Virus record (IMG/VR): IMGVR_UViG_3300003702_000007 | Span: 1 to 38,454 of that record | Origin: a virus | Length of the DNA stretch: 38,454 bases | Direction: 5' to 3' (one strand) | Shown: positions 1 through 38,454 of the stretch, one piece after another | How the letters are laid out: each line of letters opens with the position of its first letter | How positions within the stretch are numbered: position 1 is the stretch's first letter | Made by a program: the position numbers and the translations under genes | The notes under the pieces: generated by a model | Database searches by the model: none | What the model was told of the DNA's origin: nothing | What the model saw: only the letters and a program-made list of their open reading frames with translations

Positions 1-506
1 TTGCACAAATTGATAACTTATTTATTGTTAGTCCACCTGCTGAAGTTCAACAAGTGGTAGAAGAAATAAAAAGTGAGAATAGTAAAGATAATATACTCAG
101 TATAGATTTTCTTGAGTTTAATGATTTAGAGAAAGATTATTTAAAAGATAAAAGAGAACTAGAATACAGAGAATTAGATATGGATCTACTAGATGTAGAT
201 TTTTTACAAGATTTACTAGTAACTATCGAAGAAGGCGATTTACTTGATAGAAAGAAAGGAGGGGAGTTTCCTGGAGGAATAAATATAGCTGGCACATCTC
301 CGGGATTTGATAAAGACAGTCAGTATAATACTATAATAGAGGATTCTGGACAAATTTGGTTTTATAGAGAAGTAACGGGAATTATCAGTATTCGTTTGCC
401 TATTTCAGCAAATGCATCAATAAGCACGATAACTGATGAAAAAGAAAGCTTAATAACCGTAGGTGACGGACAAGCTATAAATATAACAATAACACAAGTA
501 AATTGA
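1..506 (+). CDS. 3' part of an unknown protein (5' end outside window)
   Basis: The reading frame is open to the left edge from base 3, so the GTG at 54 is probably internal. About 168 residues are visible. The first two thirds are charged and probably helical, rich in Asp, Glu, Lys and Leu. The last part becomes beta-rich and ends INITITQVN, very like the end of the next gene product (SITITQD). The stop overlaps the TTG start of the next gene (TTGA), so the two are probably translated together. I do not recognise the family. A link to curli-type secretion or assembly is inferred only from the shared C-terminal motif and the neighbour. Confidence 0.75.
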   Translation, partial: AQIDNLFIVSPPAEVQQVVEEIKSENSKDNILSIDFLEFNDLEKDYLKDKRELEYRELDMDLLDVDFLQDLLVTIEEGDLLDRKKGGEFPGGINIAGTSPGFDKDSQYNTIIEDSGQIWFYREVTGIISIRLPISANASISTITDEKESLITVGDGQAINITITQVN

Positions 507-1312
507 AATATATCATAACATTAATATTATTATGTATGTCGACTCAGGCATTCGGAGATAATGAAATAGATATAGAGCAAGTAGCTCAAGGGGATAGCCT
601 TACTTTAGATCTTACGCAAGAAGGATATAATAATGATATATTTTTCTCAATAGGCGATGGAGATAATATTAGTGTTGAGATTTTTCAGATAGGAAATAAC
701 CAAGAAATTGGTTACGCTAATGATTCTCCTGGTTGGGGGTCTGGAGTTAGTTGGGGTGGAGATATAGACTATGATAATCAAAGTATAAAACTATATCAAA
801 ATTGTACTAAAGGAACGGACTGTAATAAGAACGATATTCAATTCCACATAAGTTATGGTACAAGTAATAAGTTATGGTGGGCGCAAGGATTTGAAATAGA
901 TAGTAGAACAGATACTAATTGGGCTAAAGATGGTACAGAAGGCGGTGGTCATTATGTTACAGTAGATATACATGGAAATAATAACTCAGTAGTAGGTGTA
1001 CAAAGAAATTGTTCAGCAGGTTCATGTGATGGTCACTCTGCAAGAATTTATGTATACGGAGATGATAATGATGTATTTGGTAGACAAAAAGCTGATGATA
1101 GTAAAGAGTTTTATCTAATTATTAATAATGATGATAATACGGTAGACTACTTACAAGATGGAACAGGCGAACACTATGCAAATATTACACTTACTGGAAC
1201 TTACGGAACAGATTTAAATTGGTCGCAACATGCTAATACTAATCTGTCTTATACTTTAACGCAAAACTGTATAACCTCTGGTGGTTGTAGTATTACAATA
1301 ACCCAAGATTAA
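503..1312 (+). CDS. Secreted curlin-like beta-repeat protein
   Basis: This 269-residue product starts at TTG, overlapping the previous stop by four bases. It has a clear Sec signal peptide (Lys-2, hydrophobic stretch to about residue 14, likely cleavage after AFG near residue 18). The mature part is rich in Asn, Gln, Gly, Asp, Thr and Ile. It shows short alternating segments of the type IxIxQ-x-G-x-x-N, for example VEIFQIGNNQ, YTLTQNC and ITITQD, separated by turns containing GDGDN, GNNN or GDDND. This resembles curlin repeats, which stack into beta-solenoid amyloid, but the units are irregular. Several Cys-containing loops (NCTKGTDC, NCSAGSC, NCITSGGC) could form disulphides, as expected for an exported protein. 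It could be an amyloid fibre subunit, an adhesin or a virion decoration. The signal peptide is firm; the curlin-like assignment is moderate. Confidence 0.75.
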   Translation: MKYIITLILLCMSTQAFGDNEIDIEQVAQGDSLTLDLTQEGYNNDIFFSIGDGDNISVEIFQIGNNQEIGYANDSPGWGSGVSWGGDIDYDNQSIKLYQNCTKGTDCNKNDIQFHISYGTSNKLWWAQGFEIDSRTDTNWAKDGTEGGGHYVTVDIHGNNNSVVGVQRNCSAGSCDGHSARIYVYGDDNDVFGRQKADDSKEFYLIINNDDNTVDYLQDGTGEHYANITLTGTYGTDLNWSQHANTNLSYTLTQNCITSGGCSITITQD

Positions 1313-1725
1313 TGAAAACAATACTATTAACATTACTCCTACTTTTCTCAACTACAGCTCAAGCTGGTTTTGAAGACTGGACCAAACAAGAGCAGAGATT
1401 ATATAAATCTTTTATAACTTTTCAGACTATGGACTTAATGCAAGCCTTTAATATGATTGACTGTCAGGAAACAAATCCAAATTGTAGTTTTATAGAAAAG
1501 AATCCCTTAATGGGATCTCACCCAAAAAAGGCAGAAGTGGTTATATTTAAACTGGTTACTAATTTTATGGTATATAATATGTTGGATAAGAGATTAACAA
1601 CGAAAGAAAGACGTAGAACACTTATAGCATTGAATGCCATTTCTATTATTCCAGTTATAAGTAATGAACATGTTGGATTAGGCTTTTACATTCCTATACT
1701 TCCATACAATCAATTTAGACGATGA
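1312..1725 (+). CDS. Small exported/membrane protein of unknown function
   Basis: The 137-residue product starts at ATG overlapping the preceding TAA (TAATG). It begins with a signal peptide (hydrophobic residues 4-14, AQA at the likely cleavage site near residue 19). The mature part contains a helix with QTMDLMQAF, a two-Cys loop (CQETNPNC), the motif EKNPLMGSHP, and two moderately hydrophobic stretches near residues 76-90 and 103-117 that may be membrane helices. The family is not recognised with a function. It is coupled on both sides (ATGA into the next gene), so it belongs to the same operon as the curlin-like protein and the cyclase and probably acts in the envelope. Confidence 0.75.
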   Translation: MKTILLTLLLLFSTTAQAGFEDWTKQEQRLYKSFITFQTMDLMQAFNMIDCQETNPNCSFIEKNPLMGSHPKKAEVVIFKLVTNFMVYNMLDKRLTTKERRRTLIALNAISIIPVISNEHVGLGFYIPILPYNQFRR

Positions 1726-3527
1726 AGATTAATTTACTTATTGGAGCCTTATTGGCTTCTTTATTTATTTGGAATCCATACCCTTTCCAAATATTAGAAT
1801 TAAAAACTCTTGATGCTTTAATTATGTCAAGAGAAGAAGTACAAGACGAGATGATTCTTCTTGTAGATATAGATGAGGAAACAGTAAAGGAATACGGCGG
1901 ATATCCTTTATCTAGAAATGTTTATGCTAATTTAATTACTCGTACAGAAGGAGTACCCGGAATTACAGTAGCCTTTCCAGATAAAGACTTTCATGGGTTT
2001 GATGAAGAATTTCAACTTTCTCTAAACCAAAAGCCAACTGTACTTTCTTTTATAGGTAGTATACAAGCAACTGAAGGAGGACCGCACGTTGGAACCGCCC
2101 AGCTAGGCCAAGGTGTTGCAGCAGAGTGGTTATATCAATATCCGGGAATATTACGAAGTGCTTTAAACTCAGAAGGAGTTGGATTAATTTCAACAATTCC
2201 TGAATTAGACGGGGTAGTAAGAAAACTACCATTAGCAATAAGTGTACAAGGAAATATCTATCCCAGTTTTGCACTAGAGATGTTAAGACTTGCAACAGGA
2301 GACCCAAGTTATCAGATAAAGACTGAAGAGACCGGAGTTGAATGGATAAGGCTTCCACAGTATAATATTATTAATACTAATGAAAATGGTACTGTTTGGG
2401 CAAATTGGAATACAAAGTTTTATAGACAATCAGCACTAGAATATTTAAAAGATCCTATTCCAGCACCTTTTGTTATTTTTGGGGTTACAGCAGAGGGAGT
2501 TGCGCCTTTAGTAGCAACACCTGCAGGAGTAAAGTATCCTCATGATATACAAGCATCCGTTTTAAATACTTTAGTTAATGGAAATGCCCTTTCTCAACCT
2601 TCTTGGAATTTTATAGCAGAGCTTGGAGTATTACTTATCGGAATGCTTATACTATTATTTGCTTCTAGAAGTATTTATTTATCACTACCGTTTCTTGTTT
2701 TAGTAATAGGAGGTCTTATATATAGTTCGTGGAGGCTTATAGAGTTTTCCTACTTGTTTGATGTATCAGCTACTATAATTATACTTTTTATTTTTTGGGC
2801 AATAGTACAATTTCGTAACTTTATTACTCAATACTTGTTAAGACAACTAATTAAGAAGCAATTTGGAACATACTTATCACCAGACATGGTTAATATGCTA
2901 CAAAAGAACCCAGAGTTGCTTAAACTTGGTGGCGAACGTAAAGAGATGACCTTTTTGTTTACTGATATCATGGGCTTTACACCCGTATCAGAAGTATATA
3001 AGAATAAAGACGATCCAGAAGGGTTAGTTGATTTAATTAATACTTATTTAGATAAGATGACTAAAATTATTTTAAATAATGGTGGTACTATAGACAAATA
3101 TATGGGTGATTGTATAATGGCTTTCTGGAATGCACCATTAGATTGTGAAAATCATGCAGATATGGCAGTTAAGTCAGCTATTGAGATAAATAAGAAAACT
3201 AAAGAATTAAATAAACAGTTTAAAGATGAAGATTTAGGACTACCCCCTATTAATGTTGGAACGGGTATTAATACTGGGACCTGCATTGTAGGTAATATGG
3301 GATCTGAAACAAGATTTGACTATTCAGTAATAGGAGATGCAGTTAATTTAGCGGCTAGACTAGAAGCAACGGCAGGGAGAAACGATTATAAAGAATGGAA
3401 GATTATTATATCTGAATCTACTATGAAGAAGTGTAAGAATTTTGATTTCGATAGTATAGGTAGTATAAGGGTAAAAGGAAAGAAGGAACTAGTTGCAATT
3501 TATTCACCTTCAAAAAATACTTCTTGA
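1722..3527 (+). CDS. CHASE2-domain membrane adenylate cyclase (class III)
   Basis: The 601-residue protein has the standard CHASE2 receptor-cyclase order: N-terminal membrane helix (about 4-20), extracytoplasmic CHASE2 sensor (about 25-290), three membrane helices (about 297-314, 319-337, 346-363) and a C-terminal class III cyclase domain (about 405-600). The catalytic set looks complete. Metal-binding Asp415 lies in FTDIMGFT and Asp463 in KYMGDCIMAFWNAP. Lys459 with Ser535 sits where adenine-selecting residues are found. Asn542 and Arg546 of VNLAARLE are the transition-state pair. The expected reaction is ATP to cAMP plus pyrophosphate at the inner membrane, controlled by an unknown periplasmic signal. 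It overlaps the upstream gene by ATGA and is the last gene before a promoter. Such full-length receptor cyclases are common in bacteria and unexpected inside a phage structural region. Confidence 0.92.
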   Translation: MKINLLIGALLASLFIWNPYPFQILELKTLDALIMSREEVQDEMILLVDIDEETVKEYGGYPLSRNVYANLITRTEGVPGITVAFPDKDFHGFDEEFQLSLNQKPTVLSFIGSIQATEGGPHVGTAQLGQGVAAEWLYQYPGILRSALNSEGVGLISTIPELDGVVRKLPLAISVQGNIYPSFALEMLRLATGDPSYQIKTEETGVEWIRLPQYNIINTNENGTVWANWNTKFYRQSALEYLKDPIPAPFVIFGVTAEGVAPLVATPAGVKYPHDIQASVLNTLVNGNALSQPSWNFIAELGVLLIGMLILLFASRSIYLSLPFLVLVIGGLIYSSWRLIEFSYLFDVSATIIILFIFWAIVQFRNFITQYLLRQLIKKQFGTYLSPDMVNMLQKNPELLKLGGERKEMTFLFTDIMGFTPVSEVYKNKDDPEGLVDLINTYLDKMTKIILNNGGTIDKYMGDCIMAFWNAPLDCENHADMAVKSAIEINKKTKELNKQFKDEDLGLPPINVGTGINTGTCIVGNMGSETRFDYSVIGDAVNLAARLEATAGRNDYKEWKIIISESTMKKCKNFDFDSIGSIRVKGKKELVAIYSPSKNTS

Positions 3528-3552
3528 CATTAAGATCGTATTTTGATATAAT
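3524..3552 (+). promoter_or_regulatory. Perfect sigma70-type promoter (P1)
   Basis: TTGACA at 3524-3529 and TATAAT at 3547-3552 are separated by exactly 17 bases, the ideal consensus. The -35 box overlaps the stop codon of the cyclase gene. The spacer ends in a T-rich block (TTTTGA). A second TATAAT at 3567-3572 has no matching -35. It would drive the small-protein and terminase block. Confidence 0.88.
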
Positions 3553-3581
3553 AAATTTATTATAGGTATAATAATCATTTA

Positions 3582-3596
3582 AGGGTGCAACACCCT
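3582..3596 (+). other. Short leader hairpin downstream of P1
   Basis: AGGGTG (3582-3587), loop CAA, CACCCT (3591-3596) form a perfect 6-bp stem about 30 bases after the -10 box, in the 5' leader of the first gene. It has no T-tract, so it is not a terminator. It may protect the 5' end of the mRNA or be an operator; the role is inferred. Confidence 0.4.
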
Positions 3597-3620
3597 ATAG
3601 CTAGTATAGGAAAACTGATC

Positions 3621-3866
3621 ATGGACATTGATATGACCATAGCTTGGAATGTTATTCTAACTCTTATAGTCGCACCCCTAATACTCGTAATACGAGCACA
3701 AATCGGTGAATTAAGAAGAATAGACATTCTATTAAATAAAACACGAGAAGAACTTGGTAGAGACTATGTTTCTAAAATGGAACTAGATTCATTAATGAAT
3801 CGCATAATGAATGCAATAGATAGGCTCTCCCAAAAAGTAGATCGTTTATTCGAAGAACGATCTTAG
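3621..3866 (+). CDS. Membrane-anchored coiled-coil protein (holin-like or virion accessory)
   Basis: Starting at ATG 3621 gives 81 residues; the in-frame GTG at 3585 lies inside a hairpin and lacks a ribosome site, while AGGA at 3608-3611 is well placed for 3621. The protein has one membrane helix at about residues 8-25 (WNVILTLIVAPLILVI) followed by a charged helix with heptad spacing (LNKTREELG, LMNRIMNAIDRLSQKVDRL). This plan of a short N-terminal anchor plus coiled coil is typical of small proteins beside terminase or portal genes in marine phages. Function is not established; a holin-like or spanin-like role is possible but nothing in the sequence proves it. Confidence 0.72.
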   Translation: MDIDMTIAWNVILTLIVAPLILVIRAQIGELRRIDILLNKTREELGRDYVSKMELDSLMNRIMNAIDRLSQKVDRLFEERS

Positions 3867-3875
3867 GAGAAATAA

Positions 3876-4337
3876 ATGGCAACGACACTTACTGCCGCAA
3901 CACTGACCGTAACAGTTACGGAAAGCATTTCGCTCAACGGTAAAGACCAAGGAGCAACAAACTCATTTACTGTAGCTAGTATAAATGAGGTTTATAAACA
4001 CATAGTAACAGCTACAACTACAGTAACCACTTTTCTTAAATTTGGTACTGCTGCTTCAGCAGGTACACTTATTAGAGCAGATGTATCATATTTAAGATTA
4101 ACTAATCTTGATGATACTAATTTTGTTACTATAGGATTACAAGACGATGGTGCAGATACTGCATATCTTAAACTTGAAAAAGGACAAAGTATGATAATTG
4201 GTGGAACTGATGAAGGACCCCAAGTAGATATACACGCTTCAGCAGGAGCTTTTGCAGCTTGGGCAGAAGTTGACAGTTTAACACTAGACGCAGATACCGC
4301 ATCTTGCGATGTAGAGATATTTGCAGCAATGACATAG
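3876..4337 (+). CDS. Predicted small virion beta-sandwich protein
   Basis: The 153-residue product follows AGGAG with good spacing to ATG 3876. It lacks a signal peptide and membrane helix and is rich in Thr, Ala, Val and Asp with regular beta-strand patterns. The middle and end (FVTIGLQDDGAD, LKLEKGQSMIIGG, SCDVEIFAAMT) suggest a compact beta-sandwich of the kind used for head decoration or fibre proteins. A similar strand-turn style is seen in the 110-residue product at 35435-35767. The exact role is not recognisable; a structural role is inferred from composition and from lying between promoter P1 and the terminase. Confidence 0.7.
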   Translation: MATTLTAATLTVTVTESISLNGKDQGATNSFTVASINEVYKHIVTATTTVTTFLKFGTAASAGTLIRADVSYLRLTNLDDTNFVTIGLQDDGADTAYLKLEKGQSMIIGGTDEGPQVDIHASAGAFAAWAEVDSLTLDADTASCDVEIFAAMT

Positions 4338-4346
4338 GAGACTTAA

Positions 4347-4517
4347 ATGGTTGAATACGAAAATAAAATGGCAAAGACCACAGTTAAGGATGTAGTAACA
4401 GCAATAGTTACTGAACCTGAAATAGAAGTTCGTAGAGGTAAATACCGAATTAGAAAAAACGGTCAATTATTGAAATTTGACACAAGAGAAGAAGCTGAAG
4501 AAGCTTTGGCGGAGTAA
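4347..4517 (+). CDS. 56-residue charged hypothetical protein
   Basis: ATG 4347 follows AGGAG at 4336-4340 and opens a 56-codon frame ending at TAA 4515-4517. The product is charged with a central beta-type core (EIEVRRGKYRIRKNGQLLKFDT) and a Glu-rich helical end (REEAEEALAE). The core RxGKYRIRKNGQL followed by FDTREEAEEAL resembles small phage proteins of unknown role that read like one strand-turn-strand plus helix module. Its ribosome site, tight packing and codon use match its neighbours, so it is likely real. Confidence 0.65.
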   Translation: MVEYENKMAKTTVKDVVTAIVTEPEIEVRRGKYRIRKNGQLLKFDTREEAEEALAE

Positions 4518-4520
4518 TAA

Positions 4521-4664
4521 ATGCCCATTCGCAGGGTAAAAGGCGGGTGGAAGATAGATAATACTTCTGGAATCTCTAAGACTAAAAAAGCCGCGAAGCG
4601 AAGACTTCGAGCTATTAAATACCGCCAGTCTAAGAGAAAAAGAAAAGGACGCGATAAGCGTTAG
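4521..4664 (+). CDS. 47-residue very basic protein
   Basis: ATG 4521 lies three bases after the previous stop. The product has about 22 Lys/Arg among 47 residues. It begins with a short strand-like segment (MPIRRVKGGWKIDNTSG) and then a helical, almost wholly basic tail (KKAAKRRLRAI, KRKRKGRDKR). Such a protein would bind nucleic acid or neutralise DNA charge. It could be a packaged DNA-binding protein, a terminase accessory or a ribosome-associated factor; only the nucleic-acid affinity is a reasonable inference. It has an unusually high share of CGN arginine codons compared with the AGA-rich neighbours. Confidence 0.65.
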   Translation: MPIRRVKGGWKIDNTSGISKTKKAAKRRLRAIKYRQSKRKRKGRDKR

Positions 4665-4673
4665 GAGAAATCA

Positions 4674-4952
4674 ATGAGAGCAATTAAATTGTTATCAGCA
4701 AAGGAAGCAGCAGGCAATAGTTTTGCTAATGGATCAACTATAAATGGTGCTAGTAAAGTACTGTGCCAACATACTGGCGGTACTGCAGGAATTATAAATG
4801 TATATAATGCAGCCGGAACAGTTGGATACACATGTAATCTATTAGCTGCAGGTAGTGGTGATTCCACAATAATTCTAGCAAAAAAACCTACTGATGTAAT
4901 GTCAGCAACTCAAGGTAGTATAGAATTTACAGCTTGTTTAACTGAAGCATAA
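4674..4952 (+). CDS. 92-residue predicted small structural protein
   Basis: ATG 4674 follows AGGAG at 4663-4667. The protein has no signal peptide and no membrane segment; it is small, Ala/Gly/Thr-rich and probably all-beta. It has two Cys in the middle (VLCQHTGG, YTCNLLAAG) and one near the end (ACLTEA). Small beta proteins of this sort beside terminase genes in marine phages are usually head decoration or fibre-related, but the family is not one I can name. Its position inside the run of small genes driven by P1 supports a virion role only weakly. Confidence 0.65.
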   Translation: MRAIKLLSAKEAAGNSFANGSTINGASKVLCQHTGGTAGIINVYNAAGTVGYTCNLLAAGSGDSTIILAKKPTDVMSATQGSIEFTACLTEA

Positions 4953-4954
4953 TC

Positions 4955-5026
4955 ATGCCAAAAGGTAAAGGAACTTATGGAAAACGGCGAGGTAGACCTC
5001 GTAAGAAGAAAAGGAAAGCTAAATGA
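4955..5026 (+). CDS. 23-residue basic peptide with AT-hook-like core
   Basis: ATG 4955 opens a 23-codon frame ending at TGA 5024-5026, which overlaps the ATG of the next gene (ATGA). Fourteen of the 23 residues are Lys or Arg. The centre KRRGRPRKKKRK matches the AT-hook pattern, a Gly-Arg-Pro core flanked by basic residues that inserts in the minor groove of AT-rich DNA. It begins MPKGKGTYG, a start I associate with very small phage proteins. It has no strong Shine-Dalgarno of its own, so translation may depend on the upstream gene. DNA binding is inferred from the motif. Confidence 0.6.
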   Translation: MPKGKGTYGKRRGRPRKKKRKAK

Positions 5027-5238
5027 TAGATTTTGAACATAAATCAGAATGGCTAAAACATATAGCTGATAATTCTAAAGCAACTTTAGAATATCTAAGA
5101 GAAAAAGAAGAAGACTTAACGAAAGAAGAATGGGCATTAGCTGACCTATGTGGTGGCTATGTTCATATTTATAACTTAGCTGAAGAATTTCGTTTATTTG
5201 ACAAATCATTATTACCCCGAAACACAAGTATCCACTAA
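5023..5238 (+). CDS. 71-residue helical protein directly before terminase
   Basis: The start at ATG 5023 overlaps the previous stop and the end TAA shares its last base with the terminase ATG (TAATG). The protein is acidic and largely helical (SEWLKHIADNSKATLEYLREKEEDLTKEEWALADLCGGYVHIYNLAEEF). Its position immediately upstream of the large terminase makes it a candidate small terminase partner, but it is shorter than usual small subunits and no helix-turn-helix can be made out. It could instead be a packaging accessory. The gene is likely real from its coupling; the function is unknown. Confidence 0.7.
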   Translation: MIDFEHKSEWLKHIADNSKATLEYLREKEEDLTKEEWALADLCGGYVHIYNLAEEFRLFDKSLLPRNTSIH

Positions 5239-6539
5239 TGTTAGAAATAAGTAGAAAAGACATTACGGACTCTAAACTAATGTCCTATGATCCAGAGGTT
5301 AGGTTTATAAAGTTACCTGTTGAGGGATATCTAGACTTATTAGGTATCAGTCCAATACCCTCACAAATTGCATTAATCAATGCAATTAATAATCCAAAAT
5401 ATAGATTTGTGTGTGGGGCTTTATCACGGAGACAAGGAAAAACCTATATCTCAAATATAATAGGACAATTAATGGCTTTAGTTCCTAATAGTCATATTCT
5501 TTTAATGTCACCTAATTACTCTTTATCTCAAATATCATTTGATCTACAAAGAAATCTTATTAGACATTTTGATTTAGAGGTAGTAAGAGATAATGCGAAA
5601 GAAAGAACTATTGAACTTTCAAATGGCTCAACTATACGAATGGGTTCTATTAATCAGGTAGATTCTTGTGTAGGTAGATCATATGATCTTATAATTTTTG
5701 ATGAGGCAGCATTAGTAGATGGTAAAGATGCATTTAATATTGCACTAAGACCCGCACTAGATAAAGAAAATAGTAAAGCACTCTTTATTTCAACCCCTAG
5801 AGGCAGAAATAATTGGTTTGCAGATTTTTATAACAGAGGATATAATGATGAGTACCCAGAATGGATTTCAATTAAATCAAGTTATCATGAAAACCCAAGA
5901 CATAACAAAGATGACATTTCAGAAGCTAAAAAAACTATGTCAGAGGCAGAGTTCAGTCAAGAATATCTTGCAGATTTTAATGTTTACGAAGGACAGGTTT
6001 GGAACTTTGATTATTCAAATTGTATTTCAGATTTATCCGAGATTGATACTTCAAAAATGGATTTATTTGCAGGGCTCGATGTTGGCTATAAAGACCCGAC
6101 TGCGTTCTGTATAATTGGATATAATTGGGATAAAGAAAAGTTTTATCTAGTAGCTGAATATTTAGAAGCTGAAAGAACTACTGAATATCATGCTATTAGA
6201 ATTAAAAAATTAATGGAGAAGTGGGATGTAGATTGGATCTATATTGACTCTGCAGCACAACAAACTAGATTTGATTTTGCACAGAATTTTGATATTTCAA
6301 CAATCAATGCAAAAAAATCAGTTTTAGATGGGATAGCCCATGTTGCAGCAATAGTTGATAATGATACTTTAGTGGTAGACCAAACTTGTTATCATGCATT
6401 ACAGGCCTTAGATCAATATCAGTGGGATGCAAATCCTAATTTATTGAGAGAAAAGCCAAAGCATAATCAATACTCTCATATGGCAGACGCGCTTAGATAT
6501 GCACTTTATACATTTCAGGTAACAGCGACAACTTTTTAA
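5238..6539 (+). CDS. terL: Terminase large subunit
   Basis: The 433-residue packaging motor and nuclease cuts concatemeric DNA and pumps it through the portal. The ATPase half carries a Walker A-type loop (GALSRRQGKT, about 60-69), Walker B LIIFDEA (Asp155, Glu156) and the coupling motif ISTPRG (184-189). The RNase H-like nuclease half carries three expected acidic positions: Asp281 (GLDVGYKDPT), Asp337 (IYIDS) and Asp417 (HMADAL). Order and spacing are normal and the length is at the compact end of the family. It follows its upstream gene by a one-base overlap and is the last gene before promoter P2. Closest mechanism group (cos or headful) cannot be read safely from this alone. Confidence 0.95.
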   Translation: MLEISRKDITDSKLMSYDPEVRFIKLPVEGYLDLLGISPIPSQIALINAINNPKYRFVCGALSRRQGKTYISNIIGQLMALVPNSHILLMSPNYSLSQISFDLQRNLIRHFDLEVVRDNAKERTIELSNGSTIRMGSINQVDSCVGRSYDLIIFDEAALVDGKDAFNIALRPALDKENSKALFISTPRGRNNWFADFYNRGYNDEYPEWISIKSSYHENPRHNKDDISEAKKTMSEAEFSQEYLADFNVYEGQVWNFDYSNCISDLSEIDTSKMDLFAGLDVGYKDPTAFCIIGYNWDKEKFYLVAEYLEAERTTEYHAIRIKKLMEKWDVDWIYIDSAAQQTRFDFAQNFDISTINAKKSVLDGIAHVAAIVDNDTLVVDQTCYHALQALDQYQWDANPNLLREKPKHNQYSHMADALRYALYTFQVTATTF

Positions 6540-6566
6540 ATAGGTACACCTAGAAAAAAATTGTTC

Positions 6567-6595
6567 TTGACAAAACGATACTTTTTTAGTATAAT
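6567..6595 (+). promoter_or_regulatory. Perfect sigma70-type promoter (P2)
   Basis: TTGACA at 6567-6572, 17-base spacer, TATAAT at 6590-6595, in the 76-base gap after terL. The box is preceded by TTC as in P1, and the spacer has a GAT and then a T-run in the same places as P1. The downstream ATG at 6616 lies 20 bases after the -10 box, so the leader is very short. Confidence 0.88.
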
Positions 6596-6615
6596 TATTT
6601 ATAAGGCTGGAATAA

Positions 6616-6996
6616 ATGAATCTTAAGCGAGACTTGGTAAAATATATAAGAGATAGAGCAAAGTCTAGATATAAAAAAGACATTGAATGTTATATCTGCG
6701 GCAATAAAGAAAGCTTAGATTATCATCATTATTATAGTTTGACTGAATTATTAGAACGATGGCTTATAAAGAATGGTTTTAAGATTGATTCAGCTGAAGA
6801 AATAATTCAAGTTAGAGATGTATTTATAAAAGAACACTCTAAAGAATTATTTGAAGATGCGGTGACTCTTTGTCATAAACACCACTTAAGATTACATTCA
6901 ATATATGGGAAAAAACCTAAATTTATAACGGCAAAAAAACAACCCCGTTGGGTGGAGAAACAGAGAGAAAAAACATGGCTTGGTACGATGGCTTAA
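6616..6996 (+). CDS. HNH endonuclease
   Basis: The 126-residue protein has a zinc-knuckle HNH layout: Cys25 and Cys28 (CYICG), the His-His pair at 37-38 (LDYHHYYSL) that starts the beta-beta-alpha-metal core, and Cys86 followed by HKHHLRLH (87-94), closing the metal site. HNH proteins beside terminase and portal genes often assist packaging cleavage, as in HK97-like phages, although free-standing homing nucleases share the fold. It is the first gene after P2 and overlaps the portal start by 22 bases. A packaging role is the better guess from position. Confidence 0.85.
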   Translation: MNLKRDLVKYIRDRAKSRYKKDIECYICGNKESLDYHHYYSLTELLERWLIKNGFKIDSAEEIIQVRDVFIKEHSKELFEDAVTLCHKHHLRLHSIYGKKPKFITAKKQPRWVEKQREKTWLGTMA

Positions 6997-8201
6997 TTCC
7001 GGGAAGGAGACAACAACTAGAAGAAAAATTAAATCCTGCACAACCTTTTATATCAAGGGATGAAGGCTTTAATGTTACTAGTCGTGAAATTCCGACAAAC
7101 TATCGAAACGCTTATGAACAACAAGAGGTTGTTAATCGAGGCGTTAATATGATAGTCGATGATGTTGCTGAGATACCGATTGATGTGGGAAATAAAATAG
7201 TTGGGTTAGATCCAATTATTAAAAACATAAGAAAATCTAGAGTTAATCTTTTATTGAATATAGAACCAAACCCATTTCAAGATATTAATTCTTTTAAACG
7301 CAATCTTATAATTGATTTGTTAATTGATGGTAATATTTTTGTATATTTTGATGGTAGACATTTATATCAACTACCCGCAGCTAATATGGAAATAGAAACT
7401 CATGAAACTCAGTATATAACTAAATATGTTTATCAAGGACAAGTAGACTACACCCCTAGTGAGATTATACATGTAAAAGAAAATTCTTTTAATTCAATCT
7501 ACAGGGGAGTTCCTAGACTAAAACCAGCATGGAGAACCATGAAGCTTTTAGGATCAATGAGGAATTTTCAAGATAATTTCTTTAAGAATGGGGCAGTACC
7601 AGGTTTAGTACTAAAAAGCCCAAATACTCTTAGCGAGAAAATTAAAGAAAGAATGTTAGCAGCTTGGAGAGTTAGATACAATCCTAACACAGGAGGACGA
7701 AGACCTTTGATTCTAGACGGCGGACTTGAAATAGATAATTTAAATGAAATTAATTTTAAAGATTTAGATTTTCAACCAAGTATAGCAGCAAATGAAAAGA
7801 TTATATTATCAGCATTAGGAATACCACCTTTACTTTTAGATAGTGGAAATAATGCAAATATTAGACCTAATCTTAGATTATATTATTTAGAAACTGTACT
7901 ACCTATAGTTAGAAAAATAAATTATGCATTTGAAAGGTACTTTGGATTTGATTTACAAGAAGATGTAAGCCGTGTTCCGGCTTTACAACCCGAATTGAGA
8001 GATCAAGCGGCATATTATCAATCACTAGTGAATACAGGAATTATAACTCCTAATGAAGCTAGAGAAGCGATGAGAATGGAACCATTAGACGGACTTGATG
8101 AAGTTAGAATACCTGCAAATATAGCAGGTAGCTCAGCAAATCCAAGTGAAGGTGGAAGACCTTCAGAAGATGACACTTCAGAGGAAGAAGACAATGACTA
8201 G
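6975..8201 (+). CDS. Portal protein (HK97 family)
   Basis: The 408-residue product forms the dodecameric ring at the capsid vertex through which DNA passes. Typical family marks are the N-terminal VNRGVNMIVDDVAEIP segment, PNPFQDINSFKRNLIIDLLIDGNIFVYF, the YRGVPRLKPAWRTM helix, FFKNGAVPGLVL, and LGIPPLLLD followed by ENP-like helices. The acidic Ser/Glu/Asp-rich C-terminus (SEDDTSEEEDND) is usual. I chose ATG 6975 (MAWYDGLIPG) over the upstream in-frame TTG at 6948, because portal proteins of this family start near this point and the TTG lies deep in the HNH gene. Confidence 0.93.
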   Translation: MAWYDGLIPGRRQQLEEKLNPAQPFISRDEGFNVTSREIPTNYRNAYEQQEVVNRGVNMIVDDVAEIPIDVGNKIVGLDPIIKNIRKSRVNLLLNIEPNPFQDINSFKRNLIIDLLIDGNIFVYFDGRHLYQLPAANMEIETHETQYITKYVYQGQVDYTPSEIIHVKENSFNSIYRGVPRLKPAWRTMKLLGSMRNFQDNFFKNGAVPGLVLKSPNTLSEKIKERMLAAWRVRYNPNTGGRRPLILDGGLEIDNLNEINFKDLDFQPSIAANEKIILSALGIPPLLLDSGNNANIRPNLRLYYLETVLPIVRKINYAFERYFGFDLQEDVSRVPALQPELRDQAAYYQSLVNTGIITPNEAREAMRMEPLDGLDEVRIPANIAGSSANPSEGGRPSEDDTSEEEDND

Positions 8202-8457
8202 ATTAAAAAGAATCGTCAAATCAGTAGCCGATTATTTTGTTAAGAAAGGCAAAATAATGGATATGAAAGAATATATAGCTCAGAATGACACTCCTCATAG
8301 AGCGAGAGCAGTAAGAAAGATTACTGGTTCTTGGGCTAGAATGCTACAAATTATCAGGGTGAGTTTCCCAGAAGAATGGGAGAAGGCGATAAATCCGCCT
8401 CCTACACCTAAGCCTGCAGCAAAGCCAAAAGTTTATGTTGCAAAAAAGGGGAAATAA
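8194..8457 (+). CDS. 87-residue basic hypothetical protein between portal and capsid
   Basis: ATG 8194 overlaps the portal stop and is preceded by GAGGAAG at good distance; the in-frame ATG at 8146 lies inside the portal gene and is less likely. The product is basic and helical (LKRIVKSVADYFVKKGKIMDMKEYIAQ, RARAVRKITGSWARMLQIIRVSFPEEWE), with a Pro/Lys-rich tail (PPPTPKPAAKPKVYVAKKGK). No family is recognised. The tail resembles flexible capsid-binding or DNA-binding tails. Its place between portal and the protease-capsid fusion suggests a head-assembly role. Confidence 0.68.
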   Translation: MTRLKRIVKSVADYFVKKGKIMDMKEYIAQNDTPHRARAVRKITGSWARMLQIIRVSFPEEWEKAINPPPTPKPAAKPKVYVAKKGK

Positions 8458-10470
8458 ATGAATAAGATTTTTAACTTAACTTCAAATTTTAAAGCAATTG
8501 ATGTAAATGAAGATGGTAGCGTAAATATTAAAGGTTACGCAAGTACTAATGATCAAGACAGAGCTGGTGATATTATAGAACCTAAAGCTTGGTCAAAAGG
8601 TGGAATAGGTAATTATGAAAATAATCCTATCATCCTTTTTAACCATGATTATCATAATCCTATCGGTAAAACAACTGAATTAGGTGTTGATGATATTGGA
8701 TTAAAGATAAAAGGTAGAATATCTAAATCAGCAGGAAAAATTAGAGATTTAGTTAAGGAAGGTGTTCTTGGAGCTTTTAGTGTTGGTTTCCGAGTCAAGG
8801 ATGCTGATTATAATGAGGAAACCGATGGCTATAGAATCAAGGACGCAGAATTGTTTGAAATTAGTGTGGTATCAGTACCCGCTAATCAAGCAGCGACCTT
8901 CTCTGTGGCAAAGTCATTCGATTCTGATAAAGATTATCAGAGTTGGAAGACTAATTATGTCAAAACTGGTCAATCTACTACTGTAGATTCACCAGAAGCA
9001 ACAGTCAATCAGACTGTAATCAAGGAAACAGAAATGTCTGAAAATACAGAAAATTTCGATCTTGACGAATTTGCTAGGCAAGCTGCTGAAAAAGCAGTTG
9101 CAGCTTACGCAATGAAACAAGCTGAACAAAAAGCAAAGACTGAAGCTGAGGCTCAAAAAGCCGCAGATGAAGAAGCTGCTAAAAAAGCTGGAATTCAAGA
9201 AAAGAAAGCAGAAGTTGAAAGTATAGTGAAAGCAGGAACAGAAGGAGCAGAACGACTTGTCTCTGATCTAGAAGCTCGTGTTAATAAAGGTTATACTAAT
9301 TTAGAATCTGTTGTTGATGAACTGAAAGCAGAACTGAAAGAAAAATCAGATGAAATCATGAATATTCGTGAATCTAAAAGAACCTTCTCCGATAGAGGAG
9401 AGAAAAAAGGTTTTTACAATTCTAAAGATATTGATGATGCATGGCTCTTAGGTAAAGCGTTAGGTAGACCTATGGAAGATACCGTTTATGGTAAATCTGT
9501 CATAGAAAAACAGAACGCGCACTCCGGTGTAGCCGTTTCATCTGCTGATTTCGAGCAAGAAGTTTCAACAAATATTTGGAGAGATATTCAGAACAAACTG
9601 ATACTCGCCCCTATGTTTGACGAAATTACAATGAATGCTGCAACAATGTTGATCCCTGTCTTACCAGACGCGGGATACGCAGAATATACTTCTAACCAAG
9701 TCGCAACGGGTTCAAGCCCACACGGTAACTTAGAAGAAAGAGGTGATACTTATGGATCGCCTTTTGCAGGTATTGATTTAACAGAACGCTCACTGACCAC
9801 GAAGAAACTTATTTCTATGAGTTATCTTGGAAATGAAACTGAAGAAGACGCAGTTATGCCTATTCTTCCGTTAATTCGTGAATCAATGGTGCGATCTCAT
9901 GCTCGATCAATCGAATCAGGACTCTTAGTAGGTAATCTTGCAGATGGACCATTCGGAACGAGTGGTGCATGCTTTGATGGTATTGTTACTCTCGCCTCTG
10001 GCGATAGTCACAAAACTCAATCAGGAACAGCATTCGCTAGTGAATCTTTGACAGCAGCTCACCTGTTAGCTGCCCGTAAAAATATGGGTAAATATGGTGT
10101 AAATCCAGCAGACGTAGTTTATATAATTAACCAACAAGAATGGTTTAATTTAATGGACGATGCTGAATTTCAGGACGTCAACCTAGTTGGCGATTCCCTC
10201 GCATCTAAAGTTACAGGGGCTGTAGGAATGGTTTACGGATCACCAGTTGTACTGTGTGACGAGTTCGCTACTCCCGCTGTCGGCAAATACTATGCTGTAG
10301 CAGTTAATGCCTCGATGTTCATAAAAGGACGTCTCAGAGGTATGACCGTAGAAAGCGACTATGAAGTTGCTAACCAACGCAGAGTACTTGTGTCTTCACA
10401 AAGAATTGGCTTCATTGACAAGATCAATGCAGTTACTTCTAAATGGGCACTACAATACAAAGCGTCTTAA
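8458..10470 (+). CDS. Prohead protease-scaffold-major capsid fusion (HK97 fold)
   Basis: The single 670-residue ORF joins three functions usually split over two or three genes. Residues 1-150 are a U35-type prohead protease: catalytic His63 in LFNHDYHNPIG, catalytic Ser108 in GAFSVGF, followed by ELFEISVVSVPAN. Residues 195-300 are an Ala/Glu/Lys coiled coil typical of the scaffolding delta domain. Residues 320-670 are the HK97-fold major capsid protein (FEQEVSTNIWRDIQNKLILAPMFDEITM, ERGDTYGSPF, and the C-terminal RRVLVSSQRIGFIDKI). Self-cleavage near 305-350 would release the mature capsid subunit. I see no stop or slippery site between the parts. The capsid part uses CGT/CGC and C-ending codons more than the neighbours, fitting high expression. 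Confidence 0.93.
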   Translation: MNKIFNLTSNFKAIDVNEDGSVNIKGYASTNDQDRAGDIIEPKAWSKGGIGNYENNPIILFNHDYHNPIGKTTELGVDDIGLKIKGRISKSAGKIRDLVKEGVLGAFSVGFRVKDADYNEETDGYRIKDAELFEISVVSVPANQAATFSVAKSFDSDKDYQSWKTNYVKTGQSTTVDSPEATVNQTVIKETEMSENTENFDLDEFARQAAEKAVAAYAMKQAEQKAKTEAEAQKAADEEAAKKAGIQEKKAEVESIVKAGTEGAERLVSDLEARVNKGYTNLESVVDELKAELKEKSDEIMNIRESKRTFSDRGEKKGFYNSKDIDDAWLLGKALGRPMEDTVYGKSVIEKQNAHSGVAVSSADFEQEVSTNIWRDIQNKLILAPMFDEITMNAATMLIPVLPDAGYAEYTSNQVATGSSPHGNLEERGDTYGSPFAGIDLTERSLTTKKLISMSYLGNETEEDAVMPILPLIRESMVRSHARSIESGLLVGNLADGPFGTSGACFDGIVTLASGDSHKTQSGTAFASESLTAAHLLAARKNMGKYGVNPADVVYIINQQEWFNLMDDAEFQDVNLVGDSLASKVTGAVGMVYGSPVVLCDEFATPAVGKYYAVAVNASMFIKGRLRGMTVESDYEVANQRRVLVSSQRIGFIDKINAVTSKWALQYKAS

Positions 10471-10479
10471 AGCTGGGTA

Positions 10480-10507
10480 ATCTGGGAGATTTTATTATCT
10501 CCCAGAT
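10480..10507 (+). terminator. Strong hairpin after the capsid gene
   Basis: ATCTGGGAGAT (10480-10490), loop TTTATT, ATCTCCCAGAT (10497-10507): a perfect 11-bp stem starting 10 bases after the capsid stop. The following bases (ATTTAGGGG) are a poor T-tract, so it may act as a partial terminator or as a 3' stabiliser that keeps capsid mRNA abundant. Confidence 0.6.
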
Positions 10508-10522
10508 ATTTAGGGGTTATAA

Positions 10523-11119
10523 ATGAATTTAGTTACTATAAACGATTACAAACGATATAAAAAAATAGAGCACAATAAAGATGACAATCAACTTGGTGCT
10601 TTAGTTCCTGCTATCAGTCAGTTAGTTAAAACCTATACTGGCAATGCAGTAATAGATTATGCGATTGTAAACAAAATAGAAACTTTTGACATTTATGATT
10701 CCCTAACTTCAGAACTGTTTTTAACAGAATCTCCACTAACTAGTGTTGGATTACTTCAAGAAAGAGACTCGTTAGCTGATAGCTATACTACTCTAACTGA
10801 GGATACAGACTATTATGTGGACAAAGAGCATGATCGCATCTATCGAGTAGATGGTGCATCAAGCATAAAATATTTCCCAAAAGGTTTTGCGTCCGTCAAA
10901 ATCACGTATCGTGCAGGCTATGAGAGTTGTCCTGAAGATTTGAAACTTGCGGTTTATGATCTTATCACTTACTATCTTAAAGAAGAATATAAGGGTAGAA
11001 GATCGATGGCAGGTGCTACACTTCAGAATGAAGCGTCGTCCACTATTAGAAATGATATTGGCTTCCCCGATCATATCAAGCGCGTCTTAGATATGTACAA
11101 AATAATAGATGTAATTTAA
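10523..11119 (+). CDS. Head-tail connector (head completion) protein
   Basis: The 198-residue protein has the layout of phage connector proteins of the HK97 gp6/SPP1 gp15 type. It has an N-terminal helical part (INDYKRYKKIEHNKDDNQLGALVPAISQLVKTYTGN), a beta hairpin region (IETFDIYDSLTSELFLTESPLTSV), the mark VKITYRAGYESCPEDLKLAVYDLITYYLKEEYKG, and a helical end. The RAGYxxxPxDLKxA sequence is especially usual in this family. The protein would form a ring below the portal. It is the first gene after the capsid hairpin and is followed at once by the putative neck protein. Confidence 0.85.
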   Translation: MNLVTINDYKRYKKIEHNKDDNQLGALVPAISQLVKTYTGNAVIDYAIVNKIETFDIYDSLTSELFLTESPLTSVGLLQERDSLADSYTTLTEDTDYYVDKEHDRIYRVDGASSIKYFPKGFASVKITYRAGYESCPEDLKLAVYDLITYYLKEEYKGRRSMAGATLQNEASSTIRNDIGFPDHIKRVLDMYKIIDVI

Positions 11120-11120
11120 A

Positions 11121-12569
11121 ATGAGTTCACCAGAACTAAAAAAGGTAATAGAAAACCATATACTTCCAGTATTAAAAAAAGCTGCGGGTTCTGAAAAAAA
11201 GCCTGGATCTGCTCGTAATCAAGTAGTTAGACATCAGTTAGGTCAATTATTTGTAGTAGAAAAAAAAGTTTTATTTGATGGTTTAGATAAGATATCAGGT
11301 TATGTTGGAGTAAAAAGATTAAATAAAGCAGCAAAAACTAGAATTTATGATCAATATTTAATAGATATAGCAATAAATGAATCTAACTCAGTCCGTAAGA
11401 TTGATCCTGATAAATGGATGATTTTACATAATCATAGAAAGGAACTAAGAAAAACAGGTAAATTAGGGATAAAAGGACATTATGCTATATTCATAGTTGC
11501 TAAGTATGAAACTATGAAATCGAAAAAAAGAGAAAGTATAAGAACTTCTCTTTTAAAAGAATATGCAAAAACCTCAAAGGGCTCAAAAAAACAAGGTGAG
11601 TTATATGAAGCTTTTTCTGAAAGAGGTAGTGGAGAGAGGGGGACTCCAGCCTTAGGTTGGGATTTAGGACATGGAGATTATGGAGACCCTAGTTCTGCTG
11701 TTGGTGTTACAAGAACTCAGCAGGCTGCTGCTAAATCTGGAATAGAACTTCCAGCAGAAGATAAACCTAAATTTCAAAAATTATATTCGGACTATGAACA
11801 GGCTTTAGGAATCACAATTGATCATGAACAGATGTTTGATGATCAGGGTAATTTTAATAAAGAATATATAACTATAATATCATTACAACATGTTGAGTTA
11901 AATAAAGCAGAGGGAAAAGATTTAGAATCAGATGCACTCATAGCTTTCAAAGCAGAAGCGCAAAGATTATTAGACTCAGAATCTTCATTTAAAATGAGAG
12001 ATGCTATAGAGAGAGTAATAATAAGTGCTTTAACTAGATTTTCTGTTAAAGAAAAAAATGTAAGATATAGAGGAGTTAGACCTAGAAGAAAGATTAAAGA
12101 AAAAGCAAAAGCTAAAACTGCTTATAATAAAGGTAAGTATAAACTTCGAGATGAATTACGAATAATGAGAGATACTGCAGTATCTCTTAATATAGCAAAA
12201 TCAATTAAAGCTGAAAGAAAAACAAAAAATAAAGCTCAAAAAGTAACTACTAGTAACGTACCGAGTTTATTAAATAAAAATTTAGGACAAACAATAAGAG
12301 ATAATATGGGTTCTCCAGGATTAGAGAATCAAACTGGAAATTTTGCAAGTAGTGTTAGGGTTTTAAAAGAAGTAATAGGAAAAGGAAGAACTTTATCAAC
12401 TATACAGTATACATATGATGCTGATCCTTATTCAGTATTCGAAATGTCAGAGCGAGGAGATAAGAGATGGGCAACCAAAGCAAGAGATCCTAGACTTTTA
12501 ATTGAAAAAAGTGTAAGAGAAGTTGCAGCACAACATGCTATAGGAAAATTTAAATTACAGAGATTATAA
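11121..12569 (+). CDS. Large putative neck/head-tail joining protein with long N-terminal extension
   Basis: The 482-residue product sits where a 130-150 residue head-tail joining or tail-completion protein is expected. Its C-terminal part (about 385-482) fits such a domain: NVPSLLNKNLGQTIRDNMGSP, then TGNFASSVRVL and a final helix IEKSVREVAAQHAIGKF. The first 350 residues are extra, with basic helical segments, a Gly-rich loop (ALGWDLGHGDYGDPSSAVG) and EERR-type helices. I do not recognise a known domain there. It overlaps the next start by one base. The neck role is inferred from order and the C-terminal motif; the extension might be internal, peripheral or enzymatic. Confidence 0.62.
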   Translation: MSSPELKKVIENHILPVLKKAAGSEKKPGSARNQVVRHQLGQLFVVEKKVLFDGLDKISGYVGVKRLNKAAKTRIYDQYLIDIAINESNSVRKIDPDKWMILHNHRKELRKTGKLGIKGHYAIFIVAKYETMKSKKRESIRTSLLKEYAKTSKGSKKQGELYEAFSERGSGERGTPALGWDLGHGDYGDPSSAVGVTRTQQAAAKSGIELPAEDKPKFQKLYSDYEQALGITIDHEQMFDDQGNFNKEYITIISLQHVELNKAEGKDLESDALIAFKAEAQRLLDSESSFKMRDAIERVIISALTRFSVKEKNVRYRGVRPRRKIKEKAKAKTAYNKGKYKLRDELRIMRDTAVSLNIAKSIKAERKTKNKAQKVTTSNVPSLLNKNLGQTIRDNMGSPGLENQTGNFASSVRVLKEVIGKGRTLSTIQYTYDADPYSVFEMSERGDKRWATKARDPRLLIEKSVREVAAQHAIGKFKLQRL

Positions 12570-13015
12570 TGTCAAGAAGTAACACTACAAGAAGGAGTGC
12601 AATTCTAAGTGCCTTAGCTGAAAAATTTAAAGAAATAGACGGCTCAGGATCATTTAAAGCTCGTTTAGATGGAAATGTTCATACCCGTATGAAATTTTGG
12701 GATGAAATAGAACAATATCCAGCAGTACATATGGCTGCAGGAGCAGAAACAAGAGAATATTGGGGTGGTGGAAATAAGTGGAGATTTCTAACTGTTATGA
12801 TAAGAGCGTATGTAAATAACGAAGACCCTATACAAGAATTAGAAGAACTATTAGAGGATTTAGAAACTGTAGTAGATTCAAATAATAATCTAACTTATAA
12901 ACAGTTAGGAACCAATGCTGGAGTAACCCAGTTCACAGTTATCTCAATTGATACTGATGAAGGAGTACTCGCGCCTCTAGGCATTGGGGAAATGATTATA
13001 GAGGCACGTTATTAG
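12569..13015 (+). CDS. Tail terminator/tail completion protein
   Basis: The 148-residue protein has the features of minor tail U-like and tail-completion proteins: a helical N-terminus (RRSAILSALAEKFKEIDGSG), a strand FPAVHMAAG-like segment (QYPAVHMAAGAETREYWGGG), a strand WRFLTVMIRAYV, an acidic helix QELEELLEDLETVVD, and closing strands (VISIDTDEGVLAPLGIGEMIIEARY). Such a protein caps the tail tube at the head end as a hexamer. The order connector, neck, terminator, tail tube is standard for siphoviruses. Confidence 0.82.
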   Translation: MSRSNTTRRSAILSALAEKFKEIDGSGSFKARLDGNVHTRMKFWDEIEQYPAVHMAAGAETREYWGGGNKWRFLTVMIRAYVNNEDPIQELEELLEDLETVVDSNNNLTYKQLGTNAGVTQFTVISIDTDEGVLAPLGIGEMIIEARY

Positions 13016-13024
13016 GAGAATATT

Positions 13025-13303
13025 ATGAAATTCTTAGGAATATTAATGATAGCTTTATCTCTTGTAACCGTTCAAGGTTGTAGCACAGTTGGTGCAGTCT
13101 GGGATGGTGCAACAACCTTTGTTACTGGCACACTTGATGCCGCAGTAACTGGTACTTCTCAAATAGTTAGTGCTGTTGCTGAAGACGTTGTTGATACTGC
13201 TGCATTTGTCGCTGATACTAGCGCCGGCCTCGTAGAGGACGTTGCAGATAAAATCGATGAATCAACAGATGAACTACAAGATGAAGAAAGCGAGGGAAAG
13301 TAA
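13025..13303 (+). CDS. Small predicted lipoprotein (0-frame product)
   Basis: The 92-residue 0-frame product has a lipoprotein signal (MKFLGILMIALSLVTVQGC) with a lipobox-like VQGC and the lipid-bearing Cys at 19. The mature part alternates Val/Ala/Thr/Asp in helical or beta-breaker repeats (AVTGTSQIVSAVAEDVVDTAAFVADTSAG) and ends strongly acidic (DESTDELQDEESEGK). AGGAG at 13015-13019 gives a good ribosome site. It stands between tail completion and tail tube genes, an odd place for a lipoprotein. The stop TAA directly follows a slippery heptamer. Possible roles are lysis, superinfection exclusion or a membrane-docking factor; none is proven. Confidence 0.78.
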   Translation: MKFLGILMIALSLVTVQGCSTVGAVWDGATTFVTGTLDAAVTGTSQIVSAVAEDVVDTAAFVADTSAGLVEDVADKIDESTDELQDEESEGK

Positions 13304-13500
13304 AACGCTCCTTCCGTAAAAATCCCTCCTCATCTAATCGGAAGGAGACGATAAAAGAAGATGACGAGATCACTAAGGTTACTATTGAAGTAAAACGAGA
13401 AAATATTAAAAGCATAATAAATAGGCTTAGAAAATATTGCTTTAAAAACCGAGATGATTGCGAATTCTTTATATTGTTTACTTCTCCCCAAGAGAAGTAA
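13025..13500 (+). CDS. Extended lipoprotein made by predicted -1 frameshift
   Basis: The -1 frame (13300 to TAA 13498-13500) is open for 66 codons after the slippery heptamer at 13294-13300 and has no ATG, GTG or TTG start until 13474, so it can hardly be made alone. Slipping at GGGAAAG just before the 0-frame stop would give a 158-residue protein: the lipoprotein plus a basic segment (VKRSFRKNPSSSNRKETIK) and a folded-looking tail (ITKVTIEVKRENIKSIINRLRKYCFKNRDDCEFF). The tail has two Cys and alternating strand/helix patterns. The extended form would change the acidic C-terminus to a basic extension. It is a prediction from sequence; ratio and function are not visible. Confidence 0.7.
13294..13350 (+). 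promoter_or_regulatory. -1 ribosomal frameshift signal (GGGAAAG plus stem)
   Basis: In frame 0 the codons read GAG GGA AAG TAA, so the heptamer G-GGA-AAG (13294-13300) matches X-XXY-YYZ. It is the same heptamer used by the lambda G/GT genes. Seven bases further, CTCCTTCCG (13308-13316) pairs perfectly with CGGAAGGAG (13339-13347), with CG/CG pairs extending it to 13306-13350 around one bulged A. Spacer length suits a frameshift stimulator. The 22-base loop could add a pseudoknot. Confidence 0.8.
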
Positions 13501-13514
13501 ACAAGCCTTCGGGC
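13474..13514 (+). other. Tandem hairpins before the tail tube gene
   Basis: TTGTTTACTTCTC (13474-13486) and GAGAAGTAAACAA (13492-13504) form a perfect 13-bp stem with loop CCCAA. It is followed at once by GCC-TTCG-GGC (13505-13514), a very stable C(UUCG)G tetraloop, then six A. There is no T-tract on this strand, so a plain intrinsic terminator is unlikely. The first stem includes the end of the -1 frame. It may be an RNA processing or stabilising site ahead of the highly expressed tail tube gene. Confidence 0.6.
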
Positions 13515-13519
13515 AAAAA

Positions 13520-13585
13520 ATGGAAACTATTTATAACAGCAAAAGCAACATAAATACTTTCCGAGATAAAAATGGGAGACCGTAA
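13520..13585 (+). CDS. Possible 21-residue leader ORF coupled to tail tube gene
   Basis: ATG 13520 opens 21 codons (METIYNSKSNINTFRDKNGRP) ending TAA 13583-13585, whose last base is the first of the tail tube ATG (TAATG). There is no ribosome site before it, and the tail tube gene has its own GGGAG at 13574-13578. It may be a chance frame or a coupling leader. Kept only as a low-confidence entry. Confidence 0.2.
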   Translation: METIYNSKSNINTFRDKNGRP

Positions 13586-14787
13586 TGGCAAACTATTATT
13601 TTCAGCGAGACACGAAAGTTTTTATACATGTAGGTGTTGGAACAACAACTAAAAGCATGTATTATGAACTACCAGTCTTAGACGGGTATTCGTTCAGTCA
13701 AGCAACTAATACTAGTGAAATTACACTTAATCAAGCACAAACTATAGGAGGCGTAAGTCTGAGAGCACGACAAATGTTTAATGATTCATACGCACCTGCA
13801 GAATGGAGCTTTTCAACTTACATGTCACCTTTTCAAAGTGCTGCATCAGCAGCCGAAGGGACCAATGGTATAGCAGGCGCAACTTCAGGTGACCATCAGG
13901 AAGTATCAGAAGCATTATGGGCAATGTTTTTTGGTCAAAGAACCGGAAATGGTTTAGACTCTGATGGAGATAATTTAGGTATTGTTCAAACTGAAGCAAA
14001 CGCAGCTAGAGTTGGCGTATTTGATTTATACTTTGTATTCGGTGGAGCCGCTATGGCTTACACTGGAGGTAAACCTGCTAATTTTACAGGAGCTAATATT
14101 GGTGTTTATAAAATCGCAGATTGTTCAGTAAATGAATTTTCTTTTGATTTCGACATTGATGGAATTGCTACTGTAGCATGGACAGGACAAGGTAAAATAA
14201 TTACAGACGTGGGTACTAAAGACTTTTCTTCAGCAACAGATTTAATTACTGAAGGAGTAGTAAGTGCTACTGGAGCAGCAAGAACTAATGGTTTTATTAG
14301 AAACAGAGTTTCTGATTTAACTTTATCTTCTGAAGTTTCGGGTAGTTCCATATCTTATGCAACTACTCTTACAGGTGGAAACATAACTGGATCAAATAAT
14401 ATTACTTATTTAACTCCAGAAACTCTTGGTGTAGTTAATCAACCTTTAGGACATGTGACAGGAACTAAAACGATAGGCGGAAATGTAACTTGTTATTTAG
14501 ATAATGCAAGTAATGCAAGCGCAGATCTTTTTGAAGATACAATAGAAGCAACCAGTGATATAAAAAATGTTACTAGCTTTGCTTTTGATATTGGAGCAGG
14601 CTCAGCAGCAACTGCTGATACTGTACCTTATCTACTTTTGACAATGCCTACATGTCATATAGAAGTTCCAACTATAACGATTGATGATGTAATCTCATTG
14701 GAAACTAATTTCCATGCACTACCTTCTGCTATAGACAGCACAAATGAAATAACTGTGTTTGATTTCTATGGTATTACAGTTGGTTAA
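13585..14787 (+). CDS. Major tail tube protein
   Basis: The 400-residue protein has the composition and placing of a siphovirus tail tube subunit. It has an N-terminal MANYYFQRDTKVFIHVG, a loop of small residues (LPVLDGYSFSQATNTSEITLNQAQTIGG), the turn FNDSYAPAEWSFSTYMSPF, and repeated beta strands with Gly, Thr and Ala. Segments such as CSVNEFSFDFDIDGIATVAWTGQG and TLSSEVSGSSISYATTLTGGNI fit the second half of tube proteins that carry an additional surface domain. It has its own Shine-Dalgarno (GGGAG), lies between two strong RNA hairpins and is followed by a terminator, suggesting independent high expression. Length is well above the 160-250 residues of minimal tube proteins, which implies added domains. 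Confidence 0.82.
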   Translation: MANYYFQRDTKVFIHVGVGTTTKSMYYELPVLDGYSFSQATNTSEITLNQAQTIGGVSLRARQMFNDSYAPAEWSFSTYMSPFQSAASAAEGTNGIAGATSGDHQEVSEALWAMFFGQRTGNGLDSDGDNLGIVQTEANAARVGVFDLYFVFGGAAMAYTGGKPANFTGANIGVYKIADCSVNEFSFDFDIDGIATVAWTGQGKIITDVGTKDFSSATDLITEGVVSATGAARTNGFIRNRVSDLTLSSEVSGSSISYATTLTGGNITGSNNITYLTPETLGVVNQPLGHVTGTKTIGGNVTCYLDNASNASADLFEDTIEATSDIKNVTSFAFDIGAGSAATADTVPYLLLTMPTCHIEVPTITIDDVISLETNFHALPSAIDSTNEITVFDFYGITVG

Positions 14788-14811
14788 TGCTTAATTATTA
14801 GTAAACAAACC

Positions 14812-14857
14812 GTTGAGAGCGGTTCGCCGCTCTCAGCATAATTTTAAAATTTTTTTA
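14812..14857 (+). terminator. Intrinsic terminator after tail tube gene
   Basis: TGAGAGCGG (14814-14822), TTCG loop, CCGCTCTCA (14827-14835), extended by two pairs to 14812-14837. An AT-only stretch with a seven-T run follows (to 14857). This is the clearest terminator in the window. Partial read-through would give fewer chaperone and tape transcripts than tube transcripts. Confidence 0.8.
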
Positions 14858-14869
14858 AAGGATAAAAAA

Positions 14870-15325
14870 ATGGCAGAACAAACCACAACCACAACCACAA
14901 CTAATCCAAACCCAGTTTCTTTGGCAACACTTATGACGCCAAGTAAAACTGTTACTATGGACTATCCTGGTATAGACGGATTTAAAGTAGATATAACTTA
15001 TCTCGCAAGAGAAGAACTACTAAAACTTCGTAATAGGTGTTTAAAACAGAAATTTAATAAAAAAACAAGACAATTTGAAGAAGAACTAAACGATGATACA
15101 TTTTTAACTGAATATGTTAAAGGAGTTATCCAAAATTGGTCAGGGCTGAAATATCGCAGGCTAGAAGAGCTTCTATTAGTTGACGTTTCACATTTAGACC
15201 CTGAAGACGAACTTCCTTTTAGTCAAGATAATGCAGAATTACTTATGAAAAATGCTGCAGATTTCGATACTTGGGTTACAGAAACAGTTGGAAATCTCGA
15301 AAATTTTACCGACAGCAAGTCGTAG
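14870..15325 (+). CDS. Tail assembly chaperone G-type (0-frame)
   Basis: The 151-residue product is the short member of the tail assembly chaperone pair that coats the tape measure during tail assembly. It starts at ATG 14870 behind AAAGGA; the upstream in-frame TTG at 14813 is inside the terminator stem and is rejected. A Thr run (TTTTTTT, encoded by ACAACC-type repeats) is followed by a compact fold: ATLMTPSKTVTMDYPGIDGFKVDITYLAREELLKLRNRCLKQKF and a helical acidic end. The stop is 15 bases after a slippery heptamer. Position just ahead of the tape measure is the main evidence. Confidence 0.85.
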   Translation: MAEQTTTTTTTNPNPVSLATLMTPSKTVTMDYPGIDGFKVDITYLAREELLKLRNRCLKQKFNKKTRQFEEELNDDTFLTEYVKGVIQNWSGLKYRRLEELLLVDVSHLDPEDELPFSQDNAELLMKNAADFDTWVTETVGNLENFTDSKS

Positions 15326-15720
15326 AAATACTAGATTTGCTTGAAAAACATTATGAATCTTCGGACAAAAAGTTCCGAGAATACTTACTAGTATGTGAGA
15401 GATTAGGTAAAGATCCTGATCCCAACAAAGTGCCAATGGACATGGGGAATTTCCCCTATGAAGTTCAGTTGGCTTTTTTAATACATGACTTACTTCCAGA
15501 TAGATGGGAAGGGATGAGTGGATCATATTTAGGAAAAGAATGGTCAGCTACAGGCGTTTTATTAGACGTTTATGATGTAGAAGATAAAAAAACAGTTATA
15601 TTTTTTTTGAAAGCTATAGATAATATAAATAGCAAACTTATAAATGAAAATATGCAAAAAGAAAGAAAAAAAAGAGAAAAACCTTCTCAAGGGAAAATGA
15701 ACTTTCCAAAAGGTAAATAA
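14870..15720 (+). CDS. Tail assembly chaperone GT-type (-1 frameshift fusion)
   Basis: Slipping at AAATTTT (15301-15307) joins residues 1-146 of the short chaperone to 137 residues of the -1 frame (beginning YRQQVVEILDLLEKHYESS), ending at 15720 for a 283-residue product. The T part contains LLVCERLGKDPDPNKVPMDMGNFPYEVQLAFLIHDLLPDRWEGM and a basic end (KERKKREKPSQGKMNFPKGK). The -1 frame has an internal ATG at 15271, but it lies before the slip site without a clear ribosome site. This is the standard lambda G/GT arrangement, in which the ratio of the two forms sets tail length assembly. Three bases after its stop the tape measure gene begins. Confidence 0.82.
15301..15307 (+). promoter_or_regulatory. 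-1 slippery heptamer AAATTTT
   Basis: In frame 0 the codons read GAA AAT TTT ACC, so A-AAT-TTT fits X-XXY-YYZ and both tRNAs can re-pair on AAA and TTT. It falls within the last codons of the short chaperone. A downstream stem is weak (AGCAA with TTGCT, five pairs), so stimulation is unclear. Confidence 0.78.
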
Positions 15721-15722
15721 AC

Positions 15723-18700
15723 ATGCCAAAGAAAAATAAAGTAAAAGTAGATGTAATAATAGATGATAAAGGCACTATGAAAAAATCTGCTATCGGAGCA
15801 CATAGTGTAGATCGTAGATTAAAAGGTGCAGCAAGAACATCATCAAATGCTTCTAAAAACTTTTCAAAAATGGCTCAGGGTATTTCAGGCGGGCTGGTTC
15901 CAGCTTACGCAACCCTTGCAGCTTCCTTATTCGCATTAGATGCAGTATATAGAGCTCTTAGCTCAGCAGCTGATCTTAGAATACTTAAAGAAGGTCAAAT
16001 CGCATTTGCTAAAGCAACAGGAATGGCAATGAATGCTGTTGCAGGGGCAGTTCAAAGAGCTACTCAATTTCAAGTAAGTTTTAGAGAGGCTTCTCAAGCT
16101 GCTGCAATCGCAGCATCCGCAGGCTTTGGCACCAGTCAAATAGTAGCTTTAGGTAAAGCAGCTAATGATGCTGCTAAAGTTCTTGGTAGAAGTGTACCAG
16201 ATGCTTTTGATAGATTAATTCGTGGTGTTGTTAAAGCAGAACCAGAGGTTTTGGATGAGTTAGGTATAATATTAAGATTAGATGATGCTGCAGAGAAATA
16301 TGCTTTACAAATGGGATTAACTGCATCTGAATTAACAGTTTTTGAGAAACAGCAAGCAGTTTTAAATGATGTTTTAGATCAAGCAGAAAGAAAATTTGCT
16401 AGAGTAGCAGCCAGTATAGATCCTAATCCCTGGACCCAGTTAGGTGTTGCACTAGAAAAAGTTAAAGATACTTTAGCAGTATTTCTTTCCGACTATCTTG
16501 AACCAGTAGCCACTTTTCTAGCAGGAAATGCAAAGGCAGCTATAGTTGCAATGGGTGTATTTATTGCAGGTATAATGAGAGGTCTAATTCCTAGTTATGC
16601 CGCACAGTCTCAAGCATTTATAGCTTCTCAACAAGCTCAACAAGTCGAAATAGATCAAACTATTGCTAAATTAAAAGAGTTAAAAGCACAAAAAGCAGGT
16701 GGAATAGAAAGAATGGGAATGGCACAAGGTGGAGCTATGGGAACACTACAAGGTTCAAGTCAAACATTTGATAAAAGAACAACATTAGGAAGATTACAAT
16801 CAGGAAAATCTGTTTCAGCAAGAGCAGCACAACAAGAGTTAGATAGATATAAAGCAGGTACTAGTCAAATGATAAAAATGTCAAGGACAAGACAAAAAGC
16901 ACTCGTAAAAGATTTAAGAATTATAGCACAAGAGGGAAAATTTACAGGTACTAAAGTAACTGTAGCATTTAAAAAAGCATATTTATCTATGCAATCTGGA
17001 CTTCATCGAACGGTAAGAATCTGGAAGGTTGGTATGAGAAGCATACAAAAAGTTACAACAGTAGCTGCTAGAGCTATGAGCCTAGCTATGTCAGCCATGG
17101 GTTGGATTGGTATGATTACATTAATTGTTGGATTTGTTAAAGATTATATGGATAAAATGAATGCATTAACCGAGGAAGAACAGAGAATGCAAGAAAAAAC
17201 AGAAGATCTTACGAAAACCTATAAAGATCTTGGTTTTACATTTGGAGAGATGATTCCTGATATGGAAGACATTAGAGATGAATGGACTATGCAGTCTCAA
17301 GAAGTTGATTTTTATTCTAATGCTTTAAGAAATATTCCTGCAGCTGATACATTAAAACATTTAAAAGCTTTAAAAACTGATACTATACCCGATGAATTAA
17401 GAGATACTTTAGAGGATGTTTTTACTAAAATTAAAAAAATAGTTCCAAGTGTAAAAGAATTAAATAAAGCTATGTCAAAAGAGGAAATTATAGACTATGT
17501 AGAAGAATTTCAACGTTTTTCATTAGCTATGCAAGAAATAAATAGTTATTATAAAATGGCTACAGAAGCAGAGATAAAGTATAACAAAGCTCAAAAAGCT
17601 AGAATAGACGGATTAATAAAAAGTCAGTTTAAAAAAGAAATGAGAGAGTTAGTAACTTTAACTCGAGCATATACAGTAGTAGTAATGGATCTTCAAAAGC
17701 TTGATCCGGAATATTCGGGACCAGAAACGGATAAATTAAAAGCGTTTACAGAGCAACTTCGGAGATTATTAGAGATTAGAAGTGAAGAAGTAGAGGCACA
17801 AAGGAATAGCTTACGTATAGGACATGAACAATCAAGACTCTATAAGTTTCAAGCAGCAGAGGCAAGAAGATTAACTTTAGAAATAGAAACACAAGTAAAA
17901 GCTATACAATTAGCACAAAAGATAAGAGTAGCTCAAACAGCAAAAGAAGCTTTTATAGATCCTGAAACAGGTCAAGCTAAAATAGGTTCCGAGTGGGAAC
18001 ACGCAGAAGCAAAAGTACAAATAGCAAGATTAAAATTTGAACAAGCAATACATAATGCAAGAATGGAATACTTAGAAAAAATGAAAGTTTTTATTAATAG
18101 GATAACAGAAACAATGATGGAATCTATGGCTGCTGGTATGCAAAAAGGATTTGAAGGTATGATGACAGGAGAGATGAATCTTAGAGAAGCAGCCCGTCAA
18201 ATGGCTAAAACTATACAAGCTGCTATGGCTAAAGAGATGGCGGCAACTTGGACAGATAAAATAATGAGTATGTTACCTAAAACTCCAGCTCAAATATTAG
18301 AACAAAAAACTCAAGATGCTTTAAAACAGGCAGAGAAGGATATGCAGACAGCTACAAAAGAGTTAGCCGCTGTTTTGCCTAAGTTACAAACAAATGTAGC
18401 CGAACTTGTGTCACCAGCTATTGAGTTGTTAACAAAAGCAATAATAGAAAATACAGATGCTACAGAATATAATTCCCAAGGTTTGGATCCTTCAGGTAAT
18501 AGAATGAGTTGGCAAACTGTAGCTAGACAAAGTAGGTTACAAGATCCTTATACATTAATACCAGGAGATGAATCTACTGGTGCAGCAGGAACAAAACTAA
18601 GAATGCCTGATAGATCAATATATGAAGTAGGTACAAAGTCAGAATTTGCGGAGGCTGAAAAGAAAGGTCTTATAGCATTAATTGATGCATGGTATGCAGA

Positions 18701-19472
18701 AAGAGAACGAACCAGAGGTAAAATGGTGGAAGGACCGGACGGATCAAAAAATTCTCCTATTTATGTTATTTTACAGGACGCACAAACAACATCACTAATG
18801 AAATCTTTTGAAGAGCGACAGCGATCAAATCCTGAAGATTTTACTGAATATGGTGAATTAACTCCAGAGGCTCGTGCAAGAGATGAAGACGCATATAATA
18901 AAAAAACAGGACAAGGCGACTATTTTAGATTTCGTGATGGTTCAAAGCCAGGTGATGAAGAATCAACAACTAGTGTACTTAAAGACCTAACTAAAGATGG
19001 TGCTTTAACAACAGTAGTAAATAATGTAGGAGATTTTGGAGATGTTTTTGGAAATATTTTTAATAACTTATTAGGTGGATTAGGCGGTGGTGGTAATTCT
19101 GGTGGTCTTGGTGGTTTTGTTGCTGGTTTAGCACAGGCTGCCTTTGCAGCAAAAGGTGGTTATGTAACTAAAAGAGGAATACAAGGATTCGCAGGAGGCG
19201 GAAAAGTTAGAGGATCAAAAGATACAGTACCAGCAATGCTTACTCCCGGAGAATATGTACTAACTCCCGGACAGATGAGATCTATGGGACAAAGCTCTAC
19301 TATTGTTAATGTTAATATGGGAGAAGGTGGTGGAACAACTACTTCTGTTAAATCAGATAGAGCTGAAGCAGCACAATTCGGAAGAGCTATTGCTACAGCA
19401 GTTAATCATGAAATAATGAAACAAAAAAGAGCAGGCGGTAAGCTTTGGATGCCTGGAACAGGGAGTATGTAA
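15723..19472 (+). CDS. Tail tape measure protein
   Basis: The 1249-residue protein sets tail length and is threaded in the tail tube. It follows the chaperone pair and is by far the largest helical protein here. It has long Ala/Lys/Glu/Gln-rich helices (TQFQVSFREASQAAAIAASAG, KKMSRT-type stretches), a hydrophobic segment near 448-475 (AMSLAMSAMGWIGMITLIVGFV) that may insert in the host membrane, and a C-terminal Gly-rich part (GGLGGGGNSGGLGG) followed by GGYVTKRGIQGFAGGGKVRG and PAMLTPGEYVLTPGQ, a tail frequently seen in tape measure proteins. By about 1.5 angstrom per helical residue the tail would be near 190 nm, which is inference. Its stop overlaps the next start. Confidence 0.92.
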   Translation: MPKKNKVKVDVIIDDKGTMKKSAIGAHSVDRRLKGAARTSSNASKNFSKMAQGISGGLVPAYATLAASLFALDAVYRALSSAADLRILKEGQIAFAKATGMAMNAVAGAVQRATQFQVSFREASQAAAIAASAGFGTSQIVALGKAANDAAKVLGRSVPDAFDRLIRGVVKAEPEVLDELGIILRLDDAAEKYALQMGLTASELTVFEKQQAVLNDVLDQAERKFARVAASIDPNPWTQLGVALEKVKDTLAVFLSDYLEPVATFLAGNAKAAIVAMGVFIAGIMRGLIPSYAAQSQAFIASQQAQQVEIDQTIAKLKELKAQKAGGIERMGMAQGGAMGTLQGSSQTFDKRTTLGRLQSGKSVSARAAQQELDRYKAGTSQMIKMSRTRQKALVKDLRIIAQEGKFTGTKVTVAFKKAYLSMQSGLHRTVRIWKVGMRSIQKVTTVAARAMSLAMSAMGWIGMITLIVGFVKDYMDKMNALTEEEQRMQEKTEDLTKTYKDLGFTFGEMIPDMEDIRDEWTMQSQEVDFYSNALRNIPAADTLKHLKALKTDTIPDELRDTLEDVFTKIKKIVPSVKELNKAMSKEEIIDYVEEFQRFSLAMQEINSYYKMATEAEIKYNKAQKARIDGLIKSQFKKEMRELVTLTRAYTVVVMDLQKLDPEYSGPETDKLKAFTEQLRRLLEIRSEEVEAQRNSLRIGHEQSRLYKFQAAEARRLTLEIETQVKAIQLAQKIRVAQTAKEAFIDPETGQAKIGSEWEHAEAKVQIARLKFEQAIHNARMEYLEKMKVFINRITETMMESMAAGMQKGFEGMMTGEMNLREAARQMAKTIQAAMAKEMAATWTDKIMSMLPKTPAQILEQKTQDALKQAEKDMQTATKELAAVLPKLQTNVAELVSPAIELLTKAIIENTDATEYNSQGLDPSGNRMSWQTVARQSRLQDPYTLIPGDESTGAAGTKLRMPDRSIYEVGTKSEFAEAEKKGLIALIDAWYAERERTRGKMVEGPDGSKNSPIYVILQDAQTTSLMKSFEERQRSNPEDFTEYGELTPEARARDEDAYNKKTGQGDYFRFRDGSKPGDEESTTSVLKDLTKDGALTTVVNNVGDFGDVFGNIFNNLLGGLGGGGNSGGLGGFVAGLAQAAFAAKGGYVTKRGIQGFAGGGKVRGSKDTVPAMLTPGEYVLTPGQMRSMGQSSTIVNVNMGEGGGTTTSVKSDRAEAAQFGRAIATAVNHEIMKQKRAGGKLWMPGTGSM

Positions 19473-20053
19473 TGGCACATTTTACAGACGGAACAAATGA
19501 TTTTACAGCTGATAAAGGGTTAAGTAGAACAACTACTCCTAGAGTTTTAACAGCTAGTTTCGGAGATGGTTTTGAACAAAGACTAATCGATGGTATAAAT
19601 CCTTTAAAAGAAACATATGGGGTAAGTTTTACAAATAGAACTAGAGCAGAAGCTATAAATCTCATAAACTTTTTTGAAGATAAAAATGCGGTAACAAAAT
19701 TTGTTTTTGCTCCGCCCGAATTGGGTAGCAAAACAGCTACTACTTCTTTTAGTAGTAATACTATAACTAGTAGTGGATTAGATACCACAGTTTTAAGTCC
19801 AAGTACTCCAAGTCATATTTTGATTACAGGAAGTGCTAGTAATGACGGTGGTTATACACTTAATCAAGCATCTACAGCTACAAATAATGCTACTACATTA
19901 ACTGTAACTTCTTCTCTTACAACTGAAATTAGTACAGCAAGTGTTCTTATTCAGGCAGGAATAGCAGTTGTTTGTTCTGATTGGAGTCTTAATTATGATT
20001 ATGGAGATTTTTATAGTGTTTCAGGAAGTTTTGAGAGAGTGTATGAAGCATGA
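19472..20053 (+). CDS. Minor tail protein M-like
   Basis: The start is ATG 19472, overlapping the tape measure stop; the in-frame ATG at 19445 is inside that gene. The 193-residue product resembles lambda gpM: FGDGFEQRLIDGINPLKETYGVSF, AEAINLINFFEDKNAVTKFVFAPPEL, and the closing CSDWSLNYDYGDFYSVSGSFERVYEA. It has an inserted Thr/Ser-rich segment (about 85-155) that typical gpM proteins lack, containing SPSTPSHILITGSASNDGGY. gpM is part of the tail tip below the tape measure. The end overlaps the next ATG (ATGA). Confidence 0.87.
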   Translation: MAHFTDGTNDFTADKGLSRTTTPRVLTASFGDGFEQRLIDGINPLKETYGVSFTNRTRAEAINLINFFEDKNAVTKFVFAPPELGSKTATTSFSSNTITSSGLDTTVLSPSTPSHILITGSASNDGGYTLNQASTATNNATTLTVTSSLTTEISTASVLIQAGIAVVCSDWSLNYDYGDFYSVSGSFERVYEA

Positions 20054-21348
20054 CAGATTTAATAAAAGATTTACAGAAACAGAATCCTGGGTCAGCTATA
20101 GTAGAACTATATGAACTAGAGTTAGATACTGATATTACTACTAATAATACAGCTTATTTTCATAGAGGGCTTGAGAGTAATATGACTACTATTAAATTCA
20201 GGAGTGCAACTAAAGGATCAGTTTCAGGCAAATATGATATATTAGAATATCAAGCAATTCCGATGGAAATAACCGGATTTGAAACAAAATCAAATGAAGT
20301 ATCTGCACGACCAGTTCTTACAATAGCAAATGTTTTAACAAACTTTAGCGATGCTTTAGAAGGTTTAGAAAACGAAGATTTATTAGGTAAGAAATTTATT
20401 AGAAGAAAAACTTTATATAAATACTGTGTAGGACAAAGTGGAGATCAGGGTGATTATACAGCTCCAATCGAATTTCCGAAAGAAGTTTATTTTATAGATA
20501 GAATATCATCTCAATTTTCATCAATGATTAGTTTTGAACTAGCAAGTGCTTATGATTTAGAAGGATATAAATTACCTAGACGAATAATTATTGGAAATTC
20601 TTGTCCTTGGAAATATCAAGGAGCAGATATAGGAATAGCAGAAGGAAATAGAACTGGTGCATGTACATGGAGTAGATTTAGTAGAAATGATACTAATGCA
20701 TATACTAATTTTGTTAATAAAGCTGATGAACCCGTTATTCCTATAAGTTTTACACCTACTTCTAATTATAGTTCAGGTGCTGTAGCTCAAAATTATATTT
20801 ATAGAGTTCAAAAGACAGGATTAAATAGAATAGAATCAAACCAAACAATATTAGCTAATGATGATACTAATAATCCCGTTTATGATTATTGGCAAGGGAC
20901 AGAAGTAGTTACAGCTGATAATGCAGGAACACCATCAGATACCAATAGAAGCTTTAGACGTATAAGAGTTTATAAAGAATATAATATTGGAGAAAAATGG
21001 GTAAATGCTTATACAGATAAAAATTATAGTGATTATGTTAGTTATATAATAGGATCAGACCCAAACGATAATCGTACTTTAGAAACATATCCTAGACTAT
21101 TTCGAGTAATAAATCAGACTCAAATTGGTGGAGATCATAAACCAAATAATAATGGATATCCTAAACAAGGAAAATATTGGGAAAGAGCAGATATATGTGG
21201 AAAAAGTTTAAATTCTTGTATGCAACGATATCAATTTAAACCTATAAATATAAATTCAAATAGTGATAAAGGTCCGGCCTTTAATAGAGATGAAACAAAG
21301 ACAATTATGTTTGGAGGCTTTCCAAGTTCAAGAAAGTATGGAAAATGA
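20050..21348 (+). CDS. Minor tail protein L-like (iron-sulphur site)
   Basis: The 432-residue product resembles lambda gpL: MEITGFETKSNEVSARPVLTIANV, LLGKKFIRRKTLYKYC, YFIDRISSQFSSMISFELASAYDLEGYKLPRRIIIGNSCPWKYQG. Lambda gpL binds a 4Fe-4S cluster through four Cys; here Cys185 (NSCPW), Cys205 (ACTWS), Cys383 and Cys390 (ICGKSLNSC) are the likely set, with Cys126 extra. About 175 residues lie between Cys205 and Cys383, far more than in lambda, so an additional domain is inserted between cluster ligands. gpL anchors the tail tip between M and J. It overlaps both neighbours by ATGA. Confidence 0.88.
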   Translation: MTDLIKDLQKQNPGSAIVELYELELDTDITTNNTAYFHRGLESNMTTIKFRSATKGSVSGKYDILEYQAIPMEITGFETKSNEVSARPVLTIANVLTNFSDALEGLENEDLLGKKFIRRKTLYKYCVGQSGDQGDYTAPIEFPKEVYFIDRISSQFSSMISFELASAYDLEGYKLPRRIIIGNSCPWKYQGADIGIAEGNRTGACTWSRFSRNDTNAYTNFVNKADEPVIPISFTPTSNYSSGAVAQNYIYRVQKTGLNRIESNQTILANDDTNNPVYDYWQGTEVVTADNAGTPSDTNRSFRRIRVYKEYNIGEKWVNAYTDKNYSDYVSYIIGSDPNDNRTLETYPRLFRVINQTQIGGDHKPNNNGYPKQGKYWERADICGKSLNSCMQRYQFKPININSNSDKGPAFNRDETKTIMFGGFPSSRKYGK

Positions 21349-21677
21349 TTACTTCTTTATTACCAAAAATTTATAAACATTTAGAAAAAGAATACCCAAA
21401 AGAAGCTTGCGGATTAATAACTTTAAATGATACAGAGGCAGAATGGGTTCCAATTAAAAATATATCAGAAAATGCTGATAATTTTCAAATGGATACAAAA
21501 GAATATATACAAGCAGCATTAGAAAATAAAATAATAGGAGTACTACATAGTCATATAAATATTAGTGCAAAACCTAGTGATTTTGATAGAAAACAATGTA
21601 ATGGGTTAAACTTAGATTATTATATTATTAGTTTACCAAGTAAGGAATTATACCATTTAAAACCGAGGACAACATGA
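21345..21677 (+). CDS. Tail assembly protein K-like JAMM peptidase
   Basis: The 110-residue protein has a complete JAMM metalloprotease signature: Glu20 (KEACGLI), His68 and His70 (VLHSHINISAKPSDFD), Ser78 and Asp81, that is H-x-H-x7-S-x-x-D. In lambda, gpK carries this domain and a second NlpC/P60 domain; only the JAMM half is present here. It may act on the neighbouring ubiquitin-fold tail protein or on cell-wall peptide links, as suggested for the family. The end overlaps the I-like gene by ATGA, fixing the operon order. Confidence 0.87.
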   Translation: MITSLLPKIYKHLEKEYPKEACGLITLNDTEAEWVPIKNISENADNFQMDTKEYIQAALENKIIGVLHSHINISAKPSDFDRKQCNGLNLDYYIISLPSKELYHLKPRTT

Positions 21678-22390
21678 ATACAGTACATTTAGTAGGAGAT
21701 ATTGGAGATAAATTTGGACATGAATGGTCTATGAATATAGCTAATTATGGAGAAATAATTAGACTTATAGATTGTCAAACTGAAGGATTTAAACAATATT
21801 TAATAAATGCCGAAGAAAACAATATTGGATTTGTATTTCAACGAGCAGGTGAATATATAAATGATAAATCAGAGTTACTTTTAAGTTTAAATAATGAAGA
21901 TATAATTATAGCTGCAGTACCTTTAGGATCGGGTGGGCTTGGCGATATAATTCTAGGGATAATTTTAGTAATAATTGGTATTTATCTCCCTCCATTAATA
22001 CCTGCAAAATTTGCATATATAGGTGGACAAATGATAGCAACAGGTGGTTTGCTTATATTATCAGGAGTAATACAACTACTAGCCCCAACCTCAGAAACAG
22101 AGAAAAAAGAGGAGGGTTGGTTAATGAGTGGTACTGCTAATACTGTTACTCAAGGACAACCCGTACCTTTATGTTATGGAGAGCTATTAGTACCAGGGAT
22201 TCCTATAAGTATTTCTTATAGTAACAGACCCTTTAATATGGCATATTTGGCATATGGTAATACTACTGTTGATGGTGAGTTAAATGGTGCAAGTTATGAA
22301 GAGGCTCAAATAAATATGCTTAGTGCTTTTGTTAGTGGAGGCGGAAGTTTTAAGGATCAAAATGAGTATTATGTACAGGAGCAGTTATAA
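21674..22390 (+). CDS. Tail assembly protein I-like (beta-grasp N-terminus)
   Basis: The 238-residue product fits lambda gpI: an N-terminal beta-grasp (ubiquitin-like) part (MNTVHLVGDIGDKFGHEW to about 80), a long hydrophobic Gly-rich middle (about 84-136, GSGGLGDIILGIILVIIGIYLPPLIPAKF and GGLLILSGVIQLL), and the mark TANTVTQGQPVPLCYGELLVPG at about 153-174. In lambda gpI is needed for tail tip assembly and is lost from mature virions. The JAMM protein just upstream could process it. The last base of TAA overlaps the J-like start. Confidence 0.88.
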   Translation: MNTVHLVGDIGDKFGHEWSMNIANYGEIIRLIDCQTEGFKQYLINAEENNIGFVFQRAGEYINDKSELLLSLNNEDIIIAAVPLGSGGLGDIILGIILVIIGIYLPPLIPAKFAYIGGQMIATGGLLILSGVIQLLAPTSETEKKEEGWLMSGTANTVTQGQPVPLCYGELLVPGIPISISYSNRPFNMAYLAYGNTTVDGELNGASYEEAQINMLSAFVSGGGSFKDQNEYYVQEQL

Positions 22391-25300
22391 TGAGTTATGG
22401 TTGGACAGGTAATGTAACAGCATTTCCAGGTGCTATAGATATATTTATGAGCCCAGAAATCGAGCAACATGCTGTTATCTTTGATATGATTTCAGAAGGT
22501 GAAATTGATGGATTAGTAGATGGTGCTGCTTCTGTATATTTAAATTCTACTCCTTTAATGAATGAAAATCAATGGGAAAAGTTTGCACCTAGACTGACTA
22601 TAACTGCTAGTATAGATATTACAGCTAATTCTGCTAAAAGAGTTACTGTAAATTCTACTGAGGGCTTTTTTGATGGCAGAACTATTGCATCAAGTGAAAA
22701 GCATTATATGTTCATCGAAGGAGCTGGAGAATCTACTACAAGTGAAACAGGGAATCCAACTTTTTCTGGAACTGCAACATTTATAGTAACAGGGGCAGGA
22801 GAAACTACAATAACTGCTAGTGCTGATTTTTTTGTAGCAGCTATGGTAAGGGATGGAGGTAGTACCCATAGAAGATCAATAAAAATAACAGGAGCTGGAC
22901 CAAATGGATCCGATTATAGAGGAGTTATTACATCTATAAATGGTGCTAGAATAGCAACAGTAATGCCCGGTATTGAAACTACAGTTACAGCAGCTTCTGG
23001 TGCTATGTCTCATTTAAGTGAAATTGAGTCATATACAGCTGACAGTGATTATTGTACATTAGCTGATGCAGCCGCAACATCTGTCACCAATGTTCTAGCT
23101 CAATTATACCTTCCTATTGAAGATACTTATGATACAACTAATGCTGATGAAAAATGGAACTTTGATAATACAGGTATCAGTTTAAAAGTAGGTACATTAA
23201 CTCAAACTCCTATAACTAATTTAGGTATACAAATACCTACAGCAAGTTATATTTACGCACCAAATACACAAATAAAACAAAATTCAGATTATAAATCAGT
23301 GGGTACAGAAGCATCAGGATATCTAGGTGGATCAGATGGAGAACGTTTTTCTGGTAAAGCTGGAGATACAGTTATAGAAGCAACTGGTCAGGTAGCAGTA
23401 GCAGATCCTAGTTTAATAGATCAAATAGTAGTTACTTTTAATTTTCCACAAGGTTTATTTTCTATACACGGAGAAAGAGCAGATGAAGGACCAAATTGGT
23501 CAGAACTGCAAATGTGGTTTGAATATCAACCTAATGCCGGAGATGCTTTTGTAAGTAAATTAGTTTTTGGTAGATCAAGTTTAAATGGAGAAGATCCAGA
23601 TAAATTTGGTTGGGGTGGTCCACATGAACAGGCTAGTAATATGTTTATTGTATCCGGAAGAGAGAAAACCGCATTTTCAGAAGCATTTACAATTGATACT
23701 AATCAATTTCAACCTTTTAATGATTGGAAATTAAGAATAAAAAAAGTTAATGCTGATGATTTTCGAAAAGGTAAAAAGGATTGGACAATGCATGGAGTTA
23801 CTTATTTACAAACTGTAGAAGCTCAAATTATGGACAACTTAAGTTATCCTAAAACTGCTTATGCAGCAGTAGCTTATGATGCTAAAGATTTTGGAACTCC
23901 ACCTACTAGACAATACCATATTAAAGGTATAAAAGTACAAGTTCCTACTAATTATATTACAAGGGATGAAGGAGGGGCTAATGGTTCTTCTTATGATAGA
24001 AATGTTACTACAGGAGTAGATGCTGGAACTTTTCAAACTTGGGATGGTAATTTTAGAGGAGATGTTAGTATTTATAGTAAAGGACATGTAAACTATGATA
24101 GAGTTTATACTAATAATCCTGCCTGGATTTTTTATGACTTATGTACACATACTCACTATGGATTAGGAAATATTGTTACTGATAGAACTTTAATAGACAA
24201 ATTTGCTCTATATAAAATTGCTAGATATTGTGATGAATTAGTACCAGATGGAAAAGGCGGTACTGAGCCTCGTTTTACTTTTAATGGATTTATAACAAGT
24301 ACAGAAGAAGCATATAAAGTTTTACAAGATTTTGCTTCTGTATTTAGAGGAATGGTTCATTGGATGAATGGACAATTAACAGCTATTCAAGATAGACCTA
24401 AATCTCCAATATATACTTTTAATCAAACAAATATAATAGAAGGAATATTCGGTTACCAAGGAACATCAACTAAACAACAACCAAATCAAGTAGCCGTTAG
24501 TTGGAATAATCCTGATAATAAGTTTTTAGTAGAAAAAGAGATAGTAGAAGATGTGGAAGATATAATAGAATCAAATCAAATCAAATCAAAAGAAATGGCA
24601 GCTTTTGCCTGTACTAGTCAAGGACAAGCACGTCGGTTCGGAGAATGGACACTTTTAACTAACAAACTAGAGAATGAAATAGTTAGTTTTCAAACTTCTG
24701 AGAATGCTGGATTTTTACGACCTGGTGATATAATTAATGTACAAGATCATAAAAAGAAAAGCGTTACCTTTAGTGGTAGGATATCTAATAGTGGTACTTG
24801 TGATAGATACACAATTCCATTAGATCGTACTGTAACATTATACCCTGATAGTATTTATACTTTACATATAATATTTGGAGAAGGAGGAGCTTATTTAGGT
24901 CAAGATAGTGCTGCTATAGGTGGTATAACTTATTTAAGAAATGATTTAATTCTTAAGGATAAAGAGGGAGATGATATAGATACACAAGTTAAATCAATAG
25001 GAGTAAAAGACGATAGTAATGATAAAGTAAGAATAGAATGGTCAGAACATGCCAGAGTTGAAAATCAAATTATAAATAAAGGAGTTCTTTCAGGAACTAT
25101 AGATGCTACAACAGGAGCAATTTCAATAAATAATTTATTTGTTATAGACGGTTTTTCCGGTATTCCAGAAAGAGAAGCAATATGGGCAATTACTTCTGAT
25201 GAAAGAGATGGTAATGAGGCAGAAAATACACATAAAACAGTACAATATAGAGTTATAAGTATTTCTGAAAATGTAGATGATAAAACATATGATATTTCTG

Positions 25301-26817
25301 CTCTTTTATATGATCGTTCTAAATTTGATCAAATAGAAAGTGGTTATAGTATATATACTTCTCCTTATACTATTCAACCAAGCAGATTAATAGCAGTTCC
25401 TGCACCTCGTCATATAACAGTATCTTTTACAAAAGGTTCTTTTGGTGATGAATCAGCTGGTGGAAGCCTTGAAACAAATATAATAATAGTGTCTTGGGAA
25501 GCACCAAAAAGTGCTTTAGTTAATGATACAAGTAAAAGATCAACTTTAAACGGAGCAATAAACTCTATTGCTACTACAATCGTATTAGCAGATGCTACTG
25601 ATTTTACAAGTAGTGATGCTTATATTAAAATAGATAATGAAGTTATTCATTATACAAGTATAAGTGGTAATAATTTAACAAGTTGTACAAGAGGCTTATT
25701 TAATACAGCTAGAAAATCTCATATAAATACTTCTAATGTATTTCAAGCTTTAGAAATTACATATCCTGATACTTCATTTTATGAAGTTAGACATAATATA
25801 GGAGAAGCTTATCCTAAAACAGTCAAAGCTAACGGACAAACATTAGAAATATTAAATCCTAAGAATGGTCATTATACCATTTCAGTTAGAACTGTAAATA
25901 CAGAAGGACAAAAATCTGCCTATTCTACACTTAAAGGTTCACATACAACTCCAGTAGCAGCTCCAATAGGAAGAATAATTAAACTTGTTAGAGGAGGACA
26001 TATGACTGGTAATTTTCTATTAAATACTACTAGTGGAAATGTAAATACTGCTGCTGATAATTATACTTTTACTAATAATAAAGGTAAGTTACATACTGTA
26101 ACTTCTGCTACTACAGCACAAGAAATACAAGCATTTTCTGGATTATCAAGTGGTGGAGTAGGGTATTTAGTACATGATTCAAGTGATACAACAGATCCAT
26201 GGAAAGCTGTAAATTTATTTACAGATAATGTAGTATCTAATCCTTCTTGGGGAGCATCAACTACATTAAATGAAGGACTAGATACTTCTGAAACTTCTAT
26301 TGATGTAGCATCGGCAACTAATTTAGGTGCTTCAGGAACTATTAGAGTAGATTCAGAAGATATTATATATACAGGTAAAAGTACTAACACTTTAACAGGC
26401 TGTACAAGAGGAGCTAATAGTACAACAGCAGCAACACACAATAATGGAGCTACTGTTTATTATGGACTTTTAAACTTTAATTATTGGAAAGAAGTTGGAG
26501 CATCAAATAACGGATTAACAGTAGCTAGTGGAACAGTAACGGTAGAAGTAAATAAACAAAAAGTAACAGGTTCTAGCACAAATTTTGATGGTGATTTTTC
26601 ACAAGGAGACTTAGTTAGACTTTCTTCAACAAATGATTATGCTTTAAGAGTGGATGTAGTTTATGGAGAGATAGATACTATAATAAGTGATACAGAAATG
26701 TACTTAAAAGAAGCCTGTCCAAGAGCTTTTAGCGCAGGTTCTTATTGCTATAAACAATCTTGGAAACCAGATTTTAGTGAAGATACTATAACAGCTAAAA
26801 TAACGAGGACATCATAA
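22390..26817 (+). CDS. Tail tip/host-specificity protein J-like
   Basis: The 1475-residue protein is the central tail tip component and candidate host attachment protein. Typical J marks are EHAVIFDMISEGEIDGLVDGAASVYLN-like N-terminus, KGIKVQVPTNY, AWIFYDLCTHTHYGLGN, and FQTSENAGFLRPGDIINVQD. The second half carries two related modules of about 65 residues (about 1050-1118 and 1291-1357), each with T-x-I-x-V/L-x-x-A-T, a D-x-E-x-I-x-Y-T strand and SCTRG or GCTRG. A fibronectin-type segment lies between. A TCAAA pentamer repeats four times inside the gene (24571-24590). Overlaps on both sides show continuous translation. Confidence 0.93.
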   Translation: MSYGWTGNVTAFPGAIDIFMSPEIEQHAVIFDMISEGEIDGLVDGAASVYLNSTPLMNENQWEKFAPRLTITASIDITANSAKRVTVNSTEGFFDGRTIASSEKHYMFIEGAGESTTSETGNPTFSGTATFIVTGAGETTITASADFFVAAMVRDGGSTHRRSIKITGAGPNGSDYRGVITSINGARIATVMPGIETTVTAASGAMSHLSEIESYTADSDYCTLADAAATSVTNVLAQLYLPIEDTYDTTNADEKWNFDNTGISLKVGTLTQTPITNLGIQIPTASYIYAPNTQIKQNSDYKSVGTEASGYLGGSDGERFSGKAGDTVIEATGQVAVADPSLIDQIVVTFNFPQGLFSIHGERADEGPNWSELQMWFEYQPNAGDAFVSKLVFGRSSLNGEDPDKFGWGGPHEQASNMFIVSGREKTAFSEAFTIDTNQFQPFNDWKLRIKKVNADDFRKGKKDWTMHGVTYLQTVEAQIMDNLSYPKTAYAAVAYDAKDFGTPPTRQYHIKGIKVQVPTNYITRDEGGANGSSYDRNVTTGVDAGTFQTWDGNFRGDVSIYSKGHVNYDRVYTNNPAWIFYDLCTHTHYGLGNIVTDRTLIDKFALYKIARYCDELVPDGKGGTEPRFTFNGFITSTEEAYKVLQDFASVFRGMVHWMNGQLTAIQDRPKSPIYTFNQTNIIEGIFGYQGTSTKQQPNQVAVSWNNPDNKFLVEKEIVEDVEDIIESNQIKSKEMAAFACTSQGQARRFGEWTLLTNKLENEIVSFQTSENAGFLRPGDIINVQDHKKKSVTFSGRISNSGTCDRYTIPLDRTVTLYPDSIYTLHIIFGEGGAYLGQDSAAIGGITYLRNDLILKDKEGDDIDTQVKSIGVKDDSNDKVRIEWSEHARVENQIINKGVLSGTIDATTGAISINNLFVIDGFSGIPEREAIWAITSDERDGNEAENTHKTVQYRVISISENVDDKTYDISALLYDRSKFDQIESGYSIYTSPYTIQPSRLIAVPAPRHITVSFTKGSFGDESAGGSLETNIIIVSWEAPKSALVNDTSKRSTLNGAINSIATTIVLADATDFTSSDAYIKIDNEVIHYTSISGNNLTSCTRGLFNTARKSHINTSNVFQALEITYPDTSFYEVRHNIGEAYPKTVKANGQTLEILNPKNGHYTISVRTVNTEGQKSAYSTLKGSHTTPVAAPIGRIIKLVRGGHMTGNFLLNTTSGNVNTAADNYTFTNNKGKLHTVTSATTAQEIQAFSGLSSGGVGYLVHDSSDTTDPWKAVNLFTDNVVSNPSWGASTTLNEGLDTSETSIDVASATNLGASGTIRVDSEDIIYTGKSTNTLTGCTRGANSTTAATHNNGATVYYGLLNFNYWKEVGASNNGLTVASGTVTVEVNKQKVTGSSTNFDGDFSQGDLVRLSSTNDYALRVDVVYGEIDTIISDTEMYLKEACPRAFSAGSYCYKQSWKPDFSEDTITAKITRTS
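24571..24590 (+). repeat. Four perfect TCAAA pentamers within the J-like gene
   Basis: TCAAA is repeated four times without interruption at about codon 727-734, where it encodes SNQIKSK. Five is not a multiple of three, so loss or gain of one unit would break the reading frame of the host-specificity gene. Four units are few for a phase-variable repeat. Confidence 0.8.
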
Positions 26818-29783
26818 TGCCTACATATACTATAGAAAAATATGCAACTACAACAGAAGCGGATGCTTATACTGTAAATATAACTAATGATGCAAAAACT
26901 CTACCAACTACAACAGGTGGAACTGTTACTTATACAGATTCAGGAACAACTATTTCTGTAATTAAAGGTACAAAACAACTTCAAGCGGTAGCTACTGGAA
27001 CCACACCAACCTTTGATCAGTTTGGGGTTACTCAAGGTGATATAACTGATACTAATATTACAAAAGGCTCTCAGTCTGTTTCTGGAACAGATCTTGTATT
27101 CGGAAATGCAAGTAGTATAACAGCTACTCAAGCAACTGTTACATACCCAATAAATATTGAAAATGTAATAACAATTTCTAAAACACAATCATTTGCTAAA
27201 TCACAACAAGGTGCTACTGGAGCAGCTGGAGTAGGCGGATATTCTGTTAAATTAACAGCGAGTAAATATGTAATTAACTATTCAACTGCTGGAGTTGAAA
27301 GTGATACAATAACTTTCACAGCAGATGGAAGTGGGGCTTCTGGAACTGAAACTTTTTTATTCGCCGTAGATTCAGGTTCAGGTTTTGTAACTAAACAAGC
27401 AGCAAGTACAACAGCTACTTATGCAATGGCAGATGGAGATGAACCAGCCATTGGACAATCTAGAGTTATAAAAGTAATATTTTATGATGGTGGTGTAGAA
27501 AAAGCTATAGATTCAATATCAATTTTCGCAGTTCAAGATGGTACAGATGCTATAACTATTATTCTTACAAATGATTCACATACAATTCCAACTAATTCAA
27601 GTGGAGCTAGTGGTACTTATACAGGATCCGGTACTGATATACGAGTATGGAGAGGAGGAACAGCTTTAGCATATCATGCTTCTAATGCTAGTACATTTAG
27701 TATTGGAACACCAGATGATACCGATATAACTGTTGGTGGAGCTTCTACAGTTTCAACTTATACAAGGCGGTATGCTGTTGCAAGTGCTTTTACTACTGGA
27801 ACAAGCACTAAAACAGCCACCATTAGTTTTCCAATAACTATAAGAGATGCTGCAAGTGCAACAACTGTAATTAATAAACTTCAAACTTTTTCAAAGTCAT
27901 TTGCAGGAACAGATGGAGTAGCTGGAGCAGACGGTTCGGACGGATCAGATGGAACAGATGCTAGAGCTGTTAATTTAACAATGGCAGATCAAACATTTGA
28001 ATATAATACTAATGGTGCTAGTCCTTCTCCTTCAAATGCTGTTGTAACAGCGACAGCTTTAAATACTACTGGAACAGTATATTATGATTTTTTTAAGAAC
28101 GATTCAAGTGTTCAGAATACTACTACTGCAACCTATACTTATACACCTCCAGCAGCTTATAGTTCTATGCCAGAAAAACTCGAAGTGCAGATAAGAGAAG
28201 GAAGTAATAGTGGTACAATAAAAGCAAGAGATCAGATAACAGCTTCGGGATTACAGGCAGGATCAGACGCTATAGTTACGGTTTTGAGTAATGAAGCTCA
28301 TACTCTTCCAGTTACTACTGCTGGAACTGTTACTTATACTAATTCAGGTACAGATATAACTGTTTGGTTAGGAACGACTCAATTAAACTATGGAACAAGC
28401 AATAGTCAATTCCAAGTTACTGGAGCAACAGGAAGTAGTATAACTGTTGGTAGTGCTTCCACAGTAAGTAGTAATATAAGAAGGTATGCTGTTCATAATA
28501 GTATGAGTGCAGATACAGCTAAAATTACTTATACTATTGCAGTAAAAGATACTGCAGGCGTTACTTCTACTTTTACCAGATTACAAACTTTTGCTAAATC
28601 TCATCAAGGTGCAACGGGTACAGGAGATGATGGAGATGATGGAGATGATGGAAAGAAAACAGGTACAGGACAATTATATTATCAAGTGGAGGCTGCAAGT
28701 GCGCCTTCTGCTCCCAGTAATTCGAGTGTAACATTCACTTTTGCTACTGGAGCTATGTCAGGTGGTGTTATAGGAACAAGTGGTACTACATGGAATATAA
28801 CTCCTCCAACCGCAACAGGTGGAGCCAGTACTTCAAAAACATGGTTTGTATATTGGAACGCTGTAGAAGCAACGGCAGGTGGTGGAACAGCTACTCCTAC
28901 TTTTGATTCAACAGTTAGACAAGGTACAGGTTTTAATACTTTAGTAACATTTGCAAATGGAGATTTTGCAAAAGATGGTAGTACTATTACTACTATTGAT
29001 GGAAGTAATATAACAACAGGAACTATTTCCTCAGCTAATCTTTCAGGCACATCTGATGGTTCAGATTTTTCTAGTGCAGGCATGAGAATTACTTTAAGTA
29101 ATGGAGCCATATCTGCAAAACAATTTAGAATTGCAAGTGATGGTACAGCAGCTTTTAAAGGAGCTTTATCAGCAGCATCAGGTACTTTTGGTGGTGCATT
29201 AAGTGGTGGAACTATATCAATAGGATCGGGTGAAGCAATATTTAAAGCAGATAGTAATGGTATTTACTTAGGTTCTGCAACTTTTGGTAATGCTGAATTT
29301 AGAGTAACTCCTCAAGGAGCTTTAACAGCAGAAAGTGCTACTATTACAGGAACAATTAATGCAACTGCAGGTACGTTTACAAATATTGATGTAAATTCAG
29401 GTACTATAGGTGGTTTTACTATTGGTACTAATACTCTTACTGCTACTAATTTTACAGTAGATCCTTCTGGAAAAAGTATATCTTTAGGAACAGGAAATAC
29501 TATATTTATTGCAGATGCAGATACGGGTATTCAATTAGGTCATGCAACTTTTGGAAGTGCTCCTTTTAGAGTAACTACTGCGGGAGCTTTAACAGCTACT
29601 AGTGCTACTATTACTGGAGCACTAACTGCTACAACAGGAACAATAGGTGGTTGGACAGCAACAAATGTTGCTAATAGAAGTACTACTTCAGATTTAGTAA
29701 CATCAGGTGGAAGTGGAAATCTTTTATATACTACTTATATATGGTTAGATTCTACAAATCAACAAATTGTACTTAGGGATTAA
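26817..29783 (+). CDS. Modular tail fibre/tip protein with three repeat domains and collagen-like hinges
   Basis: The 988-residue protein has three related beta domains beginning at about residues 16, 244 and 484, each with TNDxxTLP/SNExHTLP then TYTxSGTxI, and finishing in a FSK/FAKS segment. Each is followed by a short collagen-like or Gly-Asp stretch (GATGAAGVGG, GTDGVAGADGSDGSDG, GATGTGDDGDDGDDG), likely trimeric hinges. The C-terminus (about 735-988) has repeated strand motifs (ATITGTINATAGTF, SGTIGGFTIG, SATITGALTATTGTIGGWT) seen in fibres that end tail-tip operons. It directly follows the J-like gene (TAATG). It is probably a trimeric host-binding fibre; the target is not visible. Confidence 0.85.
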   Translation: MPTYTIEKYATTTEADAYTVNITNDAKTLPTTTGGTVTYTDSGTTISVIKGTKQLQAVATGTTPTFDQFGVTQGDITDTNITKGSQSVSGTDLVFGNASSITATQATVTYPINIENVITISKTQSFAKSQQGATGAAGVGGYSVKLTASKYVINYSTAGVESDTITFTADGSGASGTETFLFAVDSGSGFVTKQAASTTATYAMADGDEPAIGQSRVIKVIFYDGGVEKAIDSISIFAVQDGTDAITIILTNDSHTIPTNSSGASGTYTGSGTDIRVWRGGTALAYHASNASTFSIGTPDDTDITVGGASTVSTYTRRYAVASAFTTGTSTKTATISFPITIRDAASATTVINKLQTFSKSFAGTDGVAGADGSDGSDGTDARAVNLTMADQTFEYNTNGASPSPSNAVVTATALNTTGTVYYDFFKNDSSVQNTTTATYTYTPPAAYSSMPEKLEVQIREGSNSGTIKARDQITASGLQAGSDAIVTVLSNEAHTLPVTTAGTVTYTNSGTDITVWLGTTQLNYGTSNSQFQVTGATGSSITVGSASTVSSNIRRYAVHNSMSADTAKITYTIAVKDTAGVTSTFTRLQTFAKSHQGATGTGDDGDDGDDGKKTGTGQLYYQVEAASAPSAPSNSSVTFTFATGAMSGGVIGTSGTTWNITPPTATGGASTSKTWFVYWNAVEATAGGGTATPTFDSTVRQGTGFNTLVTFANGDFAKDGSTITTIDGSNITTGTISSANLSGTSDGSDFSSAGMRITLSNGAISAKQFRIASDGTAAFKGALSAASGTFGGALSGGTISIGSGEAIFKADSNGIYLGSATFGNAEFRVTPQGALTAESATITGTINATAGTFTNIDVNSGTIGGFTIGTNTLTATNFTVDPSGKSISLGTGNTIFIADADTGIQLGHATFGSAPFRVTTAGALTATSATITGALTATTGTIGGWTATNVANRSTTSDLVTSGGSGNLLYTTYIWLDSTNQQIVLRD
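28623..28649 (+). repeat. Three GGAGATGAT units coding Gly-Asp-Asp
   Basis: Three perfect 9-base copies of GGAGATGAT encode the GDDGDDGDD hinge of the fibre protein. The unit is a multiple of three, so copy changes would lengthen or shorten the hinge without breaking the frame. Confidence 0.8.
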
Positions 29784-29786
29784 ATT

Positions 29787-30302
29787 ATGTCAACAAATAG
29801 AGTATTAGCAGGAAATAGATCAACAGGAGGATATGGATTGTATGTTTCTAAAGCAAACAGTAATGTTTTAACTTGTGATCAAAAAGATCTATTATTTGAT
29901 TCAAGAGAATATAGAGGTACAGGACAAGTTTATGCAGGTGGTGGTCCAATAAATATTACTTCAGGAAGTAGTCAAAACTTTTTAACAACAGGAAGTAAGG
30001 ATAATCTTGGGTATATTCCTTTAGTTATTTGTAATGAAGATTACGCAGGAGAGTGGCGTGCACAATATACATCAAGTGGTGATATTCATGAAATATGGCA
30101 AAGTAGAGTAGATATTATGAAAACAACTTCTAGTGTAATAATGCCTATATATTTAGATTATAGTACAGGTACTTATGTTTATGATGATAGACGAAACTCT
30201 CAGGAAGCACATTTTGGAGGAGACCAGGCTTGTACTAATTTACATTTTGTGGTATTAAAAATACCCTGTGCATATGGATATATGAATGGAACTTACTTTT
30301 AA
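29787..30302 (+). CDS. Adhesin-like protein, first of three paralogues
   Basis: The 171-residue product starts at ATG 29787 (four bases after the fibre stop) with the shared N-terminal module TNRVLAGNRSTGGYGLYVSKA and VLTCDQKDLLFDS. The rest is a beta-rich domain with ITSGSSQNF, NLGYIPLVICNED and IYLDYSTGTYVYDDRRNSQEAHFGG. The module is repeated in the next two genes, so it is probably the part that attaches to a common tail structure, while the C-terminal region varies. A tail-tip adhesin is inferred from position between fibre genes. Confidence 0.72.
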   Translation: MSTNRVLAGNRSTGGYGLYVSKANSNVLTCDQKDLLFDSREYRGTGQVYAGGGPINITSGSSQNFLTTGSKDNLGYIPLVICNEDYAGEWRAQYTSSGDIHEIWQSRVDIMKTTSSVIMPIYLDYSTGTYVYDDRRNSQEAHFGGDQACTNLHFVVLKIPCAYGYMNGTYF

Positions 30303-30304
30303 TT

Positions 30305-30748
30305 ATGGCAAATAGAATTTTACTAGGAAATAGATCAACAGGAGGATACGGATTATACGTATCTAAACCTGGAGCTAATGTACTAACTTGTGGTGTTGAT
30401 GATTTAATTTTTTCAACTTTAGATTCAACTAGTACTCCTTTTTCTGCTGCTGGAACACATCAAACTGTTCCTTTTTCAGGAGGAACGGGAACCACAGCTC
30501 CAGATGTAGTAAATGATTTTACTCTTTCAGGATCAGGAACATCTACTATTAGTTTTCAAGATCTAGGAGATAATGTATTTGCATATGTAGGACATCCTCA
30601 AGCAGCAGTTTCTTTAAGTTCTAATGGTAAAAAAGCAGTTACATTTACGAGTACAGATGCTGATAGTACAGTTGCAACTGATTTAGGAGTAGGGGGAGAT
30701 TATACAATGACAATTTTTAAAAGATTAAGTAGTGCGGGTTTATACTAA
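30305..30748 (+). CDS. Adhesin-like protein, second of three paralogues
   Basis: The 147-residue product has the same first 35 residues in close form (ANRILLGNRSTGGYGLYVSKPGANVLTCGVDDLIF). The C-terminal domain is different, Ser/Thr/Gly-rich (TTAPDVVNDFTLSGSGTSTISFQDLGDNVFAYVGHPQAAVSL) and ends in a strand pair. It lies two bases after its paralogue, and its stop shares a base with the next start. It looks like a swapped receptor-binding domain on a conserved anchor. Exact receptor is unknown. Confidence 0.72.
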   Translation: MANRILLGNRSTGGYGLYVSKPGANVLTCGVDDLIFSTLDSTSTPFSAAGTHQTVPFSGGTGTTAPDVVNDFTLSGSGTSTISFQDLGDNVFAYVGHPQAAVSLSSNGKKAVTFTSTDADSTVATDLGVGGDYTMTIFKRLSSAGLY

Positions 30749-31178
30749 TGGCAAATAGAGTTTTAATAGGAAATAGAGCGACAGGTGGTTATGGTCTGTA
30801 TGTTAGTAGAGCAGGAGATAATGTTTTATCTGATGATGGTTTATTATTTGATTCTAGAACTGGGACAGGCTGGTCTATAGCAACATATGGCGAAGATTCT
30901 TTTGATACATGGAACGAAGCTGATCATACAATAACTCATAATTTAGGATATAATCCTTTAGTGGCGATTAGGTGGTCTCATACAATTACAGATGGGAAGT
31001 CAACAGAAGTATAAACTTTGGACCAGATAGACCATATAGAGGAGGATTAAGATGGTATCATGCCAGCGTTAATGCTATAGTAGTACAAAATCAAGCTACT
31101 ACTTTTTCTCAAGGTCTTATATACTATGGTTACGTTATTTTTAGAGAAGCAGACTTTACTGGAGGTAGAGGAATATGA
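30748..31178 (+). pseudogene. Third adhesin-like paralogue, split by a -1 frameshift
   Basis: The first part (30748-31014, 88 residues) has the shared module (ANRVLIGNRATGGYGLYVSRAGDNVL) and then THNLGYNPLVAIRW, as in the first paralogue (NLGYIPLVI). It stops at TAA 31012-31014. The -1 frame continues with matching style from about 30990 to 31178 (SINFGPDRPYRGGLRWYHASVNAIVVQNQ, LIYYGYVIFREADF). No canonical slippery heptamer lies in the overlap. Adding one G in the GGG at 30994-30996 would make one reading frame of about 143 residues. A GTG at 30972 could start the second part, without a good ribosome site. It may be a real broken gene or a sequencing/assembly error. Confidence 0.65.
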
Positions 31179-31600
31179 CAATATATAATATATTTTATAA
31201 TAGTGATAGAGAAATTTTGTGGTCATGTACTGCAGAAGTAACTAATGCTATTAAAACAGAACAAAAAAACACGCATGGACTTGATTGGGTATCTATTAAT
31301 TGTTCAGCTACTCCATCAGGTAATAAATACTACATAAATGTAGCAGAAGATGATATTGTAGCAAAAACAATATTTACCCCTAGTTTTAGTACTACTACAC
31401 CAGCACTTGATGCTGTTATTACAGTAACAGGTGTATCAGCAGGAACAGAAGTATTTTTAGATGGAACATCAGCAGGCACTATGTCAGATACAACATTAAC
31501 TTTTACAGCACAAGAGGCAGGTGGTTTTGCAGTAGTTTTTAAAAAGCAATACTATATCGATTATACACAAGAAATAACAGTTAAAAGGAGAGGAGAATGA
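31175..31600 (+). CDS. Tail-associated protein with PEGA-like beta domain
   Basis: The 141-residue product starts at ATG overlapping the previous stop (ATGA). The N-terminal half begins IYNIFYNSDREILWSC and has a few strands. The C-terminal half (about 68-137) reads as an Ig/PEGA-like beta domain: ALDAVITVTGVSAGTEVFLDGTSAGTMSDTTLTFTAQEAGGFAVVFKK. Such domains bind polysaccharide or protein in surface proteins. It is overlapped by the next small gene (ATGA). The role as a fibre or adhesin accessory is inferred from its neighbours. Confidence 0.68.
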   Translation: MTIYNIFYNSDREILWSCTAEVTNAIKTEQKNTHGLDWVSINCSATPSGNKYYINVAEDDIVAKTIFTPSFSTTTPALDAVITVTGVSAGTEVFLDGTSAGTMSDTTLTFTAQEAGGFAVVFKKQYYIDYTQEITVKRRGE

Positions 31601-31785
31601 ATATAAATTTAGTAAAAACAGGAGCAACTTATGCAACTAAAAGGGCTTCTTATTACCCTTTATTAGGCGAACAGTTTGATCTTTTTTGGCATGCTGTTGA
31701 TGGCGATAAGTTTGGAGCAGATGCTAAAACTAGTACTTTTTATATTGAATTAAAAGCAGTTAAGGATAAATACCCAAAACCTTAA
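31597..31785 (+). CDS. Small tail-fibre-cluster protein
   Basis: The 62-residue product contains YYPLLGEQFDLFWHAVDGDKFG and FYIELKAVKDKYPKP. The pattern xGEQFDLxWHAIDxG...LKAVKDKYPKP is a recurring small module in tail fibre clusters of marine phages, sometimes as a fibre domain and sometimes alone. Function is unknown; a fibre chaperone or virion component is possible. It is the last gene before promoter P3. Confidence 0.68.
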   Translation: MNINLVKTGATYATKRASYYPLLGEQFDLFWHAVDGDKFGADAKTSTFYIELKAVKDKYPKP

Positions 31786-31853
31786 CCTAACTTAAAAATA
31801 CCACAATAAAATTATGATGGTATTAAAATTCTGTACCTCATAAAAAATGATAC
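31786..31853. other. Short intergenic gap with weak inverted repeat
   Basis: After the stop at 31785, AATACCA and TGGTATT can pair with a 14-base loop near 31797-31826, followed by AAAATT. It could be a weak terminator between the two fibre clusters, but the loop is long and there is no T-tract. Confidence 0.3.
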
Positions 31854-31882
31854 TTGACAGGGGATATAGTTTTTGGTATAAT
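31854..31882 (+). promoter_or_regulatory. Perfect sigma70-type promoter (P3)
   Basis: TTGACA at 31854-31859, 17-base spacer with a five-T run, TATAAT at 31877-31882. A GGAGG-type ribosome site follows before the ATG at 31907. It would drive the second fibre cluster. Confidence 0.88.
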
Positions 31883-31906
31883 AGATGAAATGGAGGAATT
31901 TTTTAA

Positions 31907-32239
31907 ATGGCAGCAGGTAAATACGATCTAGTAGTTGATCAGGGCGCAGATTTTGCACTGGCTTTGACACTAACAAAAGCAGGTTCAGCGATTAACTTAG
32001 ATGGTTATACCGCTCGAGCTCATATACGAGCAACAAAAGAGTCTAGTAATTATACTCCTTTTGCATTTAGCTTTACAGATAGAGCAGCAGGAAAAGTGAC
32101 TATGTCATTAAGTTCTTCAGCAAGTTCAAATATGTCAGCAGGTCAGTATTTATATGATTTAGAAATAGTAGCAAGTACTGATGCTGTAACTAGAATTTTG
32201 GAAGGAAAAGTAACTCTAATTAGAGAGATAACTAGGTAA
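31907..32239 (+). CDS. Predicted virion protein with beta-domain of fibre-cluster type
   Basis: The 110-residue product begins MAAGKYDLVVDQGADFALALTLTKAG and continues INLDGYTARAHIR, KVTMSLSSSASSNMSAGQYLYDLEIV, ILEGKVTLIREITR. This arrangement of strands is a known small phage module (also fused at the N-terminus of baseplate upper or receptor-binding proteins), so it probably attaches a fibre to the tail. It is the first gene after P3 with a strong ribosome site (TGGAGGAA). It overlaps the next gene by one base. Confidence 0.78.
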   Translation: MAAGKYDLVVDQGADFALALTLTKAGSAINLDGYTARAHIRATKESSNYTPFAFSFTDRAAGKVTMSLSSSASSNMSAGQYLYDLEIVASTDAVTRILEGKVTLIREITR

Positions 32240-32757
32240 TGGCAAGCCATAGGATTGGGAAAACTTCTGCGAAGTTGGCAGCAATGCCGCCTCATACATG
32301 GACTATAGAAAGAGCAAGTTGGTTATTAGATCAACCTACAGTTAAAGATAACTTATATAAAATTCCAGTAAATGAACCTTTAGTTGAGAACTTATTAAAA
32401 GAACCTTTAAGAAATCCATTTTTATGCCTTCCAAGTTGGTGGCCGATAGTTGGAGGACAAAGAGTTAAAGCAATATTACATATTCGAGAGAATTATAATA
32501 AAAATTATAATCCTGAATTGTATATTTGTAAGATAAATGAAGAATATCATAATATCTGGTATCTATGGGGAGATAAGGCTTTCAGAGACAAAGCGATTGC
32601 TATAACCTTTCAGTTATGGGAATTGATATTTAAAAGTTTATGGTATAAACATGAAGTTACTAATGACGGAGTACCGATGACTTATTACGAAGATTTGGGA
32701 GAAGAATTAGAATGGGAGCATGATAAACACCCCGAGATTAAAAAGATATACGAGTAG
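32239..32757 (+). CDS. 172-residue hypothetical protein
   Basis: The product is not a fibre: it has mixed helices and strands and many aromatic residues. It includes TIERASWLLDQPTVKDNLYKIPVNEP, a Trp-rich turn (PSWWPIVGGQRVKAILHIRENYN), a strand YHNIWYLWGDKAFRDKAIAITFQLWELIFKSLW, and an acidic end (EDLGEELEWEHDKHPEIKK). The IVGGQRVKAI segment is loosely like the glycine-Gln-Arg turn in ParB-type folds, but the rest does not support this. It may be a virion or regulatory protein; unknown. Confidence 0.65.
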   Translation: MASHRIGKTSAKLAAMPPHTWTIERASWLLDQPTVKDNLYKIPVNEPLVENLLKEPLRNPFLCLPSWWPIVGGQRVKAILHIRENYNKNYNPELYICKINEEYHNIWYLWGDKAFRDKAIAITFQLWELIFKSLWYKHEVTNDGVPMTYYEDLGEELEWEHDKHPEIKKIYE

Positions 32758-32760
32758 AAA

Positions 32761-33171
32761 ATGCCAGCAGGAATAAGTGTAGAAGTTGCAGAAGATGTAA
32801 CAACTGTAACTATAACAAGTGAGGAAGCTATAACCGTAGCTATAACTGCTGATACAACAGATGTATCAGTTTCTGCGATTCCCCCAATTACTTCTGCTGC
32901 TGATATTATTAATACTGCTTATGGTACTATAACATCAACAACAGTTCAAGCAGCTCTGGAACAATTAGCTGATCAATTTTTTAGACAGTCAGCTACTCCT
33001 TCAGGAACTAATTTGGCAGAAGGGGATTTATGGTATGATACTGCAAACGAAGAATTAAGAGTATATAGAGAAATATCAGCTGGCAGTTACGAATGGCAAG
33101 CTTTAGTATCAGGAGGATACGTATCAGGTCAAGCAAGTTTAATGGATAAATTAGATGGAGGAAGATTCTAA
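32761..33171 (+). CDS. Short fibre-like protein
   Basis: The 136-residue product has a Thr/Val/Ile-rich beta N-terminus (VEVAEDVTTVTITSEEAITVAITADTTDVSVSAI) followed by the module FFRQSATPSGTNLAEGDLWYDTANEELRVYRE. The G-D-L-W-Y-D-T-x(4)-L-x-V-Y pattern is frequent in phage fibre and neck-passage proteins. It lies three bases after the previous stop. A trimeric fibre base or adapter is plausible. Confidence 0.7.
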   Translation: MPAGISVEVAEDVTTVTITSEEAITVAITADTTDVSVSAIPPITSAADIINTAYGTITSTTVQAALEQLADQFFRQSATPSGTNLAEGDLWYDTANEELRVYREISAGSYEWQALVSGGYVSGQASLMDKLDGGRF

Positions 33172-33209
33172 TCTATCCGAGCAGCTCTAACGAGCAAATG
33201 GAAAAATAA

Positions 33210-35177
33210 ATGGCAAACATAATTAAAATTAAAAGAAGTACTAGTACTAGTGTACCTACGAGTATACAGGAAGGAGAATTAGCTTATTCAGAAGCCTCAA
33301 ATAAACTGTTTTTTGCAGTTAACGCAGGTAGTAACGCTACTAGTATTATCGGTGGTAAAGTATATACCGATATGTTGGATCAGGTAGCGGGTGTATTAAC
33401 ACAAGAGTCAGCAATTCTTGTAGATAGTGATTCAAAAATAGATAATCTGTTAGTTGATAATTTACAGCTAAATGGCAATACAATTCAAACTACAGATCCA
33501 GATTCTTCTCCAAATCAAGACTTAACTATTAATACAAGTGGTACTGGAGATATTCTTTTTACTGCTGCAACAATGAGTACAGCAGCGCAAGCAACAGAAT
33601 TTTTAGTAGTTGATAATAGTTCAACTTCTTTAGTATTTAAAGAAGCAGGTAATGCGTATGTATCATTTGATACCACAAATGGTGCTGAAAGAGTACTATT
33701 TAGTAAAGAAGCAGAGTTCGATGGTGTAGTTGATATTGATGGATCATTAGACCTTGACGGTGTTTCTGACTTTGGTGGATATGCGACAACTAATATTAAT
33801 ATTGATAGTGGTGCGATAGATGGAACCCCAATCGGAGCGAACTCAGCAAGCACAGGTGCATTTTCAACATTAGCAGCTTCAGGAGTTTCAACATTATCTG
33901 GTAATACCACAGTAGGTGGAACTTTAGGTGTAACAGGTGTAGCAACCTTTACTACTCATGCAGTGTTTGGTGATAGTGATATTATTAAATTAGGTGCTGG
34001 TACAGATTTAACTCTTTACCATGATGGCACTAATTCATATATTACAAATGCAGAAGGAGCATTAAAAATTGCAACCGAAACAAGTGGTATAGCAGTTACT
34101 GTTGGACACACAACTTCAGAAACCACAGTAGCAGATAATTTAACTGTAGCAGGAAATGCTGCAGTAACCGGAACTTTAGGAGTTACAGGAGCTACTACGG
34201 TAGCAGCAATAACTGGTTCTGGAACAGCAACCTTTAATGGTAATGTTGTTCTTGGTAATGCATCAGACGATACTCAAACTACTACAGGTACTACTACACA
34301 TACTGGTATATATAATATTGATAGTCTAAGACTAGACGGAACAACACTTTCTACACCAAGTGGTAATACAACCCTTACACTTGATCCAGGTGGTTCAGGT
34401 ACTGTAGATGTAAATAGTTCTCGTATTACGAGTGTTACAGATCCAACAGGAGCACAAGATGCTGCTACGAAATCATATGTAGACGCTGTAAAAACTGGAC
34501 TAGATATTAAAGATTCAGTTGTAATGGCAACAACCGCTAACTTAGGATATACTTATTCTAATGGATCTAGTGGTGTAGGTGCAACTCTTACAAACGGTAG
34601 TAATGGAGCAGTAACTATTGATGGTATTGCAACAGCAACTACTGGTGAAAGAGTTTTGGTTAAGGATCAATCAACAGCATTTCAAAATGGTATTTATCAA
34701 GTTAGTACTGCTTCAGGAGTGAGTGCAGCTCTAGTACTTACTAGAACAACAGATACAGATACCGCTGCTGAATTTACTAGTGGTTCATTTACTTTCGTAG
34801 AAAAAGGTAGTGCCAATATAGATCAGGGTTTTGTAATGACACAAGACGCTGCTATAACTATGGGTACTACAGCAATTAATTGGACACAGTTCTCAGGAGC
34901 TGGTTCATTTACAGACGGTAATGCACTAACCAAAACAGGCAATACTTTAGATTGGACACCAGATGGTAAAACTCTAGAAGTATCTAGTGATGCAGCTAGA
35001 ATTAAAGGTATAACAGCAACAGCAGTTGGTGACACTTTAATTGGTATAGCAAGTAACGGTGGTTACACAGCACTAGCAAAACCTTCTTCATCCGCAACGG
35101 CTAATCCTTATATACTATCGATGAATACTTCAGGAGTAGCAGTATGGGGAAGTATTATAGACGGCGGAACATTTTAA
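33210..35177 (+). CDS. Large tail fibre protein
   Basis: The 655-residue protein begins with the module IKIKRSTSTSVPTSIQEGELAYSEASNKLFF, related to the stand-alone 70-residue product at 35219. Next come long Gly/Thr/Ala/Asn repeats (GNTTVGGTLGVTGVATF, GNAAVTGTLGVTGATTVAAITGSGTATFNGN) that suggest a trimeric beta-helix shaft. The segment PTGAQDAATKSYVDAVKTGLDIKDSVV is a helix-turn well known in phage fibres, then DGIATATTGERVLVKDQSTAFQNGIYQVS. It has no recognisable chaperone or catalytic domain. It is the main shaft of the second fibre cluster. GGAAAAATAA precedes the ATG. Confidence 0.85.
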   Translation: MANIIKIKRSTSTSVPTSIQEGELAYSEASNKLFFAVNAGSNATSIIGGKVYTDMLDQVAGVLTQESAILVDSDSKIDNLLVDNLQLNGNTIQTTDPDSSPNQDLTINTSGTGDILFTAATMSTAAQATEFLVVDNSSTSLVFKEAGNAYVSFDTTNGAERVLFSKEAEFDGVVDIDGSLDLDGVSDFGGYATTNINIDSGAIDGTPIGANSASTGAFSTLAASGVSTLSGNTTVGGTLGVTGVATFTTHAVFGDSDIIKLGAGTDLTLYHDGTNSYITNAEGALKIATETSGIAVTVGHTTSETTVADNLTVAGNAAVTGTLGVTGATTVAAITGSGTATFNGNVVLGNASDDTQTTTGTTTHTGIYNIDSLRLDGTTLSTPSGNTTLTLDPGGSGTVDVNSSRITSVTDPTGAQDAATKSYVDAVKTGLDIKDSVVMATTANLGYTYSNGSSGVGATLTNGSNGAVTIDGIATATTGERVLVKDQSTAFQNGIYQVSTASGVSAALVLTRTTDTDTAAEFTSGSFTFVEKGSANIDQGFVMTQDAAITMGTTAINWTQFSGAGSFTDGNALTKTGNTLDWTPDGKTLEVSSDAARIKGITATAVGDTLIGIASNGGYTALAKPSSSATANPYILSMNTSGVAVWGSIIDGGTF

Positions 35178-35218
35178 CGGCTCTATATAGGGCATGAATT
35201 TTAACAGGAGTCATAGAT

Positions 35219-35431
35219 ATGGCGCAAACAGTAAAGTTAAAGCGGTCAAATACCGCATCAGCAACACCCACTACATCTCAATTAGCTAGTGGGGAATTAG
35301 CAATGAATACCCGAGATGGTAAAGTTTATATGCGTAAATATGTAGATGGCACGGACGGAAACGATACCATTATACCTGTAGATCAAACAGCAATTGATGA
35401 TGCAGTAGCAATGGCGATAGCATTAGGGTAA
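35219..35431 (+). CDS. Single-domain fibre N-terminus module
   Basis: The 70-residue product has the module KLKRSNTASATPTTSQLASGELAMNTRDGKVYM, the same pattern as the start of the 655-residue fibre and of the N-terminal domain of phage receptor-binding proteins of the Mtd type. It ends after about 35 further residues without a shaft. It could be a free attachment adaptor, or a remnant of a longer fibre after recombination. AGGAG at 35204-35208 lies before the ATG. Confidence 0.7.
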   Translation: MAQTVKLKRSNTASATPTTSQLASGELAMNTRDGKVYMRKYVDGTDGNDTIIPVDQTAIDDAVAMAIALG

Positions 35432-35434
35432 TAA

Positions 35435-35767
35435 ATGGCAAACACATTTAAGAATAAGCAATCTGTAAATGTAGGTACTTCAACAGTTTCAATGTATACA
35501 GTACCTTCTTCTACAACTACAACACTAATTGGATTAACACTAGCAAATGTTTCAGGAGCATCAATTACTGCCACAGTAGCAGTAACAGATACTTCAGCTA
35601 GTACGACAGCAAACATTATAAAAAATGCACCAATTCCAGTTGGATCAAGTCTTGTAGCAGTAGGTGGAGATCAAAAAGTTGTATTAGAAACTGGAGATAT
35701 ACTAAAAATAACAGCTTCAGCTTCAAATGCAGTAGATGCAGTAGTTTCCTATATGGAACAAACATAA
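35435..35767 (+). CDS. Small predicted virion beta protein
   Basis: The 110-residue product has only beta strands with Thr/Val/Ala/Ser composition (KQSVNVGTSTVSMYTVPSSTTTTLIGLTLANVSG, ATVAVTDTSASTTANIIKNAPIPVGSSLVAVGGDQKVVLETGDILKITAS). The G-x-x-L-x-x-x-G-x-x-K-V-V-L-E-x-G-D strands suggest a small jelly-roll or beta-sandwich used in virions. It is four bases after the previous gene and is followed at once by the last fibre. Exact role unknown. Confidence 0.7.
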   Translation: MANTFKNKQSVNVGTSTVSMYTVPSSTTTTLIGLTLANVSGASITATVAVTDTSASTTANIIKNAPIPVGSSLVAVGGDQKVVLETGDILKITASASNAVDAVVSYMEQT

Positions 35768-35768
35768 G

Positions 35769-38454
35769 ATGGCTTACATAGGTAAGAAACCGGCACAAGT
35801 CGATGTGACACTAAGTGCTGGCTCAATCACAGCAGTCGAAATGGCTGCAAATTCCGTACTCGCTTCAGAAATAGCAGAAAATGCTATTGGTTCATCCGAA
35901 CTCGCAAATAATGCTGTCACAGCAACTCATATTCCCGATAACACAATCACAGCAACTCATTTACCAAATGGTATAATAGCGGCTGCTCATTTATCCGCGG
36001 ACTTAATTACTGGTGCAAAAATAGCTGATGATGCAATAGACTCAGAACACTATACAGACGGATCAATAGATACCGCTCATATAGCAGCAGATGCAGTTAC
36101 AGCAGCTAAATTACCTGATAATGTTATTGACTCAGAACACTATACAGACGGATCAATAGATACCGCTCATATAGCAGATTTAAATGTTACTACAGCTAAG
36201 ATAGCTAATAATGCTATTACAGCAGCTAAGTTACCAGATAATGTAATCACAGCAACTCATATACCAAATTTAGGTATTGCAGGTACTCATATAGCAGATG
36301 ATGCTATAGACTCAAATCATTATGCAGATGCATCAATAGATCTGGCACATATGTCTGCTAACTCAATAGATAGCACTCAATATGTTGATGGAAGTATTGA
36401 CCTAGCTCATATGTCAGCTAACTCAATAGATTCTGACCAATATGTAGATGGCAGTATAGATGCAGCTCATTTAGCGCCAGCACAAACAAGCATTACAAGT
36501 GTTGGAACATTAACAGGTTTAACAGTATCAACTAGTGGAGAACAAGTTGCTATATTTTCATCTACTGATACAGACGCCTATATAAGAATAAATGATTCAA
36601 ATGACAGCCTATATCTATCTTCAGATAATACAGTAGGTTCTTTTGGTGGTACTACAGGTGCTGCTGCAACTAACTTAAATATAAGTTTAACGAGTGGTAA
36701 TGTTGGTTTAGGAACTACTACTACAAGTGGATTAAGGCTCAATGTATTAACAACTGTATCAGATAATTTAGTTGCAAGGTTTGAAAATTCACATTCTACA
36801 GGTTCTTATGGTATTGCAGTAAAAGCAGGAGATGATGACGGAAATTACACTGCTGATTTTGCCAATAAAGCAGGAACGTCTTTGATGAGAATCAGAGGGG
36901 ATGGAAATGTTGGTATAGGAACTGCGAGTCCAGCAGTTGAATTGCACGTTGACCAAGCCGCAGGACAAATTACAGAAATAAGGGCTTCCTCTGCAACTGT
37001 ATACTCAAAACTTATTGCAGATGATGCGACAGGATTTAGTGCTTTAGATTTTTCACATACTCTTTATGTAAAAGAAGCCGGAACAACAATAGGAACTTTA
37101 GCAGCAGGTAATTGGTCACTTCCAAATAAACTTGGAGTAGGAAATACAGATTTACTAGCTGCATGTATAACTGCTACTGATACTACTGCCAGAGCACCGG
37201 CAACAAGTGGAAATGTAACAGGTCATGTGGTTCTTGGTAAGAAGGCTGATAGTAGTCTTGCTATGGGATCTTATAGTACTGGAGGATATTCTTGGTTACA
37301 AGCTGCAGCTGCAGATTCTGCTGGAACGGTTAATAAATTAGTACTTAATCCTATTGGTGGAAATGTTGGTATAGGAATTGCAGCTCCAGCTTATACGCTA
37401 GATATCGTTCCAACTTCTGCTAGCGCTTTCCGTGTTAGAGGTGCTACAAATGGTACAGATGTAAATTGTCATATAGAGAATGCAGGAACATCTTCAGGAG
37501 ATGGTACTTTGGTTGCATTATATACAGCAGCAGGAGCAGATGATCCTACTCTAAGATTTAATATAAGTGGAACTGAAGCTTATTCAATGGGTATTGATAA
37601 TTCAGATAGTGATAAGTTCAAAATATCAAATTCAACTACTTTAGGTAGTACTGATGCACTTACTATATATGGTACTGGAATTACTATGGCGGGTAATGCA
37701 ACAGTTGGTGGAACATTAGGAGTTACAGGTACATTTACAGGAACACACGGTGTATTTGATGATGCTAATGCAACTTTTAAAATTATAAATGGAAACGACA
37801 ATTTTTATCGGTGGTTAAATTTAGATTCCGATAATAATTTATACCATTATTATAATACAACTCTAATTCAGAGTTATAGTCCTTCAGCCGCAGCTTGGGA
37901 TATAAGAGGTAAGGCAACACATGATGCCAAAATTACTATAGATCAAAACGCAGACGATAATGCTTTATATATTGATAGTGAATCAGCTAATGAAAATGCA
38001 TTACAAGTTTATGGTAAATATGGTCTACATATTACCCAAGATATTTCAGCTGGTCGTGCTGCTCACTTCACTCGTAATTTAGCTGAGGCAGGTTCTAAAC
38101 CACTTGTAGAGATTATAGATGACCACACTTCTAACACTCAAGCTTCATTATTTATACGGCAAGATGGAGCAGGATATGGTTTAGAGATAGACCAGAATGG
38201 TAATAAAGAAGCTATATTTATTACAAGTGATGCTTCATCAGAGGATGTATTACAAGTAAGTGCTAGTTCATTAACTACTGGTAGAGCTGGATATTTCTAT
38301 TCAAATTCATCTAGTACAGGTTCTCGTAATCTAGTAGAAATTCGTAATGACCACGCTTCTTCATCAGGCACTACCGCATTAAAAGTACATCAAGATGGAA
38401 CAGGTCGTACTGCTTTTTTCAACGCAGCAACCGCAGCAGATAATAGATTAGTAG
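35769..38454 (+). CDS. Large tail fibre protein with decapeptide repeats (3' end outside window)
   Basis: The frame is open from ATG 35769 to the right edge (895 codons seen, no stop). Residues 1-240 form a shaft of about 15-residue units such as IADDAIDSEHYTDGS, IDTAHIAADAVTAAK and LPDNVITATHI, with a conserved H-[IL]/Y at regular distance, as in trimeric beta-helix fibres. The later part has repeats of GNVGIGTASPAVELHV and GNVGLGTTTTSGLRL, as in intramolecular chaperone-bearing or peptidase S74-type fibres upstream of their last domain. A C-terminal chaperone, if any, lies outside. It is the last and longest gene in the second cluster. Confidence 0.87.
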   Translation, partial: MAYIGKKPAQVDVTLSAGSITAVEMAANSVLASEIAENAIGSSELANNAVTATHIPDNTITATHLPNGIIAAAHLSADLITGAKIADDAIDSEHYTDGSIDTAHIAADAVTAAKLPDNVIDSEHYTDGSIDTAHIADLNVTTAKIANNAITAAKLPDNVITATHIPNLGIAGTHIADDAIDSNHYADASIDLAHMSANSIDSTQYVDGSIDLAHMSANSIDSDQYVDGSIDAAHLAPAQTSITSVGTLTGLTVSTSGEQVAIFSSTDTDAYIRINDSNDSLYLSSDNTVGSFGGTTGAAATNLNISLTSGNVGLGTTTTSGLRLNVLTTVSDNLVARFENSHSTGSYGIAVKAGDDDGNYTADFANKAGTSLMRIRGDGNVGIGTASPAVELHVDQAAGQITEIRASSATVYSKLIADDATGFSALDFSHTLYVKEAGTTIGTLAAGNWSLPNKLGVGNTDLLAACITATDTTARAPATSGNVTGHVVLGKKADSSLAMGSYSTGGYSWLQAAAADSAGTVNKLVLNPIGGNVGIGIAAPAYTLDIVPTSASAFRVRGATNGTDVNCHIENAGTSSGDGTLVALYTAAGADDPTLRFNISGTEAYSMGIDNSDSDKFKISNSTTLGSTDALTIYGTGITMAGNATVGGTLGVTGTFTGTHGVFDDANATFKIINGNDNFYRWLNLDSDNNLYHYYNTTLIQSYSPSAAAWDIRGKATHDAKITIDQNADDNALYIDSESANENALQVYGKYGLHITQDISAGRAAHFTRNLAEAGSKPLVEIIDDHTSNTQASLFIRQDGAGYGLEIDQNGNKEAIFITSDASSEDVLQVSASSLTTGRAGYFYSNSSSTGSRNLVEIRNDHASSSGTTALKVHQDGTGRTAFFNAATAADNRLV
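36039..36177 (+). repeat. Two perfect 49-base copies, 90-base period, in the fibre gene
   Basis: The stretch 36039-36087 is repeated exactly at 36129-36177 and encodes DSEHYTDGSIDTAHIA twice at a 30-residue period. Similar but diverged units continue to about 36460. The identity at DNA level suggests recent duplication and possible recombination within the shaft. Confidence 0.85.

Follow-up and report, generated by a model that had tools for sequence, protein, structure and literature searches.

The window, that is, the whole stretch of DNA analysed, comprises 38,454 nucleotides and corresponds to the IMG/VR virus record IMGVR_UViG_3300003702_000007. Between its tail terminator and tail tube genes lies a small lipoprotein gene that ends on an in-phase heptamer, followed by a stem-loop and by an open reading frame in the -1 frame (Table 1). 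The original prediction had described a lambda heptamer with a stem at seven bases, a -1 frame of 66 codons without a usable start, and products of 92 and 158 residues. The heptamer GGGAAAG and the 9-bp stem are both present at this spacing, and the -1 frame runs from the heptamer to a TAA at 13498-13500 without any stop. Its sole ATG, GTG or TTG codon is a TTG located 173 nt beyond the heptamer, 8 codons before the end. Both lengths hold as well, the longer one (92+66=158 residues) being that of a predicted product. The window contains 60 in-frame heptamers across 18 genes, and that of the lipoprotein gene is the only one flush against a stop codon.

Table 1. Features of the lipoprotein locus and of the curlin-repeat and cyclase genes of the window.
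Feature	Position	Strand	Remarks
Lipoprotein gene (92 residues in the 0 frame)	13025..13303	+	Cys19 of the lipobox is followed by Ser (+2)
Slippery heptamer G_GGA_AAG, in phase	13294..13300	+	X_XXY_YYZ phase; gene ends GAG GGA AAG TAA
0-frame stop TAA	13301..13303	+	Abuts the heptamer
Downstream stem-loop	13308..13347	+	9-bp stem, CTCCTTCCG (13308-13316) paired with CGGAAGGAG (13339-13347); 22-nt loop; 7 nt past the heptamer
-1 frame extension, 66 codons and stop	13300..13500	+	Initial part basic; helix predicted at the C-terminal end; carries YC-x(6)-C
Curlin-repeat protein with probable signal peptide	503..1312	+	PF07012, 25.0 bits, above cut-off; not part of the signal
CHASE2 and adenylate/guanylate cyclase	1722..3527	+	Not part of the signal

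The stem of the window scores 15, as compared with a mean of 6.5 (sd 1.2) for shuffled sequences, and a folding energy of -17.4 kcal/mol was obtained for the 75 nt located 3' of it (z of -3.9 against mononucleotide shuffles), counted from the heptamer. When the heptamer and upstream bases are included in the fold, another, weaker pairing is obtained (z of -1.66). Further downstream, the -1 ORF ends within a perfect 13-bp inverted repeat (TTGTTTACTTCTC/GAGAAGTAAACAA, 13474-13514), directly after which comes GCCTTCGGGC. The repeat is not a plain terminator, since no T run follows it.

The N-terminus of the lipoprotein is hydrophobic, and Cys19 is invariant in 18 aligned homologues, where it is preceded by Gly, Ala or Ser. 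On the basis of its signal peptide, lipobox and invariant cysteine, the gene product is predicted to be a bacterial-type lipoprotein. Serine at the +2 position after the lipobox cysteine favours the outer membrane in E. coli. Comparison with Pfam gave a weak, sub-threshold match to DUF3568; family and PDB sequence searches provided no functional lead, and PHROGs no match. AlphaFold2 modelled the lipoprotein as a single helix with low confidence, and the extension with a confident helix only near its C-terminus. The extension ends in YCSENPxEC, for example in L037 (3249-3341) and L079 (1149-1325), which by eye is like the C-terminal end of CP12, YCKDNPxxxEC. A CP12-like C-terminus was rejected, the profile matches, which have in common an end of the C-x-x-NP type, being non-significant (E of 0.36-0.39).

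We performed a profile search of IMG/VR, which returned 142 relatives, 80 of which were retained; clustering at <90% nucleotide identity gave 47 homologue representatives. Of these 47, 39 possess a -1 extension, with [YFH]C-x(5-7)-C at its end. An in-frame X_XXY_YYZ heptamer is found in the last two sense codons of 38 of the 39 extended representatives and in none of the 8 that lack the -1 extension (Fisher p of 3e-8, kinship ignored). As the homologues share kinship, such counts are not independent. The junction heptamers are mostly A_AAA_AAG, the others being G_GGA_AAG, G_GGA_AAC, C_CCA_AAA and C_CCA_AAC. The stop codon is placed directly past the heptamer or one codon later. Random synonymous codons drawn according to family usage produced a mean of 15.8 and a maximum of 24 heptamers in 39 junctions, kinship being again ignored, and heptamers occupy only 5 of 3470 in-frame positions in the rest of the homologue genes. 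Eight more distinct loci from a later batch all harbor both the heptamer and the extension; in that batch, L143, L152, L159 and L226 carry G_GGA_AAG or G_GGA_AAC, the type seen in the window.

A second scan used the DNA of the C-terminal motif alone as query, with the lipoprotein left out. This motif-only scan found the motif in the -1 frame behind the lipoprotein gene, with the exception of a small subclade (+1/-2 frame). It revealed no standalone copy of the extension and no in-frame fusion of the two frames, a single fused gene being a case that the original prediction had named as refuting it. The extension of the window, used alone as query against viral contigs, gave no matches because it is too divergent. 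No relative was found in the isolated-phage collection by tblastn with four family members, and the sole result of a genome contig scan, an Erwinia match of 28 residues, was not accepted as a family member.

Folding in the family is strongest in segments starting 0-5 nt past the heptamer, with a mean z of -2.1 and -2.0; upstream segments give -0.3 to -0.95. Many of the stems begin 5-7 nt past the heptamer, with sequences that are unrelated among groups, for example CCTTCTTA/TAAGAAGG, GCCATTC/GAATGGC, CTTCATC/GATGAAG and GCTCATTCTTT/AGAGGATGAGC. No clear stem was seen 3' of the heptamer in L030 and L037; the folds after the heptamer are weak in L143, L152 and L159, and L152 has no clear stem. 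Divergent homologues conserve the -1 frame, a positioned stem and the heptamer, the last as a class rather than as one sequence, in line with the alignment test put forward with the original prediction.

The expectation that homologues keep the -1 frame open holds for the 39 representatives above, but in three related contigs the extension lies in the +1/-2 frame, and six representatives have none. In the three contigs (L071, L109, L131), the site reads GAA GAA AAG AAG TAR (around 381 in L071), and the GCTCATTC stem is kept, by eye one base nearer to the last sense codon. In L109 and L131, an ATG lies in the variant frame 50 nt upstream of the lipoprotein stop, but no clear Shine-Dalgarno sequence accompanies it. 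The extension could be reached in this subclade either from such an internal ATG or by a -2 slip (AAG to AAA), the latter being a guess. The L002 group retains the extension at a site, GAG_GAA_AAG, that is not a full heptamer. Finally, the six representatives without extension (L015, L016, L017, L019, L023 and L024) display, by eye, a terminator-like hairpin and a T run after the stop.

Beyond the stop codon, pN/pS in the -1 frame is 0.30 (27 disjoint pairs), and changes fall mostly on third codon positions (288, versus 146 and 118 on the other two). The extension is under purifying selection. It might be translated as a separate small gene, by reinitiation past the lipoprotein stop or from a non-standard start codon: little separates the two frames, phages often couple the translation of neighbouring genes, the extension of some homologues contains an ATG, and the variant frame of L109 and L131 has its own upstream ATG. 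We nevertheless hold this to be very unlikely. In the -1 frame, start codons occur at varying places, frequently near the motif, and are missing in 5 of the 39 representatives, while a Shine-Dalgarno-like core is rare upstream of them; moreover, reinitiation leaves unexplained the in-phase heptamer of 38/39 extensions and the stems spaced from it.

The six or seven A's present at the site in many homologues could instead suggest transcriptional slippage, in which RNA polymerase slips on the A run and part of the mRNA is fused. The window has three A's only, however, other homologues have CCCAAAC or GGGAAAC, and slippage of this kind does not need a stem 5-7 nt from an in-phase heptamer. To our knowledge, efficient polymerase slippage is not known on A runs this short, and this explanation appears highly improbable. 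A -1 frame open by chance, or a split due to faulty assembly or to the decay of a once longer gene, can be practically dismissed. A 66-codon open frame is in itself not very rare at the G+C content of the window (chance of about 0.007), but dozens of independent contigs share the split, their motif is conserved and purifying selection acts on the extension; the searches gave no fused copy, and the conservation data already contradict this explanation.

A programmed -1 ribosomal frameshift at the end of the lipoprotein gene is by far the best explanation for these data, and we consider very probable the slip that we infer from the sequences. The locus combines an in-phase heptamer, a stem within the range of about 5-9 nt (some groups excepted) and conserved -1 coding without a start of its own; such a signal is canonical, whereas the gene family is not. 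Both G_GGA_AAG and A_AAA_AAG are reported to be highly shift-prone in E. coli (PMC5009743). Searches of open-licence papers brought up no account of a frameshifted phage lipoprotein.

According to this proposal, one start codon would give rise to two lipoprotein forms. Most ribosomes would end at the TAA and produce the acidic 92-residue form. A presumed minority would slip by -1 on G_GGA_AAG, aided by the stop codon and by the downstream hairpin, and would translate 66 more codons to yield the 158-residue form. Both forms would be exported, lipidated at Cys19 and, if the E. coli +2 rule applies to their serine, sorted to the outer membrane. In the periplasm, the longer form would further carry a basic segment, a helix and a pair of cysteines that may perhaps form a disulfide.

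G_GGA_AAG is the heptamer of phage lambda, and frameshifting in phages is known mostly from the tail-assembly chaperones of tailed phages. The -1 frameshifts of lambda G/GT and related chaperones were reportedly described by Xu, Hendrix and Duda in 2004. As in lambda G/GT, ribosomes would slip by -1 close to where a small ORF ends, the abundant product being short and the rarer one long. The lipoprotein differs in that it is unrelated in sequence, is predicted to be exported, is no tape measure chaperone and occurs outside tail modules too; its stop codon also lies at, or one codon after, the heptamer. Its identity as a G/GT chaperone was rejected, PHROGs giving no match and the real chaperones of the window being encoded elsewhere (14867-15325 and 15271-15720). 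These two chaperone genes overlap, the second being in the -1 frame relative to the first, and an in-phase A_AAT_TTT (15301-15307) lies five codons ahead of the stop; the window therefore probably holds a second, classical frameshift. The -1 frameshifts of E. coli dnaX and of IS elements use A_AAA_AAG and a downstream stem; the same heptamer is the commonest in the lipoprotein family, also with a stem downstream, but the genes are different. The lambda G/GT and related chaperone frameshifts are reviewed in PMC5009743, which also mentions a -2 frameshift in phage Mu. A -2 slip would lead into the frame in which L071, L109 and L131 carry their extension, although it is conjectural there and an internal ATG could serve.

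An exported protein family outside the tail chaperones appears to depend on frameshifting, in several unrelated phage types. The several heptamer types swapped at one junction offer a natural series for the study of slippery-site evolution. Gene callers that are blind to frameshifts would stop the lipoprotein early and miss its conserved tail.

The site between two tail genes, which the original prediction had singled out, was correctly placed but is incidental: in relatives, the surroundings of the gene belong to unrelated kinds of phage and often include a CHASE2-cyclase gene. By its tail tube, the window is nearest to T5-like Demerecviridae among isolates (about 30% identical), in which the tail terminator and tail tube genes are adjacent. 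In some relatives, the neighbours of the lipoprotein are T4-like DNA polymerase, SNase and UvsX genes; in others, the neighbour is a gp32-type protein; in others again, the neighbours are an Rz-like spanin and a primase, or there is a CHASE2-adenylate cyclase beside the gene. The lipoprotein gene is not a tail gene and occurs in many uncultured phages, of several types. Its role is most likely that of an accessory envelope protein made during infection.

The curlin-repeat protein and the CHASE2 cyclase are possible functional partners. In the window, their genes are located about 10 kb upstream of the lipoprotein gene. At 503-3527, the gene of a small protein, probably with a signal peptide, stands between those of the curlin-repeat protein and the CHASE2 cyclase, as in pelagiphage curli cassettes. 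Pelagiphage curli (type VIII secretion) cassettes with adenylate cyclase have been reported (PMC9599517; PMC9004378), and a term search of these two papers found no mention of frameshifting. Many relatives have curlin-repeat and cyclase genes close to that of the lipoprotein; in the window, they are located elsewhere. Many loci of the lipoprotein family harbor curlin-repeat homologues, and a cyclase homologue lies within about 3 kb in 16 of the 80 lipoprotein-fetched loci. One is also present in 8 of 30 longer records and in 0 of 9 records without extension, these records being fragments. The cyclase of L143 is closest to that of the window (75%), and the L143 lipoprotein gene lies about 250 bp after it. 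The linkage is suggestive only, because the lipoprotein was found in 3 of 80 cyclase-fetched loci; HTVC008M and Melnitz showed no sign of it around the cyclase. A scan of the cyclase loci for other frameshifted lipoproteins returned the lipoprotein family itself and one CsgG-like gene overlapping the next gene, an overlap that was judged accidental.

Tentatively, the lipoprotein might act together with these phage-encoded curlin-repeat and CHASE2-cyclase genes, a hypothesis that we regard as rather doubtful; if it did belong to the cassette, it would be an extra component of that phage system. Less likely still is the complete scenario in which the frameshift fixes the ratio of two outer-membrane lipoprotein forms as part of a phage curli-like/CHASE2-cyclase envelope system, and in which the subclade switched from -1 to -2 slippage. 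Elsewhere in the window, one ORF (8458-10470) encodes a fusion of prohead protease and major capsid domains.
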